Of a stretch of DNA of 64,000 bases, positions 1-64,000 are shown in pieces. Position numbers and translations under genes: made by a program. How positions within the stretch are numbered: position 1 is the first letter of the stretch; each line of letters starts with the position of its first letter. The notes below the pieces were generated by a model, which saw only the letters and a program-made list of their open reading frames with translations, was not told where the DNA came from and ran no database searches. This stretch comes from Metallumcola ferriviriculae (GTDB taxonomy: Bacteria; Bacillota; JADQBR01): assembly GCF_035573695.1 (NCBI RefSeq), contig NZ_CP121694.1, positions 2,022,501-2,086,500 of the forward strand. Reading direction: 5' to 3'.

Positions 1-7
1 AAAAATA

Positions 8-31
8 CCGGGAAAAATCTTAAAATCCCGG
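8..31 (-). terminator. Rho-independent terminator for the small minus-strand gene
   Basis: Read on the minus strand, CCGGGA pairs with TCCCGG across an AT-rich loop and is followed by TATTTTT. It lies about 35 bases past the stop of the zinc-ribbon gene at 66-200, so it fits as that gene's terminator. Confidence 0.6.
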
Positions 32-49
32 GGACTGTTTATACTATAA

Positions 50-237
50 GGGAGAGCCAGCTAAATTATTGGCATTCAGTTATGGTATTACCACACTGGT
101 CGCATTGATATTCAGGTTGTTCGTTGTATCCTACCTCTTTAAACTTGGCGCAGTCATCATTTCCGCATACATCACATACTAAATCTTTGCCGCAAGACAA
201 AACTATCACTCCTAGTTTATATATTGTTGGCTCTCCC
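50..237. repeat. 10-bp inverted repeat flanking a small gene
   Basis: GGGAGAGCCA at 50-59 and its exact reverse complement at 228-237 bracket the 44-codon zinc-ribbon gene, leaving 16 to 28 bases to the gene on each side. No transposase or target duplication is visible. It may be chance, paired regulatory sites, or a very small mobile unit. Confidence 0.4.
66..200 (-). CDS. Small zinc-ribbon-like protein (44 aa)
   Basis: This short minus-strand frame has a TTG start with AGGAG eight bases upstream; a GTG three codons earlier overlaps that Shine-Dalgarno sequence, so TTG is preferred. The product is acidic and cysteine-rich: an early Cys, CDVC and DDC in the first half, CDQC in the second, and a Cys just before the C-terminus. 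Such spaced CxxC pairs usually bind zinc. A hairpin terminator follows. I do not recognise a named family; similar tiny rubredoxin- or zinc-ribbon-like proteins occur in Clostridia without known function. Support is the clean Shine-Dalgarno, cysteine pattern and terminator, not homology. Confidence 0.6.
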   Translation of the reverse strand: MSCGKDLVCDVCGNDDCAKFKEVGYNEQPEYQCDQCGNTITECQ

Positions 238-399
238 GCCATTAATATAATGGTCCTTGGGGGGAATAAAAATTCCTAAAGCTTTCCGGTAAATCTTTCC
301 TATATCGCAGAGATAGGTTAAAAATTTAGTGGCAAAAGTATATTGTTGAGCTTTAAAGGTGAATTCTATGCGTACCACCTTTTTTAGTAGTATTTTTTT

Positions 400-408
400 T
401 GATATAAT
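400..408 (+). promoter_or_regulatory. Possible extended -10 promoter for priA
   Basis: TGATATAAT is a perfect extended -10 element about 33 bases before the priA start. No good -35 box lies upstream, only a T-rich run. The gap 201-441 otherwise holds a small ccatta/taatgg hairpin near 239-253 and nothing else I can name. Confidence 0.4.
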
Positions 409-441
409 TTACCTGGACAGGTTTGTTCGGGAGGGCTTTGA

Positions 442-2904
442 TTGGAGAAATTGTTTGCAGAAGTGTATGTGGAATTAAAGCATAGAAGATTGGATCGTAT
501 TTTTCATTATGGGATTCCCCCTGGCTTGACTGACAGAATTAAGGTAGGTGCCAGGGTGGTGGTACCTTTTGGCAATAAATTGCACCAGGGCTATGTAGTT
601 AATCTGGTAAAAAGGGCTGATGTGGAAAAAATTAAAAATATAAAAGAGCTTTTGGATGAACGACCATTATTTACCCCGCAGGACATAGAATTAGCCCGTT
701 GGATGGCTGATTATTATTTGTGCCCATTTGTGGCGGCACTAGAATGTATACTTCCTGCGGGGTTAAAATATGAGAATAGTACTGTTATTGCGCTATTGGG
801 CAGTGATGAAGAGGCTATGTCCCTGCTTAACAGTCTAAAGTTTATGGATACTGAAGCGGCGGAAGTTTTACAATTCGTGCTAGATAAAAGCAGCATTACT
901 AGAGCCAATTTAGAAAAAAAATTTTCGGGTAAGAATGTGGCTAGAGCCATTGAAACACTTGTCGATTACGGGGTCATATCAATGAAGCAGCAATTTCGTA
1001 TGACCGGCTTTCGCAGGGAGATGTCCGCCATATTGGTTCGTGATGAGGAAATTTCAAGTGACACCCAGGCGTTGGCCAATAGGGCGCCAAAGCAGGGCCA
1101 GTTGCTCTCCACCTTGATGGATAAGAAAAGGCTGCCGGTTTCACTGCTGTTAAAGCAAACCGGCGCCCCCAAAAGCTCTCTAAATGCGCTAGTGGCCAAA
1201 GGTCTGGTACGACTTGAGGAAGACACGGTGGCGGGTAAGGTTATTCGACAAAGTGATAGACCTGAGGTAATACACGAACTAACCGATAAACAGGAACAAG
1301 TATTTCGCCGGGTTTCTTCTGCCATTCGTGACGGGAAATATGCACCGTTTTTACTCCACGGAGTCACTGGCAGCGGTAAAACGGAAGTTTATTTGAGGGC
1401 CGTGCAGCGTGCATTGGAAGAGGGTAAAAGCGCAGTAGTGCTGGTGCCAGAAATCGCTTTGGCATCGCAGATGGTAAGCAGGTTCAGTCAGCGTTTTGGT
1501 GAGGGTATTGCCGTAATACATAGCGGTTTATCCCGTGCGGAACGGCTGCAGGAATGGATGCGGGTGCATCGTGGTCAGGCTAAGGTGGTATTGGGTGCCC
1601 GTTCGGCTGTTTTCGCTCCTGTTAAAGATATTGGTATTATTATAATTGATGAAGAACATGAATCTAGTTATAAACAAGATCAGGTGCCGAAATATCATGC
1701 GCGAGAGGTGGCTAAAGCCAGAGCTCGGCAGCATGAAGCGGCATTGGTGTTGGGTAGTGCCACCCCGGCCCTGGAGAGTTATTTGGAAACTCAGAAACGT
1801 AATTACGGTTTGCTGACAATAGACCAACGGGTGACAACCAGGCCGCTCCCTGTAGTTGCAGTGGTGGATATGCGTCAGGAAAGACGCCAGGGAAATTCGG
1901 GAATATTCAGTACGGCATTGTTTCAATCGTTAGAAAACTGTCTTGGAAACGGGGAACAGGCAATTCTTTTTCTCAACCGGCGTGGTTTTGCCAGTTTTCT
2001 TATTTGCGATAAGTGCGGTTTTAGCATTCGATGTCCCCATTGTGATATAGCTCTCACCCACCATACTAAAGGAAATAAGTTGATGTGCCATTATTGCGGC
2101 TATCAGCAGCAGGTAGTCACTCAGTGCCCACGCTGCGGCAGTCCCGGTATTGGCGGAGTCGGCTGTGGCACACAGCAGGTAGAAGAGGAGATGTACCGCA
2201 GATTTCCTGATTTATCTGTCATACGTATGGACGTTGATAACACGCGCAAACAGGGGGCACATCAGCGGCTATTAGACAAATTTGGCAGTGGTGAAGGCAG
2301 TGTCTTAATAGGTACACAAATGGTTGCCAAGGGGTTAGATTTTCCGAATGTTACATTGGTCGGCGTTATTTCGGCGGATACTGGGATTAATCTCCCTGAT
2401 TTTCGGGCGTGGGAAAGGACCTTTCAACTGCTGACGCAGGTAGCAGGACGAGCAGGACGGGGTCAGCGCCCGGGTAGAGTGGTGGTACAGACTTATCAGC
2501 CGGATAATCCGGCTGTGGGCAGGGCAAGAACCCATGATTATTTGGGTTTTTACCGTTCTGAACTGGCCCGGAGAAGGCAGTTTGGTTATCCACCATTTTG
2601 CCGGTTAATTAGGGTGTTGATTACTGGTCAAGACGAAGTTAAGGTCAAGACTGGAGCGGAGGCATTGTCAAAAGTGATAAAAAAGAACTTTTTATTACAT
2701 TCAGCGGCCGGTGAAATTCTTGGACCTGCTCCGGCGCCGTTGGCAAAAATTAAGGGGAAGCATCGTTGGCATCTGGTGGCGAAAAGTCCGGATGCTGAGG
2801 AACTTAAAGGAGTGGTGTCCGCTTCACTACGGCAGTACAGTTTGGAATTTGACCAACAGGGTACTAACCTGGCTGTTGATGTGGATCCGTCGGGTATGAT
2901 TTGA
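442..2904 (+). CDS. priA: Primosomal protein N' (PriA helicase)
   Basis: PriA is the superfamily 2 DNA helicase that recognises stalled or repaired forks and reloads the replisome. The 820-residue length is normal for Firmicutes. The N-terminal DNA-binding part is followed by Walker A GVTGSGKT at about residues 307-314, the DEEH Walker B box near 403, and a zinc-binding insert with paired cysteines (CDKCG, CPHCD, CHYCG, CPRCG) from about 522. Arg-rich motif VI (QVAGRAGRG) lies downstream. The TTG start is chosen because GGGAGGG precedes it by six bases. It heads the run priA-def-fmt-rsmB, a very common Firmicute order. Confidence 0.96.
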   Translation: MEKLFAEVYVELKHRRLDRIFHYGIPPGLTDRIKVGARVVVPFGNKLHQGYVVNLVKRADVEKIKNIKELLDERPLFTPQDIELARWMADYYLCPFVAALECILPAGLKYENSTVIALLGSDEEAMSLLNSLKFMDTEAAEVLQFVLDKSSITRANLEKKFSGKNVARAIETLVDYGVISMKQQFRMTGFRREMSAILVRDEEISSDTQALANRAPKQGQLLSTLMDKKRLPVSLLLKQTGAPKSSLNALVAKGLVRLEEDTVAGKVIRQSDRPEVIHELTDKQEQVFRRVSSAIRDGKYAPFLLHGVTGSGKTEVYLRAVQRALEEGKSAVVLVPEIALASQMVSRFSQRFGEGIAVIHSGLSRAERLQEWMRVHRGQAKVVLGARSAVFAPVKDIGIIIIDEEHESSYKQDQVPKYHAREVAKARARQHEAALVLGSATPALESYLETQKRNYGLLTIDQRVTTRPLPVVAVVDMRQERRQGNSGIFSTALFQSLENCLGNGEQAILFLNRRGFASFLICDKCGFSIRCPHCDIALTHHTKGNKLMCHYCGYQQQVVTQCPRCGSPGIGGVGCGTQQVEEEMYRRFPDLSVIRMDVDNTRKQGAHQRLLDKFGSGEGSVLIGTQMVAKGLDFPNVTLVGVISADTGINLPDFRAWERTFQLLTQVAGRAGRGQRPGRVVVQTYQPDNPAVGRARTHDYLGFYRSELARRRQFGYPPFCRLIRVLITGQDEVKVKTGAEALSKVIKKNFLLHSAAGEILGPAPAPLAKIKGKHRWHLVAKSPDAEELKGVVSASLRQYSLEFDQQGTNLAVDVDPSGMI

Positions 2905-2928
2905 TACGGAGGCGAGAGGAGGATTTTG

Positions 2929-3378
2929 ATGGCTGTTTACCAGATAATAAAGAAGGGTGATCCGATACTGCGGGAAAAAGCGCGTCCGGTACCCAAAATT
3001 ACGCCTAACATTGAGAAGTTGTTGGACAACTTGGCAGATACTATGTATGCTGCCGAAGGTGCCGGCTTGGCAGCTCCGCAAATCGGTATTTCCAAAAAGG
3101 TTATTGTCGTGGATATTGGTGAAGGAATTTTTGAGTTGATTAACCCGGAGATCATTTCTGCTTCAGGCAATGAAGAGGATACTGAGGGGTGTTTAAGCAT
3201 TCCCGGGCTTCAAGGCCGGGTGCATCGGGCAACGGAAGTTACGGTAATCGGGTTAGACCGACAGGGTCAAGAAATCAAAATTACGGCTCACGGACTTTTT
3301 GCCAGAGCCTTACAGCATGAAATAGACCATCTTGATGGAATTCTTTTTATTGACAAAGTAACTGAATTTATCGATTAG
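2929..3378 (+). CDS. def: Peptide deformylase
   Basis: This metalloenzyme removes the N-formyl group from nascent proteins at the ribosome exit. All three deformylase motifs are present: [10 protein letters not shown] (motif 1), EGCLSIPG (motif 2, metal-binding Cys) and QHEIDHLDG (motif 3, the HExxH metal site). At 149 residues it is a compact type 1 enzyme. ATG at 2929 is preferred over the adjacent in-frame TTG because AGGAGG ends six bases before it. The following fmt supplies the opposite reaction, formylation of the initiator tRNA, and the two genes are almost contiguous. Confidence 0.96.
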
Positions 3379-3388
3379 TGAGGTGACA

Positions 3389-4360
3389 ATGGTGCAAATT
3401 GTTTTTATGGGCACACCGGATTTTGCTGTACCTACACTGGAAAAGTTAATAGAAACCGGTGAAAAAATTTCTACAGTGGTCACACAACCGGACCGTCGGC
3501 AGGGCAGGGGAAAAAAGCTAAAGCCGAGCCCGGTTAAACGGTTTGCTCAAAAGAATAATTTTCCCGTGATGCAGCCGGAAGAACTTAATGCTGATGCTAT
3601 TTCACAATTGGAGGCACTGGCTCCGGATGTGATAGTAGTGGTGGCATATGGGCAGCTATTACCGGAAAAGGTTTTAAATATACCGACATACGGATGCCTA
3701 AATGTCCATGCCTCGCTGCTGCCAAAATATCGGGGAGCAGCGCCTATTCACAGAGCGATTATAAATGGAGAAAAGGAAAGTGGTGTTTCCATTATGAGAA
3801 TGGAACGCGGTATGGACACTGGGCCGATACTGGCCCAAAGAAAGGTAACGATAACGGAAACAATGACCACAGGAGAATTACACGATAGTTTAGCAGAAAT
3901 TGGAGCCCAATTACTGGCTGAGACGCTGGCAAAGATTGCTGAGGTCAGCCCGGTTACACAGCAGGACAGCGAAGCAACTTATGCTGACAAAATATCCAAA
4001 GCGGATGAGAAATTAAACTGGAACAGATCTGCAGCTGATATCGTTAATTTGGTCCGCGGCATGAATCCCTGGCCGGGGACATATACTACTCTTGAGGACA
4101 AGCGGTTAAAGATATTTGATGCGGAATTGTTCCCATATCGTCCAATGGTGAAGGAAAAAAGCAACAAATGTCGGCCGGAACCGGGTATGATATTAGAAAT
4201 CGTGCCAACAGGTATTGTGGTAGCAACGGGTGATGATAATGCGGTCTTGGTTACAAGAGTACAACCTCCCGGCAAGCAAAAAATGCCGACAGCCGATTTT
4301 CTCAGGGGTTACCGAATTATGTCTGGCCACCGGTTTGGCGATGGTGATAGCGATGCCTAG
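3389..4360 (+). CDS. fmt: Methionyl-tRNA formyltransferase
   Basis: Fmt transfers formyl from 10-formyltetrahydrofolate to Met-tRNAfMet, giving the start amino acid that def later processes. The catalytic-domain signature HASLLPKYRGAAPIHRAI begins near residue 107 and MDTGPI follows; the C-terminal part has the OB-like fold region of the family. The start is set at ATG 3389, since GAGG sits five bases before it and the in-frame GTG two codons earlier overlaps that Shine-Dalgarno. The 3' end overlaps the next gene by a few bases, which suggests translational coupling. Confidence 0.95.
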   Translation: MVQIVFMGTPDFAVPTLEKLIETGEKISTVVTQPDRRQGRGKKLKPSPVKRFAQKNNFPVMQPEELNADAISQLEALAPDVIVVVAYGQLLPEKVLNIPTYGCLNVHASLLPKYRGAAPIHRAIINGEKESGVSIMRMERGMDTGPILAQRKVTITETMTTGELHDSLAEIGAQLLAETLAKIAEVSPVTQQDSEATYADKISKADEKLNWNRSAADIVNLVRGMNPWPGTYTTLEDKRLKIFDAELFPYRPMVKEKSNKCRPEPGMILEIVPTGIVVATGDDNAVLVTRVQPPGKQKMPTADFLRGYRIMSGHRFGDGDSDA

Positions 4361-5144
4361 TCAAAAGCGAATCTATATTGCTTTATTGGGAATTACCGTA
4401 GCTATCCTGGGAGCTGTTGTTTTCTTGGCCTGGTATCTGTTCTTAAATAATGGGAGTTTATTTAATCAGATCGTATTGGTATTGATGGGAAGTTTAATTC
4501 TTATGGGTTTAGGAGTAGTGGGTTTTGGTGTTGTGGTACTAGTAATTACATTATGGAGCCATAAATCCTTTCCTTCGCTGCAGAATTTGATTTATACTGC
4601 CACAAATTTATTGTTTCCAGTAGCGTTGCAGCTGGGGAAAATGGTAGGTATTGATGCAGACAAGATAAAAAGCTCATTTATTGCCGTGAATAACCAACTA
4701 GTTGACAATCGCGATATTCAGGTCGTTGCGTCTCAAGTGATGATTTTAGCGCCGCATTGCTTGCAGAATGCGGACTGCCCTCATAAGATTACTATCGATG
4801 TTAATAACTGCCGCCGCTGTGGTAAATGTCCTATTGATGATTTACATGATATTAAAGAGCGCTACGGCGTACATTTTGTGGTTGCTACCGGTGGCACGTT
4901 GGCGAGGAGATTTGTAAAAGAAATAAGGCCCCGGGCGGTGGTGGCAATCGCGTGTGAGCGGGATCTGACCAGTGGTGTTCAGGATGTGAATCCGCTTCCG
5001 GTAATTGGTGTATTGAATATTAGGCCCCAGGGTCCTTGCTACAATACCAGGGTGAATTTGGACCAGGTTGAAGATGCTATTAGACAATTTACCAATAGAC
5101 GGAGGTCGGTTTTTACAAATAATCAACAACTAACAGAAACCTAG
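4353..5144 (+). CDS. DUF116 membrane-anchored cysteine-rich protein
   Basis: This protein matches the uncharacterised DUF116 family. Two hydrophobic segments, about residues 7-29 and 39-66, suggest membrane anchoring. A soluble domain follows with clustered cysteines (CLQNADC, then CRRCGKC) and later CERD and GPCYNT. The cysteine spacing suggests a metal or Fe-S site, but no reaction is established. The ATG at 4353 lies inside the end of fmt; upstream ATG 4341 and GTG 4344 are in frame and have no better ribosome site. Its place between fmt and rsmB recurs in Peptococcaceae-type genomes and points to a link with translation or membrane biology. Confidence 0.8.
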   Translation: MPSQKRIYIALLGITVAILGAVVFLAWYLFLNNGSLFNQIVLVLMGSLILMGLGVVGFGVVVLVITLWSHKSFPSLQNLIYTATNLLFPVALQLGKMVGIDADKIKSSFIAVNNQLVDNRDIQVVASQVMILAPHCLQNADCPHKITIDVNNCRRCGKCPIDDLHDIKERYGVHFVVATGGTLARRFVKEIRPRAVVAIACERDLTSGVQDVNPLPVIGVLNIRPQGPCYNTRVNLDQVEDAIRQFTNRRRSVFTNNQQLTET

Positions 5145-5155
5145 GAGGTGTAATA

Positions 5156-5866
5156 ATGTTTTCGTTTGGCTTCTTTCCCTTTCTATTTGGCGACTGGACT
5201 TTTATCATTCTCATACCGGGTATTATTTTGGCAGGGTATGCTCAGACAAAGGTGCAAAGAACATTTAATAAATATTTGAAGGTGAGATCGGAAAAAGGTT
5301 TCACTGGGGCACAAGTGGCCAAGGCTTTGCTTGACCGTGCCGGTCTTGACGATGTACGGGTGGAAATGATAAATGGTAAGCTTTCTGACCACTATGACCC
5401 GCGTCAAAAGGTGCTTCGGCTGTCCCCACAAGTATATCAAAGCAACTCTTTGGCTAGTATTGGGGTGGCCGCCCACGAAACCGGCCATGCGCTACAACAC
5501 GACCATGGCTATTTACCATTGCAATTAAGAGCCAACTTGGTGCCGTTTGCCCAGTTCGGTTCTTCCTTATCATTTCCGCTGTTGTTAATCGGAATATTCA
5601 TGAGTGTGCCGTTGTTAATCCAGGCGGGTATTGTACTCTTTTCTGCAGCAGTATTATTTCAAATAGTCACTTTGCCGGTGGAGTTTAATGCCAGCAGCAG
5701 GGCAATAGCTCAATTGGAAAGCAACGGCTTTATTTCACAAGCAGAAGTTGGTCCCACAAAAAAGGTGCTTGATGCAGCTGCTTTAACTTACTTGGCAGCG
5801 GCACTGATGGCTGTACTCAATTTAGTACGACTAATACTTTTAGCGCGCATGTATGGCGATGATTAG
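5156..5866 (+). CDS. Zinc metallopeptidase, YugP family
   Basis: An integral-membrane zinc metallopeptidase of the YugP / Zn_peptidase_2 type. The HEXXH active-site motif is HETGH at residues 107-111. A hydrophobic N-terminus and several segments in the second half (around 135-180 and 210-230) place it in the membrane. Physiological substrates for the family are unknown. The ATG is preceded by GGAGG with good spacing, 11 bases after the DUF116 stop, so the two are cotranscribed. Its length is typical. Confidence 0.88.
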   Translation: MFSFGFFPFLFGDWTFIILIPGIILAGYAQTKVQRTFNKYLKVRSEKGFTGAQVAKALLDRAGLDDVRVEMINGKLSDHYDPRQKVLRLSPQVYQSNSLASIGVAAHETGHALQHDHGYLPLQLRANLVPFAQFGSSLSFPLLLIGIFMSVPLLIQAGIVLFSAAVLFQIVTLPVEFNASSRAIAQLESNGFISQAEVGPTKKVLDAAALTYLAAALMAVLNLVRLILLARMYGDD

Positions 5867-5880
5867 ATTGGAGTTTTGCT

Positions 5881-7242
5881 ATGGCTAAGGAGAAATCACC
5901 CAGGGAGATAGCATTTGAGGTACTTAAGAGAATTGAGCATGAGGGAGCTTATGCCAATTTAGCTGTAAATCAAGCTGTTAAGGGCGCGGTGACTAAATTG
6001 GACCGCGCCTTTATCACAGAAATAGTTTATGGTACTGTGCGCCGCCGCTTAACGTTACAATGGCATTTGGAGCACTATTTGTCAAAACCATGGAAAAAAT
6101 TAGACCCGGATGTGCGACTGATACTGTTGCAAGGAGCATACCAACTTATTTATATGAACAAGGTTCCTGCAAGTGCAGCGTGCAATGAGATGGTTAATCT
6201 GACTAAGAAATTAAGATATCGCAGTGCCGCCGGCTTTGTAAACGGGGTGCTGCGAAATGTGGCAAGGGGTAAGAAAAATCTTAAGTGGCCGGACAAGTCC
6301 TTAGATCCTATTGAATACATTGCAGTTGTTCATTCTCATCCCCGTTGGCTGGTTAAAAGATGGATAGAAAATTTTGGTGTGGAAGAGACGGAAAAGCTTT
6401 GTACCTACAATAACCAACCATCCCCAGTTACAGCTAGGGTAAATACGCTTAAGACTGATTACGATGGATTGAGCACAGCTCTAAAAAGTGAAAGTGTTCA
6501 GGTCTTGTCCTCGAGGATGATACCGGAGGCTTTAGCTATAGTTTCAGGACCGCCGTTAGATAAGCTTCGTGCCTTTAAAGAAGGCCTCTTTACCCTGCAG
6601 GATGAGTCTTCCATGTTACCTGCCAGTGTACTGGCCCCTGCTCCGGGAACCATGGTGATAGACGGCTGTGCTGCCCCTGGTGGAAAAACTACTCACTTGG
6701 CAGAATTAATGGAAAACAGGGGTCGTATTTTAGCCTGCGACGTACATAACCATAAATTAAAGTTGATTGAAGCCAATAAAAACCGCTTGGGAATTAGCAT
6801 AGTGACGGAAGAACTGCTTGATGCCAGAGAACTAGGGGAAAAATATGCTGGCCAGGCAGACTTTTTGCTTTTGGACGTACCTTGTTCGGGACTAGGAGTG
6901 TTATCCCGGCGTGCTGATGCTCGTTGGCGTAAGCTGCCGGGGGACATTGTCAAGATGGCATCACTTCAATGGGAAATTATCACCGGAGCGTGTCGGGCCT
7001 TGAAACCCGGTGGAATAATGGTATATAGCACTTGTACTATTACCAAAGAAGAAAATCAATGGTTGATTGACAAATTTGTCAGTGAGTTTCCGGAATTCGA
7101 GACGGAGGACATTACTAATCTTCTACCTTTTACAATAAAAACAGAAGATGTGGAGGATGCTCGGTTGGGGCGTTTGCAGCTCTTACCCCAAAGACATGGC
7201 GTTGATGGTTTTTTTGTGGCCCGCCTGAGACGGAAGAGGTGA
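5881..7242 (+). CDS. rsmB: 16S rRNA (cytosine-967-C5)-methyltransferase
   Basis: RsmB methylates C967 of 16S rRNA using S-adenosylmethionine. It has an N-terminal NusB-like RNA-binding domain (about residues 5-130) and a C-terminal Rossmann methyltransferase domain from about 230. The two cysteines of m5C methylases are visible: PCSG with Cys near 335 and STCT with the nucleophilic Cys near 385. The SAM-binding loop reads DGCAAPGGKTTH. Length, 453 residues, is standard. It sits in the priA-def-fmt-rsmB-rlmN-prpC-prkC order seen widely in Firmicutes. Confidence 0.95.
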   Translation: MAKEKSPREIAFEVLKRIEHEGAYANLAVNQAVKGAVTKLDRAFITEIVYGTVRRRLTLQWHLEHYLSKPWKKLDPDVRLILLQGAYQLIYMNKVPASAACNEMVNLTKKLRYRSAAGFVNGVLRNVARGKKNLKWPDKSLDPIEYIAVVHSHPRWLVKRWIENFGVEETEKLCTYNNQPSPVTARVNTLKTDYDGLSTALKSESVQVLSSRMIPEALAIVSGPPLDKLRAFKEGLFTLQDESSMLPASVLAPAPGTMVIDGCAAPGGKTTHLAELMENRGRILACDVHNHKLKLIEANKNRLGISIVTEELLDARELGEKYAGQADFLLLDVPCSGLGVLSRRADARWRKLPGDIVKMASLQWEIITGACRALKPGGIMVYSTCTITKEENQWLIDKFVSEFPEFETEDITNLLPFTIKTEDVEDARLGRLQLLPQRHGVDGFFVARLRRKR

Positions 7243-7246
7243 TACG

Positions 7247-8323
7247 GTGAAACTTGATTTAAGAAGTCTTAATCTTGAAGAAATGGTAATAATGTTGGAT
7301 AACTGGGGATTTCCTCGTTTCCGAGCTAAACAATTGTTTCACTGGGTTCACCAAAAAGGTGTATTACGTATAGAGGATATGCACAACTTACCAGCTCACC
7401 TACAAAAAATATTGGTGGAAAGCTGTGCCATTAATTTGCCTCGTGTAATTACCCAACGGCAATCTCAAAGCGGAGATACCGTTAAAATGCTGTTGAAGCT
7501 GGATGATGATGAAACTATTGAAGCTGTATTAATGAAGTATCATGATCGGGATTTTCAGCGCACTAGAGCTACAATTTGTATTTCCTCTCAGGTTGGCTGT
7601 GTCATGGGCTGTGCTTTTTGTGCCACAGGACTAAGTGGATTTAAGCGGAATCTGACTGTCGGCGAAATAATTAGTCAAATATTCGCTACGCAGCAATTAC
7701 TAGGGATAAAAATCACCAATGTAGTATTTATGGGCATGGGGGAACCGCTGCTGAATTTTGATAATGTGGTTAAGGCTATTAGATTAATGAATTTTGAGGA
7801 TGGTTTAAACATTGGGTGGCGGCGTATCACTATTTCAACTTGTGGTTTAGTTCCGGAAATTTATCGATTAGCGGAAGAAGATATGCCTATAGTACTGGCT
7901 ATTTCTCTACATGGCGCTACTGATGCCGTTAGAAGCAGCCTTATGCCTGTGAATGATAAATATTCGCTAAAAAAATTAATGTCTGCATGTAAGGATTATA
8001 CAGCTAAAATTGGACGAAGGGTTACATTTGAATACGCACTGATAAAAGATGTTAATGATTCAGAAAACGACGCAATGATGTTAGGACAGTTGTTAACGGG
8101 ATTGAAATGTAATGTCAACTTAATACCTGTCAACCCTGTTAGCGAGACCGGTCTAACACGTCCAGTCACAAAAAGAATACAGCGCTTTGCGGCGATACTG
8201 TCAAAGATGAGTATTGACGTAGTGGTTAGGGAAGAGAAGGGTACTGACATTGATGCGGCCTGCGGACAGCTTCGCCGCAAAAATGTCAATGTTAAAAGTA
8301 AGGTTAAAAGAGGAAAAATGTAA
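7247..8323 (+). CDS. rlmN: 23S rRNA/tRNA adenine-C2 methyltransferase, radical SAM
   Basis: RlmN uses a radical SAM mechanism to methylate C2 of A2503 in 23S rRNA and A37 in some tRNAs. The cluster-binding motif CVMGCAFC has cysteines near 118, 122 and 125, the CX3CX2C spacing of this family. The C-terminal ACGQL cysteine needed for methyl transfer is also present. The GTG start follows GAGGTGA of the rsmB tail by a short distance, so translation is coupled. About 60 bases separate it from the phosphatase gene. Confidence 0.96.
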   Translation: MKLDLRSLNLEEMVIMLDNWGFPRFRAKQLFHWVHQKGVLRIEDMHNLPAHLQKILVESCAINLPRVITQRQSQSGDTVKMLLKLDDDETIEAVLMKYHDRDFQRTRATICISSQVGCVMGCAFCATGLSGFKRNLTVGEIISQIFATQQLLGIKITNVVFMGMGEPLLNFDNVVKAIRLMNFEDGLNIGWRRITISTCGLVPEIYRLAEEDMPIVLAISLHGATDAVRSSLMPVNDKYSLKKLMSACKDYTAKIGRRVTFEYALIKDVNDSENDAMMLGQLLTGLKCNVNLIPVNPVSETGLTRPVTKRIQRFAAILSKMSIDVVVREEKGTDIDAACGQLRRKNVNVKSKVKRGKM

Positions 8324-8384
8324 TTGGAAAGCGAATGGATTAAGAAAATAAGCAAGCTCTAGTTGGTGATTGAGGGGTGAACTT

Positions 8385-9113
8385 ATGCTAGCAGAAGCTA
8401 TTTCCCATACCGGGTTGGTCAGAAGGAACAATGAGGATGCTTACCTAATAATTTCTGATTTAAAAATATTTGCTGTTGCTGATGGGATGGGTGGTCACGC
8501 AGCAGGTGAGATAGCCAGTAAGCTTGCAGTGAATACATTGGCAGAGTATATCAATAAGCATATCCACGACCATCCGCCGGCTCGGGTATTGGCTGACGCT
8601 GTGGCTGCTGCAAATGAGGAAATTTATTTTCAAGCAGTGAACCACCCGTCTCATTCCGGGATGGGCACCACTTTGTCTGCAGTTTGGGTAGTGGAGGATA
8701 TCGCCTATTTGGCCCATATTGGGGACAGTAGGATATATCTTTTTCGTGACGAAAAACTGGATTTGGTAACTTGCGACCATTCGTTTGTATCAGAGATGGT
8801 TCGTAACGGAAATCTAACTGCGCAGGAAGCGGAGAAACACCCTCAGCGAAACTTGTTAACCCGTGCGTTAGGCACTGAAAGCAATGTCGAGGTGGATATG
8901 AAGGAATTAACCTTGCAAAAAGATGATATACTTCTCTGCTGTACCGACGGACTAAGTGCTTTTGTGTCGGCGGACGAACTTGAACAAATGATTCGGTCCA
9001 ACAAAGATACAAACAGCAAACTTCAACAGATGTTGCAGTTAGCTTTGAACCGAGGCGGCCATGATAATATTACTGCGATGCTAGTGTACAACATTAAGAG
9101 GCGAAGCCTGTGA
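8385..9113 (+). CDS. prpC: PP2C-type serine/threonine phosphatase
   Basis: This metal-dependent phosphatase reverses phosphorylation by the kinase encoded next. PPM/PP2C motifs are clear: DGMGGH near the N-terminus, GDSRIY in the middle, CTDGL, and DNITAMLV at the end. The ATG at 8385 is preferred over an upstream TTG because GAGGGG lies at the right distance. The stop overlaps the kinase start by four bases (GTGA), so the pair is translationally coupled. In Bacillus the equivalent PrpC/Stp acts on PrkC targets and translation factors. Confidence 0.94.
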   Translation: MLAEAISHTGLVRRNNEDAYLIISDLKIFAVADGMGGHAAGEIASKLAVNTLAEYINKHIHDHPPARVLADAVAAANEEIYFQAVNHPSHSGMGTTLSAVWVVEDIAYLAHIGDSRIYLFRDEKLDLVTCDHSFVSEMVRNGNLTAQEAEKHPQRNLLTRALGTESNVEVDMKELTLQKDDILLCCTDGLSAFVSADELEQMIRSNKDTNSKLQQMLQLALNRGGHDNITAMLVYNIKRRSL

Positions 9114-10954
9114 TAGGTAAAGTGCTAGGCGGGCGTTATGAAATAATTGAAAAATTGGGCGGCGGCGGTATGTCCGTTGTTTATAAGGGCCGGGATACCT
9201 TATTAAACCGGGTGGTTACTATTAAGGTTCTACGCGAACAGTTTGCCAGTGACCAGGATTTCGTGCGCCGTTTTGAAAGGGAAGCCCAGGCGGTGGCAAG
9301 CCTGTCACACCCTAACATTGTCAGTATTTATGACGTGGGCCAGCAGGATGATGCCCACTATTTGGTGATTGAATATGTCAAAGGTGCTACTTTGAAAGAT
9401 TATATTCGGGAACATGCGCCTCTGGGCATTAATGATGTTGTAGGTATTGCTATTCAAATATGTGATGCCTTAGAACATGCCCATGAAAACGGTATTATTC
9501 ATAGGGATATAAAACCACAGAACATACTCTTGACCCCTTCCGGTCGGGTGAAGGTGACGGATTTCGGTATCGCAAGGGCTTCAACTGCAGCCACGGTTAC
9601 CTATACCGGCAGCATTGTTGGTTCCGTACATTACCTGTCACCGGAACAGGCCAAGGGCGAAACTGCTGACGAAAAGTCAGATATCTATGCTGCAGGGGTT
9701 GTACTTTATGAAATGACAACCGGCCAATTGCCGTACAGCGGGGAGACGCCGATTACTATTGCTTTGAAGCATATTCAAGATACACCGCCGCCACCCCATG
9801 AGGTACGAGGCGATCGAGGTGATACCATTCCACCGGCGTTGGAAGAAGTAATTCTCCGCGCCATGGAAAAAGATTATCAATTGCGATACGAGACAGCCGT
9901 GGAAATGCGTACGGATTTGGTTAAAATCAAAAATATGCTTCAATCGGACGATGACCCTACTGAAGTGTTTTCGCCTGTAAACGGCAGAAGCAAAAAAACT
10001 GGGCGGACACAAAAAAGGCGTTTGCGTCCTGTTGCCTATTTCACTTTATTATTACTGCTTATAGCAGCTGGCTACGCCGGATATTACACTTTGGAGTCCT
10101 ATTTTAATGTTGCGGAGATAGAGGTTCCCAATGTAGTGGGAGATGATCTTGCTGAGGCCCAAAAGACCCTGAACAATTCCGGCTTACATACCAGTGTGGC
10201 CACCCGCCGATATGATAAGGATGTGCCTGAGGGTGCCGTGATTGAACAAGACCCTAAAGCGGGTGAAAAGGTCAAACGAGGACGTACACTAGAATTGGAT
10301 GTCAGTTTGGGTGCCAAACTGACGGCAGTTCCTGACGTTAAGGGACAGGCAGAGCGGGAGGCAAGGATTTCTTTGGCCAACGCTGGGTTTAAAGTGGCAC
10401 CTGACCCTCAAAGAATTTATGATGACGAGGTGGAGGCAGATAAAGTCATAAGTCAGGATCCGCTGCCCAATACAAAACACCCTGAGGGTACAGAGGTCAT
10501 TTTGGTTATCAGCCGCGGTCCCCAACCTGAATATATCTCTATGCCCGATTTAGCTGGCTTAACATTGGAACAGGCCAGGGAGAAATTAAAGGACGTAAGG
10601 TTGGATTTGGGTCAATTCACCTTCCAAAACAGTAAAGACTATTTTTCCGGACAGATAATAAGTCAGGATGTCGCTTCCGGTGACCGAATCTTACAGGGCC
10701 ACACTGTTAATCTGGTTATTAGCAGCGGCCCAGGTCCCACGCCGCAGCAGGCGTTAGTTAGTGTATTGGTGCCCAACGATGATAAGCAACACCAGGTTCG
10801 AATTGTGGTAGTAGATGTCAAGGGTACCCACGAAGAATATAACAAACTGCATGAGAGTGGTGATTATGTACAAGAATGGGTGCCCTTCTATAAGAGAGGT
10901 AAAATTCAGGTATTCATGGATGATGAACTAGCGAAAGAACATAGTGTACCATAA
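9110..10954 (+). CDS. prkC: PASTA-domain serine/threonine kinase PrkC
   Basis: A transmembrane Hanks-type kinase that senses peptidoglycan fragments; in Bacillus it controls germination from dormancy and growth. The glycine loop is near residues 15-22, catalytic Lys 39, HRDIKPQN at 131-138 and DFG at 151-153. A juxtamembrane basic stretch precedes one membrane segment at about 308-326. Outside lie three PASTA repeats, about 336-402, 403-471 and 474-540. A further domain of about 70 residues (541-614), rich in Val, Lys and Glu, follows and is not PASTA. GTG start overlapping prpC. The rsgA GTPase follows, as in other Firmicutes. Confidence 0.95.
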   Translation: MIGKVLGGRYEIIEKLGGGGMSVVYKGRDTLLNRVVTIKVLREQFASDQDFVRRFEREAQAVASLSHPNIVSIYDVGQQDDAHYLVIEYVKGATLKDYIREHAPLGINDVVGIAIQICDALEHAHENGIIHRDIKPQNILLTPSGRVKVTDFGIARASTAATVTYTGSIVGSVHYLSPEQAKGETADEKSDIYAAGVVLYEMTTGQLPYSGETPITIALKHIQDTPPPPHEVRGDRGDTIPPALEEVILRAMEKDYQLRYETAVEMRTDLVKIKNMLQSDDDPTEVFSPVNGRSKKTGRTQKRRLRPVAYFTLLLLLIAAGYAGYYTLESYFNVAEIEVPNVVGDDLAEAQKTLNNSGLHTSVATRRYDKDVPEGAVIEQDPKAGEKVKRGRTLELDVSLGAKLTAVPDVKGQAEREARISLANAGFKVAPDPQRIYDDEVEADKVISQDPLPNTKHPEGTEVILVISRGPQPEYISMPDLAGLTLEQAREKLKDVRLDLGQFTFQNSKDYFSGQIISQDVASGDRILQGHTVNLVISSGPGPTPQQALVSVLVPNDDKQHQVRIVVVDVKGTHEEYNKLHESGDYVQEWVPFYKRGKIQVFMDDELAKEHSVP

Positions 10955-10971
10955 AGGAGAGGTTAGGTCGA

Positions 10972-11847
10972 TTGATAGATGGGATTATTCTTAAGGGTTT
11001 TAGTGGTTTTTATTATGTCAGGACCCAAGCTCATGGTGAGGTGGAGTGTTCCTTGCGCGGTAGATTCCGCCAAGAAAGACTAACATTCCTACCTGGTGAC
11101 TATGTCAAAATTTCGTTAACGAATGAGAGACAGGGTGTTATCGAAGAATTGCTGCCCAGAGAGACTGAATTGTTGCGTCCACCGGTAGCCAATGTGGACC
11201 AAGCGATTTTAGTGCTGGCATTAGCTGACCCACCACCGGATTTAGTGTTGTTGGACAGACTGTTAGTCTATTTGGAACAGACACCGGTAATGCCGGTGAT
11301 TTGTTTTAATAAGCGCGATATAGCCGGTGATTCTGAGGCGGAAGAGATTATTGGTATTTATAAAGACATCGGCTATGACCTGGTGTTGACCAGTGTTAAA
11401 ACCAAGACTGGGTTTGATGAACTAAAAAATTTCTTACAAAATCACATATCTGTCTTTGCCGGTCCCTCTGGTGTAGGAAAATCGAGCTTGCTGAATGTCC
11501 TGGAGCCAGGTTTTAAACTTGAGACAGGAAGCGTAAGCGATAAGGCGCGCCGGGGAAAGCATACGACGAGACATACTAAACTATTATCTCTTTATGGTGG
11601 TTATGTTGCCGATACTCCGGGGTTTAGTAGGATAGAACTGCCAAATGTTTCGAGAGAAGAACTGAGTTTCTTGTTTCCAGAAATGGATGGTTATCGGCAG
11701 GATTGTCGGTTTAACACCTGTTTACATTATAAAGAACCCCAATGTGCGGTGAAGCAGGCCTTGGAAAGAGGTGCAATCAGCCAAAGCCGATATAAGAATT
11801 ACCTGCGTTTTTTGGAAGAAATTACCGCCCGAGAGAGGAGTTACTAA
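10972..11847 (+). CDS. rsgA: Ribosome small-subunit GTPase RsgA
   Basis: RsgA (YloQ/CpgA) is a circularly permuted GTPase that checks late 30S assembly; in Bacillus it is a PrkC substrate, which fits its position after prkC. The permuted order is visible: G4 NKRD at 113-116 comes before the P-loop GPSGVGKSS at 164-172, then DTPG at 214-217. An N-terminal OB domain precedes the GTPase. The C-terminal zinc knuckle has Cys 245, Cys 250, His 252 and Cys 258. TTG start; AGGAGAGG lies upstream. The stop is one base before the rpe start. Confidence 0.95.
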   Translation: MIDGIILKGFSGFYYVRTQAHGEVECSLRGRFRQERLTFLPGDYVKISLTNERQGVIEELLPRETELLRPPVANVDQAILVLALADPPPDLVLLDRLLVYLEQTPVMPVICFNKRDIAGDSEAEEIIGIYKDIGYDLVLTSVKTKTGFDELKNFLQNHISVFAGPSGVGKSSLLNVLEPGFKLETGSVSDKARRGKHTTRHTKLLSLYGGYVADTPGFSRIELPNVSREELSFLFPEMDGYRQDCRFNTCLHYKEPQCAVKQALERGAISQSRYKNYLRFLEEITARERSY

Positions 11848-11848
11848 T

Positions 11849-12499
11849 GTGTCTATAATTGTGGCACCGTCACTGTTATCTGCTGACTTTGCAACTTTGA
11901 AGCAACAAGTGGCCGCTGTGGAAAAAGCCGGTGCAGATTATCTGCATTTAGATATCATGGATGGTCATTTTGTACCTAATATAACCTTTGGTGCGCAACT
12001 GGTGCGGGATCTACGCCCTCATTCCAAACTGATTTTCGATGTTCATTTAATGGTAGAACATCCGGATGAATACTTTGCAGACTTCTGTCGCGCTGGTGCC
12101 GATATAATAACTGTACATGTAGAGGCATGTAATCATCTACATCGTACTGTACAAAATATAAAGCAGCTAGGCATAAAAGCTGGTGTGGCTCTGAACCCTG
12201 CTACACCACTAAGCGGTATACATTATGTTTTGGATGAAGTAGATATGGTGCTGTTGATGACAGTCAACCCGGGCTTTGGTGGTCAGAAATTCATTGACGC
12301 CGTTATGCCAAAGGTGGAAAGATTAAAACAACTCACTGCGAATTTGGAAAGAAATGTGGATATACAAGTTGATGGGGGTATTAATGAAAATACTGCTCCT
12401 GGGGCGGTTGCTGCCGGGGCTAATATTCTTGTAGCAGGTTCTTTTGTATTTGGTGCAGAAGAGGTAAGCAAACCAATTGAAATTCTTCGGCAATTGTAA
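11849..12499 (+). CDS. rpe: Ribulose-phosphate 3-epimerase
   Basis: Rpe interconverts ribulose-5-phosphate and xylulose-5-phosphate in the pentose phosphate pathway. TIM-barrel motifs are intact: PSLLSADF, HLDIMDGHFVPN, HLMV, the MTVNPGFGGQKF metal/phosphate segment and VDGGIN. GTG at 11849 is chosen because AGGAG lies eight bases before it and gives the standard 216 residues. It ends the long priA-to-rpe operon; a bidirectional terminator follows within 25 bases. Confidence 0.95.
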   Translation: MSIIVAPSLLSADFATLKQQVAAVEKAGADYLHLDIMDGHFVPNITFGAQLVRDLRPHSKLIFDVHLMVEHPDEYFADFCRAGADIITVHVEACNHLHRTVQNIKQLGIKAGVALNPATPLSGIHYVLDEVDMVLLMTVNPGFGGQKFIDAVMPKVERLKQLTANLERNVDIQVDGGINENTAPGAVAAGANILVAGSFVFGAEEVSKPIEILRQL

Positions 12500-12522
12500 A
12501 AACACAGAAGTTATAAAAAAAT

Positions 12523-12551
12523 AAAAAGACTGGAATAAATCCAGTCTTTTT
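12523..12551. terminator. Bidirectional terminator between rpe and rpmB
   Basis: A 12-bp stem AAAAAGACTGGA / TCCAGTCTTTTT with a five-base loop has A-runs on one side and T-runs on the other, so it can stop transcription from rpe on the plus strand and from rpmB on the minus strand. Confidence 0.85.
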
Positions 12552-12738
12552 AGATAGCACGTTCAACTTTTCCCGACCGCAGACAACGAGTACAAACATG
12601 AACTTTCTTTGGAGAACCATCAACCATTGCTTTAACTCTTTGCAGGTTCGGAGACCAAGTACGCTTTGTCTTAATATTGGAATGACTAACCTTATTACCA
12701 GTGGCAATTCCTTTACCACATACTTCGCATTTCGCCAT
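12550..12738 (-). CDS. rpmB: 50S ribosomal protein L28
   Basis: L28 of the large subunit, 62 residues, in the zinc-binding form: CEVC near the start and CTRC near the end. The family motif around HSNIKTKR and WSPNLQ is clear. ATG at 12738 is preferred to the GTG four codons upstream, which overlaps the AAGGAGGTG ribosome site. It is convergent with the preceding operon and has its own promoter. In Bacillus rpmB also lies beside the asp23/yloU and fakA/yloV genes, as here. Confidence 0.96.
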
Positions 12739-12783
12739 TGTTTCCTGCACCTCCTTAGTACGTCTCTTAACACATCTTCAATA

Positions 12784-12812
12784 ATTCTATCAAAAATATA
12801 ATATTTTGGCAA
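12784..12812 (-). promoter_or_regulatory. Sigma-A type promoter for rpmB
   Basis: On the minus strand TTGCCA (12812-12807) and TAGAAT (12789-12784) are separated by 17 bases, about 46 bases before the rpmB start. Confidence 0.65.
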
Positions 12813-12868
12813 GCTGAAAAACGCTTTATTAATAAAAGAAAAAAAGTGAGTTATGGGGAGGGATTACT

Positions 12869-13087
12869 GTGAGCGAGAAGAAAGGCGAAACTATTACTGG
12901 GAGTTGGCCAATATTTCGGGTGCTGCAAATTTATCCTGAGGCGAGAGAGGTATTCCAAAACCATGGAATGCCCTGCAGTGACTGTATGGCGTCGGTTAAC
13001 GAATCGATAGCTCAGGGCGCTCGTATGCATGGATTGGATTTAACAAAGTTGTTGGTGGATCTTAATAACCTTTGGGAAGGTGAATAA
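12869..13087 (+). CDS. DUF1858 domain protein (72 aa)
   Basis: A small cytosolic protein made of a single DUF1858 domain. Its C-SDC pair (MPCSDCMA) near residues 35-40 lies in the loop after a helix of the type VLQIYPEAREVFQNHGM. Such domains often occur near hybrid-cluster or electron-transfer proteins and may bind a metal or thiol, but no activity is established. GTG start preceded by GGGGAGGG. It lies between divergent rpmB and the asp23-fakA pair. Confidence 0.8.
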   Translation: MSEKKGETITGSWPIFRVLQIYPEAREVFQNHGMPCSDCMASVNESIAQGARMHGLDLTKLLVDLNNLWEGE

Positions 13088-13160
13088 GTAAGGAAGGTAA
13101 TTTCGGACTAATGTATAATGTAATTGCTTGGTCATTTGTTTTAGATGGGAGGATATGGTC

Positions 13161-13523
13161 ATGGGAAATAGTCAGCAAGTACAAAATAATCTAGGGAAGA
13201 TTAATATCAGTAATGAGGTAATAGCTTCTGTAGCCGGTTTAGCGGCTATGGAATGCTACGGTTTGGTGGGAATGGCATCCCGAAAGATAAAAGATGGGAT
13301 TGTGGAACTACTGCGCGGCGAGGCACTGAATAAAGGTGTTGAAGTTATTAACTATGAAGATGGCGTAGATATAGATTTGTATATTGTAGTAAGTTATGGT
13401 ACTAAAATTTCTGAGGTGGCACACAACATTATGGATAAGGTCCGTTATACGGTGGAAAAAAGTCTTGGCATCCCTGTAAAGCAGGTGAATATTAAGGTAC
13501 AAGGGGTTAGAGTAAAAGAATAA
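13161..13523 (+). CDS. Asp23/Gls24 family envelope stress protein (YloU-like)
   Basis: A 120-residue Asp23/Gls24 family protein like Bacillus YloU. The segment GKINISNEVIASVAGLAA and the later DGVDIDLYIVVSYG with KQVNIKVQGV are typical. The function is poorly defined; homologues are tied to cell envelope stress and to the FakA-like gene that almost always follows, as here. ATG at 13161 has GGGAGG eight bases upstream; upstream in-frame starts are too close to it. Confidence 0.9.
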   Translation: MGNSQQVQNNLGKINISNEVIASVAGLAAMECYGLVGMASRKIKDGIVELLRGEALNKGVEVINYEDGVDIDLYIVVSYGTKISEVAHNIMDKVRYTVEKSLGIPVKQVNIKVQGVRVKE

Positions 13524-13543
13524 CGGACGAGGGGTTGACGACA

Positions 13544-15136
13544 TTGAATGCTGAACAATTGACAAAGTTTTTTTTCGGTGGAAACCAGTATTTGCAAAAG
13601 AATAAAATGGCTGTAGACGCGCTCAATGTTTTTCCGGTTCCTGACGGCGATACTGGGACAAATATGTCACTGACCATGCAGGCGGCGGTCAAAGAAATCA
13701 CGCCCGATGAACAAGACATTGGACAGGTGGCTCAGGCAGTGGCCAGAGGGTCATTAATGGGAGCGCGGGGAAATTCGGGAGTGATCCTGTCTCAGCTTTT
13801 TCGCGGCTTGGCCCAAGGAACATCAGGGGCAGAGATAAACGCGAAGCAGTTGGCTACGGCGTTACAAAAAGCGGTAGATATGGCATACAAAGCAGTGATG
13901 AGACCCGTCGAGGGTACTATATTAACGGTTGCCAAGGCATGCGCAGCAGGTGCAGCAGAGGCGGCAAAAGCAGGTGCGAACAGCTTGGAGGTAATGGAAG
14001 CTGCTTTGAATTACGGTGAAAAGGCCCTAGCCAAAACCCCGGAACAACTTCCCGTGCTAAAGGAAGCTGGGGTAGTAGACGCCGGCGGTAAGGGGCTGCT
14101 AGTTATTTTTAACGGTGGCATTAGGGCGATAAAGGGTGAAGACTTGGATGAAGAGTATCTGCCGCAGCCAGAAGTGCCCCAGGACTTCTCCGACAGGGAA
14201 GACGAACCGCTGAACCTGACATACCAGTATTGCACAGAATTCATTCTTAAAGGAAATGCCTTAGATGGAGGGCAACTGCGGCTCGTCCTTGAACCTTTGG
14301 GGGATAGTCTGTTGGTGGTGGGAACAGAAACATTACTTAAAGTACATATACATACTAATAACCCGGGCAAAGTCTTAGAATTTGTCGTGGACCAAGGAAC
14401 AATCCATGATTTTAAAATGGATAATATGGAAGATCAACATCGCAGCAAGCTGCTAACTGAAGTTACGCCTCAGGAAAAAAAACCCTTAAGTGTGGTGGCG
14501 GTTGCTGTAGGTGAAGGTCTTACCGAACTTTTAGAAAACTTAGGCGTGGATAAAATTATTTCCGGCGGACAAAGCATGAATCCCAGTACCGAGGACTTAG
14601 TTGCTGCCGTTAACGAAGCTTCGGGAGACAAGGTATTGATATTGCCTAACAACAGCAATATTATCCTGGCCGCTCAGCAGGCGGCTCAATTAGCGGAAAA
14701 GGATGTAGTAGTTGTACCCAGTAAAACTTTTCCCCAGGGAATAACGGCGATGCTGAGTTTTGATGGCGAGAAAAGCATTGATAACAATCGAAGGATGATG
14801 ACTGAGGCGATGGGGTTGGTTACTTCTGGTGAAATTACTTATGCGGTGCGGGATTCCAGTGTAAACGGCAGTAAAATTAAAGCAGGTGACATTCTTGGTA
14901 TCAAGGAAGGCAAAATAGAAATAGTAAGTGATGAAGTTGCCGAAGTTTTGGTGGGACTTCTCATAAAGATGGTGGATGAGGATGCAGAATTATTAACCTT
15001 ATATTACGGACAGCACGTCAAGCAGGAAGATGCTGAAGAATTAGCTCAGATAGTAACCGATAGATTTCCTGACTTGGAAATAGAAATTCATTTCGGCGGA
15101 CAGCCGCTCTATTATTACATTATTTCTGTAGAATAA
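13544..15136 (+). CDS. FakA/YloV-like DhaL-domain kinase
   Basis: The N-terminal DhaL domain contains NVFPVPDGDTGTNM, whose aspartates bind Mg-ADP, then RGSLMGARGNSGVI. The middle and C-terminal regions match the YloV/FakA family; FakA phosphorylates fatty acids held by a FakB (DegV-type) partner so that they can enter phospholipid synthesis. About 530 residues is near the family length. TTG 13544 is preferred over TTG 13535 because GACGAGGGG then has normal spacing. No fakB lies nearby. Assigning fatty acid kinase is inference from the family; the paired Asp23 protein and recG downstream match Bacillus order. Confidence 0.88.
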   Translation: MNAEQLTKFFFGGNQYLQKNKMAVDALNVFPVPDGDTGTNMSLTMQAAVKEITPDEQDIGQVAQAVARGSLMGARGNSGVILSQLFRGLAQGTSGAEINAKQLATALQKAVDMAYKAVMRPVEGTILTVAKACAAGAAEAAKAGANSLEVMEAALNYGEKALAKTPEQLPVLKEAGVVDAGGKGLLVIFNGGIRAIKGEDLDEEYLPQPEVPQDFSDREDEPLNLTYQYCTEFILKGNALDGGQLRLVLEPLGDSLLVVGTETLLKVHIHTNNPGKVLEFVVDQGTIHDFKMDNMEDQHRSKLLTEVTPQEKKPLSVVAVAVGEGLTELLENLGVDKIISGGQSMNPSTEDLVAAVNEASGDKVLILPNNSNIILAAQQAAQLAEKDVVVVPSKTFPQGITAMLSFDGEKSIDNNRRMMTEAMGLVTSGEITYAVRDSSVNGSKIKAGDILGIKEGKIEIVSDEVAEVLVGLLIKMVDEDAELLTLYYGQHVKQEDAEELAQIVTDRFPDLEIEIHFGGQPLYYYIISVE

Positions 15137-15151
15137 CCGGGGTGATTTGAA

Positions 15152-17506
15152 TTGTTGGACACTGTTCTCAAGGAAATGAAACAGGCGCTAATCAGAGAAA
15201 AAAAAGGTGCTTACAGCGACGCCGGTGTTTTTGGTGGATTTGCCATGTTTTTAAAGGAACAGTGCATTTTGCTGCGCAACGAGGCAAATTGGTCGGAAAC
15301 GGAAAAAGCAATTCTTGATGAATTAGTAAATTTGTCAGATGTCTATTATCGGAGTGATCATCAAACCCGTGCGGAGGTATTGGCACGGGTTTCTACTCTA
15401 TTAAATAAAATAACTTTACCCCCTGAAACCGTTGAAAGACCCGTTATAGGTCATTGGGGGCAGGGGAATTTTATATGGCAGGAAGTGGCTGTAATAAAAG
15501 GCGTCGGTACCAAACGCCGACAACAACTTCAGCGCTTGGGCATTAAAAAAGTATTTGATTTAATTTATCACGTGCCGCGGCGCTATTTAGACAGATCAAC
15601 CATGAAAAGATTCCGACAATTGAATGTTGGCGTTGAAGAAACTCTTAGGGTAAAAGTGCGCTCTGTAGAATTGCTGCAGCCGCGTAAGAGGCTTAATATA
15701 CTTAAAGCGCTGGTCTATGACGGGGAAAACTATGGTGTCGCCGTTTGGTTTAACCAGAGCTATTTACGGGCCAAACTTCGACCGGGTCTCGAACTAATTA
15801 TTACTGGTAAAGTACAGCTAAGCAGTGGGCGGTGGGAAGTTATCGTAACTGACTATGAAATACTAAATGCAGCTGAGGATGAACCGGTTCATACAGCCAG
15901 GATTGTGCCAGTTTATGGGGTTACTGAGGGGATTAGCCAGCGCATTATGCGTCAACTGATTTTTCAAACGTTGAATTTGATTCCCTACTACAAGGATTTT
16001 CTTCCCGAAGAGCTGCGCACTAAATATAATTTAATTGATTGGCGCCAGGCCCTATGGCAGATACATTTTCCTGATGATTGGTCATCTTTGAAACGAGCGA
16101 GGCAGCGATTAGTTTATGAGGAACTATTTTTAATGCAAATGGCTGTATCACAGCGCTATATACGCAGTGAGCGCCGCAGTGGAATTGCCCATACTAATGA
16201 AGGACAATTATGGCATGACTTTGTTCAATCTTTACCATTCACCTTCACTCGTGCTCAACGTAGAGTACTTAATGAAATTCGTAAGGACATGGGTCAGGCA
16301 CAGCCTATGACACGTTTACTGCAGGGTGATGTGGGGTCAGGCAAAACAATTGTTGCGACAGCTGCAGCAGTTAAGGCGGTGGCCAATGATTATCAGGTTG
16401 CGGTGATGGCACCTACCGAGATTTTAGCCAGACAACACTGTGAATCTCTTAACGCCTTATTTGAAGATTTGAATATTAGGGTAAGCTTGGTTAGCGGTAG
16501 TTTGTCTGCTAAAGAGAAGGCTAAAATTTATCGGGATATCCAGCGGGGTGAGATAGATGTTGTTGTAGGAACACATGCACTTATTCAAGAAACCGTTCAG
16601 TTTCATCGCCTTGGGCTGGCAGTAGTTGATGAGCAGCATCGTTTCGGGGTGATGCAGCGGGATGAATTGCTTAATAAAGGGGATAATGCCGACCTTTTGG
16701 TTATGACAGCGACGCCTATTCCTCGAACATTGTCATTGACCCTTTATGGAGACTTGCAGGTGTCCGTAATTGACGAGTTGCCACCGGGCCGGCAGAAAGT
16801 AATTACCCGGTGGGTAGGTGAAGAAAGGCGGGAAAAAGTACTGAGCTTTATTGGTCAAGAAATGAACGCGGATAGACAGGTTTATGTTGTCTGTCCTTTG
16901 GTAAGCGAATCAGAGAAACTGGATTTAGCGGCTGCAGAAGAAACCGCGCATTTGTTAATGGACCGCTTTAAAGATTTTAACGTTGGTTTAGTACACGGTA
17001 AAATGAAATCTACGGAAAAAGAGATGTATATGCAGGGGTTCTACCGGGGAGAAATTAACCTGTTGGTTTCAACAACGGTAATTGAAGTAGGGGTGGATGT
17101 GCCTAACGCGACTGTAATGATGGTGGAAGGAGCAGAACGATTTGGTTTAGCCCAACTCCACCAACTACGTGGTCGTATAGGGCGCGGAGAACATCGTTCA
17201 TACTGTATCCTGATGGGTGATCCCAAAACCGAAGTAGCACGAGAACGTTTGCAAGTTATGGAAAAGAGTGATGATGGTTTTGTAATTGCGGAAGAGGATT
17301 TACGACTTCGCGGACCCGGCGAAATATTCGGTACCCGCCAACACGGTTTGCCGGAGTTTAAGGTGGCGGACTTAATACGCGATGCAGAAGTAGTTCAACA
17401 AACATTCGACGATGCTCGGAAGCTTGTGCAAAACAAATCTAACTACCAACTGGGGATTTTTTCAGAGCTGATAGCATTGCGTTTCGGGAATGCAAAAATT
17501 TCGTAA
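15152..17506 (+). CDS. recG: ATP-dependent DNA helicase RecG
   Basis: RecG reverses stalled forks and branch-migrates Holliday junctions. The wedge/OB region begins near GVGTKRRQQLQRLGIKK; helicase motifs include GDVGSGKT at about 392-399, DEQHRFG near 493, TATPIPRT, and the C-terminal QLRGRIGRG. Length 784 is about 100 residues longer than the enterobacterial enzyme; the excess is an N-terminal helical extension (residues 1 to about 110), as in some thermophile and Clostridial RecG proteins. Start TTG 15152 or the TTG just after; GGGGTGA is upstream. A terminator follows. Confidence 0.96.
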   Translation: MLDTVLKEMKQALIREKKGAYSDAGVFGGFAMFLKEQCILLRNEANWSETEKAILDELVNLSDVYYRSDHQTRAEVLARVSTLLNKITLPPETVERPVIGHWGQGNFIWQEVAVIKGVGTKRRQQLQRLGIKKVFDLIYHVPRRYLDRSTMKRFRQLNVGVEETLRVKVRSVELLQPRKRLNILKALVYDGENYGVAVWFNQSYLRAKLRPGLELIITGKVQLSSGRWEVIVTDYEILNAAEDEPVHTARIVPVYGVTEGISQRIMRQLIFQTLNLIPYYKDFLPEELRTKYNLIDWRQALWQIHFPDDWSSLKRARQRLVYEELFLMQMAVSQRYIRSERRSGIAHTNEGQLWHDFVQSLPFTFTRAQRRVLNEIRKDMGQAQPMTRLLQGDVGSGKTIVATAAAVKAVANDYQVAVMAPTEILARQHCESLNALFEDLNIRVSLVSGSLSAKEKAKIYRDIQRGEIDVVVGTHALIQETVQFHRLGLAVVDEQHRFGVMQRDELLNKGDNADLLVMTATPIPRTLSLTLYGDLQVSVIDELPPGRQKVITRWVGEERREKVLSFIGQEMNADRQVYVVCPLVSESEKLDLAAAEETAHLLMDRFKDFNVGLVHGKMKSTEKEMYMQGFYRGEINLLVSTTVIEVGVDVPNATVMMVEGAERFGLAQLHQLRGRIGRGEHRSYCILMGDPKTEVARERLQVMEKSDDGFVIAEEDLRLRGPGEIFGTRQHGLPEFKVADLIRDAEVVQQTFDDARKLVQNKSNYQLGIFSELIALRFGNAKIS

Positions 17507-17511
17507 CATCA

Positions 17512-17555
17512 ATAACATTACAAAAAAAGGCTTAACCAATTTGGTTAGGCCTTTT
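17512..17555 (+). terminator. Terminator after recG
   Basis: AAAAAGGCTTAACCA pairs with TGGTTAGGCCTTTTT around a short AT loop (one G-U pair). Outer arms TAACATT and AATGTTA extend the stem. The T-run on the 3' arm makes it a good intrinsic terminator. Confidence 0.85.
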
Positions 17556-17579
17556 TCAATGTTACGTGATAATGTTTCC

Positions 17580-17609
17580 AGCATAGATTATTTTTATACG
17601 AGCACAATA
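17580..17609 (+). promoter_or_regulatory. Candidate forespore (sigma-G/F) promoter for the 40-aa SASP-like gene
   Basis: AGCATA (17580-17585), 17 bases, then CACAATA (17603-17609) resembles the sigma-G pattern TGMATA / CATACTA. The match is partial; the support is the position before a spore-type gene. Confidence 0.35.
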
Positions 17610-17631
17610 ATAAATGAGGTGACGATTTAAG

Positions 17632-17754
17632 ATGAATAAGAAAGAGGAGAAAAGTATTGATGGCCAATTAGAAAAGTTTAAGCACGAAGTCGCTCAGGAA
17701 ATGGGCATTCAACAACGCAACAACAAAAGGAAACCTAGTACCAATAAAAGATAG
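17632..17754 (+). CDS. Truncated SASP-like small protein (40 aa)
   Basis: A short basic protein whose residues 12-26 (QLEKFKHEVAQEMGI) match the N-terminal conserved block of alpha/beta small acid-soluble spore proteins, including an EVAQE sequence like the GPR cleavage site. The C-terminal DNA-binding block (GGHMVKKM in the two neighbours) is absent; instead the tail is Lys/Arg/Asn-rich. The ATG is preceded by GAGGTGA about 10 bases upstream. It lies directly before two full-length SASP genes. It may be a minor spore protein, a degenerate copy or a regulator; I infer a spore role from sequence and position. Confidence 0.65.
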   Translation: MNKKEEKSIDGQLEKFKHEVAQEMGIQQRNNKRKPSTNKR

Positions 17755-17792
17755 TCCTGTCAGTTCATACAAATACTTCTAGCAACAACAAA

Positions 17793-17821
17793 GTATAAAA
17801 ACATGTCTGCGAGCAATACTA
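17793..17821 (+). promoter_or_regulatory. Candidate sigma-G promoter for the first SASP gene
   Basis: AGTATA ends at 17797 and AATACTA lies at 17815-17821 with 17 bases between, close to the sigma-G consensus TGMATA / CATACTA. A very similar pair lies before gpr. It is about 31 bases ahead of the SASP start. Confidence 0.5.
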
Positions 17822-17852
17822 AGATTACAAAGCCGCAAAGGAGGTGAGCACA

Positions 17853-18071
17853 ATGGCAGCAGGACAAAAAACTAATCAATTAGTAGTTCCTCAAGCACAA
17901 AAAGCAATGGATCAATTTAAGTATGAGACTGCAGCTGAAGTTGGATTGAATTGGACAGGCGGATATGGTGGCGACATCCCCTCCAGACAATGGGGTGCAG
18001 TCGGTGGTCATATGGTTAAAAAGATGATTCAAGCATACGAACAAAATCTAGCTGGTACAACCCAGCAATAA
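17853..18071 (+). CDS. Alpha/beta-type small acid-soluble spore protein
   Basis: A 72-residue SASP that coats and protects spore DNA and is degraded by GPR on germination. The first block (QAMDQFKYETAAEVGL) contains the region cleaved by GPR; the second (GAVGGHMVKKMIQAYEQ) is the conserved C-terminal DNA-binding helix. It begins MAAGQKTNQL like its neighbour. ATG 17853 has an ideal AAGGAGGTG. Expected expression is late, in the forespore. The adjacent convergent gpr strengthens the assignment. Confidence 0.93.
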   Translation: MAAGQKTNQLVVPQAQKAMDQFKYETAAEVGLNWTGGYGGDIPSRQWGAVGGHMVKKMIQAYEQNLAGTTQQ

Positions 18072-18114
18072 CCCTTAAATAAAATTAAATTTTTTCAAGG
18101 AGGTGAATTAGCAA

Positions 18115-18348
18115 ATGGCAGCTGGACAAAAAACAAACCAATTAGTCATTCCTCAGGCTCAACAAGCTATGGAAAAATTTAAGCAGGAAACTGCTGCTGA
18201 AATTGGTATCCAGAATTATTCAGGTTACCTAGGCGATGTTCCTGCAAGATTGAATGGTGCAGTAGGCGGCCACATGGTTAAGAAAATGGTTCAAGCCTAT
18301 GAACAACAATTTGCCAACCAAAGTGGCCAACCTAATACACTACAGTAA
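18115..18348 (+). CDS. Alpha/beta-type small acid-soluble spore protein (second copy)
   Basis: A 77-residue paralogue of the preceding SASP, with the same MAAGQKTNQL start, the KFKQETAAEIGI first block and GAVGGHMVKKMVQAYEQ second block; the centre (YSGYLGDVPARLN) and the Gln/Asn tail differ. Strong AAGGAGGTGA Shine-Dalgarno. Only 43 bases separate it from the first copy, consistent with tandem duplication and joint transcription. A terminator begins about 10 bases after the stop. Confidence 0.93.
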   Translation: MAAGQKTNQLVIPQAQQAMEKFKQETAAEIGIQNYSGYLGDVPARLNGAVGGHMVKKMVQAYEQQFANQSGQPNTLQ

Positions 18349-18357
18349 TCTTTTGAA

Positions 18358-18388
18358 CAAGCGGGTCAAATGTGGCCCGCTTTTGCTT
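18358..18388 (+). terminator. Terminator after the SASP pair
   Basis: AGCGGGTC and GGCCCGCT form a GC-rich stem (one G-U pair) followed by TTTTGCTTT, just after the second SASP stop. Confidence 0.8.
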
Positions 18389-18519
18389 TACTTCTTATCT
18401 TCATTTTGCGCTTTTTCGAACTTTATTATTCAGTTTATCAGCTAAAAAAACAGCAAAAAAGTATTTCTAGAATGAAATTTGCCGTTTTTAGAAAAAATAA
18501 TACTGAAAGGAGGGTGAGC

Positions 18520-18690
18520 ATGGTAAAAGATTACAAAATGCCTGTCCCAAAAAGACAGGTAACTAAAAAAGCAGATTTGGAATTTGCTGCTGAACTTTTG
18601 AACCAAAAGACGGACAATCAGTTAATGGAATTTGCCCAAGAATATGAGGGAGATGTAAGACCAAAATTTGAAATTTATCCAGGAGAGTAA
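18520..18690 (+). CDS. Unrecognised 56-aa protein in the spore island
   Basis: The frame is open further upstream, but AAAGGAGGGTGAGC places the start at ATG 18520, giving 56 residues. The N-terminus is basic (MVKDYKMPVPKRQVTKK), followed by an amphipathic stretch (ADLEFAAELLNQKTDNQL) and an acidic, aromatic C-terminus. No cysteines, signal peptide or membrane segment. I do not recognise the family. It lies between the SASPs and gpr, with terminators on both sides, so it is its own transcription unit. A spore role is a guess from location only. Confidence 0.7.
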   Translation: MVKDYKMPVPKRQVTKKADLEFAAELLNQKTDNQLMEFAQEYEGDVRPKFEIYPGE

Positions 18691-18703
18691 AAAAAAGTAA
18701 AAT

Positions 18704-18745
18704 AAAAAAATGGCCCCAAAACGAAAAGAAGGAGGCCATTTTTTT
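18704..18745. terminator. Bidirectional terminator between the 56-aa gene and gpr
   Basis: AAAAAAATGGCC pairs with GGCCATTTTTTT across a purine-rich loop, with A-runs before and T-runs after, so it serves both converging genes. Confidence 0.8.
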
Positions 18746-18748
18746 GTT

Positions 18749-19726
18749 TTATTGAAGAAGAGTCAACGCTTCTTCTTGTCCGACACCGGAATGAAGACCT
18801 TGATTAAGCCCTAACGCGATAGTTTTAGAAATTCTGTCAATGAGGTCATCAATCTCTTTTGGCGTCACTGTTAAATTACCTTCGAAGGGAGCAAGAACTT
18901 CGTTTACACTTTCTTGAACTGATTCCTGGTTAATCGTTCCTTGGAGGGAAGGGTTTTTTTCCAAAGCTTTGTTAAATGCTTCAAAAGCAAAAACTGCTGC
19001 ATGGACGACTGTGGGAACCCCTATTGCAATAACCGGCACTCCCATGGACTCAAAATTAATCCCTTTGCGTTGGTTACCTATGCCAGAACCAGGGTTAATC
19101 CCAGTATCGGCAACTTGAATAGTAGAGCTGATTCTTTCTACTGCACGGGCTGCTAAGGCATCAACAGCAATGATCAAAGCCGGTTTAGTCTTTTCTACCA
19201 CACCTTTTATAATTTCTGCGGTTTCGATCCCGGTAATACCTAACACACCCGGGGCGAGTGCTTCAACCGGACGGAGCCCTCCCTGCACAGCATCTGGAGC
19301 ATATTTGTACAGATGACGGGTAACCATACTTTGATTGATTACTCGTGGGCCCAGTGCATCAGGCGTAGCGTCCCAATTGCCCAATCCAACCAAGAGTATT
19401 AATGCATCTTCGTTGAGCTTAAAATTTTCTATCATCATTTCTAATTTTTCTGCCAAGACTTGACTTACTTCCTGTTGAACTCTTGAGTCATTATGTCTGA
19501 TGTCTGGGGCATCAATGGTAATATAGTTTCCTTGTGGTTTGCCAATCATTTGTGCGCCTTGGGCATTTAAGATGCTTACTGTTGTTACTGAGCAGAACTC
19601 ATGATCTTCTTTGCTTTCTTTCACTCCTTGAATTTCCTTTTGGGCGTCTCCTCTCAACAGCTCATGAGCTTCAACTGCCAGATCCAAATTTACGCCCATT
19701 GTTTTTAAATAAGCTTTAGCTTCCAA
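18749..19726 (-). CDS. gpr: Spore germination protease GPR
   Basis: GPR starts degradation of alpha/beta SASPs when spores germinate. It is an atypical aspartic-type protease made as a zymogen in the forespore. The segment GLGNWDATPDALGP holds Asp 123 and IIAVDALAAR holds Asp 189, which fit, with a constant offset of four, the two catalytic aspartates I recall for the Bacillus megaterium enzyme. The C-terminal VADTGINPGSGIGNQRKG block is also typical. 325 residues, TTG start with AAGGAGG nine bases upstream. It is convergent with genes for its own substrates. Confidence 0.95.
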   Translation of the reverse strand: MEAKAYLKTMGVNLDLAVEAHELLRGDAQKEIQGVKESKEDHEFCSVTTVSILNAQGAQMIGKPQGNYITIDAPDIRHNDSRVQQEVSQVLAEKLEMMIENFKLNEDALILLVGLGNWDATPDALGPRVINQSMVTRHLYKYAPDAVQGGLRPVEALAPGVLGITGIETAEIIKGVVEKTKPALIIAVDALAARAVERISSTIQVADTGINPGSGIGNQRKGINFESMGVPVIAIGVPTVVHAAVFAFEAFNKALEKNPSLQGTINQESVQESVNEVLAPFEGNLTVTPKEIDDLIDRISKTIALGLNQGLHSGVGQEEALTLLQ

Positions 19727-19756
19727 TTTTCATAACCTCCTTTTAGATGTTGGTTT

Positions 19757-19787
19757 TAGTATAAGAAGGACAGTCTTTTTCTATACT
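19757..19787 (-). promoter_or_regulatory. Candidate sigma-F/G promoter for gpr
   Basis: On the minus strand AGTATA (19787-19782), 18 bases, then TATACTA (19763-19757), 30 bases before the gpr start. It resembles the motif ahead of the first SASP gene. Confidence 0.45.
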
Positions 19788-19872
19788 CCGCAATCAGTAC
19801 ATGGATGCATGGCAGGAAAAGGCAGCAGTGTCGTAGAAATAATATTTAAAAAGCTGTGGGGAGGATAAAAAG

Positions 19873-20040
19873 TTGGAAGTTAGATGCGCTATCTGTAGTA
19901 AAAAAGAAGAAATTACTAAAATCCATAAGGACTTTCAAAGGATTAGGCAAGAACCCAAACTGGTATATATTTGTAGCCAATGTAGTAAAAAAGTAAAATA
20001 TCAAGCCCGGGAGGAACAAAAGCCTAAAAAACCACTTTAA
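19873..20040 (+). CDS. YlaI-like DUF2197 zinc protein (55 aa)
   Basis: A 55-residue protein with CAIC near the N-terminus and CSQC in the middle, the paired CxxC arrangement of the DUF2197 / Bacillus YlaI family. The sequence between them is basic (KIHKDFQRIR) and the tail is Lys/Pro-rich. Function is unknown; zinc binding is inferred from the cysteines. TTG start with GGGGAGGA upstream. It diverges from gpr and ends at a strong hairpin terminator. Confidence 0.75.
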   Translation: MEVRCAICSKKEEITKIHKDFQRIRQEPKLVYICSQCSKKVKYQAREEQKPKKPL

Positions 20041-20069
20041 AATATTGAACTTTTAGCAGTAAATAAATA

Positions 20070-20096
20070 GAAAGGCGACTGAAGTCGCCTTTCTTG
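20070..20096 (+). terminator. Terminator after the YlaI-like gene
   Basis: GAAAGGCGAC, a TGAA tetraloop, and GTCGCCTTTC form a perfect 10-bp stem. The 3' T-content is modest. Confidence 0.75.
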
Positions 20097-20123
20097 GGAG
20101 AGGAGAAACCGGAGGAAGAGCTC

Positions 20124-20261
20124 ATGGGGGAGGGTTATTTTAGGAAAAAAATAACCTCTAAGCCCTTCTTGGTTCATTCATATTATGGACTCCGAGTTGA
20201 GAAAATATACGGTAACCATAGAAAAAATAAAAAATACTTTGTAAAAATGTTAGCTTTTTAA
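20124..20261 (+). CDS. Possible small basic protein (45 aa), doubtful
   Basis: An ATG with GGAGG eight bases upstream opens 45 codons rich in Lys, Arg and Tyr (12 Lys/Arg, five Tyr). No homologue is recalled. A terminator lies just upstream and no promoter is seen between, so it may not be expressed. Inside it a partial hairpin (GAGGGTTATTTT / AAAAATAACCTC) raises the chance that the stretch is structural RNA. The rest of the gap 20041-20409 holds only the terminator at 20070 and the promoter at 20376. Confidence 0.3.
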   Translation: MGEGYFRKKITSKPFLVHSYYGLRVEKIYGNHRKNKKYFVKMLAF

Positions 20262-20375
20262 GAGGTAATGAACTGTTATTCCGGAAAGTACAGACAAATT
20301 ATATTCGTTGCGATTTTTAATGGTCGAATTAAGGGTAAAATATCTAATAATATATCGAGTATGAATGCCAAATTA

Positions 20376-20384
20376 TGTTATAAT
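20376..20384 (+). promoter_or_regulatory. Extended -10 promoter for rsmD
   Basis: TGTTATAAT is a perfect extended -10 element, 25 bases before the rsmD start. No clear -35 is visible. Confidence 0.45.
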
Positions 20385-20409
20385 TACATGTGGTTAGAGG
20401 TGAGGGCAG

Positions 20410-20952
20410 TTGCGTGTTATTGCCGGCAATGCTAAAGGCAGACGATTGAAGGTGCCCAAAGGACTTAAGACCCGTCCCACTGGCGACCGTGTAAAAGAGG
20501 CAATATTTAATATCATAGCGCCGGACGTTGCCGGGTCTCGTTTTCTAGACCTATTCGCCGGTAGTGGTGCGATGGGTATTGAAGCTTTAAGTAGAGGAGC
20601 AGTTGAGGCAGTTTTTGTGGAAAATGACCGTGCAGCTGTTAACAGCATCAAAGCCAACCTTGCTGTCACTGGCTTTGTAGACCATGCTAATATTATCACT
20701 GCTGATGTATTTCCCGCATTGACAGGACTGTGCAGCGTCTTTGATTTGGTATATATTGATCCGCCATATGCTAAACAGTGGGGTAAAAAAACGATAGAGG
20801 TCTTGATAGCGAATCAACTAGCGGCACCAACTGCTACTATTATGCTAGAAATAAGATCCGGGGATGTTATACCGGACAAATGCGGTAATTTTAATCTGTT
20901 GTCCCTAAGAAAATATGGGGATACATCAGTTGGCTTTTATAGAAATAGTTAA
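20410..20952 (+). CDS. rsmD: 16S rRNA (guanine-966-N2)-methyltransferase
   Basis: RsmD methylates G966 of 16S rRNA. The SAM loop is FLDLFAGSGAMGIEALSRGA and the catalytic motif is DPPY in the fourth strand. The N-terminal MRVIAGNAKGRRL and TRPTGDRVKEAIFN are diagnostic. TTG start with GAGGTGAGGG upstream. 180 residues is normal. In most Firmicutes coaD follows directly; here the next gene is a coiled-coil protein. Confidence 0.94.
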   Translation: MRVIAGNAKGRRLKVPKGLKTRPTGDRVKEAIFNIIAPDVAGSRFLDLFAGSGAMGIEALSRGAVEAVFVENDRAAVNSIKANLAVTGFVDHANIITADVFPALTGLCSVFDLVYIDPPYAKQWGKKTIEVLIANQLAAPTATIMLEIRSGDVIPDKCGNFNLLSLRKYGDTSVGFYRNS

Positions 20953-20969
20953 ATGGGGGAGGTCTTTTC

Positions 20970-21443
20970 ATGGATCAGTTGGAAGGAGCTTTACAACTGC
21001 TAGATCAAATGGAAGAATTGTTGGCTAATTCAACCCGAGTACCAATTACCGGGAAAGTGGTCGTGGACCAAGATCTGATATTGGATATATTGGACAAGGT
21101 GCGGGCAAAACTGCCTGTGGAGTTTCGAGAAGCTCAACAGGTGAACAAGGAAAGACAAAGGGTAATGAAGGACGCGAAACAAGAAGCTGAAAGAATTTTG
21201 GAAGAGGCCCGTTCTCGTATCAACCGGATGATTTCTGAAGAAGAGATTATGAAAAAAGCACAGGTGCAGGCGGAAGAAATGGTCATTCAAGCGAAAAAAA
21301 CTGCACAGCAAATTCGAGAAGGGTCAACAGTTTATGCTGATGATGTTATGTCTAATTTAGAGTCTAACCTGGAAAAGACTCTTTCCGTGGTACGCAAGGG
21401 GCGGCAGGAACTAAAGAGCAGTAAGGCAAGGTCTGCTAGCTAG
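20970..21443 (+). CDS. Coiled-coil protein of the coaD/ylbJ neighbourhood
   Basis: 157 residues, predicted almost wholly helical. From about residue 50 to 115 charged heptad-like sequence (KERQRVMKDAKQEAERILEE and following) resembles the stalk of F-type ATPase b subunits or DivIVA-like proteins. No membrane segment or signal is seen, so it is not an ATP synthase subunit. Such genes sit near coaD and ylbJ in Clostridia without assigned function. It ends tail-to-tail with ylbJ, overlapping by four bases. Confidence 0.75.
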   Translation: MDQLEGALQLLDQMEELLANSTRVPITGKVVVDQDLILDILDKVRAKLPVEFREAQQVNKERQRVMKDAKQEAERILEEARSRINRMISEEEIMKKAQVQAEEMVIQAKKTAQQIREGSTVYADDVMSNLESNLEKTLSVVRKGRQELKSSKARSAS

Positions 21444-22651
21444 CGTACTCGAAAGCCAAATGTATTTTGCCAGATGGCAAGCAGTAAAGACAATACGGCG
21501 GCGCCAAACATTATCGTTATAAATGTGGCTAGCTGGATTAATATTGTTATCCAAAGGGGATTTTGCGCAGCGATATAATCTATTTGGCCCACCTGGTTAA
21601 ACACCGGAGTAGCAGGGCCAAAAAATATAACAAAATATATGGTTGCGAGCAGGCCTTGGCCAAAACGGCTTAGTACAAATGGCCAGAGTCGCAGGTCAGT
21701 ATCCGAAATGATGCTGGCCACTTGGGCATGTACCGAAAGACCGCTCCAGCCCATCACCATACTGACTGCTATCAATTGTTGGTAAAGAGGCACATGGATT
21801 TCGCTGGCTAATTTAGAGCCCAGAGTAACCTCGAAAAGTCCGGCGGAAAGTGATGTCGATAGTTGGGCATCTAATCCGAGGCTTGTAAGCACTTTGGCTA
21901 AGAGAATTGATATTAACGGGATAACTCCCAATTGTATCAGTACCTGTAGTATAACGGAAAACAAGATTATAAAGCCGCCAATGGAGCTGAGGGTAGCCAT
22001 AGATTTTTTAATGGCAGTTCCCAATAGTTCACCCAATGGCTTTTCGTTTTTTTGTTGTACCGCTAACATTGCTTGAATGCTGCGTCTCACTATCTTCTTT
22101 GTGGAAATGTTCCGATCTAGCTTTTCCGGATCATTATAGCCATAAAATCTTAGCAATAGGCCAATACTTAAGTTTGCGCAATAGTGAGCCGAAGCGAGAA
22201 TTATTCCTAAGCGGGGATTATTAAACATACCAATCGACACAGCTCCAAACATGAAAAGAGGACTGGCATTGTTTGTAAACGAGATTAACCTTTCTCCTTC
22301 TATTCGGGTGCAGAGGTTATTTTTTCTTAAATCTACAGTTAGTAGTGAGCCAATTGGAAAACCGGACGTATAACCCATGGCCATAACAAACGCACCATTA
22401 CCAGGGACATTGAAAATAGGTTTCATTAAAGGTTCTAATAATACTCCAAGAAAATGAACGATACCAAAAGACATCATTAGGTGAGATACTATGAAAAATG
22501 GTAATAATGCAGGAAAGACAATATTCCACCAAGCGTCCAGGCCGCGTTGGGATGCTTCAAAAACCTCTTGGGGGTAAGCAATCATTGATACTGCAAAGAT
22601 AATAACGCATAGGGCATATATAACTCCTTTTAAAGGTTTTTTCCGGGGCAT
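21440..22651 (-). CDS. ylbJ: Sporulation integral membrane protein YlbJ
   Basis: A 403-residue polytopic protein of the nucleoside-recognition (Gate) fold, with about eight hydrophobic segments. The region GYTSGFPIGS with FTNNASPLFMFGAV is typical of YlbJ, needed for sporulation in Bacillus under sigma-E. Substrate is unknown. It is transcribed against its neighbours, and its stop overlaps the stop of the coiled-coil gene, with no terminator between. In Bacillus ylbJ and ylbK are also neighbours, and here the patatin (ylbK-like) gene is divergent from it. Confidence 0.9.
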   Translation of the reverse strand: MPRKKPLKGVIYALCVIIFAVSMIAYPQEVFEASQRGLDAWWNIVFPALLPFFIVSHLMMSFGIVHFLGVLLEPLMKPIFNVPGNGAFVMAMGYTSGFPIGSLLTVDLRKNNLCTRIEGERLISFTNNASPLFMFGAVSIGMFNNPRLGIILASAHYCANLSIGLLLRFYGYNDPEKLDRNISTKKIVRRSIQAMLAVQQKNEKPLGELLGTAIKKSMATLSSIGGFIILFSVILQVLIQLGVIPLISILLAKVLTSLGLDAQLSTSLSAGLFEVTLGSKLASEIHVPLYQQLIAVSMVMGWSGLSVHAQVASIISDTDLRLWPFVLSRFGQGLLATIYFVIFFGPATPVFNQVGQIDYIAAQNPLWITILIQLATFITIMFGAAVLSLLLAIWQNTFGFRVR

Positions 22652-22809
22652 GGTGTATCACCTAAATTTCTTTTAATTCAAAGGTTATTGGTTAAGTTAT
22701 AAGTTTTGGGGATTAAATAAAACTTGTAACTAATATATTGATATTAGGATGGGAATAGACCAGTGTATTTCCCTAGGTTTTAGGGTAAGAATAACGGTGA
22801 GGTGGAAGA

Positions 22810-23622
22810 ATGTCATTGAATAAACCACGAGTTGGTTTGGCACTTGGAGCGGGCGCGGCGCGAGGGTTGGCCCATATTGGCGTATTACAGGTGTTGCAGG
22901 AGGAAAACGTACCTATTGATTTAATTGCCGGCAGCAGCATAGGTAGTGTTTTTGGCGCAATGTTAGCCTGCAGGCAGGATTTTCACCGTTTGGAGAGATT
23001 AATACTTGAAATTCGTCAAAAACAATTCATAGATATTTCAGTTCCTCGTATGGGTTTGTTAAAGGGAAATAAAGTCGAAGAGATGCTTCGTCTACTAACG
23101 CATAACAAGAATTTCGACCAACTGGACCTACCGCTATTTGTGGTTGCTGTAGATCTGGTTAAAGGGGAAAAGGTAATAATAAATGAGGGAAATGTGGCAG
23201 AAGCTGTACGAGCCAGTATTGCCATCCCCGGAATATTTAAACCGGTATTGGCAGGTGGACGTGTCTTAGTGGACGGGGCTGTGATGGATAGGGTGCCTAT
23301 CGCTGTTACCCGAGAGCAGGGTGCAGAGATTGTAATAGCGGTGGATGTTAAATTTGGTGGCTCTGAAAGAAAAACCCAGCAGGTAAACAATATTTTCGAT
23401 GTGATATTATTGAGCTTGGACTTATTGGACAGAGAATTGGCTAGTCGTTTTATCATAGAAGCAGATGTATTAATTCAACCAGATCTTAGCGATATTAATC
23501 CCAATAACTTTGATGATGCTCATAACGGCATCATCAGGGGTAGGGCTGCGGCAAAAGAGATGCTTCCCAGCATTAAACAATTAATATCAGAACCAAGACC
23601 GGTCCGAAACAATAATAAATAA
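22810..23622 (+). CDS. Patatin-like phospholipase (YlbK/RssA-like)
   Basis: A 270-residue patatin-fold serine hydrolase with the oxyanion loop GAGAARG at 13-19, nucleophile elbow GSSIG at 41-45 (Ser 43) and catalytic Asp in VDGAVMD (Asp 155). These form the Ser-Asp dyad of the family, expected to act on lipid esters. The C-terminal 60 residues are less conserved. The natural substrate of YlbK/RssA proteins is unknown. ATG start with GGTGAGGTGG upstream. It diverges from ylbJ. An interspersed repeat begins right after the stop. Confidence 0.9.
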   Translation: MSLNKPRVGLALGAGAARGLAHIGVLQVLQEENVPIDLIAGSSIGSVFGAMLACRQDFHRLERLILEIRQKQFIDISVPRMGLLKGNKVEEMLRLLTHNKNFDQLDLPLFVVAVDLVKGEKVIINEGNVAEAVRASIAIPGIFKPVLAGGRVLVDGAVMDRVPIAVTREQGAEIVIAVDVKFGGSERKTQQVNNIFDVILLSLDLLDRELASRFIIEADVLIQPDLSDINPNNFDDAHNGIIRGRAAAKEMLPSIKQLISEPRPVRNNNK

Positions 23623-23633
23623 TATATTTAAAG

Positions 23634-23800
23634 GTTGTTTAAAAAGTCCAGTGCATAGAAGACTTGCCAGCTTTGCTGGTTTAGTCGCGCTTGTGCTCTT
23701 GAGTGCATAGAAGACTTGCCAGCTTTGCTGGTTTAGTCGCACTTGTGCCCAGGGGGTGCTTGAACTTCTTGCTCCTGCTACGATGGACTTTTTTAACACG
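23634..23800. repeat. Interspersed palindromic repeat, copy A
   Basis: Imperfect 15-bp terminal inverted repeats (TGTTTAAAAAGTCCA at 23636-23650 and TGGACTTTTTTAACA at 23784-23798) bracket about 130 bp. The right-hand 34 bases (23760-23793) match copy B at 46606-46639 with one difference. Inside, a 47-bp unit occurs twice (23650-23696 and 23702-23748) with one mismatch. No coding capacity. It resembles a non-autonomous MITE or a bacterial interspersed mosaic repeat. Confidence 0.85.
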
Positions 23801-23831
23801 AACTTTAAGAACTTGGAAAGAGAGGTATACG

Positions 23832-25031
23832 ATGAAAGTTTTAGTAATTAACTGTGGCAGTTCTTCTTTGAAGTATCAGTTGTTTGACATCGCAGATGAA
23901 AATGTGCTAGCTAAAGGATTGGTTGAGCGGATCGGTTCAGATGCTTCTCAACTTACTCATCAACCCAAAGGAAAAGGAAAATATGTTCGTGAAACTGCGA
24001 TAGGTGAGCATCAAGCGGCTATTAAAATGGTTATGGACTTACTTACTGATGCTCAGTACGGTGTTTTGACCGACATTAGAGAAATTGAAGCAGTGGGGCA
24101 TAGGGTTGCTCACGGCGGCAATGTGTTTTCACGCTCCGCACTCATTGATGATGAAGTTAAGCAGGGGATCAGGAAATTAGCGGAACTTGCACCCTTACAT
24201 AATCCACCTAACCTTCTGGGCATTGAGGCAGCGGAAAAAATACTGCCGGGTGTTCCTCAAGTGGCAGTATTTGATACTGCTTTCCACCAAACCATTGAGC
24301 CGGAAGCATACATGTACAGTTTGCCGTATGAATTATATGAGAAATATGCGATTAGAAAATATGGTTTTCATGGAACCTCCCATAAATTTGTTGCCCAAAG
24401 AGCCGCAGAACTGATGGGTAAGGAACTGTCTCAGATAAAGGTAATAACCTGTCATTTGGGCAATGGAGCCAGTGTGACAGCAATTGATGGTGGTGTTTCT
24501 AAGGATACCAGTATGGGATTTACACCGTTGGAGGGCCTTACCATGGGCACGCGTTGTGGTGATTTGGACCCGGCCATTGTTCCTTTTCTAATGGAAAAGG
24601 AAGGCTTAGATACTACCGGTATAAGTACTTTACTTAATAAAAAGAGCGGTGTGTTGGGCCTGTCTGGAGTTAGCAGTGATTTCAGGGATATAGAGCAGGC
24701 CGCTTCCCGGGGAAATGAACGCGCTCAATTAGCTATTGATGTGTTTGTTCACGATGTCAAAAAATATATCGGTGCTTATGCAGCCATACTTAATGGAATT
24801 GATGCTTTAGTGTTTACTGCTGGTTTAGGTGAAAACTCTCCAGAAGTTCGTGATGCTGTTTGTATAGATATGGATTATCTCGGTATTGGATTGGATAAAG
24901 AGAAAAATGGTATCAGGGGCAAAGAGATGGAGGTTTCCGCAGCAGACTCAACGGTAAGGGTTTTCGTCATTCCTACCAACGAGGAACTTATGATTGCCAG
25001 GGATACCAAGAGGCTAGGACTTGACACTTAA
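23832..25031 (+). CDS. ackA: Acetate kinase
   Basis: AckA interconverts acetate plus ATP and acetyl phosphate, giving ATP in fermentation or activating acetate. Family motifs are complete: VINCGSSSLKY at the N-terminus, GHRVAHGG, FDTAFHQT, KYGFHGTSH, and HLGNGAS. The 399-residue length from ATG 23832 is standard. The frame stays open upstream into the repeat element, but those codons have no family similarity and AGAGG precedes the chosen ATG. No pta lies in the window. The last codons hold the -35 box of the yceD promoter. Confidence 0.97.
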   Translation: MKVLVINCGSSSLKYQLFDIADENVLAKGLVERIGSDASQLTHQPKGKGKYVRETAIGEHQAAIKMVMDLLTDAQYGVLTDIREIEAVGHRVAHGGNVFSRSALIDDEVKQGIRKLAELAPLHNPPNLLGIEAAEKILPGVPQVAVFDTAFHQTIEPEAYMYSLPYELYEKYAIRKYGFHGTSHKFVAQRAAELMGKELSQIKVITCHLGNGASVTAIDGGVSKDTSMGFTPLEGLTMGTRCGDLDPAIVPFLMEKEGLDTTGISTLLNKKSGVLGLSGVSSDFRDIEQAASRGNERAQLAIDVFVHDVKKYIGAYAAILNGIDALVFTAGLGENSPEVRDAVCIDMDYLGIGLDKEKNGIRGKEMEVSAADSTVRVFVIPTNEELMIARDTKRLGLDT

Positions 25032-25050
25032 TAAAATTGTTCTGTATAAT
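25021..25050 (+). promoter_or_regulatory. Consensus sigma-A promoter for yceD-rpmF, starting inside ackA
   Basis: A perfect TTGACA lies over the last ackA codons and a perfect TATAAT follows after 18 bases. The RNA would start near 25057, about 100 bases before yceD. Confidence 0.75.
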
Positions 25051-25153
25051 ACTCACTGTGCTATATATGGATGCAAATTTATTGTTTATACTAGTTTAGG
25101 GACTTTTTGGTCAGGTTTGTCGCCTCTTTATTTAGGAAATGAGGTGTTAATTG

Positions 25154-25657
25154 GTGAAACTTGAAATTAAGGAATTGTTAAAATTCCCAGGTAGCGAGGA
25201 AGTATTTGAATTTAACGAAAACTGGGATTACCTGGAAACGGGGCAAGGGATAGTTAAATTCGCTTCTTCAGTATCTTTTTCGGGGAAGGTTACGAATATT
25301 GGTAATAGCGTGCTTGCCAAGGGTGATGTAACGACCCGGGTTACGCTAAAGTGTAACAGGTGCTTGAAGTTGTTTGAGCACGATGTTGCCGTAGATTATT
25401 TGGAGGAATTTTGTACTCCGGATGAGGAAGAAAATGAAGACTGTATTGCTTACGACGGTGAGGTAATAGATTTTCGCCCATCGGTTGCGGAAAACTTGAT
25501 ACTGGTTTTGCCCATGAAGTGGCTATGTAATGTAGAATGCCATGGTATTTGTTCTCAATGCGGGCAGGACTTAAACGAAATCAGGTGTGACTGTCGGGAG
25601 GAAAAGGTTGACCCCCGTATGCAAGCGCTTCAGAAATTTTTCGAAGAGAAGGAGTAG
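25154..25657 (+). CDS. DUF177 protein YceD
   Basis: A 167-residue member of the DUF177/YceD family, almost always upstream of rpmF as here. It has been linked to 23S rRNA processing in other bacteria and plastids. The C-terminal half carries a cysteine group (CNVECHGICSQCG then CDC) and an earlier CNRC, suggesting metal binding. GTG 25154 is preferred to TTG 25151 for spacing to GAGGTG. 16 bases separate it from rpmF. Confidence 0.9.
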   Translation: MKLEIKELLKFPGSEEVFEFNENWDYLETGQGIVKFASSVSFSGKVTNIGNSVLAKGDVTTRVTLKCNRCLKLFEHDVAVDYLEEFCTPDEEENEDCIAYDGEVIDFRPSVAENLILVLPMKWLCNVECHGICSQCGQDLNEIRCDCREEKVDPRMQALQKFFEEKE

Positions 25658-25673
25658 GAAGGAGGGAGAAACT

Positions 25674-25859
25674 TTGGCTGTACCAAAGCGAAGACAATCC
25701 AAATCCAGGACGAATAAGAGAAGAAGTCAATGGATGAAAACTGGAAGTCCCCAATTGGTTGAATGTCCCCAGTGTCATGAGTTAAAGTTACCCCACCGGG
25801 TTTGTCCCGAGTGTGGTTACTACAAGGGAAAAGAGGTTGTAGCACAGCACGCCAAATAA
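25674..25859 (+). CDS. rpmF: 50S ribosomal protein L32
   Basis: L32 in its zinc form, 61 residues: basic start AVPKRRQSKSRTNKRRSQ followed by CPQC and CPEC knuckles. TTG start, with AAGGAGGGA upstream; longer frames run into yceD and are not supported. A terminator follows. This yceD-rpmF-fapR-plsX order is conserved in Firmicutes. Confidence 0.95.
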   Translation: MAVPKRRQSKSRTNKRRSQWMKTGSPQLVECPQCHELKLPHRVCPECGYYKGKEVVAQHAK

Positions 25860-25868
25860 ATGTTGCTG

Positions 25869-25905
25869 AAAGCAAGGGTCTTTTAGGCCTTTGCTTTTTT
25901 TTGTC
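25869..25905 (+). terminator. Terminator after rpmF
   Basis: AAGCAAGGG and GCCTTTGCTT form a stem followed by seven or more T residues, separating rpmF from the fapR operon. Confidence 0.75.
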
Positions 25906-25954
25906 TGAAAAGATTCTTCTCCTTTGATTTGCTGAGGTTTTCTATCTATATGGA

Positions 25955-25983
25955 TTGAAATCCCAAATGAAATAAAGTATACT
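25955..25983 (+). promoter_or_regulatory. Sigma-A promoter of the fapR-fab operon
   Basis: TTGAAA (25955-25960), exactly 17 bases, TATACT (25978-25983). The start of transcription would be near 25990, about 64 bases before the fapR start and just upstream of the FapR operator. Confidence 0.7.
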
Positions 25984-26001
25984 ATAAATTGTTAGTAGGT
26001 T

Positions 26002-26018
26002 ATAATACCTGGTACTAC
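26002..26018 (+). promoter_or_regulatory. FapR operator
   Basis: ATAATACCTGGTACTAC is a near palindrome and agrees at about 14 of 17 positions with the FapR box as I recall it (TTAGTA-CCTGG-TACTAA). It lies just after the predicted transcription start. Bound FapR would block the promoter until malonyl-CoA releases it, so fapR and all downstream fab genes would be autoregulated. A second half-site-like TTAGTAGG lies at 25992-25999. Confidence 0.75.
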
Positions 26019-26053
26019 ATAAAAGGTGGGATTTCGACATGCGAGGTAAATCC

Positions 26054-26599
26054 ATGTCACGCCGAGAAAGGCAGGAACGTTTAGGTATATACTTGAAGCA
26101 TAATCCGTTTGCCACCGATGAAGAATTGGCCCAGAGGTTTAAGGTGAGTATTCCGACTATTCGCTTAGATAGGAGTGCGCTGGGTATTCCCGAATTGAGG
26201 CAACGGGTCAAACATGTGGCAGAGGAAGCTTATACCGAAATTCGTTCTATGCATGAGACGGAATTAGTAGGAGAACTGGTGGATATAGAATTGAATAATA
26301 GAGCAATTTCTATTATGGAAGTTACAGAAGAGATGGTCTTGGAAAAAACTAAAATATTGCGGGGACATCATTTATTTGCTCAGGCCAACTCTTTGGCTGC
26401 AGCAATTATTGATGCCAATGTGGTACTTACAGGCAGTTGTAGATTAAGGTTTCTGAAACCGGTTAGCTTAAATGATAAAGTTATTGCTAAAGCAATTGTT
26501 AAAGTGAAAAAGACTAATTCGGCATTAGTTTCGGTATACTCTAGAGTAGATAAAGAAATGGTATTTCGGGCACAGTTAATTCTGTTAATGCAGTGCTAA
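26054..26599 (+). CDS. fapR: Fatty acid and phospholipid synthesis repressor FapR
   Basis: FapR is the malonyl-CoA-responsive repressor of lipid synthesis in Firmicutes. The N-terminal winged helix includes RRERQERL and DEELAQRFKVSIPTIRLDR; the C-terminal hot-dog effector domain contains GHHLFAQANSLAAAIIDA. ATG 26054 follows GAGGT by six bases; ATG 26039, five codons earlier, is also possible. The length of 181 residues is typical. The operator directly upstream supports autoregulation. The fapR-plsX start distance is small, so they are cotranscribed. Confidence 0.95.
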   Translation: MSRRERQERLGIYLKHNPFATDEELAQRFKVSIPTIRLDRSALGIPELRQRVKHVAEEAYTEIRSMHETELVGELVDIELNNRAISIMEVTEEMVLEKTKILRGHHLFAQANSLAAAIIDANVVLTGSCRLRFLKPVSLNDKVIAKAIVKVKKTNSALVSVYSRVDKEMVFRAQLILLMQC

Positions 26600-26616
26600 G
26601 CGGAGGTGAGGGTAAC

Positions 26617-27600
26617 ATGCGAATAGCAGTAGACGCCATGGGCGGCGATAACGCACCGGAGGAGATTGTCGCCGGAGCGTTATTGGCGAGAAATGAACTT
26701 GGTTACGATATTACGCTGGTTGGCGATGAACAAAGGATGAGAGAGCTGCTTCCCTCGGATACAGACATAGAAATACGCCACGCAACTGAAATAATACATA
26801 TGGATGAAGCACCTGCGGTAGCGGTTCGTCGTAAAAAAGATGCATCTATTGTGGTTGCAACGAAGTTAGTTAAGGATGGATACGCCGAGGCAATAGTATC
26901 TGCAGGAAGCACAGGAGCACAAATGACTGCGGCCCTCTTTGATCTTGGTAGAATAAAAGGTATTAAACGTCCGGCTATTTCTACTCTGTTTCCAACGGCT
27001 AAAGGACCCAAGGTCTTGTTAGATAGTGGTGCTAATGCTGACTCTAAGCCGGAAAACCTGGTGCAGTTTGCCCATATGGGCTGCATTTACGCGGAAAAGG
27101 TTTTAGGAATGGAAAACCCTACTGTTGGACTGTTAAACATCGGTTCTGAAGAAGGCAAGGGAAATGAGTTAACTGTCGAAACCTATCAGCTTCTAAAGAA
27201 CGAGTCATTAAATTTTATCGGTAACGTTGAACCGAGGGACATTACTATAGGGAACGTTGATGTGATGGTATGTGACGGTTTTGTGGGAAACATCGTCTTG
27301 AAACTGGCTGAAGGGCTGGGAACCTTTTTGATGAACGCAATAAAAGACCAATTGACATCTACATATCGATATAAAATTGGTGCCGCTATGGTTGCACCCG
27401 GAATTAGAAACATTAAAAAGCTGATGGATTATAGCGAATATGGTGGTGCGCCGTTGCTGGGGGTTGATGGTGTTAGTATTATTAGCCACGGAAGTTCTGA
27501 TGCCAAGGCTATCAAAAACGCTATTAAAGCTGCTGGGGTTTGCGTAAACAACGGTTTTGTAGCGTCAACAAAATCAAGATTGCGAGGAGAAGATAAATAG
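26617..27600 (+). CDS. plsX: Phosphate acyltransferase PlsX
   Basis: PlsX makes acyl phosphate from acyl-ACP, the donor used by PlsY in the first step of phospholipid synthesis. The N-terminal RIAVDAMGGDNAP is diagnostic, and ILLNIGSEEGKGNE-type sequence (LLNIGSEEGKGN) and CDGFVGN follow. ATG 26617 has CGGAGGTGAGG upstream and gives 327 residues. The final base of its stop is the first base of the fabH GTG. Confidence 0.97.
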   Translation: MRIAVDAMGGDNAPEEIVAGALLARNELGYDITLVGDEQRMRELLPSDTDIEIRHATEIIHMDEAPAVAVRRKKDASIVVATKLVKDGYAEAIVSAGSTGAQMTAALFDLGRIKGIKRPAISTLFPTAKGPKVLLDSGANADSKPENLVQFAHMGCIYAEKVLGMENPTVGLLNIGSEEGKGNELTVETYQLLKNESLNFIGNVEPRDITIGNVDVMVCDGFVGNIVLKLAEGLGTFLMNAIKDQLTSTYRYKIGAAMVAPGIRNIKKLMDYSEYGGAPLLGVDGVSIISHGSSDAKAIKNAIKAAGVCVNNGFVASTKSRLRGEDK

Positions 27601-28613
27601 TGTTTTCAAGAGGTGTAGGAATTTTAGGTACTGGTTCTTATCTGCCGGAAGAGGTAATTACCAATGAAGATTTGGAGAAAATAGTTGAAACCAGTGATGC
27701 TTGGATAACTTCTAGGACGGGTATAAAGGAACGCCGACGGGTGGCTGCTCATCAAGCTACATCTGATTTATGCTATCAGGCCGCATTAAGAGCATTGGAT
27801 AGTTCCGGCGTATCCGCGGATGAATTGGACTTGATAATTGTTGGCACGGCTAGCCCTGATATGCTTTTCCCATCAACTGCTTGTCTGCTACAGAATATGT
27901 TGGGAGCCAAAAAAGCCGCAGCATTTGATTTGGAGGCCGCCTGTACAGGATTTATTTATGGCTTGGCGGTAGGTAGTCAATTTATCGCGACAGGAATGTA
28001 TGATAAAGTGTTAGTAGTAGGAGCTGATACACTTAGCCGTCTGCTAGATTGGGAAGACCGTAACACATGCGTTTTGTTTGGCGATGGCGCAGGGGCATGT
28101 GTTCTGGGTCAGGTAGAACAAGGACAGGGCATCTTATCCTTATATCTTGGCGCTGACGGTGGCGGCGGCGATTTGTTGAAGCTGCCTGCCGGAGGGTCGC
28201 GCCTCCCGGCAAGTGAGCAAACTGTTGCTGCGAGAGAACATTTCATCAAAATGAGTGGAACCGAAGTTTTTAAGTTTGCAGTAAGGGTAATGGATGAGGC
28301 TGCCAAGAAAGCCCTAGAACAGGCAGGGATAACTAAAAAAGATATAGATTTTTTAGTACCGCACCAGGCAAATATTCGGATTGTTGATGCAGCAGTTAGG
28401 AGATTAGATCTTTCACCTGAGCGGGTATATGTTAACCTTGATAAATACGGTAATATGTCCGGAGGCTCTGTTCCGGTGGCTTTGGACGAAGCAGTAAATG
28501 AAGGAAAAATTAAGAACGGCGATGTAGTTTTGCTTGTTGGTTTTGGCGCCGGCCTTACCTGGGGGTCAGTAGTAATGACCTGGACCGGGAGCACCGTGAG
28601 GGGGGGAAAATAA
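27600..28613 (+). CDS. fabH: Beta-ketoacyl-ACP synthase III
   Basis: FabH condenses acetyl- or branched acyl-CoA with malonyl-ACP to start each fatty acid. The catalytic triad is visible: Cys near 113 in AACTGF, His in PHQANIRI and Asn in GNMSGGS. N-terminal GILGTGSYLPEEVI and SRTGIKERR are family features. GTG start, overlapping plsX by one base, and its stop overlaps the fabK ATG. 337 residues. Confidence 0.97.
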   Translation: MFSRGVGILGTGSYLPEEVITNEDLEKIVETSDAWITSRTGIKERRRVAAHQATSDLCYQAALRALDSSGVSADELDLIIVGTASPDMLFPSTACLLQNMLGAKKAAAFDLEAACTGFIYGLAVGSQFIATGMYDKVLVVGADTLSRLLDWEDRNTCVLFGDGAGACVLGQVEQGQGILSLYLGADGGGGDLLKLPAGGSRLPASEQTVAAREHFIKMSGTEVFKFAVRVMDEAAKKALEQAGITKKDIDFLVPHQANIRIVDAAVRRLDLSPERVYVNLDKYGNMSGGSVPVALDEAVNEGKIKNGDVVLLVGFGAGLTWGSVVMTWTGSTVRGGK

Positions 28614-29563
28614 TGAAAACAGCGTTATGCGATTTATTGGACATTCAGTACCCCATCATTCAAGGAGGAATGGCGTGGGTTGCTACGGCAGAACTTGCAG
28701 CTGCGGTTTCCGAAGCGGGCGGCTTGGGTATTATTGGTGCAGGTAATGCACCGCCCGAGGTTGTTAAGGAACAAATCAGAAAGGTCCGCGAAAAAACTAA
28801 AAAACCGTTTGGGGTAAATGTTTATTATATGTCGCCTTATCTTGAGGATATTATGGATCTTATTGTTGAAGAACAAGTTCAGGTAATTACCACTGGTGCG
28901 GGAAACCCTGGTAAACATATCGGCAGACTTAAGGAAGCCAATATAAAAGTGTTTCCTGTGGTTGCGTCGGTAGCGCTGGCAAAAAGATTGGCCAGAGCCG
29001 GGGTGGATGGTTTGATTGCTGAGGGAATGGAATGCGGGGGGCATATTGGTGAGATTACCACCATGGCACTTGTACCTCAAGTTGTGGACGCTGTCGACCT
29101 GCCTGTGATAGCAGCCGGTGGTGTTGCAGACGGAAGAGGACTCGTGGCAGCTTTGTCGCTAGGAGCAGTAGGAGTACAGGTAGGCACCCGATTCGTGTGT
29201 GCTGAGGAATGTATAGCTCACGAGAATTATAAAAAGGCTCTTCTTAAGGCGAAAGACAGGGATACCGTTACTACCGGTCCTGAAGGGCATCAGGTTAGAG
29301 TGTTGAAAAATAAACTTACTAGAGAGTTCGCTAAATTGCGGGCTGATGGTGCGTCTTTTGAAGTTTTTGAAGAATTAGGTGCTGGGAAACTTAGAGCTGC
29401 GGTGGTTGAGGGCGATATTGAATACGGTTCGCTGATGGCGGGTCAATCTGCAGCTATGGTTAAGAATGTGCAGCCTGCGAGGAAAATCATTACAGATATG
29501 ATTTCTGAAGCTGAAAAAGTTGCTTCAGATTTGGCAGGTATGCTAAGAGGTGATACTTTATAA
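28613..29563 (+). CDS. fabK: Enoyl-ACP reductase II (FabK)
   Basis: FabK is the FMN-dependent enoyl-ACP reductase that completes each elongation cycle, unrelated to FabI. The barrel sequence IQGGMAWVATAELAAAVSEA, GAGNPGKHIG and EGMECGGHIGE is typical. 316 residues. It belongs to the nitronate monooxygenase superfamily, but its place inside the fab operon supports FabK. Start and stop overlap its neighbours by one base. No fabI or fabL lies nearby, so this is probably the main enoyl reductase here. Confidence 0.93.
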   Translation: MKTALCDLLDIQYPIIQGGMAWVATAELAAAVSEAGGLGIIGAGNAPPEVVKEQIRKVREKTKKPFGVNVYYMSPYLEDIMDLIVEEQVQVITTGAGNPGKHIGRLKEANIKVFPVVASVALAKRLARAGVDGLIAEGMECGGHIGEITTMALVPQVVDAVDLPVIAAGGVADGRGLVAALSLGAVGVQVGTRFVCAEECIAHENYKKALLKAKDRDTVTTGPEGHQVRVLKNKLTREFAKLRADGASFEVFEELGAGKLRAAVVEGDIEYGSLMAGQSAAMVKNVQPARKIITDMISEAEKVASDLAGMLRGDTL

Positions 29564-30510
29564 TGGGTAAATTGGCTTTCTTGTTTCCCGGACAGGGCTC
29601 CCAATATGTGGGTATGGGTGGCGAGTTGGCCTCATCCTATCGGGAAGCGTTGGATGTGTTCAAGAAAGCAGACGAAAAATTGGGACATTCCTTGTCAACA
29701 TTATGTTTTTCTGGGCCCGAGGAAAGGCTGATTCTGACAACAAATACGCAACCAGCAGTGCTGACCACAAGTATTGCTGCACTTGCTGTAGTCCGACACC
29801 ATGGTCTGCCTGAGCCCGATTTTGTTGCTGGCCACAGTCTTGGTGAATATACCGCATTGGTTGCAGCAGGAGTGATTCCCTTTGAAGAAGCTGTAACATT
29901 GGTGCGACAACGTGGATATTTCATGGAAGAAGCAGTTGTTTCCGGCGAAGGAACTATGGCTGCGGTTCTCGGATTACCTGAGGATGTAGTGTTGAACATA
30001 TGTAATCAAGCCCGCCCATATGGTGTTGTGGAACCTGCCAATTATAATTGTCCGGGGCAGGTAGTTATTGCTGGTGAAACCACCGCTGTTAGAAAAGCGG
30101 GGGAGATTGCTATGAATGAGGGCGCTAAGCGAGTGGTACAGCTATCGGTAAGCGGTCCCTTTCATTCAAGTCTTATGGGTGGTGCAGCAGGAAAGCTTGC
30201 CGACGAGCTAGCTACAATTGAATTTAAAGACCCTAGTATACCGGTGATCAGTAATGTCAATGCTCAAGCAGTCTCCATGGGGCAAGAAGCCAGATCAATG
30301 CTGGTTGCTCAAGTTGACCATCCGGTGCAGTGGCATGAATCCGTGGAGATGCTGTTAGCGAACGATGTTGACACCTTTTTGGAAATTGGTCCTGGCAGGG
30401 TACTAGGTGGTTTGGTTAAAAAAATCGATAAAAAGGCAACCGTTCTAAATGTTGGGGATTTATGCAGTCTCGAAAAGACAATAGCTTATTTTAAAGAGGT
30501 GAAACAATGA
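29563..30510 (+). CDS. fabD: Malonyl-CoA:ACP transacylase
   Basis: FabD loads malonyl groups onto ACP. The N-terminal FLFPGQGSQYVGMG, the nucleophile elbow GHSLGEY and a later His in GPFHSSLM are all present. 315 residues. Its ATG overlaps the fabK stop and its own stop overlaps fabG, so translation is coupled along the operon. Confidence 0.96.
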   Translation: MGKLAFLFPGQGSQYVGMGGELASSYREALDVFKKADEKLGHSLSTLCFSGPEERLILTTNTQPAVLTTSIAALAVVRHHGLPEPDFVAGHSLGEYTALVAAGVIPFEEAVTLVRQRGYFMEEAVVSGEGTMAAVLGLPEDVVLNICNQARPYGVVEPANYNCPGQVVIAGETTAVRKAGEIAMNEGAKRVVQLSVSGPFHSSLMGGAAGKLADELATIEFKDPSIPVISNVNAQAVSMGQEARSMLVAQVDHPVQWHESVEMLLANDVDTFLEIGPGRVLGGLVKKIDKKATVLNVGDLCSLEKTIAYFKEVKQ

Positions 30511-31247
30511 GTGTGGCGGGTAAGGTAGCTTTGGTAACAGGGGCGTCTAGGGGTATTGGCCGGGCTACAGCAATTAAATTAGCTGAGGCAGGGGCTAAGG
30601 TGGCCGTTAATTACACAGCCAATGAAGCAGCTGCAGAAGAAGTGGTCAAGGTAATTAGGGACGCAGGGGGAGAAGCGTTTAGTGTGCAGGCTGATGTCAG
30701 TTCTGCCCAAGATGTAGTGGGAATGATAGCCAAGATAAAAGAAATGTTGGGTGACGTAGATATTCTGGTCAATAATGCTGGTGTAACGGCCGACGGATTA
30801 CTGCTTCGCATGAAAGAGTCTGATTGGGATAAAGTGGTGAATACTAGCCTAAAAGGAACCTACCTTTGTTCCAAAGCTGTTTTAAAATCTATGATGCGCA
30901 GTAGATGGGGCAGGATTATCAATTTGACATCAGTGGTTGCTTTGACGGGCAATGCCGGTCAGGCGAACTACTCAGCAGCTAAAGCGGGTATAATTGGTTT
31001 TACCAAATCAATGGCCAAGGAAGTGGCTTCCCGCAACATTTTAGTTAATTGCGTAGCGCCTGGCTATATTGAAACGGACATGACCGCTGAGTTGGGTGAT
31101 GAGGCAGCAGGTGAACTAAAAAATCAAATTCCATTGGGCCGTGCAGGCAGCCCTGATGATGTTGCAGGGGTGGTAATATTCTTAGCATCTTCAGCGGCGG
31201 GGTACATTACCGGTCAAGTAGTTCCAGTGGACGGGGGTATGGTATAA
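30507..31247 (+). CDS. fabG: 3-oxoacyl-ACP reductase
   Basis: FabG is the NADPH-dependent short-chain dehydrogenase that reduces 3-ketoacyl-ACP. The cofactor motif TGASRGIG, NNAG, and the catalytic Ser-Tyr-Lys (the YSAAK motif) are intact; the C-terminus ends with GQVVPVDGGMV. 246 residues. It starts in ATGA overlapping fabD. The 66 bases to acpP carry no clear terminator. Confidence 0.96.
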   Translation: MSVAGKVALVTGASRGIGRATAIKLAEAGAKVAVNYTANEAAAEEVVKVIRDAGGEAFSVQADVSSAQDVVGMIAKIKEMLGDVDILVNNAGVTADGLLLRMKESDWDKVVNTSLKGTYLCSKAVLKSMMRSRWGRIINLTSVVALTGNAGQANYSAAKAGIIGFTKSMAKEVASRNILVNCVAPGYIETDMTAELGDEAAGELKNQIPLGRAGSPDDVAGVVIFLASSAAGYITGQVVPVDGGMV

Positions 31248-31313
31248 ACATACATTATCGTCTACACCGATACAACATATAGCTATTAGATTTCATGAGG
31301 GGAGGTGACACTG

Positions 31314-31541
31314 ATGGATGTCTTTGGTAAGATTAAGGAAATTGTAGTAGACCAGTTAGGTGTTGAAGCCGACGAGGTGAGCATGACTACCTCTTTCGAA
31401 GATTTGGAGATGGATTCTTTAGACATTGTAGAATTAATCATGGCTATGGAAGAAGAATTTGGCTTGGAAATTTCCGATGAGGAAGCTGAAAAACTTACTA
31501 CTGTTGGTGCAGCTGTAGAATATATTCAACAAAGAAAGTAA
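31314..31541 (+). CDS. acpP: Acyl carrier protein
   Basis: A 75-residue acidic ACP; the serine in [10 protein letters not shown] near residue 37 receives the 4'-phosphopantetheine arm. ATG 31314 has GGGGAGGTG upstream; a GTG three codons earlier overlaps the ribosome site. It is followed by a hairpin before fabF that could limit read-through and raise ACP over the downstream enzymes. Confidence 0.97.
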
Positions 31542-31556
31542 AGTAAAGTAAGTGCT

Positions 31557-31587
31557 AAAATCCCGTAGCATGCTGCGGGATTTTCTA
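31557..31587 (+). terminator. Internal terminator or attenuator between acpP and fabF
   Basis: AAAATCCCGTAG pairs with CTGCGGGATTTT (one G-U pair) around a short loop, ending in TTTTCT. As fabF follows in the same direction after 20 bases, partial read-through is likely. Confidence 0.7.
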
Positions 31588-31606
31588 AAATAGGGGAGGT
31601 GATGGT

Positions 31607-32848
31607 ATGAAGCATAGAGTTGTGGTAACAGGAATGGGACCGATCACCCCGGTAGGTTCGGGAAAAGATAATTTTTGGAACAATTTGCTGGTGGGACAAA
31701 GCGGCGTGGATCATATTACGCGGTTTGATGCCAGTGATCTACCAACCCGTATTGCTGGCGAAGTGAAGGACTTTGACCCAAAAGACTACTTTGACCGCAA
31801 GGAAGCCCGAAGAATGGACCGTTTCACTCAGTTTGCGGTAGCCGGTACCAGAATGGCTGTCAAAGATTCAGGAATTGACTTGGACAGCGAGGATATGGAC
31901 CAGGTTGGAGTAATTTTTGGCAGCGGTATCGGCGGTATGCAGACTTTTGAAGAACAGACCAAAGTTTTAATCGAGAAGGGGGCACACCGGGTCAGCCCAT
32001 TCTTTGTCCCTATGATGATTGGCAACATGGCAGCAGGGCAAATATCAATTGATACTGGGGCTCGCGGTCCGAACCTTACAGTAGTCAATGCATGCGCTAC
32101 CGGGACAAATGCAATCGGTGAGGCATACAAACTATTGCAGCGTGGCGCTGCTCAGGTGGTTATCACCGGCGGAAGCGAGGCATCGGTGACTCCACTGGCA
32201 TTTGCAGGGTTTTGTGCCATGAGGGCAATGACTACTGATAACGATGACCCACAGCGAGCCAGCCGTCCCTTTGATAAAACCCGAAACGGTTTTGTACTTA
32301 GTGAGGGTACCGGTGTTTTAATTCTTGAAACACTGGAGCACGCGCAACAACGTGAAGCAAATATATACGCAGAGGTGGTAGGGTACGGTTGTACGGCCGA
32401 TGCACATCATATTACAGCCCCCGCCCCGGAAGGAACCGGAGCGGCTAAGGCCATGAATATGGCCCTAAAGGATGCAAATTTATTTCCGGAAGATGTGGAT
32501 TACATTAATGCTCACGGAACATCTACTGAACTTAATGATAAGTTTGAAAGTATGGCTATTAAGAAAGTATTTGGGGATAACGCAAAGAAGTTAGCAATAA
32601 GTTCTACTAAATCGATGACCGGGCATTTACTCGGGGCGGCAGGTGCTATAGAGGCAATAATTCTTGCTATGGCTATTACTAATAGCAAAGTGCCTCCGAC
32701 AATCAATTATCATAACCCAGACCCGGAATGTGATTTGGATTATGTAGCCAATGAGTGTCGGGAGCTAGATGTTTCAGTGGCATTGTCAAATTCTTTGGGT
32801 TTTGGTGGTCATAATGCCACAATTATTTTTAAGAAGTTTAGAAGGTGA
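31607..32848 (+). CDS. fabF: Beta-ketoacyl-ACP synthase II
   Basis: FabF elongates acyl-ACP by condensation with malonyl-ACP. The active-site Cys lies in NACATGTNAIGEA, with histidines in NAHGTSTELND and later GHLLGAAGA. 413 residues. ATG with GGGAGGTGATGG upstream. The next gene, rnc, starts four bases after its stop. Confidence 0.97.
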   Translation: MKHRVVVTGMGPITPVGSGKDNFWNNLLVGQSGVDHITRFDASDLPTRIAGEVKDFDPKDYFDRKEARRMDRFTQFAVAGTRMAVKDSGIDLDSEDMDQVGVIFGSGIGGMQTFEEQTKVLIEKGAHRVSPFFVPMMIGNMAAGQISIDTGARGPNLTVVNACATGTNAIGEAYKLLQRGAAQVVITGGSEASVTPLAFAGFCAMRAMTTDNDDPQRASRPFDKTRNGFVLSEGTGVLILETLEHAQQREANIYAEVVGYGCTADAHHITAPAPEGTGAAKAMNMALKDANLFPEDVDYINAHGTSTELNDKFESMAIKKVFGDNAKKLAISSTKSMTGHLLGAAGAIEAIILAMAITNSKVPPTINYHNPDPECDLDYVANECRELDVSVALSNSLGFGGHNATIIFKKFRR

Positions 32849-32852
32849 AAAC

Positions 32853-33563
32853 ATGGAGCAAAACAGGGCACGGCAGCTTCAAGAATTAATAACTCGCTCT
32901 CAACTTGTCGTGGAATCAGCTGATTTGATAAATCAGGCATTGGTTCACCCAACCTATGTCTTTGAAAATCCTAACATAGGTTTGGCCCATAATCAGCGAT
33001 TAGAGTTCTTGGGTGATGCGGTGTTAGATTTGGTGGTTGCTCGATATCTTTACGACCTTTTTCCGGACAAACCTGAAGGTGAACTGACTAAAATTCGTGC
33101 AGCTGTAGTTTGTGAAGCGGCCCTGGCCAGGGCCGCCCAGCAAATTGACTTGGGAAAATACCTTCTTTTGGGGCGGGGAGAAGAAATGACTGGTGGTAGA
33201 CAGCGTCCGTCTATTCTTGCCGACGCGTTTGAAGCACTAATTGCTGCCATTTATCTAGATGCGGAGATGGAACAAGCCGCTAAATTTATCCACGGTATTT
33301 TGGATAAAGAAATTGAACAAGCCTCCAGTTGTGGAAATTATGGCGATTACAAGACAGTTCTACAAGAAAGAATTCAAAAACAGTATACTAATAACGCACA
33401 ATATACTATTTTAGAGGAATTTGGGCCTGATCATGATAAGCGGTTTATAGCGGGAGTAATTCTGAAAGATAAGCTGCTGGCTCAAGGCCAGGGAAGAAGC
33501 AAGAAAGAGGCGGAACAGCAAGCTGCTAAAGCGGCCCTAGAAATGTTTGATGAGAGAAAATGA
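32853..33563 (+). CDS. rnc: Ribonuclease III
   Basis: RNase III cleaves double-stranded RNA, including the rRNA precursor. The signature NQRLEFLGDAVLDLVV is near residue 50, and the catalytic Asp/Glu region follows in DAFEALIAAIYLDA. The C-terminal dsRNA-binding domain spans about 165-233 (TVLQERIQKQYTNN to AAKAALEMF). ATG 32853 is chosen as the in-frame region upstream lies inside fabF. The rnc-smc link is normal for Firmicutes, here with a radical SAM gene between. Confidence 0.96.
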   Translation: MEQNRARQLQELITRSQLVVESADLINQALVHPTYVFENPNIGLAHNQRLEFLGDAVLDLVVARYLYDLFPDKPEGELTKIRAAVVCEAALARAAQQIDLGKYLLLGRGEEMTGGRQRPSILADAFEALIAAIYLDAEMEQAAKFIHGILDKEIEQASSCGNYGDYKTVLQERIQKQYTNNAQYTILEEFGPDHDKRFIAGVILKDKLLAQGQGRSKKEAEQQAAKAALEMFDERK

Positions 33564-34645
33564 TGAATAAGAAACATTACATTATACCAATATTTGTTCC
33601 CCATTTAGCATGTCCGCATCGCTGTTCGTTCTGTGATCAACATGCTATTTCCGGTGCTGCATCCCAGCCGGAACCAGCTGCTGTAAAAGAAATTGTCAAT
33701 ACATATCTGCAAACTATTCCATCTGAGGCAATAAAAGAGATTGCCTTTTTCGGTGGCAGTTTTACCGGTTTACCTAAAGCCCGGCAGCAGCAGTTTCTGC
33801 AGGAGGCAAATGTGTACTTGCGGACAGGTGCTATTAATGGAATTCGTATCTCCACCAGACCTGATTATATTGACGAGGACATAATACAAGTGCTAAAAGA
33901 TTATGCTGTAGGAACGGTGGAACTGGGAGTACAATCCTTTGATAGCCAGGTTTTAACATTATCCGGCCGGGGACATACGTCTCAGCATTCCATGGAGGCA
34001 TTCAGGATGCTGCGTGACAATGGTTTTCAGGTAGGTATTCAACTGATGCCAGGATTGCCAGGCAGTACAGAGAGCTCTGATTTCACTTCCGTGTCGAAAA
34101 CAGTCCTGATTCACCCGGATTTTTGTCGCTTGTATCCAACAGTTGTTTTAAAAAATACGACTTTGGCTTCAATGCAAGCCGATATCGGCTATCGCCCTTT
34201 AACCTTGGAAACCGCTATAAACTTCAGCAAGCGGGCGGTGGTGTTATTGAAGGCTAACGATATTCCCGTTATTCGTGTGGGGCTTCACCCGTCGCCGGGG
34301 TTGGAGGCAGAAGTGGTTGCGGGCCCGTATCACCAAGCATTGGGGCATTTGGTAGAAACGCGTATTTATTATGATATGGCCAAAATGCTATTAAAGAGAC
34401 AAAATCTTTGTCAGGGAGATATGGTTAGGCTTTTAGTATCTACTCAAGCTTTATCAGCAATGATTGGATATCGAAGAATTAACCAAATCCGCCTAGAACA
34501 TGAGTATTCCGGTATAGGACTTGAGATTAAACCGGATAGAGATTCTAGTGGTGATGGAGTCAGCATTTTAGTCAATGGCACTAATAAAGGTGAGTTAGAT
34601 ATGAAGACACTGTTAATAGAGGAATATGGTTTATCTCTGCCGTAA
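33560..34645 (+). CDS. Elp3-like radical SAM protein without acetyltransferase domain
   Basis: The radical SAM motif CPHRCSFC (CX4CX2C-type spacing) is near residues 18-25, followed by FFGGSFTGLP and TRPDYI, as in Elp3. The protein stops at 361 residues and lacks the C-terminal acetyltransferase of true Elp3. Homologues between rnc and smc are common in Clostridia; their substrate is unknown, RNA modification being the usual guess. The start overlaps the rnc stop (ATGATGA). Confidence 0.88.
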   Translation: MMNKKHYIIPIFVPHLACPHRCSFCDQHAISGAASQPEPAAVKEIVNTYLQTIPSEAIKEIAFFGGSFTGLPKARQQQFLQEANVYLRTGAINGIRISTRPDYIDEDIIQVLKDYAVGTVELGVQSFDSQVLTLSGRGHTSQHSMEAFRMLRDNGFQVGIQLMPGLPGSTESSDFTSVSKTVLIHPDFCRLYPTVVLKNTTLASMQADIGYRPLTLETAINFSKRAVVLLKANDIPVIRVGLHPSPGLEAEVVAGPYHQALGHLVETRIYYDMAKMLLKRQNLCQGDMVRLLVSTQALSAMIGYRRINQIRLEHEYSGIGLEIKPDRDSSGDGVSILVNGTNKGELDMKTLLIEEYGLSLP

Positions 34646-34674
34646 TCGATAATGGGTTACGGCTATTTTTTTTG
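34639..34674 (+). terminator. Terminator overlapping the radical SAM stop codon
   Basis: GCCGTAA, which includes the stop codon, pairs with TTACGGC, followed by ATTTTTTTT. Confidence 0.8.
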
Positions 34675-34716
34675 ATGTATAGGAAATTATGGGTTGTGGA
34701 TAATTTCCTATACATC
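34674..34716. repeat. Perfect 17-bp inverted repeat with 9-base loop
   Basis: GATGTATAGGAAATTAT at 34674-34690 and its exact reverse complement at 34700-34716, with loop GGGTTGTGG. This is longer than an ordinary terminator stem and has no following T-run. It lies in the 341-base gap before smc, which has no supported gene. Confidence 0.85.
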
Positions 34717-34810
34717 CTGCATTCCCGCGGATCTTACAAATATATAACGAGGCAATCCCTTGAGGCTCTGTAATAACAACACTTTTAGGAATTCGAGCAT
34801 TTTCGACACA

Positions 34811-34837
34811 TCGTTACACATATGAAATGTGTAACGA
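34811..34837. repeat. Perfect 11-bp inverted repeat before smc
   Basis: TCGTTACACAT at 34811-34821 and ATGTGTAACGA at 34827-34837 with a five-base loop. It may be an operator or an RNA hairpin in the smc leader. The remainder of the gap shows no promoter of good quality. Confidence 0.7.
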
Positions 34838-34986
34838 GCTTAAGGTTACTGTTTCCAATGCTTCTAGACATCATCGTTATACTTTTCGGGAATCCAGGAT
34901 ACATAGAAACTGCTAGTTACTGGTAAGGGATTACCCGCTATGGTAAAATAATGGAAGTAATAGTCAACTTTGGGGGAGGGAACAAG

Positions 34987-37900
34987 TTGTACTTAAAACA
35001 ACTACAGATAAAAGGATTCAAGTCCTTTGCCAATAAAACAATAATGGAGTTTAGCCCGGGCATTACAGCTGTGGTGGGACCAAATGGTTCTGGTAAATCT
35101 AATATCGCTGATGCGGTGCGGTGGGTACTGGGGGAACAAAGCGCCAGGTCACTTCGGGGTAATAAAATGGAAGATGTAATCTTCGCCGGCAGTAAAGAAC
35201 GAAAACCTGTAGGCATGGCTCAGGTTTCTTTGGTATTAAACAATGAAGATGGGAATTTACCTCTTGATTTCAATGAAGTGGATATTACTCGGCGCGTATT
35301 TCGTTCAGGAGAAAGCGAGTTTTTAATTAATAAAACGCCCTGCCGTTTAAAGGATATTCATGAGTTATTTATGGATAGTGGCGTGGGTAAAGAGTCTTTT
35401 TCTATAATTGGGCAAGGAAAAGTAGAAGAAATTCTAAATTCTAAGCCCGAAGATAGGCGCTCTCTGTTGGAAGAAGCAGCAGGCATTAGTAAGTACCGAT
35501 ATCGTCAACAACAAGCTGCCAAAAAATTAGATAGGACGGAACAGAGCATCGAGCGCCTCCAGGATTTGGTTCAGGAAATTGAATCTCAATTAGGACCGCT
35601 GGGTGAACAAGCGTCAAGAGCTGAACAATACCAGTCTCTGAAGTCTAAACACGATAAACTTGAAATCAAGGGTGCCGTGGTGGAAATCGGCAAACTACAG
35701 GAGAAGCTGGACCAAACCGGACAGCAACGGGAGCAATTACTGCTTGAAGTGAAAGAGGGAGAAGCTCAGAATAATCTGATGGAAGCAGACCTTGAGCAAA
35801 ACAAACTCAACTTAAAGCAGCTAGAGGAAAAGATTAGTGAAATACAGCAGCGCCTTTACCGTCAAGAACAAGAACTTCAGCATTTGGAAGCTTCTATGGG
35901 TATAGAGAAGGAAAAACGTCAGAACGGCAGCCAAAGAATAGACCAATTATCTCAAGAAAAGGAACGCCTGCAGGAAAAGAAAGGCCGGTTAGAGGAACTA
36001 ATAGCTGGCATCAGGGAGAAGCAGCAAGGCATAGCCGATCAACTTAAGAAAGTGTTTAGTGAGGTTACTGAGACAGAAAACAACTATCAGCAGCTGATTG
36101 ATCAGTTTTCTACAGGTGCCGTAAACGCAGAGAATTTGAAAAACGAGATTTTTGATATGCTGCACAAAGAAAGCAGTGTAAAAAACGAGTTGGCCAGACA
36201 AGACCAAAACAGGCGTAACTATGGTGTACAAGAGCAGCGGTTTCTCAAACAGAGAAGTGAGTTGCAAAACAAACTAACTGAAAAAAAGAAAGCATTGGCT
36301 GATATAGAAGAACGAATGGCATCAGAGGGGAAGAAGGTTGATAACTTCCGCCAGAAGCTGATGGATCTGGATGAAATAATTGTAACGTTAGGACGGGAAT
36401 TAGAGCAGCAGGAACTGCAAAGACGTCAGGTGGAAATTGAAATAAGTAAAAAGGCTAATAGGCTAGAAGCACTACAAGGTCTTAGTAAGGGTTATGACGG
36501 GTTTTACCGTGGTGTAAGAAAGGTTCTTCAGGCTCATGAGAAACAACAGCAGGGCTTGACCGGTATTTGTGGTGCCGTAGCCCAACTCTTTGTGGTACCG
36601 GAAAGGTATGAATTGGCGATAGAAACAGCGCTGGGAGCCGCTGCCCAAAATATTGTGGTGAATAATGATACTGATGCGCAAAGCGCCATCCAGTTTTTAA
36701 AAAGCAACAACAGTGGTAGAGCTACTTTTCTTCCTCTTGATACGGTACGACCTCGACTATTATCCGGTAAATTAAGCGGCATTGTATCCATGGCCGGAAT
36801 TATTGGTGTGGCGAAGGATTTGGCTAATGCTCCAGAACGATATCAACCGATATTGGACCACCTGCTTGGCAGTGTGATTATTGCCGAAGACATGAGAAGT
36901 GCTGTGACGGCGGCGAGAAAATACGGCTTTAAAATGAAGATTGTTACTTTAGAGGGAGAAGTGGTCAATGCCGGTGGAGCGATGACCGGAGGGAGCAGCA
37001 GTCCTAAGGAGAGTGGCCTGATTCGTCGTGAAGGTGAAATAAATCGTCTGCAAAAATCGCTTGGGAAATTGCAAGGTCAATTCAAGCAGATTAATGACCA
37101 AATGATAAGAGAACAGCAAAAACTAGCTGGCTTTAATGGTCAAGAAACAGAACTTAAGGAATTGATTGAAGAGAGACTTAAGGAACAAGATATTTTGGAA
37201 AGATCGGCAGTGACTTTAACTAAGGAGATAGATAATTTAGTGGAAGTATCAACTGGTCTCGAATGGGAAGAAGCCCAGTTGTCAGAAGATTTATCTTCCA
37301 TTGAAGCTCAAGAAACTGAACTTAAAGAGAAGCTATCCCGCTTAGAGCAACAGCGCACCAGCAAGGAGCAGGACCTCGCAAGCCTAACTGAGGCAAACCG
37401 AAATTTGGAGTCCCGGAAAAGTACTATTTCAGAAATTATAACTGGTAAAAAGGTAAAAATGGCCGCTTTAGAACAACAAGAGCAGTCAGTTAATAACGAT
37501 ATTAATCAGCAGGAACGGCTATTAAATGATGTAATTGTGGATATGGCAGCGAAAAACTCTGAATCAGAAAGGCTGGTTCAACAAAATCAACTAATAAATC
37601 AAAAATTAGAAAATTTCAGTAAAGAAAGCAAGGAACTAGCACTGTTGCTGGAAAAGCTGCATGAGGCTGAGTTGGGACTTAAAGAACAAAAAAATGAATG
37701 CAAAATCAACATTGAACAGTTAGAAGAGACAATCAAATTCAATAATAAAAGTTTGCAGCAGCAGCAAATAGAATTAAATCAAAAAGAAATTAAACTTGCC
37801 AAATGGGAAACAGAAAAAGAAAATTATTGTGCACGATTATGGGAAAACCATCAAATGAGCTACGAGCAGGCGCTGTTAGACCAAGATGACGAATTGGAGG

Positions 37901-38562
37901 TTAGAGGCTTAACCACTAGGCTGCGCAGCTTACGTCAAGAGATGCAGGCATTGGGGACTGTTAATATTGGCGCCATTGAGGAATATCAGCGGGTGAGTGA
38001 AAGGTACGAATTTCTTACCAAACAGCTTTCTGATCTGCGTGAGGCAAAGAATTCTTTGAACAAAGTAATTTTTGAAATGCAATCTATCATGAAAGCAAGG
38101 TTTGGTAAAACGTTTAATCGGGTAAATCAATATTTTACTGAAATGTTCTCAACAATGTTTGGCGGCGGAACCGCTGAACTTCGTCTTACTGAAGCAGAAG
38201 ATGTATTAGAAGCCGGAATTGATATTATTGCCCAACCTCCGGGAAAAAAGCTAAGTCATCTTTCCCTATTATCTGGTGGAGAAAAAGCACTTACGGCAAT
38301 TGCACTGCTTTTTGCCATATTGAAGTATAGGCCTAGTCCCTTTTGTTTGTTGGATGAAATTGATGCATCTTTGGACGAAACTAATGTGGACCGCTTTACT
38401 GATGTTTTAAAGGGTTTTGCTGTCAACACTCAGTTTATCGTAATTTCTCATCGCCAGGGAACTATGGAAGGTGCTGACGATCTTTACGGAGTAACGATGG
38501 AGAATACCGGCACATCAAAACTTGTATCGGTAAAATTGGAACGCAGCGGTCGGGTCAGCTAA
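34987..38562 (+). CDS. smc: Chromosome segregation protein SMC
   Basis: SMC dimers compact and segregate the chromosome with ScpA and ScpB. Walker A is GPNGSGKS at 31-38; long coiled coils run about 165-500 and 670-1020 around a hinge near 505-670; the ABC signature LSGGEKALTA and Walker B CLLDEIDASLDE are near 1095-1125. TTG 34987 gives the standard MYLKQLQIKGFKSF start and has GGGGGAGGG upstream; the 12 codons upstream are not conserved. 1191 residues. Confidence 0.97.
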   Translation: MYLKQLQIKGFKSFANKTIMEFSPGITAVVGPNGSGKSNIADAVRWVLGEQSARSLRGNKMEDVIFAGSKERKPVGMAQVSLVLNNEDGNLPLDFNEVDITRRVFRSGESEFLINKTPCRLKDIHELFMDSGVGKESFSIIGQGKVEEILNSKPEDRRSLLEEAAGISKYRYRQQQAAKKLDRTEQSIERLQDLVQEIESQLGPLGEQASRAEQYQSLKSKHDKLEIKGAVVEIGKLQEKLDQTGQQREQLLLEVKEGEAQNNLMEADLEQNKLNLKQLEEKISEIQQRLYRQEQELQHLEASMGIEKEKRQNGSQRIDQLSQEKERLQEKKGRLEELIAGIREKQQGIADQLKKVFSEVTETENNYQQLIDQFSTGAVNAENLKNEIFDMLHKESSVKNELARQDQNRRNYGVQEQRFLKQRSELQNKLTEKKKALADIEERMASEGKKVDNFRQKLMDLDEIIVTLGRELEQQELQRRQVEIEISKKANRLEALQGLSKGYDGFYRGVRKVLQAHEKQQQGLTGICGAVAQLFVVPERYELAIETALGAAAQNIVVNNDTDAQSAIQFLKSNNSGRATFLPLDTVRPRLLSGKLSGIVSMAGIIGVAKDLANAPERYQPILDHLLGSVIIAEDMRSAVTAARKYGFKMKIVTLEGEVVNAGGAMTGGSSSPKESGLIRREGEINRLQKSLGKLQGQFKQINDQMIREQQKLAGFNGQETELKELIEERLKEQDILERSAVTLTKEIDNLVEVSTGLEWEEAQLSEDLSSIEAQETELKEKLSRLEQQRTSKEQDLASLTEANRNLESRKSTISEIITGKKVKMAALEQQEQSVNNDINQQERLLNDVIVDMAAKNSESERLVQQNQLINQKLENFSKESKELALLLEKLHEAELGLKEQKNECKINIEQLEETIKFNNKSLQQQQIELNQKEIKLAKWETEKENYCARLWENHQMSYEQALLDQDDELEVRGLTTRLRSLRQEMQALGTVNIGAIEEYQRVSERYEFLTKQLSDLREAKNSLNKVIFEMQSIMKARFGKTFNRVNQYFTEMFSTMFGGGTAELRLTEAEDVLEAGIDIIAQPPGKKLSHLSLLSGGEKALTAIALLFAILKYRPSPFCLLDEIDASLDETNVDRFTDVLKGFAVNTQFIVISHRQGTMEGADDLYGVTMENTGTSKLVSVKLERSGRVS

Positions 38563-38650
38563 CCATTTGATTCTTGCATAGTTCCCTTCGCCCCGGGAAA
38601 AATAAATATGTATGGGTGCACAAAAAATTATTTTTCGGGGAGGCTTGGGA

Positions 38651-39781
38651 ATGGAAATAAAAGCTGTTTCGCAGGAAATAGTAGACATGCTAGTGCAGCG
38701 AACGACAGAGTTAAGTCAGGGTAGAAACGCGGGTTGTCTAGGTTTTATTGACGACACCGGCTTTGTTTCTTCCAGCACAAAAGTAATTGATGGTGGTTTA
38801 AATGGCATTCCGTTAAGAATAATGCTGAGCCATATAACGAACATGGAAGGTAAATCGTTAATAGAGGGAATGTCGTCGGTCCCAGATAATGCTGTGCTTA
38901 TAATGACACGCCCCGGAAAAACCGGTTTAATTACCGACGTTTCCGGTGTAGATTTTTTTAACTTGCCTATCATAAGCATTGGTGTTAAAAATAATGGATT
39001 AGCCGGCATTGGATTAATCATGCCAAAGGAAGAATATTTTGATTTGGCCACGGAATCAGAAATGTTAAATTTGGCGACATTAGGGTCGGTAACTATGGAT
39101 GACGAAAAGGAAGTTCTGAAAAAAAGTAATTTACTTAGTCTTAAATATTTGGAATTGACAACTGAACTGGGTGTCAGTAATAAAAACGGCAGTGACGAAT
39201 ACACCAGTCAACACGAGCATACTATCGATATTCCCCGCATTAAGATCAATGCCATTGACAAAGGGCTGGCCAGAGATTTGGTGGACAGGTCTATGGAGGT
39301 TGGTCAGGGGCGGGAAGTTGCCATGATGGGTAGAATTGAAGACGGCCGGGTGGTTTCTCAGGGCCAGATAGTTGAAGGAGGCATTGGTTTTGTCCCTTCA
39401 CGACTATTAGCTTCCAGCGCCGTAGATATTTCACAAAAATCATTACGCAAAATTTATAGTGAGCTTGTTCCGGAAGATGCTGTAATAGTACATACACACC
39501 CGGGCGGTACCGGCGTGATGCATATTGGCGATGCCAATGCTGGCCCGGGTACTTGGGGAAGAGCGATTGTCGCAATCGGTCATGATGCCAAGGGCAAGAT
39601 ACGTGGTGCCACGGTAGTGGAAAGCGGTGACAAACTGTATCAATTGGCAGATGAAGATGAACAGCTTGGTCTGCAATTTTTTCAGGCAGAAACGCCTGAG
39701 CGGGAAGCTGAAATACGTAACAGAAAGTTCGGCATTGCCCAGGAATACACGGGTTTATGTAAACCTATTCAAATTAATTGA
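38651..39781 (+). CDS. Tandem JAMM-like domain protein, N-terminal copy apparently inactive
   Basis: A 376-residue protein with two homologous halves. Residues 21-92 (LSQGRNAGCLGFI to RPGKTG) align with 217-288 (VGQGREVAMMGRI to HPGGTG). The second copy has HTHP at 281-284 and Asp 294, giving HxH-x7-H-xx-D, close to the JAMM/MPN+ zinc protease pattern HxH-x7-S-xx-D with His in place of Ser. In the first copy the same place is MTRP at 85-88, so both metal histidines are gone. No signal or membrane segment. ATG 38651 has GGGGAGG upstream. It sits between smc and ftsY. I cannot name the family; protease or deubiquitinase-like activity is inference. Confidence 0.8.
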   Translation: MEIKAVSQEIVDMLVQRTTELSQGRNAGCLGFIDDTGFVSSSTKVIDGGLNGIPLRIMLSHITNMEGKSLIEGMSSVPDNAVLIMTRPGKTGLITDVSGVDFFNLPIISIGVKNNGLAGIGLIMPKEEYFDLATESEMLNLATLGSVTMDDEKEVLKKSNLLSLKYLELTTELGVSNKNGSDEYTSQHEHTIDIPRIKINAIDKGLARDLVDRSMEVGQGREVAMMGRIEDGRVVSQGQIVEGGIGFVPSRLLASSAVDISQKSLRKIYSELVPEDAVIVHTHPGGTGVMHIGDANAGPGTWGRAIVAIGHDAKGKIRGATVVESGDKLYQLADEDEQLGLQFFQAETPEREAEIRNRKFGIAQEYTGLCKPIQIN

Positions 39782-39787
39782 TGATTC

Positions 39788-39816
39788 CGGTTAAGGTCTC
39801 GACCTTAACCGTTTTT
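39788..39816 (+). terminator. Terminator after the JAMM-like gene
   Basis: CGGTTAAGGTC and GACCTTAACCG form a perfect 11-bp stem followed by TTTTT, separating this gene from ftsY. Confidence 0.85.
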
Positions 39817-39922
39817 CAATTTATACCTTAATGCTCGGAAGGTAATGGAAAGGAAAAGAGCCTGCTGGTGGAGAAGTATTTTACAAAGTCGCTGTGGACT
39901 TTGAAAGAATGGAGGGACGATT

Positions 39923-40849
39923 GTGGCAGGGTTATTTAATAAATTCAAACAGGGATTAAGCAAAACCAGGGAAGGATTCGTTGGTAAAATATCTCAATTA
40001 GTTGCAGGCAAAAGGGAATTTGACGACGATTTTTTTGAGGAACTAGAAGAAATCCTCATTCAAGGTGATGTAGGTGTTGAAAGCACAATGCAGTTGGTGG
40101 AAAGGTTGAGGGAAGAAGTCAAGTCCCGCCAAATAAAGGAAACTGAAGAATTGCACTTGGTATTGGAAGAGTTAGTTTTGGAGCTGTTAGGAGAAGGGGC
40201 TGCTCTTAATTTAGCTGATGCTCCTACCGTGATTATGGTAGTAGGAGTCAATGGTGCAGGAAAAACTACAACCATTGGAAAACTAGCATATCAGCTAAGA
40301 GGCGAGGGCAAAAAGGTACTGATAGCAGCCGGTGATACATTTAGAGCGGCTGCTATTGAGCAATTGGAAGTTTGGGCAAACCGTGTTGAATGCCCAGTGA
40401 TTAAACATCAGGCCGGCTCAGACCCGGCGGCGGTGGCATACGATGCTGTTCATGCCGCGCGGTCCAGAGGTTATGACGTGGTTATTGTGGACACTGCCGG
40501 GCGTTTACAGAATAAAACCAACCTAATGAACGAACTGCAAAAAGTTTATCGTGTGATAGCCAAAGACTTAGCGGATGCGCCTCAGGAGGTGCTGCTGGTT
40601 TTGGATGCAACTACCGGTCAAAATGCCATATCCCAAGCAAAAATATTTAAAGAAGCTGTCGGTGTGACCGGAATTGCTCTCACAAAACTAGATGGGACGG
40701 CAAAAGGTGGGGTTGTTTTAAGCGTAGCTAATGAATTAGGTATTCCTGTAAAATTGGTGGGTATCGGGGAAGGAATGGAGGATTTAAGACCTTTCCAACC
40801 GGAGTTATTTGCCAAGGCACTGTTCGGTCGTGAGGAGGTTCGTGAATGA
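39923..40849 (+). CDS. ftsY: Signal recognition particle receptor FtsY
   Basis: FtsY docks SRP-ribosome complexes at the membrane. The NG domain is complete: [11 protein letters not shown]-loop near 113-122, DTAGR, and [10 protein letters not shown]. The acidic N-terminal A domain of E. coli is absent, normal for Firmicutes; the N-terminal helix [15 protein letters not shown] is amphipathic. GTG start with GGAGGGA upstream. Its stop overlaps the start of the phosphorylase gene. Confidence 0.96.
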
Positions 40850-41634
40850 AGATAGGGATTATTGGTGGCACAGGATTATATGATGCAGGACTGTTCCAAG
40901 ATGCTGAGGAACAAAGAGTCTTGACGAAATATGGAGAAGTAAAATTGATGGCTGGCTATGCCGAGGGTAATCAGGTGGTCTTTTTGAATCGCCACGGTGC
41001 AGGACATAAGCTGCCGCCCCATTTAATAAACTATCGTGCTAATATCGCCGCGCTTAAAGAAACCAGGGTGGATATGATAATCGCTACCGCAGCCGTAGGT
41101 TCGCTGCGTGAAGATATCGCTCCCGGGCAGCTTGTCATACTGGATCAATTCATCGATTTTACTTCTGGTCGAAAACATACTTTTTTTAATGGTGGTGCAG
41201 ATGCTGTGGTGCATGTAGATATGACCCAACCATATTGCCAGGAGGTTAGGGGTACGCTTATTGAGGCTGCTCATTCAGAAAACCTGCCGTTAGTTGAAAA
41301 AGGCACATACATATGCACCCAAGGACCAAGGTTTGAAACTCCGGCAGAGGTTGCTATGTTTGCCCGGTTAGGCGGTGATGTGGTTGGAATGACAAATGTT
41401 CCCGAAGTGGTATTAGCACGAGAAGCGGAAATTTGTTATGGTGCCGTAGCAGTAGTCACAAATTCTGCCGCAGGGATTTCTGACACTGAATTAACCCATC
41501 AAGAGGTTTTGGATACAATGGCAGCAAATCAGGCCAAACTCAAGCGTTTACTGGCCAAAAGTACGCAAATGGCGGAAAAGAAACAGTGTAGTTGTACTGA
41601 TGCAGTATCAAGCCAAAGAAAATTACAGGGGTGA
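40846..41634 (+). CDS. Methylthioinosine (or methylthioadenosine) phosphorylase
   Basis: A PNP/MTAP-family purine nucleoside phosphorylase. Phosphate and sugar residues are conserved (GGTGLYD, NRHG at 49-52, [23 protein letters not shown]). At the base-recognition site it has Asn 206-Ser-Ala 208, where human MTAP has Asp 220-Tyr-Asp 222. Asn here is typical of enzymes for 6-oxopurines, so methylthioinosine is the more likely substrate. That fits the MTA/SAH deaminase two genes downstream. Product would be 5-methylthioribose-1-phosphate for mtnA. The C-terminal tail has CSC. ATG overlaps the ftsY stop. Confidence 0.88.
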
Positions 41635-41640
41635 AGTAAC

Positions 41641-42687
41641 TTGGTGGAAACGATGTCTTGGCAGGGAGACCGATTACTATTGCTGGATCAGCAAAAGCTG
41701 CCAAGTGAAATTAAACAAATTAATTGCTTTGATTATCTTGCTGTTGCGGATGCTATCCGGACTATGAAAGTAAGGGGGGCACCGGCTATCGGGGCTGCTG
41801 CGGCCTTCGGAATGGTATTAGGGGCGATGGAATTTAGCGGTGGCAATGTTTCGGCTTTGAAAAAGCACCTAGAGAAAGTGGCGGAGGTCCTTCTCAATAC
41901 GCGGCCAACCGCCGTAAACCTCTTTTGGGCAGTGAAGCGAATGCAGCAGTCAATGTCGGTGCATTTGGATGAAACTCCGGCAGCAGTGATAAAAGTACTG
42001 GAAAAAGAGGCGGAGGAGATATTTCGGGAGGATGTGGAGTTAAACAAAAAGATCGGCTATTTTGGCAGCAAACTAATCCCGCAAAACGCTGCAATTTTGA
42101 CACATTGCAATGCAGGCAGTCTGGCTACGGCAGGATATGGAACAGCAATAGGGGTTATTCGTACCGCACATTCTGATGGTAAGCAGGTAACGGTTTTTGC
42201 AGACGAGACCCGTCCACTGCTTCAGGGTGCCAGATTGACAGCCTGGGAATTGCAGGAGGATCGAATACCGGTAACGTTAATTACCGATAGTATGGCAGGT
42301 TATTTAATGCAGTTGGGGAAAATTGATTTAGTGATAGTTGGAGCGGACCGGATTGCTGCCAATGGAGATGTGGCCAATAAAATAGGCACGTACTCTTTGG
42401 CTGTGCTGGCCAAAGCACATGCTATTCCTTTTTATGTTGCGGCACCGTACTCGACCATTGATATGGCTCTTACTGACGGTAGTCAGATCGTCATTGAAGA
42501 AAGGGATCATGAGGAAGTGCGTAGGATTGGCGGAATTATGACGGCTCCTGTGGGGATTCCGGTATTTAATCCGGCATTTGATGTGACGACGGCACGGTTG
42601 ATTAGTGCCATTATAACTGATAAGGGTGTTGTTAGCGCGCCTTATCAGGAGGAGTTAAAGAAAATTACCGGGGGTGGCAGCCAATGA
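41641..42687 (+). CDS. mtnA: Methylthioribose-1-phosphate isomerase
   Basis: MtnA converts 5-methylthioribose-1-phosphate to methylthioribulose-1-phosphate. It belongs to the eIF2B-like isomerases; the motifs RGAPAIGAAAAFG, HCNAGSLAT, TRPLLQGARLTAWEL and VGADRIAANGDVANKIGTY are clear, with the catalytic Cys and Asp in them. 348 residues. Start TTG 41641 or GTG 41644. No later genes of the methionine salvage route (mtnB, mtnC, mtnD) lie in the window. The stop overlaps the next start in ATGA. Confidence 0.96.
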   Translation: MVETMSWQGDRLLLLDQQKLPSEIKQINCFDYLAVADAIRTMKVRGAPAIGAAAAFGMVLGAMEFSGGNVSALKKHLEKVAEVLLNTRPTAVNLFWAVKRMQQSMSVHLDETPAAVIKVLEKEAEEIFREDVELNKKIGYFGSKLIPQNAAILTHCNAGSLATAGYGTAIGVIRTAHSDGKQVTVFADETRPLLQGARLTAWELQEDRIPVTLITDSMAGYLMQLGKIDLVIVGADRIAANGDVANKIGTYSLAVLAKAHAIPFYVAAPYSTIDMALTDGSQIVIEERDHEEVRRIGGIMTAPVGIPVFNPAFDVTTARLISAIITDKGVVSAPYQEELKKITGGGSQ

Positions 42688-43988
42688 GTAAAATATTAAT
42701 AAAAAACGGTATTTTACTTCCTATGGAAAAAAGTTTAGCTGATGCAGGGGACTTATACTATCAAGGAGGTCTTTTTATAGATGGTAATAAAATTCGGGCT
42801 GTAGGAGATATTCCGGCAGATTGGCGGCCGGATACGGTTATTGACGCTGCGGGAAAAGTGGTTATGCCCGGGTTTGTCAACTGCCATACCCACGCTGCCA
42901 TGACTTTGCTGCGGAGTTTCGCTGACGATCTGCCATTGATGCAGTGGCTGGAAGAAAAGATTTGGCCGTTGGAAGCAAATTTGACCGGAGATGATGTTTA
43001 CTGGGGTACAATGCTTGCCGCCAGAGAAATGATCGCCGGTGGCACAACAACTTTTGCTGACATGTATTTCTTTATGGACGATGCTGCCAAGGCAGTTAGG
43101 GACAGCGGTATCAGGGCGTCGCTTTCCCGGGGTATGGTTGGTATGGCTCCCAACGGAACACATGCATTGAATGAAAGCAGGGAGTTGGTAGAGAATTGGC
43201 AAGGGCAGGCTAACGGCCGAATAACCACTATGCTGGGTCCTCATGCACCTTATACCTGCCCGCCGGAATACTTGCAAAAGGTAATGAAATTGGCGGAGGA
43301 ACTTGGCACCGGCATTCATATTCACGTGGCAGAGACGAAACAAGAAGTTGAAGAGATTACCAAAAATTATGGTAAAACCCCGGTAAAACACTTGGCGGCT
43401 CAAGGTTTATTTAATTTTCCGGTGCTGGCGGCTCACTGCGTTCATGTAGACAGTGAAGAAATATCTATTCTAGCTAATAATGATGTAAAAGTAGTTCATA
43501 ATCCGGAAAGTAATATGAAATTAGCCAGTGGCATTGCTCCGGTGCCGGAAATGCTATCGGCCGGAATTAATGTAGCGCTGGGGACAGACGGTGCATCTAG
43601 TAACAACAATTTAGACATGATGGAAGAAATGCGGTCTGCCGCTTTGCTCCATAAGGTAAATAAGGAAGACCCAACAGTGATTTGTTCTTACCAAGCTTTG
43701 GAAATGGCCACCAAATTCGGTGGCCAGGCTTTAGGATTGCCAGTGGGAGTCTTAGCACCTGGAATGAAGGCGGATGTGATACTTCTGGACTTTCAAAAAC
43801 CGCATCTCTATCCGTTACATGATGTTCCAGCTCATGTTGTCTACGCTGCCCAAGCGGGGGATGTAGACACCGTGGTGATTAATGGTAAAATCGTAATGGA
43901 ACAAGGCAAAGTTGCGGCTATTGATGATGAAAAACTTTTCAGGGAAATAAGGGACAGGGCTGTAAGACTCACACGACCATCTCAATAA
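42684..43988 (+). CDS. mtaD: 5-methylthioadenosine/S-adenosylhomocysteine deaminase
   Basis: An amidohydrolase-fold deaminase giving methylthioinosine or S-inosylhomocysteine. Metal ligands are visible: NCHTHAAM, HIHVAET, an AHCVH His, and ALGTDGASSNNN with the catalytic Asp. 434 residues, typical of MtaD. Together with the upstream phosphorylase and MtnA it forms a three-step route from MTA, possibly via methylthioinosine. ATG overlaps mtnA. Confidence 0.92.
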   Translation: MSKILIKNGILLPMEKSLADAGDLYYQGGLFIDGNKIRAVGDIPADWRPDTVIDAAGKVVMPGFVNCHTHAAMTLLRSFADDLPLMQWLEEKIWPLEANLTGDDVYWGTMLAAREMIAGGTTTFADMYFFMDDAAKAVRDSGIRASLSRGMVGMAPNGTHALNESRELVENWQGQANGRITTMLGPHAPYTCPPEYLQKVMKLAEELGTGIHIHVAETKQEVEEITKNYGKTPVKHLAAQGLFNFPVLAAHCVHVDSEEISILANNDVKVVHNPESNMKLASGIAPVPEMLSAGINVALGTDGASSNNNLDMMEEMRSAALLHKVNKEDPTVICSYQALEMATKFGGQALGLPVGVLAPGMKADVILLDFQKPHLYPLHDVPAHVVYAAQAGDVDTVVINGKIVMEQGKVAAIDDEKLFREIRDRAVRLTRPSQ

Positions 43989-44024
43989 AAATGACCATAA
44001 TAGACAGTGGAGGATTCGCCAGGC

Positions 44025-44053
44025 TTGACTTTTTGAAGAATATTTTGTATTAT
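44025..44053 (+). promoter_or_regulatory. Sigma-A promoter for ylxM-ffh
   Basis: TTGACT (44025-44030), exactly 17 bases, TATTAT (44048-44053), about 42 bases before the ylxM start. Confidence 0.7.
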
Positions 44054-44094
44054 AGGTTGGTGTCAAGCAAAATTACTTTACACAAGGTGATTAT

Positions 44095-44442
44095 ATGCTG
44101 GTAAAAACAACCCGGATGGCTAGACTTTTTGATTTTTATGGCGAGCTGCTTACAGAAAAACAGCAATTAATGATCGAGCTTTATTATCATCACGACTTGT
44201 CGCTGGGGGAAATTTCCGACCAATTAGCAGTAAGCCGTCAGGCAGTACATGATAACCTGCGACGTACTGAAAAAATTCTACAAGAATACGAAAATAAGAT
44301 AAAGCTGATAAGTCGATATGAAAATATTACATTGGAAATTATCGGCTTGCAAAATTTGTTAGATGAGGCAGTCCAGGATCCCCATTTAAAGCAGCGCGGG
44401 AAAAAGATGTTGGATGCTGTTAAAGAGAAGTTAATTCCCTAA
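44095..44442 (+). CDS. ylxM: YlxM helix-turn-helix protein
   Basis: A 115-residue protein of the YlxM/p13 family, always next to ffh. The region [21 protein letters not shown] and [19 protein letters not shown] forms a sigma-70 region 4-like helix-turn-helix. It is thought to modulate the SRP pathway. ATG with AAGGTGAT upstream; ffh begins 12 bases after its stop. Confidence 0.93.
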
Positions 44443-44454
44443 GGAGGAAGTTAA

Positions 44455-45828
44455 ATGGCTGTTTTTTCCGGATTAGCGGAAAAATTACAGAACACCTTTT
44501 CAAAACTTAAAGGAAAAGGGAAATTATCTGAGGCGGATGTAAAGACAGCATTGCGGGAAGTACGACTGGCTTTACTAGAAGCAGATGTTAATTATAAGGT
44601 TGTTAAAGAATTTGTAGCGAAAATTCAAGAACGTGCGGTTGGGGAAGAGGTTTTTCACAGCTTGACCCCAGGGCAACAGGTTATAAAAATAGTCAATGAA
44701 GAGCTGACCACCCTAATGGGTGGCTCTCAAACGGGCCTAAACATGAGTTCTAAACCACCGACTGTGATGATGATGGTAGGACTTCAAGGTGCCGGTAAAA
44801 CCACAACCAGCGGCAAACTTGCCAATCAATTACGTAAAAAAGGCAGGAGACCGCTGCTGGCGGCGGCGGACGTCTATCGCCCGGCGGCAATCAAGCAATT
44901 GCAGGTGCTTGGCGAACAATTGGAGATACCTGTTTATTCTCTCGGGGATAAGAATAGCCCCGTGCATATTGCTAAAGGTGCGGTTGAACACGCGAAGATT
45001 CATGGCAACGATACGGTAATTATTGATACGGCGGGCCGACTACACATCAATGCTGATTTGATGAATGAATTACGAGATATCAAAGAAACTGTTCAACCCC
45101 ACGAAATTCTCTTGGTGGTTGACTCCATGACCGGGCAAGATGCCGTTAATGTCAGTAAAGAATTTAATGAACAATTAGGGGTTACTGGTGTAGTTCTCAC
45201 TAAGCTTGATGGTGACACTCGTGGTGGTGCGGCGCTTTCTGTAAAAGCTGTTACCGGTTGTCCGATCAAATATGCGGGCGTTGGCGAAAAACTCGATGCA
45301 TTAGAGCCTTTTCACCCGGATAGAATGGCCGGGAGAATTCTTGGTATGGGTGATATGCTGAGTTTGATTGAAAAAGCGGAAGAAACATTCGACCAGGAGA
45401 AAGCAAAACAATTGGAACAAAAACTTCGTCAGCAGCAGTTTACATTGGAGGACTTTTTGGACCAGTTGGAACAAATGAAATCAATGGGGCCGCTGGAGGA
45501 TATAATTTCCATGCTTCCGGGCATGGGAAATGTCAAGCAGTTGGAAAACCTGCAAGTTGATGAAAAGGAACTGGTTCGTACTGAAGCAATTATTCAATCA
45601 ATGACCGCCGAAGAACGACGAAAACCTGAAATTATTAATGGGAGCCGCAAAAAGCGGATTGCAGCGGGAAGTGGCGCAAGGGTACAGGATGTAAATAAAT
45701 TGTTAAAGCAATTTTCACAATCCAAAAAGTTGATGCAGCAATATGCCGGTGCTGGACAGGGGAAAATGGCCAAAAAAATGGCTAAAAAGGCTAAAAAATC
45801 CGGTATGGGTTTGCCCTTTTTCAAATAA
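44455..45828 (+). CDS. ffh: Signal recognition particle protein Ffh
   Basis: Ffh is the SRP GTPase that binds signal sequences with 4.5S/6S RNA. The NG domain holds GLQGAGKTTT near 107-116, DTAGRLH, and TKLDGDTRGG. The C-terminal M domain (from about residue 300) has MLPGMGN and a Met-rich tail. 457 residues. ATG with AAGGAGG upstream. The SRP RNA gene is not seen in the window. A weak hairpin lies after the stop (about 45830-45866). Confidence 0.97.
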   Translation: MAVFSGLAEKLQNTFSKLKGKGKLSEADVKTALREVRLALLEADVNYKVVKEFVAKIQERAVGEEVFHSLTPGQQVIKIVNEELTTLMGGSQTGLNMSSKPPTVMMMVGLQGAGKTTTSGKLANQLRKKGRRPLLAAADVYRPAAIKQLQVLGEQLEIPVYSLGDKNSPVHIAKGAVEHAKIHGNDTVIIDTAGRLHINADLMNELRDIKETVQPHEILLVVDSMTGQDAVNVSKEFNEQLGVTGVVLTKLDGDTRGGAALSVKAVTGCPIKYAGVGEKLDALEPFHPDRMAGRILGMGDMLSLIEKAEETFDQEKAKQLEQKLRQQQFTLEDFLDQLEQMKSMGPLEDIISMLPGMGNVKQLENLQVDEKELVRTEAIIQSMTAEERRKPEIINGSRKKRIAAGSGARVQDVNKLLKQFSQSKKLMQQYAGAGQGKMAKKMAKKAKKSGMGLPFFK

Positions 45829-45943
45829 TTGGTGTTTTTCAGTAATACCAATCATGAAAAACCGTGATAATGGCAAAGTAAGTTTACTCAGGGGTATAAA
45901 ATAATAATCTTCTGGTAATTTATTTAAGGAGGTGAAACATCAG

Positions 45944-46204
45944 GTGGCAACTAAAATTAGACTAAAAAGAATGGGTGCTAAAAAAGACCCTTTCTATCGA
46001 TTGGTAGTGGCGGATTCCCGCTCTCCCAGAGATGGTCGTTTTATTGAGGAGATTGGTTATTACAATCCCGTAAAATCTCCCGAGGAATTGTTAGTTAAAG
46101 AGGATCGGGCACTGCATTGGTTAGGCACAGGTGCTCAACCATCCGATACCGTCAAGGCACTGTTCCGCAAAGCGGGAGTGTGGGAGAAATTCCAGAACAG
46201 ATAG
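45944..46204 (+). CDS. rpsP: 30S ribosomal protein S16
   Basis: S16, 86 residues: [18 protein letters not shown] at the start, then [11 protein letters not shown] and IGYYNP. GTG 45944 fits the family N-terminus; an in-frame GTG four codons earlier overlaps AAGGAGGTG. It leads the usual block rpsP-khpA-rimM-trmD-rplS. Confidence 0.96.
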
Positions 46205-46226
46205 AGTGTTTAAAGGGGGGTTCAAT

Positions 46227-46457
46227 GTGCGGGAATTAGTTGTACTATTGGCCAAAGCTCTTGTAGATAACCCGGAAGCGGTAGAGGTAAATGAAATTGA
46301 AGGTGAAAAATCCGTAATTCTTGAATTGAAAGTAGCTCCTGATGATATGGGCAAAGTTATTGGTAAACAGGGAAGAATTGCAAAGGCAATCAGAACTGTA
46401 GCAAAGGCAGCGGCAGCTAAAGAAGGAAAACGGGTAGTTGTAGAAATTCTGCAATAA
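46227..46457 (+). CDS. khpA: KH-domain RNA-binding protein KhpA
   Basis: A 76-residue single KH-domain protein (YlqC). The GKQGRIAKAIR segment is the GxxG loop region. KhpA with KhpB binds RNA and affects cell division in streptococci. GTG start with AAAGGGGGG upstream. A repeat element, not rimM, follows directly, after a small hairpin. Confidence 0.93.
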   Translation: MRELVVLLAKALVDNPEAVEVNEIEGEKSVILELKVAPDDMGKVIGKQGRIAKAIRTVAKAAAAKEGKRVVVEILQ

Positions 46458-46462
46458 TGCTC

Positions 46463-46487
46463 AGGGGCTATTTTAGCCCCTTACTTT
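46463..46487 (+). terminator. Terminator after khpA
   Basis: AGGGGCTA and TAGCCCCT form an 8-bp stem; the 3' T content is weak, so it may be partial. Confidence 0.55.
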
Positions 46488-46498
46488 GTATAAGAGGA

Positions 46499-46644
46499 TG
46501 TTCAAAAAGTCCATCGCAGGTGAGCGGCGAATTTCTGCGTTGCTCAGTCTTTGAGACTGCTCACGTACGCCACCAGTACGCTCCGCGTCTGAAAGCCTTC
46601 GCGCCTTGAACTTCTTGCTCCTGCTACAATGGACTTTTTGAACA
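46499..46644. repeat. Interspersed palindromic repeat, copy B
   Basis: Perfect 15-bp terminal inverted repeats: TGTTCAAAAAGTCCA at 46499-46513 and its reverse complement at 46630-46644. The interior has nested small hairpins (CAGTCT/AGACTG and CGTAC/GTACG). The right 34 bases nearly equal those of copy A. It separates khpA from rimM, normally close neighbours, which suggests insertion. Confidence 0.88.
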
Positions 46645-46690
46645 CGCACTATAACTGTTTTTCGGTGATTTTTCGGAAGGAGGTTTTTGC

Positions 46691-47218
46691 TTGCAGAACG
46701 GTGAAAGGTCAGGGGACAAAATAATCATAGGTAAAGTTACCACCACCCATGGTCACCGGGGCGAGTTAAAGATTTTACCGTTGACGGAATTTCCCGAGAG
46801 ATTTAAAGAAATGAGCTCAGTGGAAGTGGAAACAAACGGACGTTGTCAGATACTGCATATTGACACGGTACGAAAACACAAAAAATTTTTAATAATAAAG
46901 TTTCAAGAAATACACGATATGGATGAAGCCGTACTTTATCGAGATGCTGACGTAGTAGTTTCTAAATCAGAGGTGAAAGCACTGTCGGAGGGTTCATATT
47001 ACCACTTTCAGCTTATTGGTCTTGACGTATATGACGAAGATGGTAACTATTTGGGCCAAATTGATAAAATACTAGAACCCGGTGGACATGACATTTTTGC
47101 TGTGATAGACAGGAATAGCGGCAAAGAACTCTTGATTCCGGTTGTGAAAGAATGGGTATCACAGATTGATTTAATAGAAAAACGGGTAACCGTAAAATTG
47201 TTACCAGGGTTAACGTAG
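46691..47218 (+). CDS. rimM: 16S rRNA processing protein RimM
   Basis: RimM assists 30S head maturation and binds S19. The N-terminal [20 protein letters not shown] is diagnostic; the C-terminal PRC-barrel includes [11 protein letters not shown] and ELLIPVV. 175 residues. TTG start with GGAAGGAGG upstream. trmD begins eight bases after the stop. Confidence 0.95.
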
Positions 47219-47226
47219 GTGGAATT

Positions 47227-47979
47227 ATGCGGGTAGATATTTTAACCATTTTTCCGGAAATGTTTAAACCATTGGAAGAAAGTATCATTAAACGGGCTCG
47301 AGATAAAGGGTTGCTTTCTGTCAATGTAATAGACATTCGAGAATACACTCAGGACAAGCACCGCAAGGTGGATGATTATCCTTTTGGTGGCGGCGCGGGA
47401 ATGGTGATGAAGCCGGAGCCCTTGTTTCGCGCAGTCGAAAATGCTTGTGACGGAGAGAATATTCCTGTAGTGCTTCTGACACCCCAAGGCGAGACATTTA
47501 CCCAGGAACACGCTCAACAACTCAGCAGGCAAGAAAGATTGATATTGGTTTGTGGACACTATGAAGGGGTGGACGAGCGGTTTCGCGAACGTATAGTTTC
47601 TCAAGAAATTTCTATAGGTGACTATGTCTTAACCGGGGGGGAATTGCCGGCGATGGTGCTGGTGGATGCGGTAACTAGATTACTCCCGGGCGCATTGGGG
47701 GATGATAGCTCTTCCCAGGAAGATTCCTTTGCTGAAGGATTGTTGGAATATCCTCAATACACCCGTCCGCGCTCTTTCCGGGACATGGAGGTGCCGCAGG
47801 TGCTTTTATCCGGAAATCACGAGGCCATTAGGTATTGGCGGCGAAAAATGTCTTTGGCGCGTACCGATAAAAGAAGGCCTGATTTGCTCGAAAAGAAGAT
47901 TCTATCCCCTGAGGATAGAAAACTCTTAATGGAGATAAAGGATACCCCGCCTAATTTTGGAAATAATAATGAGGGATAA
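47227..47979 (+). CDS. trmD: tRNA (guanine-37-N1)-methyltransferase
   Basis: TrmD makes m1G37 in tRNA, preventing frameshifts. It has the SPOUT deep trefoil knot: [12 protein letters not shown] and the [13 protein letters not shown] loop bind SAM. The start [13 protein letters not shown] and [18 protein letters not shown] are conserved. 250 residues. It is translationally close to rimM and to the next SPOUT gene. Confidence 0.97.
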
Positions 47980-47981
47980 TC

Positions 47982-48560
47982 ATGGTAACCACACGAAAAG
48001 GTAGGCTGTACGCAGCATTGCTGCACTACCCCGTGTATAATAAAAGAATGGATGTTATCAATACTTCGGTAACTAACCTGGACATTCATGATATTGCCCG
48101 CTCAGCTGCCACCTACGATTTGAATGGTTATTTTTTGATCCAACCTCTGGCAGAGCAGCGAGAAATGGTGAATCGGATTATCAGCTATTGGCATTCAGAG
48201 CGAGGTGCCCAATTTAATCCTGATAGGCAAAAGGCTTTTGAACGGGTGGATGTATTTGATAGTTTGGAGCTAATGATAGAAGAGGTGGTCCAAAAGGATG
48301 GAAAGAGACCCATTCTTATTGGTACTGACGCTCGTGTGTTTCCACAAACGGTAGGATACGGGATGGTTCGCCGGATGCTGCATGAAGATAAAAGCTTTAT
48401 CTTATTGTTTGGCACCGGTTGGGGCATTAAACGGGAATTGATGGAACAAGTAGACTTAGTACTAGAGCCAATCTACGGTGCAGGAGATTACAATCATTTG
48501 TCTGTCCGCAGTGCAGCTGCAATTATCTTAGATCGGCTCTGTGGAGAAAAATGGTGGTAG
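47982..48560 (+). CDS. TrmD-adjacent SPOUT-type RNA methyltransferase
   Basis: A 192-residue protein of the TrmD-linked RNA methyltransferase family (Pfam Methyltrn_RNA_4). LLHYPVYNKRMDVINTSVTN at the start and LLFGTGWGIKRELM near the C-terminus, the probable SAM knot, are typical. Its RNA target is not known. It begins two bases after the trmD stop. The family is common in Clostridia, deltaproteobacteria and thermophiles. Confidence 0.87.
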   Translation: MVTTRKGRLYAALLHYPVYNKRMDVINTSVTNLDIHDIARSAATYDLNGYFLIQPLAEQREMVNRIISYWHSERGAQFNPDRQKAFERVDVFDSLELMIEEVVQKDGKRPILIGTDARVFPQTVGYGMVRRMLHEDKSFILLFGTGWGIKRELMEQVDLVLEPIYGAGDYNHLSVRSAAAIILDRLCGEKWW

Positions 48561-48564
48561 AATA

Positions 48565-48594
48565 TTGTCAAGGCTTAACTGCTTGTGTTATAAT
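48565..48594 (+). promoter_or_regulatory. Sigma-A promoter for rplS
   Basis: TTGTCA, 18 bases, TATAAT (48589-48594); about 64 bases before rplS. The leader shows no strong structure. Confidence 0.65.
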
Positions 48595-48658
48595 ACTCTA
48601 TGTGTAAAAATGGGCCTTAAATTAAAGGAACAACTTAGTGAAGGGGGGGCTACATACA

Positions 48659-49000
48659 GTGGACCTGATCAAAACGATTGAACAAAGTCAACTTAAGCAG
48701 GTGCCTGGTTTTCAGCCTGGCGATACAATGCGTGTTCATGTAAAGGTTGTGGAAGGTACTCGAGAAAGAATTCAGGTGTTTGAAGGTACTGTAATCAAGC
48801 GGCGAGGTGAAGGGTTACGCGAAACCTTTACTGTTAGACGGGTATCTTATGGTGTAGGCGTTGAAAGGACCTTCCCGGTTCATTCACCGCGTATTGCCAA
48901 GTTAGAGATAGTTCGTAGAGGTAGAGTGCGGCGTGCGAAGTTATATTATCTCCGCGACAGAGTAGGGAAATCAGCAAGAATTAAGGAAAAGAGGAAGTAA
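48659..49000 (+). CDS. rplS: 50S ribosomal protein L19
   Basis: L19, 113 residues, at the 30S-50S interface. [16 protein letters not shown], the EGTVIKRRG loop and [17 protein letters not shown] are diagnostic. GTG 48659 gives the usual N-terminus; AAGGGGGGG is upstream. A terminator follows at once. Confidence 0.96.
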
Positions 49001-49026
49001 AGACTGGTTAATACCAGTCTTTTTTC
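48999..49026 (+). terminator. Terminator after rplS
   Basis: AAAGACTGGT and ACCAGTCTTT form a 10-bp stem with a four-base loop and a T-run. Confidence 0.85.
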
Positions 49027-49073
49027 TCTAAAGATATGACTCCACTGTAAAATTGATGATGAAGGTGGTTGCT

Positions 49074-49586
49074 TTGGTTAAAAAGTTCATAGCGGAGACA
49101 GTTCAGTCATTAGCTATTGCACTGGTGTTGGCATTTGTAATACGCCTGCTAATCTTCCAACCATTCTATATTCCATCCCGATCAATGGTACCCGCTTTGA
49201 AACCAGGGGACCGAATAATTGTAAGCAAGTTTGATTATTGGTTTAAACAGCCCCACCGTGGAGAAGTCATTGTTTTTAAATATCCGGTGAATCCTGATAC
49301 CGATTTTGTAAAAAGAATAATTGGTCTCGGAGGGGACACCTTGGCAATTCGCGATAATAATTTATACATTGACGGGAAGAAGTTAGAAGAACCCTATCTG
49401 AGTCAGAACCTGGTTATGCAGGATTTTGGTCCGGTAACAGTACCTAAAGGTACATTGTTTATGATGGGAGATAACAGGAATGATAGTAAAGATAGTCGGT
49501 TTTGGGGTCCACTGGATAAAGATTTGATTATTGGTAGGGCTATCATCCGTTTTTGGCCGTTAAATAGGATGGGATTGATTAAGTAA
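49074..49586 (+). CDS. lepB: Type I signal peptidase
   Basis: LepB cleaves signal peptides outside the membrane. One membrane segment at about 8-27 is followed by the catalytic Ser in PSRSM (Ser 37) and the general base Lys in DFVKRIIGLGGD (Lys 80), then GDNRNDSKDSR. TTG 49074 is favoured since AAGGTGG lies just upstream; ATG 49056 or 49059 (six or five more residues) cannot be excluded but lack a ribosome site. 170 residues, compact Firmicute type. Confidence 0.93.
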   Translation: MVKKFIAETVQSLAIALVLAFVIRLLIFQPFYIPSRSMVPALKPGDRIIVSKFDYWFKQPHRGEVIVFKYPVNPDTDFVKRIIGLGGDTLAIRDNNLYIDGKKLEEPYLSQNLVMQDFGPVTVPKGTLFMMGDNRNDSKDSRFWGPLDKDLIIGRAIIRFWPLNRMGLIK

Positions 49587-49625
49587 AATGATACCACTAA
49601 AATTTCTTTTAACGTGGAGGTTATT

Positions 49626-50471
49626 ATGAGTATCCACTGGTATCCGGGACATATGGCAAAGGCCGAAAGAAAAATCAAAGAAGCTTTGACACTTGTCGAC
49701 TTGGTTGTGGAGTTACGGGATGCTCGGGCCCCCTTGGCTTCGTCTAATCCGCGCTTAGACGAGCTTGCTGGAATAAAACCGCGCTTAGTGATTTTAAATA
49801 AGCAAGACTTAGCTGAAGGGGGAATTACCGAAGAATGGGCTAAATATCTTTCGGCTGAAGGGCAGTTGGCTGTACCTTTTAATTCTTTGACTGGGAACAG
49901 GAGGCTGATTATTGATAAGATTAAGTTGTTGGGTCAGCCTATCTTAGACAAAAGAAGCCAAAAGGGTTTAAGACCACGAGCTATTCGCAGCATGGCAATT
50001 GGCGTGCCTAACATTGGCAAATCTTCTTTTATTAACCGAGTGGTGAAGAAGGCAGCGATGAAGACAGGTCAGAAACCTGGGGTAACCAGAGGTCAGCAGT
50101 GGTTCAAATTAGGTAAGGAAGTAGAGATGTTGGATACGCCGGGGGTACTATGGCCAAAGTTTGAAAGCCCGGATATTGGATTAAGGTTAGCATGGATAGG
50201 ATGTATCAGTGATAGTGTATTTGATGTTTTTGAAGCGTTACTGTCATTAATTAAATGGTTATCCGACAACCATCCGCAATCCTTGGCGCATCGTTATGAT
50301 TTATCGCTACCATTGGGCGAACCCTTGGAAGTATTGAAAGTAATCGGAACTAAGCGGGGTTGCCTTTTATCCGGCGGCAAGGTGGATTATGAAAAAACGG
50401 CTGAGCTGGTGCTTCGGGAATTTCGTTCGGGTAAGTTGGGAAATTTCAGCATGGAGGTCCCGCCTAATTAA
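49626..50471 (+). CDS. rbgA: Ribosome biogenesis GTPase RbgA
   Basis: RbgA (YlqF) is a circularly permuted GTPase for late 50S assembly. MSIHWYPGHMAKAERKI is the family start; G4 NKQD precedes the P-loop GVPNIGKSS, then GVTRG and DTPGVLWP. The C-terminal ANTAR-like helices bind rRNA. ATG 49626 with GGAGG upstream. The order rplS-lepB-rbgA-rnhB matches Bacillus. Confidence 0.96.
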   Translation: MSIHWYPGHMAKAERKIKEALTLVDLVVELRDARAPLASSNPRLDELAGIKPRLVILNKQDLAEGGITEEWAKYLSAEGQLAVPFNSLTGNRRLIIDKIKLLGQPILDKRSQKGLRPRAIRSMAIGVPNIGKSSFINRVVKKAAMKTGQKPGVTRGQQWFKLGKEVEMLDTPGVLWPKFESPDIGLRLAWIGCISDSVFDVFEALLSLIKWLSDNHPQSLAHRYDLSLPLGEPLEVLKVIGTKRGCLLSGGKVDYEKTAELVLREFRSGKLGNFSMEVPPN

Positions 50472-50486
50472 ATTGGGCGGGATTAT
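50459..50486 (+). terminator. Terminator at the end of rbgA
   Basis: TCCCGCCTAA pairs with TTGGGCGGGA (weak inner pairs) over the rbgA stop codon, followed by TTATTT. Confidence 0.6.
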
Positions 50487-50665
50487 TTAATGCCTAATGG
50501 TTGATGAATAGAAAAATTTGAATTATGGCAAAATTAGGAATGAGGCGGTGTTTTTTGGGTTTCCTCTAAAATCGACAAATTCCTATAAAAGTATATCTTC
50601 CAAAAGAAGCGTTTATGCAGGGATTTCCTAATCTACAAAGAATGTTTAGCCGTGGAGGAAGATAA

Positions 50666-51433
50666 ATGTTAAGAGATAAATCCATTAAGGATATAGAAAA
50701 GATATTGTTGCAGGGTTTGCTTAGCCCCGGTATGGTTCGAGCGTTGAGGAATGACCCTCGCAAAGGGGTAAACAAACTATACCAGCGGTGGTGCCAAAAG
50801 CAACAGCAGGATAAAGAGGAACAAGAGCGGTTGGCGAAGTTGCTGGCTTTTGATGCAGGATATCTACCTGCAAACGGCTTCTTGGCCGGAGTAGATGAAG
50901 CTGGTCGCGGGCCATTGGCCGGACCGGTGGTAGCTGCAGCGGTGATATTACCAACGGGTGTGACGCTGCCATTGGGAACAGATGATTCTAAAAGATTAAA
51001 TGCACCCAAAAGGGAATACATCGCCAAACAAATAAAGCATCTTGCATTTTGGGCAGTGGGGGTAATTCCACCGCAGATTATCGATGAAATTAACATACAC
51101 CAGGCTACTCTCCGCGCTATGGAGACAGCACTTTCGACACTATGTGAGGTACCGGAAATTATATTGATTGATGGGATACATACATGCAGATTTCCTTCGG
51201 CCCAGATTAAGGTGGTAAAAGGTGATCAAAAGAGTGCAGCAATTGCATGTGCAAGTATTATTGCTAAAGTAGAACGGGACAGCATCATGCGTAAATATTC
51301 ACAAATCTACCCGCAATATGGATTTGACAGACATTTTGGCTATCCTACAGAAGAACATAGAAAGGCGGTTATTAAATATGGCGTCAGTTCGATACACCGG
51401 TGTTCCTTTAGTGGTGTCAAAGAATGCCTGTAA
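50666..51433 (+). CDS. rnhB: Ribonuclease HII
   Basis: RNase HII removes ribonucleotides from DNA. The catalytic DEAGRGPLAGPVVAAAVIL block is near residue 75-93, and SKRLNAPKR and the IIAKVERD region complete the active site. The N-terminal 70 residues form the helical extension of the longer Firmicute form (255 residues). ATG with GGAGGAAG upstream. The gap before nuoA (51434-51629) has no clear promoter. Confidence 0.96.
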   Translation: MLRDKSIKDIEKILLQGLLSPGMVRALRNDPRKGVNKLYQRWCQKQQQDKEEQERLAKLLAFDAGYLPANGFLAGVDEAGRGPLAGPVVAAAVILPTGVTLPLGTDDSKRLNAPKREYIAKQIKHLAFWAVGVIPPQIIDEINIHQATLRAMETALSTLCEVPEIILIDGIHTCRFPSAQIKVVKGDQKSAAIACASIIAKVERDSIMRKYSQIYPQYGFDRHFGYPTEEHRKAVIKYGVSSIHRCSFSGVKECL

Positions 51434-51629
51434 ATAATCATAAGAAATTCTGGCATGGAATATATTGCTAAGGGTGCTTTCATGAACAATCGTGGGCGGG
51501 AGTTACAGCAAAAAAGTTAACTGTTTTTGAAGGGATTTATTTTAATATGGCGAATAACAATATTGTTTAGGGCAAGGGTGTTGCTTTTATTATTCTTCAA
51601 GGCAAACATTTTTGAAAGGGGGGGAATGG

Positions 51630-51986
51630 ATGTTACAAGATTATTCGGGGATTGGTGTATTTTTTATCGTTGGCTTAGTTTTCCCAATCATTCTTTTGGG
51701 GACAGCGTGGCTGGTGAGACCTAAGCGTCCGAGTCCGGAGAAGCTTTCCACTTATGAGTGTGGATTAGAGACTCAAGGTCCTACATGGGTGCAGTTTAAG
51801 ATTAGTTATTTTCTTTACGCATTAATTTTTGTTGTTTTTGACGTTGAAACAGTGTTTCTTTATCCCTGGGCAGTACAATTCAGATCTTTGGGATGGTTTG
51901 CCTTTGTGGAGATGATTATTTTCATTGCCATCCTCGTGATTGGCCTGTGGTATGCTTGGAAGGAAGGAGCATTGGAATGGATGTAG
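51630..51986 (+). CDS. nuoA: NADH-quinone oxidoreductase subunit A
   Basis: NuoA is a small three-helix membrane subunit at the junction of the two arms of complex I. The conserved loop [14 protein letters not shown] and [11 protein letters not shown] are present. 118 residues from ATG 51630, which has AAAGGGGGGG upstream. It overlaps nuoB by ten bases. It leads an 11-gene nuoA-BCDHIJKLM-N operon. Confidence 0.95.
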
Positions 51987-52495
51987 TTAAAGGAAACCAG
52001 GTTGAACAAATTGAAGAATTGTCTAAGAACAATATTATTGTTACTTCAGTTGATAAGGTGCTAAATTACGCACGGGCCCATTCATTTTGGCCGGTCACTT
52101 TTGGTCTCGCATGTTGTGCAATCGAGATGATGGCGGCAGGTGGTGCGAGGTTCGATATTTCCCGATTTGGTTATGAGGTGTTTCGACCCTCGCCCCGGCA
52201 GTCAGACTTAATGATTGTTGCCGGAACCATTACAAAGAAGATGGCTCCTTTAGTTCAGCGGGTTTATGACCAAATGGCTGAACCCCGGTATGTGGTAGCT
52301 ATGGGTAGCTGTGCTATAAGCGGCGGTCCTTTTGTTGATTCCTATAATGTTGTGCCTGGCGCGGACACTTTCTTACCTGTAGATGTGTATGTTCCTGGTT
52401 GTCCACCAAGACCGGAAGCACTAATTTACGGGTTGCTGCAGCTGCGTCAGAAGGTAATTAATCCTAATGTAGTAAGGATGAGAGAGCATGGATAA
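51977..52495 (+). CDS. nuoB: NADH-quinone oxidoreductase subunit B
   Basis: NuoB carries cluster N2, which passes electrons to quinone. Four ligand cysteines are visible: adjacent pair in [10 protein letters not shown], then MGSCAISGG and [10 protein letters not shown]. 172 residues. Overlaps nuoA upstream and nuoC downstream by eight bases. Confidence 0.96.
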
Positions 52496-52931
52496 GCAAA
52501 TCAAATTGGTGGAGAAGCTTGCCAAGAAGTTCAAGGATAAAGTAGCCGTCTTAGAGGAGGAACCCGGTACACTTTATGTCAATAAAGACGATGTGCTGGA
52601 TGTAATGGGTACTATTAAGGATAAGTACCATTTCAATATGCTGTTGGACTCAACGGCGGTGGATTATGAGGAAAAGATGGTGGCGGTATATCACTTGATG
52701 TCCCTGCCTGAATGTGATCAGCTTAAGGTAAAAGTAAATCTAGAGAGAGAGGACCCCCGGCTATCTTCGGTGGTTTCTTTATGGGCTGCGGCTAATTTGA
52801 TGGAAAGAGAAACTTACGATCTATTGGGTATAATTTATGAGGGCCATCCGGATCTCAAACGAGTATTATGTTCGGACGATTTTGAAGGGCATCCGTTACG
52901 CAAGGATTATAAAGTAGAGGCGAGGAGATAG
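52488..52931 (+). CDS. nuoC: NADH-quinone oxidoreductase subunit C
   Basis: The 30-kDa subunit, 147 residues, separate from NuoD rather than fused. The conserved C-terminal stretch [20 protein letters not shown] with [11 protein letters not shown] is clear; the N-terminal region is short. It joins NuoB and NuoD in the quinone module of the hydrophilic arm. Confidence 0.95.
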
Positions 52932-52966
52932 TCTCCTTAGCAAAGGGATAGTAGAGGTGTCGTTTC

Positions 52967-54085
52967 ATGGCAAAAGCGCAAGATAAAATTCTTAAAACTC
53001 AAGAGATTACCCTGAATATGGGCCCACAGCATCCTAGTACACACGGTGTATATCGTTGTATCTTGACTCTTGACGGTGAGTATGTTACTGACCTTGAGAA
53101 CGTTATGGGGTACCTGCATCGGGGTATGGAAAAACTTGCGGAAGATCGCACTTACACTCAATTTATCCCCTACACTGACCGGTTGGATTATTTGGCAGCC
53201 ATCCTAAATAATGTCGGCTATGTTCAGGCTGTTGAAAAGCTGTTAGATATTGAACTGCCGGAACGTGTTGAATATATTAGGGTGATAGTATCAGAACTTC
53301 AACGTATAGCCAGCCACATGGTTTATATTGGCAGCTACGCGTTAGACCTTAATGGTTTTACCGGTTGGATGTATACTTTCCGTGATCGGGAGAGAATTCT
53401 TGACCTGTTCGAGATGATTACCGGTTCACGGTTAACCCTGAATTACCCCAGGATTGGCGGGGTATCTCATGACTTGACCGATGAGTTCATGAAAGGGTTA
53501 CAAGAACTGGTGGATGATCTTCCCGCGTGTTTCGAAGAATACGATGGTTTAATTACCGGTAACGAAATTTTTCAATCCAGGACCAAGGGTGTAGGTAAAT
53601 TGGATGCTGAAACTGCAATCAATTATGGTATTACCGGTCCGAATCTTCGTGCTTCCGGTTACTGTTTCGATTTAAGAAAGAATCAACCTTACGGCATTTA
53701 CGACCGCTTTGACTTTGATATTCCTACTGGTGAAAACGGTGATTCATATGACCGGTTTATCGTTCGGATGGAAGAAATGCGGCAGAGCTTGCGGATTATC
53801 AAGCAGGCCATGAAGGATATTCCTGAAGGCGAAATAATGGCTAAAGTTCCTAAAGTGATTAAACCCAAGGCCGGTGAGGCTTACCATCAGATTGAGGGCG
53901 CTAAAGGATGGCTGGGCTATTATTTGGTTAGTGATGGCACTACCAAACCTTATAGGAACCACATTCACAGTCCTTCATTTGTAAACTTAGGAGTTTATCC
54001 CGAGATTGCCAGAGGCGGTAATATCCAGGATGCAGTTGTCATCTTAGCTTCAATCGACATTGTTCTTGGAGAGGTTGACCGCTAG
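52967..54085 (+). CDS. nuoD: NADH-quinone oxidoreductase subunit D
   Basis: The 49-kDa quinone-site subunit, related to large subunits of NiFe hydrogenases. [14 protein letters not shown] at the start, [18 protein letters not shown] and the C-terminal DIVLGEVDR are diagnostic. The hydrogenase nickel cysteines are absent, so it is a Nuo protein and not a hydrogenase. 372 residues. Confidence 0.96.
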
Positions 54086-54110
54086 TGTGTCATAAAGGGG
54101 AGAAGAGTTT

Positions 54111-55148
54111 ATGGAAAAACTGTTTTTAAATCTTGGTGATGTGATTAGAAATTGGTTATTTACCATGGGAATGGGAGATAGCCTGGTTAATTTGATAATG
54201 GTGGTCATTTATGTTGCCGCAATTCTTAGTTTTGTTCTATTAAACGTGCTGTACTTGGTATATCTTGAAAGAAAACTCAGTGCTTATTTTCAACAGCGCT
54301 TGGGCCCCAATAGAATGGGCCCGCGAGGATTGCTTCAGACTACCATGGATGTAATTAAGCTTATAAGTAAAGAGGACATCGTGCCCCAAGCGGCGGACCG
54401 TTGGGTTTTTCGTTTGGCGGCGATCATAGTATTCATACCGGCAGTGATGCTTTATGCTGTAATTCCTTTTGGTAGTGGTATGATTGCTGTGGATTTAAAT
54501 CTTGGTGTTTTCTATTTCATTGCGATTTCTTCCAGTACAACCATTGCATTCTTGATGGCTGGCTGGGGTTCGAACAACAAGTATTCATTGATAGGCGGTA
54601 TGCGTACAGTAGCTCAAATGGTAAGTTATGAAATTCCGTTTGTATTTTCCATTTTAGGAGTGGTAATGCTTACCGGTTCACTGAAAATGTCTGATATCGT
54701 GGCTGCCCAGTCTGATGTATGGTACATCGTATTACAGCCGGTTGCTTTCCTGATATTCTTTATTGCCGGCACAGCAGAATTAAATCGGGCGCCTTTTGAT
54801 TTGCCGGAAGGCGAACAAGAACTGATTGCCGGGGCAACTACCGAGTACAGCGGCATGCGGTGGGCACTCTTTTTCCTTGCTGAATATTCTAATCTGGTAG
54901 CTATGTCAGCGTTAGCGGTGACGTTGTTCCTGGGTGGTCCTGCTGGTCCCCTGGCACCGTCATGGATATGGTTCGTAATTAAGGTTTATATCATGATTTA
55001 CGTGTTCATGTGGGTGCGTTGGACTTATCCACGAATTCGTGTAGATCACCTGATGAATTTGAACTGGAAGTTTCTCCTGCCGCTATCTTTGGTGAACATT
55101 TTGGTGACTGGTATTGGCATAAAAATATTTGAATGGTTCAGACCATAG
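54111..55148 (+). CDS. nuoH: NADH-quinone oxidoreductase subunit H
   Basis: An eight-helix membrane subunit that forms part of the quinone chamber. [19 protein letters not shown] and the acidic loop [20 protein letters not shown] with [15 protein letters not shown] are conserved. 345 residues. It follows nuoD and precedes nuoI. Confidence 0.96.
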
Positions 55149-55160
55149 GGTGGTGAGAAG

Positions 55161-55580
55161 ATGTACGGTCAAGGCTTGTTAAAAGGATTGGGAATTACGT
55201 TAAAGCATTTCTTTGGTAAGGCCATTACCGAGCAATACCCGGAGGAAATGCCTAATTTGTCTCCGATTTTCCATGGCTCATTTGCGTTGGATGTGGAAAA
55301 ATGTATTGCCTGTGGGATTTGTGCTAAAACCTGCCCCAATAATGTAATTAATATTGAAAGCAGCAAGGGTGAAGACAAAAAGAGAAAGCTGGATGGCTAT
55401 CAGATGGACATCGGCTTATGCTTATTCTGCGGTTTGTGCGTGGAAAGCTGTCCAACTGACGCTATCAACTTTACTCAGGAATTTGAATTGTCATGCTATA
55501 CCCGGGAAGATGCTGTACTCAATCTTCACCAATCTGGCGGCAGCACAGAAACCCAATCCGGCGAAGCGATGGAGGGGTGA
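55161..55580 (+). CDS. nuoI: NADH-quinone oxidoreductase subunit I
   Basis: A ferredoxin-like subunit with two 4Fe-4S sites, CIACGICAKTCP and CLFCGLCVESCP (clusters N6a and N6b). At 139 residues it is compact. With NuoEFG missing, NuoI is the most exposed electron entry point and could accept electrons from a soluble donor such as ferredoxin; that role is inference. Confidence 0.95.
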   Translation: MYGQGLLKGLGITLKHFFGKAITEQYPEEMPNLSPIFHGSFALDVEKCIACGICAKTCPNNVINIESSKGEDKKRKLDGYQMDIGLCLFCGLCVESCPTDAINFTQEFELSCYTREDAVLNLHQSGGSTETQSGEAMEG

Positions 55581-55585
55581 GATAG

Positions 55586-56086
55586 GTGACTAATCCAATT
55601 ATTTTTTGGCTGATTACCATATTAGTGGTTGGTTCAGCATTGGCAGTTGTTTTGTTGCGTAATATTGTACACAGTGCACTGTTCCTCATTGTCACTTTTG
55701 TGGGCGTGTCGGGACTATACATTCTGTTACAGGCAGATTTTTTAGCCGCGGTTCAACTTTTGGTGTATGCCGGGGCAGTAGCTATACTCATTGTTTTTGG
55801 TGTGATGCTTACTGTTCGCGGTGATATCAAAAATAGTAACATGTTTAACAGTTATAAGTTGAGCGGTGGAATTGTGGCATTAGTATTCTTTCTCATTGTA
55901 GAAAGAATTATTTTGAAGACTGACTGGGTATTGAGTACAGCAGCTATGCCTGAAAGTACCGTTGGCCCCATTGCCGACTCTTTATTAGGGAATTTCGTAA
56001 TACCTTTTGAAGTAGCAGCGGTATTACTGTTAGTGGCAATGGTAGGCGCTATCCTGTTGGCTAGGGGGGAGGGTAAGCCCCAATGA
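55586..56086 (+). CDS. nuoJ: NADH-quinone oxidoreductase subunit J
   Basis: A five-helix membrane subunit, 166 residues, with [22 protein letters not shown] as its conserved third helix. GTG start after AGATAG. Its stop overlaps the nuoK start in ATGA. Confidence 0.94.
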
Positions 56087-56391
56087 TTACGTTATACCAC
56101 TTTCTTATTTTAGGGGCACTGGTATTTTCCATCGGTTTATATGGTGCATTGGCGAAACGCAGTGCTGTGGCGGTGCTAATGGGCGTCGAATTAATGCTAA
56201 ATGCGGTAAATATCAACTTATTGGCTTTTGACAGGTATTTAAACCCTGGCAGTTTGTCCGGAAACATATTCGCCATATTTGTTATCGTTGTTGCAGCCTC
56301 CGAAGTGGCTGTAGGGTTGGCCTTGATTATTAATATTTACCGTGACCGCTTAACCACAAATGTTGATGAGTTCGACTGGTTGAAGTGGTAG
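56083..56391 (+). CDS. nuoK: NADH-quinone oxidoreductase subunit K
   Basis: A 102-residue three-helix membrane subunit related to MrpC. The membrane glutamates of the proton path lie in [13 protein letters not shown] and [10 protein letters not shown]. Overlaps nuoJ by four bases. Confidence 0.95.
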
Positions 56392-56425
56392 TAATTGCTA
56401 CTAAAAAGGTGGTGGAAAAAGTTCA

Positions 56426-58306
56426 ATGGCAGATTTTACCTGGATTAAGTTAGCCTGGTTAATACCTTTATTTCCCGTAATATCCTTTGTGCTGATTGCC
56501 TTTGTTACCAAAAAGCTTAGGATGTTGAGTGCCTTGACGGCACTGGCGGGTATTTTGTCATCACTGGTGGTTTCTGTAGGTGTATTATTTGAGGTTATTA
56601 CAGGACATATAACCATGGAAGCGCCAGTAGAGTATTTTGTATCCTGGTTGGAAGTGCCTGGTGTAAAGATTACAGCCGGGGTGTTGGTAGACCCATTAAC
56701 TGCCGTCATGCTGGTAGTGGTAACCATTGTTGCAACATTGGTTGAACTTTACTCTATCGGCTATATGCACGATGATGAAGGGTTTTCAAGATTTTTCGCT
56801 TTCCTATCCCTATTTACCTTTTCAATGTTGGGATTGGTTGTAGCTAATAACTATTTCCAGATGTTTTTCTTCTGGGAATTGGTGGGCCTTTGTTCTTACT
56901 TGTTGATCGGTTTTTACTTCTACAAGAATTCGGCAGCTAATGCTAATAAAAAGGCCTTTATCACCAACAGGGTGGCCGATTTCGGCTTCATGCTAGGCAT
57001 ATTTTTCCTGTGGTTGGTATTCGGGACCTTTAATTTTGGTGAATTAGCAGGAGCGATAGAGCACTTTGATAATACTGCGTTTTTGACTATGGTAGCCATA
57101 CTGGTGTTTATCGGTCCAGTAGGTAAGTCGGCACAGTTTCCGTTACACGTGTGGCTGCCTGATGCAATGGAAGGCCCGACTCCTGTCAGTGCGTTAATTC
57201 ACGCAGCGACAATGGTTGCTGCCGGTGTTTATTTATTGGCTAGAGGGTTTGTTCTTTTCCACGCTGCTCCTGCTGCACTGTTAGTAATAGCATATCTCGG
57301 CGGTTTCACATCAATATTTGCCGCTTCAATTGCTATTGTTCAAGACGACATTAAGCGTATTCTGGCGTTTTCTACTCTCAGTCAGTTAGGGTACATGGTT
57401 ATGGCTATCGGCGTTGGCAGCATTACGGCCGGTATGTTTCATCTGACCACTCATGCTTTCTTTAAGGCGTTATTATTCTTGGGTGCAGGAAGTGCGATAC
57501 ATGCCGTTCACTCTAACAGCATCTTTGACATGGGTGGATTATATAAGAAGATGAAAATTACCACATGGACGTTTGTTGTTGGTTCTTTAGCCCTAGCTGG
57601 TATTTTCCCGTTAGCTGGTTTTTGGAGTAAGGACGAAATTTTGTTAGTGACTAAAGATGGTGGCTTTACCGGTCTTTATATCATCGGTTCCATAGTTGCA
57701 TTTCTAACAGCGTTCTATATGTTCCGGTTAATTTTTGTGGCGTTTTTTGGTGAGAAACATTCTGACCACCATGCGCACGAGTCACCTTGGACAATGACAT
57801 TACCACTCTTAATCTTAGCTGTATTTTCAGTGTTTGCAGGTTTCATTGGTGCGCCCTTTGTGGAGCATGGTTTTTCCTCTTTAGTTTATTTCGGAGAACC
57901 GCACCATGCTGAACCGGATTATATGTTGATGGTAACATCCACTTTGATTGCTTTGTCCGGAATTGTCGTAGCTTGGTTTATGTACTATAAGAAAGCAGTG
58001 GATACTGAGGCATTGAAACAGCGTTTTCTGCCTGTTTGGAACCTGCTTTATAACAAGTACTACATTGATGAAGTGTATCAATGGTTCTTTGATAATATTG
58101 TGTTAAATATCTCCGCAGCCTTTAACTGGAGCGACCGTAAGGTTGTGGACGGTATCGCAGATGGTTTTGCCGATTTTATTCGGGCCACCGGTGCCCGACT
58201 GCGTTTTGTTCAAACCGGAAGTCTTCAAAACTATGCGTTAGTAATTTTCGCAGCGGTTATCCTGATTGTGTTATGGATAGCTGTACCGGCGTTAGGAGGG
58301 ATATAA
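56426..58306 (+). CDS. nuoL: NADH-quinone oxidoreductase subunit L
   Basis: The distal antiporter-like proton-pumping subunit, 626 residues with about 16 membrane segments and the long lateral helix at the C-terminus. FFWELVGLCSYLLIGFY carries the key Glu and KSAQFPLHVWLPDAMEGPT and the HAATMVAAG region are conserved. ATG with AAGGTGG upstream. The next ATG is two bases past its stop. Confidence 0.96.
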   Translation: MADFTWIKLAWLIPLFPVISFVLIAFVTKKLRMLSALTALAGILSSLVVSVGVLFEVITGHITMEAPVEYFVSWLEVPGVKITAGVLVDPLTAVMLVVVTIVATLVELYSIGYMHDDEGFSRFFAFLSLFTFSMLGLVVANNYFQMFFFWELVGLCSYLLIGFYFYKNSAANANKKAFITNRVADFGFMLGIFFLWLVFGTFNFGELAGAIEHFDNTAFLTMVAILVFIGPVGKSAQFPLHVWLPDAMEGPTPVSALIHAATMVAAGVYLLARGFVLFHAAPAALLVIAYLGGFTSIFAASIAIVQDDIKRILAFSTLSQLGYMVMAIGVGSITAGMFHLTTHAFFKALLFLGAGSAIHAVHSNSIFDMGGLYKKMKITTWTFVVGSLALAGIFPLAGFWSKDEILLVTKDGGFTGLYIIGSIVAFLTAFYMFRLIFVAFFGEKHSDHHAHESPWTMTLPLLILAVFSVFAGFIGAPFVEHGFSSLVYFGEPHHAEPDYMLMVTSTLIALSGIVVAWFMYYKKAVDTEALKQRFLPVWNLLYNKYYIDEVYQWFFDNIVLNISAAFNWSDRKVVDGIADGFADFIRATGARLRFVQTGSLQNYALVIFAAVILIVLWIAVPALGGI

Positions 58307-58307
58307 C

Positions 58308-59837
58308 ATGTTTCCAATTTTAACTGCTATAGTCTTAGCGCCGCTGCTGGGAGCATTGATCATCATCTTAATCCCAGAGAAGGAAGACCTGACAATCAAG
58401 ATTACTGCTGCGGTAGCCACTTTTGTTGCCCTGGCGCTGTCCATCTACGCATTTATAGCGTATGACCGATCGTTGGGCGGGTTGCAGTTTACTCAAAGTA
58501 TTCCATGGGTGGATAGCTTCGGTATTGCTTATTCCGTTGGAGTTGATGGCATCAGTCTACCATTGGTTTTATTAACTTCTTTGGTAATCTTTACAGGGGT
58601 TTTTGCATCTTGGGATATGCATAACAGGGTAAAAGAGTTTTTTGTATTCCTGTTAACCCTGGTTGCGGGTGTCTTCGGCGTGTTTGTTACCAGAGACTTG
58701 TTTTTCTTTTATTTGTTCTTTGAAGTTGCGGTAATTCCCATGTATATATTAATTGGCGTCTGGGGGAGCACCCGCAAAGAGTACGCAGCCATGAAGCTGA
58801 CTTTATATTTGTTGGTGGGTAGTGCATTTGCTCTGATTGGTATTATTGCCCTGTTCTTATATGCAGCACAGCCAGAGCATTTGGGTTTTCGTACCTTTGA
58901 CATTGTCCAGTTGGCGTCAGTTAATTACGATGTCGGTTTCCAGAAGTTTATATTCTTCTTGTTCATGGTAGGTTTTGGATTCCTGGTTCCCATGTGGCCG
59001 CTGCATACTTGGTCTCCCGATGGTCACGTTGCGGCACCTACGGCAGTAAGTATGCTTCATGCTGGCGTATTGATGAAATTGGGTGGTTACGGTCTTATCC
59101 GTGCCGGCATCTTTTTCTTCCCGCAAGGAGCTCAGTTCTGGGCACCATTAATTGCCGTGTTATGTATCATTAACGTGGTTTATGGGGCTATGGTAGCCAT
59201 GAAACAAAAGGATTTAAAGTTCGTTATCGGTTATTCCAGTGTTAGTCACATGGGTTATGTGCTGCTGGGTATAGCATCACTCAATACTTTGAGCATTGAC
59301 GGTGCTGTAGCTCAGATGTTTGCCCATGGTATTATGACAGCGTTATTCTTCTCGCTGGTTGGTAATGTCTATCATAAAGCCCATACTCGGATGATTGCAG
59401 ATTTTGGCGGCTTGGCTCATCAGATGCCGCGTATCGCTGTGGGCTTCATTATTGGTGGCCTTGCATCGCTGGGCTTACCTGGCTTAAATAACTTTGTTGC
59501 GGAATTTCTGATATTTGTTGGATCGTTTTCTGTAGATAAAGTTTTGTTTGGTTGGCTACACTTCCGAGTACTGTCCATTTTGGCAATTCTGGGTGTAGTT
59601 ATTACCGCTGTTTACGTGCTGAGAGTTGTGCAATTCGTCTTCTTCGGACCGCGTAATGCTAAATGGGACCATTTAGAAGATGCAAAAGGTATCGAGTTAG
59701 TGCCGTATGTGATATTGATTGGCACACTGCTGCTATTTGGTTTCTTCCCCCAACCTCTGATCAGTTTGATCAACAATGGGGTTGCACCACTTGCAGCTAA
59801 GCTCAGTGCGGCTGCCAAGGTAGGGGGGATATTCTAA
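58308..59837 (+). CDS. nuoM: NADH-quinone oxidoreductase subunit M
   Basis: The middle antiporter-like subunit, 509 residues, about 14 membrane segments. LFFEVAVIPMYILIGVWG with the pump Glu, and PMWPLHTWSPDGHVAAPTAVS, are clear. Its stop overlaps the nuoN start by one base. Confidence 0.96.
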   Translation: MFPILTAIVLAPLLGALIIILIPEKEDLTIKITAAVATFVALALSIYAFIAYDRSLGGLQFTQSIPWVDSFGIAYSVGVDGISLPLVLLTSLVIFTGVFASWDMHNRVKEFFVFLLTLVAGVFGVFVTRDLFFFYLFFEVAVIPMYILIGVWGSTRKEYAAMKLTLYLLVGSAFALIGIIALFLYAAQPEHLGFRTFDIVQLASVNYDVGFQKFIFFLFMVGFGFLVPMWPLHTWSPDGHVAAPTAVSMLHAGVLMKLGGYGLIRAGIFFFPQGAQFWAPLIAVLCIINVVYGAMVAMKQKDLKFVIGYSSVSHMGYVLLGIASLNTLSIDGAVAQMFAHGIMTALFFSLVGNVYHKAHTRMIADFGGLAHQMPRIAVGFIIGGLASLGLPGLNNFVAEFLIFVGSFSVDKVLFGWLHFRVLSILAILGVVITAVYVLRVVQFVFFGPRNAKWDHLEDAKGIELVPYVILIGTLLLFGFFPQPLISLINNGVAPLAAKLSAAAKVGGIF

Positions 59838-61267
59838 TGAACATTACACTGCTGAGTATTGAAATTCTAACTACCGTCTTGGCAATCGGCTTGTTAGTAA
59901 TTGGTTTATTGGTACCAAAGGGACAGTGGCGAGGCATCAGTTATTTGACCACTATTGGTCTGACTGGCATTCTGATTTCCACTTTGGCTTTTTCAGGTGT
60001 GAATGAAACCTTGTTCAACGGAATGTACGTGATTGACCCGCTGTCTACTTTCTTCAAGCAGATATTCCTGCTGGCGGCAGTTTTGGTCAGCCTTGCTTCA
60101 TATGACTATATCCTTCGCTTGGGATATAACCAGGCAGAGTTTTTTAGCTTGCTGGTTTTTGCTACACTGGGGATGATGGTGTTGGCATCTTCCGGCGACT
60201 TGATTTCCCTTTATGTGGGCCTGGAACTGATGACAATCACATTCATCATTTTGACAGCTTATCGTAAAAAAGATGCCAAGGCATCTGAGGCTGGTATCAA
60301 GTATTTAATTCTAGGGGCTATGTCTTCCGCTGTTTTACTATATGGTCTCAGTTTTGTTTATGGCGCGGCCGGTTCCACTGTGTTTTCCGAGATTGCAGCA
60401 GCAATGCAAGGCGGTATACAACCGTTGATGGTGTTGGGCACCATCTTTGTAATAGCTGGTTTTGCATTTAAGATATCTGCAGTGCCTTTTCACATGTGGT
60501 CCCCGGACATTTACGAGGGTGCACCTACACCGGTTACTGCGTTCTTGGCGGTAGCTTCCAAGGCTGCCGGTTTTGCGGCAATGATACGGATACTGGTAAT
60601 CGCCTTGCCCGCGCTGGCATCAGATGTTTGGCTGGTTATCGTAATTGTACTGGCTGCCTTAACTGTCTTATTTGGTAACTTTGTTGCTATTCCCCAGACT
60701 AACATTAAGCGGTTACTGGCCTTTTCCAGTATTGCTCAGGCGGGTTACCTGTTGTTTGGTTTGGTTGCTTTTTCCGCTTTAGGAATTGCGGCAATATTAT
60801 TCCATTCAATCCTATATGTCTTTGCTAACATGGGTGCTTTTATTGTGGCTATTTCCTTTTATAACCACACCGGAAGTGATGAAATCAAAGACTATACCGG
60901 CTTGGCCCAACGTTCACCGTTTATGGCTGCCGTAATGCTGTTATCCTTGCTGTCACTGGCAGGTATTCCGCCGTTAGCGGGATTTGTCAGTAAGTTTTAC
61001 CTATTTACCGCAATTATTGAGAAAGGCTACCTTTGGTTGGCCTTCCTGGGTATAGGTATGAGCATGGTATCAGTGTACTACTACCTCATGGTAGTCAAGG
61101 TGATGTACTTGGGAGAACCAGTAGAAGGGGCAGATAAGATTAAGCTTCCATTCAGTGTTCAAGCAGCATTGTTAATATGTATGATTGTAAGTGTATTCTT
61201 TGGGATTTATCCCGAGCCGCTTACTAATGTTGCTTTAAACGTAGCTCATGTGTTCTTCCCGTTTTAA
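59837..61267 (+). CDS. nuoN: NADH-quinone oxidoreductase subunit N
   Basis: The third antiporter-like subunit, 476 residues, about 14 membrane segments. SLYVGLELMTITFIILTAY and SAVPFHMWSPDIYEGAPTPV are diagnostic. It ends the operon; a good terminator follows 12 bases after the stop. Confidence 0.96.
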   Translation: MNITLLSIEILTTVLAIGLLVIGLLVPKGQWRGISYLTTIGLTGILISTLAFSGVNETLFNGMYVIDPLSTFFKQIFLLAAVLVSLASYDYILRLGYNQAEFFSLLVFATLGMMVLASSGDLISLYVGLELMTITFIILTAYRKKDAKASEAGIKYLILGAMSSAVLLYGLSFVYGAAGSTVFSEIAAAMQGGIQPLMVLGTIFVIAGFAFKISAVPFHMWSPDIYEGAPTPVTAFLAVASKAAGFAAMIRILVIALPALASDVWLVIVIVLAALTVLFGNFVAIPQTNIKRLLAFSSIAQAGYLLFGLVAFSALGIAAILFHSILYVFANMGAFIVAISFYNHTGSDEIKDYTGLAQRSPFMAAVMLLSLLSLAGIPPLAGFVSKFYLFTAIIEKGYLWLAFLGIGMSMVSVYYYLMVVKVMYLGEPVEGADKIKLPFSVQAALLICMIVSVFFGIYPEPLTNVALNVAHVFFPF

Positions 61268-61278
61268 TCAAACACCAT

Positions 61279-61310
61279 AAGCAGGGAGTTTCTTCCCTGC
61301 TTTTCTTTTT
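61279..61310 (+). terminator. Terminator of the nuo operon
   Basis: AAGCAGGGA and TCCCTGCTT form a perfect 9-bp stem with a six-base loop, followed by TTCTTTTT. Confidence 0.9.
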
Positions 61311-61390
61311 ATACCGGTATTTTATACCAGTCAAAATTAAAACTTTTGCTGGTTAAAATTAGCTAAGATTTCCACCCCTAAAAGGGGGGC

Positions 61391-61431
61391 CGTGCGACTA
61401 GACCAGCAAGCTGGTAAGTCTTCTATGGCAT
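61391..61431 (-). repeat. Repeat fragment C, related to the 47-bp unit of copy A
   Basis: The reverse complement (starting TGCCATAGAAGACTTACCAG) aligns to the 47-bp unit at 23650 and 23702 over about 38 bases with two substitutions, one insertion and one deletion. No terminal inverted repeats are visible here. A CCCCT/AGGGG hairpin lies just upstream, near 61375-61387. Confidence 0.7.
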
Positions 61432-61485
61432 AAGGCATTTTTTCATATTTATGAAAAGTAAATTTTGATAATTGAGGTGAAATCC

Positions 61486-61851
61486 ATGCCGACAAAGGGG
61501 AGGGTAGATAAGGGCAAAAGAGGAGAAGATGCAGCCGTTCTCCATCTAAAGAAATTTGGCTATCAAATTGTTGCCCGTAATTTCCGTTGTAGGTATGGGG
61601 AGATTGACATCATTGCCCGAGATGGCGATACATTGGTCTTTGTGGAGGTCAAAAGTCGGACATCTGCTCGTTTTGGTTCGCCTTTTGAAAGTGTAGATAT
61701 AAGAAAGCAAAAAAAATTACGGCAATTAGCAGTGATCTACCTGCAGTCCGTAGAAGAATATGTGGGAAATGTGCGCTTTGATGTAGTAGGTGTGTATTTA
61801 ACCCCAGCGGGTGAAGTCACAGAAATTAATGTGATAAAGCATGCCTTTTAA
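61486..61851 (+). CDS. YraN family endonuclease-fold protein
   Basis: A 121-residue UPF0102/YraN protein with an Mrr/Holliday-resolvase-like nuclease fold. GKRGEDAAVLHLKKFGYQIV, the RCRYGEIDIIARDGDTLVFVEVKSR core with E-D-EVK catalytic residues are intact. Function is unknown; a DNA repair or competence role is suggested by neighbours such as comM, as here. ATG 61486 has GAGGTGA upstream. Confidence 0.92.
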   Translation: MPTKGRVDKGKRGEDAAVLHLKKFGYQIVARNFRCRYGEIDIIARDGDTLVFVEVKSRTSARFGSPFESVDIRKQKKLRQLAVIYLQSVEEYVGNVRFDVVGVYLTPAGEVTEINVIKHAF

Positions 61852-61893
61852 TTTTAAAAGGTATTAGCTGCAAGTAAAGTTGCAATACATTGA

Positions 61894-61923
61894 AGAAGCC
61901 CTCTTTTTAAAAAGAGGGCTTCT
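61894..61923. terminator. Bidirectional terminator between yraN and the DUF1015 gene
   Basis: A perfect palindrome: AGAAGCCCTCTTTTT followed at once by its reverse complement. It works for both converging genes. Confidence 0.85.
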
Positions 61924-61933
61924 TCTGATTGAG

Positions 61934-63229
61934 TTATTTACTGCCCAACGGGTTAATAACCAAACCGGTGATTAATTTGGGATAAAAGTATGTTGACTTT
62001 TGGGGCATTTTGTCTCCGGCACCTGCAACATCAGTAACTTGTTCAACTTGAGTTGGCCGCATAAGTACTGAAAAGCAGAAGTCTCCATTCTTTACTTTAT
62101 CAATGGTGTCCTTCCCGTTACGAGTATAAGTGATAAAATCACCTGATGCTCTTTCCGCACTACCAAGTCCCAAAACATTTTCTAACAACATGCTATGGAG
62201 AATGGCAACATCTAGTTTGCGCCAATGTAAGCTCTTATCCAAACCATATAAGGTTTCCGGGTAGCAATCCGGCCTTAAGGTAAGGAAATACGCTTGATCG
62301 CCGCCCGCATATATGGCAAAGGCCGATTTACTTGTCTCATTTAACCTATCTTCAAGGGCACCAGCATCAGCAGCTACTTTTTCGATGATAAAGTATTTAT
62401 TACTTTCGGCGAGCAGCCGAGTTAAGTCTTCCGCAGAAGTGTTTTTTATCATTCTGTGAGTGGGCAAGATAATCAGTCCATCGTCGTGAAGATTAACCAA
62501 AGTAATCATAATGTGACCATACCCGTCATGACCTTTTGCTTTCATTTCTTCAGCATGCTTCAACGCAGTTTCATAGCGATGATGACCATCCGCTATATAA
62601 ATGGTTTTAGCGAATAAGTTCTTTTGTACTTTGTTGATGACATCAATGTCTGTCACAGCCCAAAGCCTATGAATTACGCCGGTGCTGTCAGAAACCGTGC
62701 AATCAGGTTCCTTGGATTGACATACCTTTAAAAGCAATTTCTGAGATGATTTCTCCTCTTCGTCGTAAAGACCAAAAATCGGGCTAAAATTCGCCTGACA
62801 GGATTCTAATAGGAGTTTGCGGTCGGTCTTAGCTTTTGGAAGGGTTTCCTCATGCGGAAGAACTTCGCCGCGTCCGTAATCCACACATTTTAGACCGGTA
62901 ATGAAACCGGTACGATTATAGGTATTTCCATTGATTGAAAACTCCTGGCGGTAAAGGTATAAACTGGGAGTGCTGTCTTGAACCAAAATGCCATCACGCT
63001 GCCATTGCTTAAAAATCTCTGATGCTCGAGTATAACGGTTATTATCAGTATCGTCATCGGGGTAAGTCTTTCCTAACTCTAAACGAATTATATTGTAGGG
63101 ATGCTGTTCATAGAAACGATTCTGTGCTTCAGGTCCTATTACATCGTATGGTGGGGTGGTTACTTCCTCTAAGTGTGCTACCATTTTAGGATTGTAACGT
63201 AGACCTTTAATTGGGACTATTTCCGCCAT
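61934..63229 (-). CDS. DUF1015 family protein
   Basis: A 431-residue protein of the DUF1015 family. EIVPIKGLRYNP at the N-terminus, TTPPYDVIGPE, LPHEETLPKAKTDRK and DGHHRYETAL are conserved; the last is likely an active or binding site. Family function is unknown; some members lie beside serine and D-3-phosphoglycerate genes, but not here. ATG 63229 has AGAAGGAGG directly upstream on the minus strand; the 19 codons before it lie over the promoter. Confidence 0.9.
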   Translation of the reverse strand: MAEIVPIKGLRYNPKMVAHLEEVTTPPYDVIGPEAQNRFYEQHPYNIIRLELGKTYPDDDTDNNRYTRASEIFKQWQRDGILVQDSTPSLYLYRQEFSINGNTYNRTGFITGLKCVDYGRGEVLPHEETLPKAKTDRKLLLESCQANFSPIFGLYDEEEKSSQKLLLKVCQSKEPDCTVSDSTGVIHRLWAVTDIDVINKVQKNLFAKTIYIADGHHRYETALKHAEEMKAKGHDGYGHIMITLVNLHDDGLIILPTHRMIKNTSAEDLTRLLAESNKYFIIEKVAADAGALEDRLNETSKSAFAIYAGGDQAYFLTLRPDCYPETLYGLDKSLHWRKLDVAILHSMLLENVLGLGSAERASGDFITYTRNGKDTIDKVKNGDFCFSVLMRPTQVEQVTDVAGAGDKMPQKSTYFYPKLITGLVINPLGSK

Positions 63230-63262
63230 TTTTTTCCTCCTTCTTATGTTTGCAGTTATTTT

Positions 63263-63291
63263 ATTATATCTTGACATTAAATTCAACTCAA
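63263..63291 (-). promoter_or_regulatory. Sigma-A promoter for the DUF1015 gene
   Basis: On the minus strand TTGAGT (63291-63286), exactly 17 bases, TATAAT (63268-63263), 33 bases before the gene start. Confidence 0.7.
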
Positions 63292-63430
63292 TGAATTAAG
63301 CATTAAATTCCTGAAATAATTAGCTAGCTACTAAATTAGGGATAAAAGGCATTTGTGAGAAGGTTAATGGAAAATTTTGTAGAAAAATACCACTAAGAAT
63401 CTAATGCGATAAAGGTGTGGGTGTTTTCAT

Positions 63431-64000
63431 ATGTTAGCGATAGTTGAAAGCTGTTCGTTAATTGGTATTTCCGCTTGCTTAATAAAGGTGGAAGTGGATG
63501 TATCATTGGGGTTGCCTGGCTTTGAAATAGTCGGTTTGCCCGACGCTGCAGTTAGGGAGGCAAGAGACAGGGTTAAAGCTGCCATCCGTAACAGCGGTTT
63601 TCGTTTCCCTGATCAGAAAGTTACTGTAAATCTGGCACCGGCTGATATAAAAAAAGTTGGTCCTTTTTTTGACCTGCCCATTGCCTTAGCTATATTGGCT
63701 GCTAACGGACAGCTAAATTTAGACGCTCTTTGCGGCAAGGTATTTGTAGGGGAGCTGTCTTTAGAGGGAACCGTTCGAGCAGTTTCCGGTATATTACCCA
63801 TGTCATTAGCATTATCACAGCTTGGTAAAGATTGCTTTTTTGTGCCAAAAGTTAATGCTTGGGAAGGTGCACTAGCTAATAACATACGGGTTTACCCGGC
63901 AGAAAGCCTACGGCAATTGGCGATGGACTTTAATGAGGGCTTAGCTCTTACACCTGCTGAGCCTAAGCGGCTTGATGATTGTAACAAAGAATTGGATCCG
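63431..64000 (+). CDS. ComM/YifB-type Mg-chelatase-like ATPase, 5' part
   Basis: The frame runs from ATG 63431 to the end of the window, giving the first 190 residues. SLGLPGFEIVGLPDAAVREARDR, and NLAPADIKKVGPFFDLPIAL, are the N-terminal Lon-protease-like domain of YifB/ComM; VFVGELSLEGTVRAVSG follows. The AAA+ ATPase with Walker motifs lies beyond the window. ComM is a branch-migration helicase in natural transformation. The neighbouring yraN is a usual partner. Confidence 0.93.
   Translation, partial: MLAIVESCSLIGISACLIKVEVDVSLGLPGFEIVGLPDAAVREARDRVKAAIRNSGFRFPDQKVTVNLAPADIKKVGPFFDLPIALAILAANGQLNLDALCGKVFVGELSLEGTVRAVSGILPMSLALSQLGKDCFFVPKVNAWEGALANNIRVYPAESLRQLAMDFNEGLALTPAEPKRLDDCNKELDP

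Follow-up and report, generated by a model that had tools for sequence, protein, structure and literature searches.

A conserved half-length SASP gene near gpr in Metallumcola ferriviriculae and related anaerobes

The analyzed window, a stretch of 64,000 nucleotides of the Metallumcola ferriviriculae genome (contig NZ_CP121694.1, positions 2,022,501-2,086,500 of the forward strand), carries at 17632-17754 on the plus strand (window coordinates are used throughout) an open reading frame, running from ATG to TAG, for a 40-residue protein that consists of the first block of an alpha/beta-type SASP and a basic tail. This half-SASP gene has equally short homologues in related bacteria, most of them placed between recG and the germination protease gene gpr, and in its own family it is preceded by a conserved promoter-like sequence. 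Substitution ratios indicate purifying selection on both the core and the tail of the protein. As to its role, we give about an even chance to the half-SASP being a forespore protein whose association with DNA or SASP-coated DNA would be weak and which GPR would remove.

The encoded protein (P0001; MNKKEEKSIDGQLEKFKHEVAQEMGIQQRNNKRKPSTNKR) matches the Pfam SASP family PF00269 with 26.6 bits (cut-off 22, E 6.1e-06), over profile positions 4-32 of 59 only, and no other Pfam entry at E ≤ 10. An earlier note, made from the letters of this DNA, had described a 40-residue SASP with the first conserved block alone, and this description holds. Block 1 (codons of LEKFKHEVAQEMG; 17668-17706, plus strand) includes the sequence EVAQE at residues 19-23, a predicted GPR site of the EIA type; cleavage of SASPs by GPR at an EIA sequence is described in the accessible text of PMC8452069. 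The block is followed by a Lys/Arg/Asn-rich tail (codons of IQQRNNKRKPSTNKR; 17707-17751, plus strand) in which a direct count past Gly25 gave six Lys or Arg residues and no Asp or Glu, in line with the earlier description of the tail. The lack of the GGHMVKKM block, reported in the same note, was also borne out: the block is not present in P0001, which does not have the two-block SASP architecture, and a search of 180 bases past the stop codon found the pattern GG.M[VTI][KR] in no reading frame (0 of 52 short frames examined, that of the window included).

AlphaFold predicted for P0001 a single helix (residues 9-32) and a loose tail, with a mean pLDDT of 71.8 (seven sequences); the control, a full-length neighbor, was modeled poorly (mean pLDDT 54.3; helices 13-29 and 44-69), and the mapping of the helix is therefore weakly supported. 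A sequence search of solved structures with the 40 residues gave no match at E ≤ 1. Likewise, no NCBIfam model was matched at E ≤ 10, which is a weak test, since the full-length neighbors match no SASP model there either. Within its own genome the 40-residue sequence matches at one place.

The upstream neighbor (15152-17506, plus strand) is an open reading frame that we take to be recG, with homologues at the equivalent place in relatives. Downstream, two genes for full-length alpha/beta-type SASPs follow on the plus strand, ssp1 (17853-18071; PF00269, 96.1 bits) and ssp2 (18115-18348; PF00269, 89.7 bits), whose products cover profile positions 1-59 and 1-58, respectively; among solved structures, the sole match of the first is 2z3x (SspC). 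The next recognized gene is gpr, encoding the germination protease (TIGR01441, 384 bits; PF03418), which is convergent (18749-19726, minus strand). Between ssp2 and gpr lies a 56-aa open reading frame (18520-18690, plus strand) with a GPR-site-like sequence, DLEFAAELL, whose end, RPKFEIYPGE, is conserved. The frame is kept in both family relatives, and two members of a different family have distant matches (199 genomes searched, 5 with a match, its own included); possibly it encodes a further small spore protein.

The ribosome binding site attributed to the gene in the earlier note is present as GAGGTGA (17616-17622, plus strand) and is identical in the two family relatives (loci L031 and L032). 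After recG and upstream of the half-SASP gene, there is a terminator-like hairpin with a T-run (17524-17556, plus strand; -19.2 kcal/mol, z -7.6), which makes independent transcription of the half-SASP gene probable. As to the possible promoter mentioned in the note, a scan of 17400-18500 for sigma-70 promoters found none. A sigma-G-like pair, GCATA-N17-CACAATA, is present at 17581-17609 (plus strand), with equally spaced counterparts in L031 and L032. The three genomes of this family have in common GTTTCCAG(C/G)ATA and CACAATA, with a constant gap of 17 bases. Compared with the Bacillus subtilis sigma-G consensus, given as GNATA/CAWAMTA in Table 4 of PMC3416734 (a source available to us in part), the site has one mismatch, in the -10 element, and the sequence upstream of ssp1, GTATA-N17-AATACTA, is likewise one position off. 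The leader implied by the sigma-G-like site would be only about 16 nt long and would begin with the ribosome site, an unusual arrangement and a weakness of the assignment. Two versions of a loose sigma-G pattern each gave 5 matches over both strands of the 64 kb, and one version only also finds the ssp1 promoter; the corresponding chance values, 0.0075 and 0.0080 for a random sequence of 125 nt, are optimistic, because the patterns were composed after the site had been seen. From the promoter-like pair we infer that the half-SASP gene may be expressed in the forespore under the control of sigma-G.

A different leader feature was observed in Desulfosporosinus and its close relatives, in which a conserved hairpin with the loop GCGAWGNAGGYC stands just 5' of the half-SASP gene. 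It comprises 6 pairs, and the 21 aligned sequences show 5 double changes (alignment A8, including L043, positions 1400-1497, L071, L072, L046-L048 and other leaders). Rfam searches with five loci (L043, L071, L078, L047 and L001) returned nine matches at E ≤ 1, all of them under the curated scores, and none was accepted. A 15-base pattern of the hairpin, allowing 2 mismatches, occurred less often than the reversed control pattern in all but one of 11 genomes, the exception being G005; the pattern is too loose to be informative.

Conservation in relatives, which the earlier note had left to checking, was found: the homologues are equally short, span 11 family groups and mostly lie between recG and gpr. 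Two search profiles were used, A2, built from five short sequences, and A4, built from 21. With A4 at E ≤ 1e-7, 27 of the 398 genomes of the phylum draw gave a match and 371 did not; the matching proteins are half-length in 25 genomes and full-length in 2, and the 25 short homologues represent the groups f1, f4, f16, f35, f36, f50, f69, f76, f94, f107 and f123. Half-SASP is thus a minority gene in the phylum. Within the class that includes Desulfosporosinus, profile matches were obtained in 63 of 82 genomes (46/54 among those of good quality). Among the phylum and class matches 44 places were opened, 42 with short and 2 with full-length proteins. A pattern scan of the named genomes with A2 gave 28 loci, 21 from Desulfosporosinus, with Paradesulfitobacterium and Peptococcaceae also represented; these 28 include a full-length SASP (L095) and a locus outside the short-frame rule (L097). 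One Desulfosporosinus contig (LOEW01000003.1, by its coordinates probably contig C3 of genome G415) carries a pair of half-SASP genes separated by about 8 kb, of which one (L090) has gpr within 0.8 kb; in the locus of the other (L088) gpr was not found.

All 21 members of A4 match PF00269 at E ≤ 1 (P0001 being the one known to pass the cut-off), and no SASP model was present among their NCBIfam matches. The proposal of a class of its own among small spore proteins therefore holds at the level of a subfamily: there is a conserved short subfamily, but not a separate family. We read the half-SASP, from these comparisons, as a distinct half-length subfamily of the Pfam SASP family.

The genomic surroundings were compared in a set of 141 loci, which extend 1.5-4 kb per side and were found through protein similarity, not through their neighborhood. 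A short-frame rule picked 52 distinct frames from them, and 51 were left after removal by eye of an SspF-like one (L036). In 38/51 frames the gene called recG precedes the frame on the same strand, and in 47/51 gpr follows it on the opposite one; both are present in 36, neither in two (L052 and L088), and a contrary orientation was seen in none. These rows are not independent, because many come from one genus, which dominates the set. In several Desulfosporosinus loci (L076-L078, L080-L083 and L085) an extra 0.9-3.1 kb is found between recG and the half-SASP gene, and gpr stays within 0.25 kb of the latter.

Constraint on the protein was estimated at two levels. For a 33-codon region round the block, the median dN/dS of pairs at 75-99% DNA identity is 0.028 (239 non-independent pairs). 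A second comparison, of 30 sequences of the Desulfosporosinus type (435 pairs), gave pN/pS values of 0.38 for the N-terminus, 0.031 for the core and 0.076 for the tail; these ratios are rough, as synonymous sites are near saturation. Within the family of M. ferriviriculae, the synonymous divergence of the three sequences is too great for a ratio (pS 0.95-1.06, pN 0.31-0.38). The comparisons show that purifying selection acts on the core and the tail, and the low tail ratio marks the tail, at least in the Desulfosporosinus-type group, as constrained, not as random sequence ahead of a chance stop codon. The net charge of the tail ranges from +2 to +10 across the 51 short frames.

In the reading to which we give an even chance, the gene would produce, from its own promoter and in the forespore, a small, basic, single-helix protein, and would have been long retained near the gene of the SASP-degrading protease. 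The predicted helix carries the first SASP block with the GPR site, and the constrained basic tail takes the place of the second block. Helix and charged tail together would permit a weak association with spore DNA, or packing beside full-length SASPs on DNA. Early in germination, GPR would cut the protein, presumably between Glu19 and Val20, by analogy with other SASPs. Gly52 of SspC is a residue of the second block. Its replacement by Ala is reported to give poor DNA binding (accessible text of PMC11392383), and a protein without a second block may therefore not bind DNA at all.

It is possible, if somewhat doubtful, that the half-SASP is a free substrate of GPR with no DNA binding, that is, a small reserve or a decoy that would occupy or time the protease and stand in for the gamma-type SASP missing from these anaerobes. 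The retention of the GPR site together with the loss of the block bearing the DNA-binding glycine speaks for such a role, as does the frequent presence of gpr downstream, and the gamma-type SASP is reported as absent from the clostridial genomes of 2012 (PMC3533761) and as confined to Bacillus (PMC7985256), both sources being accessible in part. A pure substrate, however, would need neither the constrained basic tail nor the whole LEKFKYEVAQEMG block; a single 40-residue protein would be a small reserve, and the nearness to gpr may reflect old synteny only. We favor the association with DNA or SASPs over the role of substrate or decoy.

It may also be asked whether the short genes near gpr form one orthologous family or are convergent half-copies produced by repeated truncation, a history that would be compatible with the functional readings. 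The common block offers too few positions for a tree to be reliable, and the tails of distant members differ in length, from 11 to 35 residues, as convergence would allow. The genes nevertheless agree in where they lie and how they are oriented with respect to recG and gpr, and the frames have a common signature: E-[VIT]-A-Q-E is present in 51/51 of them, and Gln at that position in 11/59 full-length SASPs of the same loci. The 51/51 covers rule-fitting frames only, and the search profiles themselves contained Gln; the motif of the rule missed divergent short frames with Asp or Glu instead of Gln (L058/L121, L059 and L007), with Ser instead of Ala (L119), or with other spacing. Past the block, Arg occurs at Gly+4 in 36 of 41 sequences and Lys at Gly+7 in 35 of 41. 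Given this agreement, we consider repeated truncation unlikely. In two longer SASPs (L030 and L095) a tandem duplication of the first block, GPR site and helix 1 included, stands ahead of the second block, a doubling that fits a movable module.

A regulatory role, in which the half-SASP would cap or break cooperative SASP filaments or serve as a sporulation checkpoint factor in the manner of the Clostridium difficile SASPs, appears still less probable. It would agree with the copy number, since 62 of the 63 genomes with a match in the Desulfosporosinus class have a single one (G415 has two), and a single-helix form could conceivably join a filament and not extend it; that C. difficile SASPs regulate sporulation is stated in the accessible text of PMC11392383. 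The alternative of a decaying SASP copy, raised in the earlier note, or of a recently truncated one might be suggested by the missing half of the Pfam profile, by the two intact SASP genes that follow and by a seemingly broken copy in one relative, but it fails, and is highly improbable for this gene, as relatives keep the same short length and position across the 11 family groups under purifying selection that extends to the tail, with no remnant of a second block; for the family as a whole, decay is ruled out by conservation. The copy of that relative, G036 (L012, counted within the 51 short frames), has two stops in its matched N-terminal part and 26 open codons, precedes two full SASP genes and gpr, and may itself be broken or decaying.

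Among known spore proteins, the alpha/beta-type SASPs (PF00269; SspA/B/C/D, 2z3x) share with the half-SASP a first block that holds helix 1 and a GPR site, and differ from it in carrying the GGxMVKKM block where the half-SASP has a basic tail, and in length (72 and 77 residues in the full-length neighbors vs. 37-58 in the 21 members of A4). SspF/Ssp4-type clostridial SASPs, such as those of L006 and L036 (the label SspF is our own), possess the same helix 1, but keep the second block. Gamma-type SASPs have GPR sites, arranged as repeats with sites of the EFASE type, and no homology to alpha/beta-type SASPs; P0001, in contrast, has one GPR site only and matches PF00269. The gamma-type SspE resembles the half-SASP as a spore protein for which DNA binding is reported to be dispensable (PMC7985256, accessible part); the half-SASP sequence, unlike that of SspE, is alpha/beta-type, and clostridia are reported to lack the gamma type (PMC3533761, accessible part). 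The minor Bacillus SASPs SspK to SspP (34-50 aa) are, like the half-SASP, very small spore proteins; the accessible part of PMC3533761 lists them for Bacillaceae. For membership of the wider minor group (SspH to SspP and Tlp), the lack of any NCBIfam match of P0001 is a weak test. The Moorella spore proteome is reported to contain six alpha/beta-type SASP orthologues (PMC8745062, accessible part). The 2012 survey of sporulation genes gives, in its accessible part, SASP families and sizes with no half-length form (PMC3533761), and no description of a half-length SASP was found among the matches listed in a literature search that mostly covered texts free of subscription.

We propose tentatively, and with less than even confidence, that the half-SASPs form an undescribed orthologous class near gpr in Desulfosporosinus and many related anaerobes, and that they modulate SASP filaments or the timing of GPR rather than simply coat DNA. 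For annotation, the Pfam match would lead to such a gene being labeled an ordinary SASP. SASPs are taken as two-block proteins, in which good DNA binding depends on a residue of the second block; a conserved protein limited to a GPR-cleavable first helix, as predicted here, would be a natural separation of these two functions. The half-SASP offers a ready means to examine the function of helix 1 by itself and the choice of substrates by GPR, and to ask whether a substitute exists in anaerobes devoid of the gamma-type SASP.

Follow-up and report, generated by a model that had tools for sequence, protein, structure and literature searches.

The gene at 38651 to 39781 of the window (the whole stretch of 64,000 nucleotides that was analyzed) raises the question of what a bacterium does with a protein that appears to hold two JAMM-like domains in one chain, the first of them without a metal site, and whether its place between smc and ftsY tells anything about its role. 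The start codon is the ATG at 38651, with GGGGAGG upstream of it at about 38637, and the stop codon is found at 39779-39781. A second in-frame ATG lies upstream at 38612; the homologues begin at the methionine of 38651. The features of the locus are as follows.

38651..39781, + strand: two-domain JAMM-fold protein, 376 amino acids plus stop; open reading frame with a ribosome-binding site, conserved at full length in 40 of the phylum genomes sampled
38651..39178, + strand: N-terminal pseudo-JAMM half, aa 1-176; homologous to the C-half, matches AfJAMM 1r5x and PfJAMM1 5ld9, metal ligands gone
38717..38728, + strand: QGRN, aa 23-26, at the JAMM Glu position with N for E; from the alignment of 39 sequences
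38903..38938, + strand: MTRPGKTGLITD, aa 85-96, dead metal site of the N-half; both His gone in every homologue
39179..39238, + strand: variable linker, aa 177-196; low identity, lowest pLDDT in the model
39239..39778, + strand: C-terminal JAMM half with intact site, aa 197-376; separate AlphaFold2 model, PDB matches nearly all JAMM/MPN
39314..39316, + strand: Glu222, candidate general base and putative equivalent of AfJAMM E22, assigned from invariance and topology
39491..39532, + strand: HTHPGGTGVMHIGD, aa 281-294, JAMM motif in which His291 takes the place of Ser; from invariance and motif spacing
39788..39811, + strand: terminator-like stem-loop and T run between the gene and ftsY; a consensus match only

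The two halves of the protein are related over their full length. Residues 1-176 align with residues 197-376 with 52 of 181 positions identical (29%, E=2e-21), and a profile-profile comparison of the halves gives E ~1e-29. The internal repeat originally predicted between residues 21-92 and 217-288 is real, and forms the core of this longer match. Mean pairwise identity is 54% in the N-half, 65% in the C-half and 22.5% in the linker (approximately 177-196), which is the sole poorly conserved stretch of the protein. In a tree of the halves, all N-halves lie apart from all C-halves on a long branch with a support of 1.0. Because the two groups separate this cleanly, the duplication is, as judged from the sequences, older than the whole family, and both halves descend from this one ancient event. 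In 398 genomes of the phylum no relative with just one of the halves turned up, and the scores drop from E=1e-19 straight to E=2e-3. Together with the clean split of the trees, this indicates that the pairing of N-half and C-half is obligatory within the sample.

The predicted structure places both halves in the same superfamily. AlphaFold2 modeled the full chain with a pLDDT of 88 and a pTM of 0.86 (only 9 sequences in the input), and the C-half alone with a pLDDT of 83. Nearly every PDB structure retrieved with the full-length model, or with the model of the C-half on its own, is a JAMM/MPN protein: Rpn11, PfJAMM1, CSN5, AMSH, AfJAMM, Mov34, Prp8 and BRCC36. Rpn11, PfJAMM1, CSN5 and other MPN proteins lead the Foldseek matches, with modest E values from 1.1e-3 (whole model) and 5.9e-4 (C-half), and VIA-align matched each of the halves with Z scores of 7-8.4, which taken alone are middling. 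The N-half matched AfJAMM (1r5x; Z 7.5, 101 of 103 residues, rmsd 2.8), PfJAMM1 (5ld9; Z 6.8) and also Prp8 in VIA-align, and the C-half matched PfJAMM1 (Z 8.1, 118 of 130 residues) and also AMSH. A viral structure library returned only weak-scoring RadC/JAB-type and capsid proteins. The fold assignment is convincing because of the near-uniform identity of the structural matches and the motif discussed below. The original prediction had staked its case on a JAMM fold in each half, and structure prediction combined with the PDB fold search gives JAMM/MPN for both. We have high confidence in the JAMM fold of the two halves and in the pairing of a dead with a live domain.

Sequence comparison is far less informative on this point. 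Pfam, NCBIfam, PHROGs, PADLOC and PDB sequences were all searched, with no match better than chance. Neither the whole protein nor one of its halves matched any Pfam family above the curated cut-off, the JAB families (PF01398, PF14464 and RadC PF04002) included, and a Pfam search of eight C-halves returned two unrelated weak matches only. A search of the literature, both for JAMM pseudo-enzymes that are tandem or bacterial and for names an annotation might use, turned up no account of the family, which is unnamed in the libraries searched. When the C-half was compared by hhalign with seven bacterial JAMM proteins (six Prok-JAB and one RadC), the result was P=0.011 with a probability of 3.8%, in a register with the HxH and Asp aligned and the Glu out of register. 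Since this result is weak, the assignment to JAMM depends on the fold and the motif and not on sequence profiles. The host also encodes a canonical single-domain Prok-JAB JAMM (L041; G000:C1:2867777-2868115, minus strand) beside ThiF/MoeB-like and ThiS-like genes, and thus has an ordinary sulfur-carrier JAMM as well as RadC (L042).

In the JAMM motif, EXnHS/THX7SXXD, two His and the Asp sit on zinc and the Glu is the base (PMC300881). The last Ser of the motif stabilizes the intermediate, its side chain being located where thermolysin has the N-epsilon of His231, and activity of Csn5 was abolished when the catalytic Ser was changed to Ala (PMC300881). The spacing in the C-half is identical to that published, with His291 at the Ser position. 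As originally read in the second copy, HTHPGGTGVMHIGD corresponds to H281-x-H283-x7-H291-xx-D294, and the zinc-ligand pattern of HxH and Asp at JAMM spacing (HxHx10D) is present as H281, H283 and D294. The JAMM Ser, eight residues after the second His, is absent, and all 40 sequences have His291 instead. E222, H281, T282, H283, P284, H291 and D294 show no variation across the 39 distinct sequences aligned, and all seven are retained in the 40th sequence, which carries the variant HTHPGATG (HTHPGA for HTHPGG). The most distant pair among these 40 distinct homologues is 46% identical. Loss of HTHP or Asp294 in homologues would have spoken against the original prediction, and both are invariant in the 40. 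In the model, Glu222 opens the strand that follows the first helix of the C-half, where the catalytic Glu would be expected; hhalign did not align it to the JAMM Glu. The pair His311-Asp312 is near-invariant in the C-half (His311 in 38 of 39), and may provide extra catalytic or ligand-binding residues.

The equivalent site in the N-half has lost both His, and what was predicted from a single sequence extends to all homologues aligned. Across 39 homologues, position 85 is T, S, M, V, I or F and position 87 is R, N, S, K or I, giving a consensus of [TS]T[RN]PGKTGL at the dead site. The MTRP of the host protein, whose conservation had been queried, is not strictly kept (R87 in 28 of 39), while P88, G89, K90 and G92 are nearly or fully invariant. 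At the place of the JAMM Glu, Q23, G24 and R25 are invariant, whereas of the 39 sequences 29 have N at position 26 and only one has E. This divergent N-half (L040) keeps the Glu (GREVACIA) and lacks both His, and resembles a halfway stage in the loss of the site. Compared with the loop of the C-half, that of the N-half is shorter by 2 residues, with an Asp left in most sequences, and D96 may for this reason be the retained Asp equivalent. With 54% mean identity and 16 invariant residues, the N-half keeps the motifs QGR, GGxxGxP.R and [TS]TxPGKTGL, which suggests that it is maintained and not decaying, and fits a working partner. As in the partner domain of MPN-/MPN+ pairs, the metal ligands are missing, both His being lost in all homologues. 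An invariant Lys113 in the N-half, at or beside the place matching His311-Asp312 of the C-half, is another possible catalytic or ligand-binding residue.

Profile searches of the phylum of the window found the gene in 37 of 299 and 40 of 398 genomes (about 10-12%), with one copy in each and always at full length, and it is carried by 3 of 3 genomes of the host's class. Other phyla were covered solely by a pattern-based scan that took a single genome for each species and gave eight relatives, all from Clostridia/Firmicutes records. No relative was found on the plasmids, phages and viral contigs searched, which speaks against a mobile or defence gene. A link to sporulation was considered and set aside: spoIVA is present in 28 of 28 high-quality carriers compared to 200 of 239 non-carriers (Fisher p=0.02), an association too weak given shared ancestry.

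Our favored explanation, which we regard as rather probable, is that the protein is a single-chain JAMM-type zinc hydrolase in which His291 acts like His231 of thermolysin, fused to a pseudo-JAMM partner. H281, H283 and D294 are predicted to bind Zn2+, and E222 would activate the zinc water. His291, at the place of Ser in other JAMM enzymes, would stabilize the tetrahedral intermediate, and as the AfJAMM paper puts this Ser at the N-epsilon of thermolysin His231, a change from Ser to His would be thermolysin-like. The N-half could serve as a fused MPN- partner which fixes the active conformation or forms one wall of the substrate groove, and would then do in cis what Rpn8 or KIAA0157 does in trans. 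The activity of BRCC36 needs an inactive MPN- subunit (PMC4579573). The pairing of a pseudo-enzyme half with an active-looking half inside one bacterial chain, as first proposed, is supported by sequence. Counting against the mechanism in the C-half, the catalytic Ser is absent and sequence profiles barely detect the JAMM relation, and our confidence in hydrolase activity, argued from conserved residues, is moderate. The substrate would most likely be an amide bond, peptide or isopeptide, in a cytosolic protein, with low confidence in any substrate.

The main rival to a hydrolase is a non-catalytic metal or ligand binder. The C-half would then bind metal without hydrolysis, the protein would serve as a regulator or scaffold that binds a metal or ligand, and His291 would fill the coordination sphere as an additional ligand. 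Non-catalytic JAMM domains are common, and the replacement of Ser by His in all homologues, the near-invariant His311 and the high place of the Prp8 Jab1 domain in the structural matches of both halves would all agree with such a role. However, Glu222 and the bracing Thr282 are invariant like the metal ligands, and a pure binding site would not need them. Additionally, thermolysin His231 provides a functional analogue for the change from Ser to His (PMC300881), and we consider the non-catalytic binder unlikely, while still the strongest competitor. A superficial JAMM resemblance, i.e., another alpha/beta fold with a chance HxH-x7-H-xx-D, might explain why there is no sequence-profile match in Pfam, NCBIfam, PHROGs and PDB sequences, and why a Z of ~8 falls in the middling range of the aligner. 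This is very improbable, as two separately run models match almost all one superfamily, the matches cover most of the small JAMM domains (118-125 of ~130 PfJAMM1 residues), and the exactly spaced motif is located at a strand end as in JAMM proteins.

The gene order could instead mean that the protein works together with SMC or FtsY, in chromosome segregation or membrane targeting, as ftsY is found downstream in 41 of 41 carrier genomes examined (window included) and smc upstream in 38 of 41. However, smc is still upstream of ftsY in 17 of 20 non-carrier genomes, in 16 of them within 25-520 nt. The smc/ftsY neighbourhood is therefore probably a matter of positional inheritance: the gene either entered an old smc-ftsY neighbourhood or disappeared from it, and the adjacency says little about function. 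Candidatus Formimonas and a Moorella-like genus also have the gene apart from smc, and the window has a terminator-like stem (10 bp, then TTTTTC) separating the gene from ftsY; these points together make a partnership with SMC or FtsY quite doubtful. In Candidatus Formimonas (L007), NiFe-hydrogenase genes are found upstream of the gene and smc does not adjoin, and in the Moorella-like genus (L085, with L037 of the same genus) selA-selB and a LysR-type regulator intervene in L085. In one further carrier (L084), ftsY follows after ~1.6 kb of extra sequence downstream of the gene. The long smc-ftsY gap of one non-carrier (L090) was checked for a relic of the gene, and no ORF resembling the family was found.

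Returning to the hydrolase, we tentatively suggest a broader scenario, which we hold to be quite possible: bacteria would independently have built a single-chain MPN-/MPN+ by duplication and changed the JAMM Ser to His, giving a thermolysin-like JAMM hydrolase with a cellular substrate, from a family absent from the searched libraries and found in largely spore-forming lineages. To our knowledge, the activation of a live JAMM by a dead JAMM has been studied mainly in eukaryotic complexes. A bacterial chain of 376 residues that always bears both halves would be a minimal system for testing such activation, and a natural change from Ser to His in a JAMM site would test the proposed analogy between JAMM and thermolysin. 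A conserved chromosomal gene, unnamed in the searched libraries and present in about 10-12% of the sampled phylum genomes, also gains a structural class.

Among known systems, the Jab1/MPN-like domain of Prp8 is one of the best structural matches of both halves (Z ~8), but it is non-catalytic, belongs to a giant eukaryotic protein and has a degenerate metal site, unlike the C-half. RadC, also in the host, is likewise a bacterial protein with a JAMM-type HNHPSGDPTPSKED motif, whereas it has a single JAMM domain with a different N-terminal region, keeps the Ser and is found in a different gene context. The Prok-JAB proteins (PF14464) beside ThiS/ThiF, such as that of the host, share the HxHP...D motif with equal spacing; they differ in being single-domain, in keeping the Ser and in lying among sulfur-carrier genes, and the profile comparison with them gave the P=0.011 reported above. 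The JAMM/MPN+ isopeptidases (Rpn11, CSN5, AMSH, BRCC36, AfJAMM and PfJAMM1) resemble each half in predicted fold and share the HTH and Asp of the motif, and probably its Glu, with the same spacing (H-x-H-x7-[position 8]-xx-D). In contrast to them, the protein described here has His for the conserved Ser, two domains per chain, no recognizable sequence similarity and no adjoining gene for a ubiquitin-like partner. The MPN-/MPN+ heterodimers (Rpn8-Rpn11, CSN6-CSN5 and KIAA0157-BRCC36) similarly pair a metal-less JAMM domain with one having a metal site, a likeness in domain pairing, but here the two halves derive from one ancient duplication and are fused in one bacterial chain.
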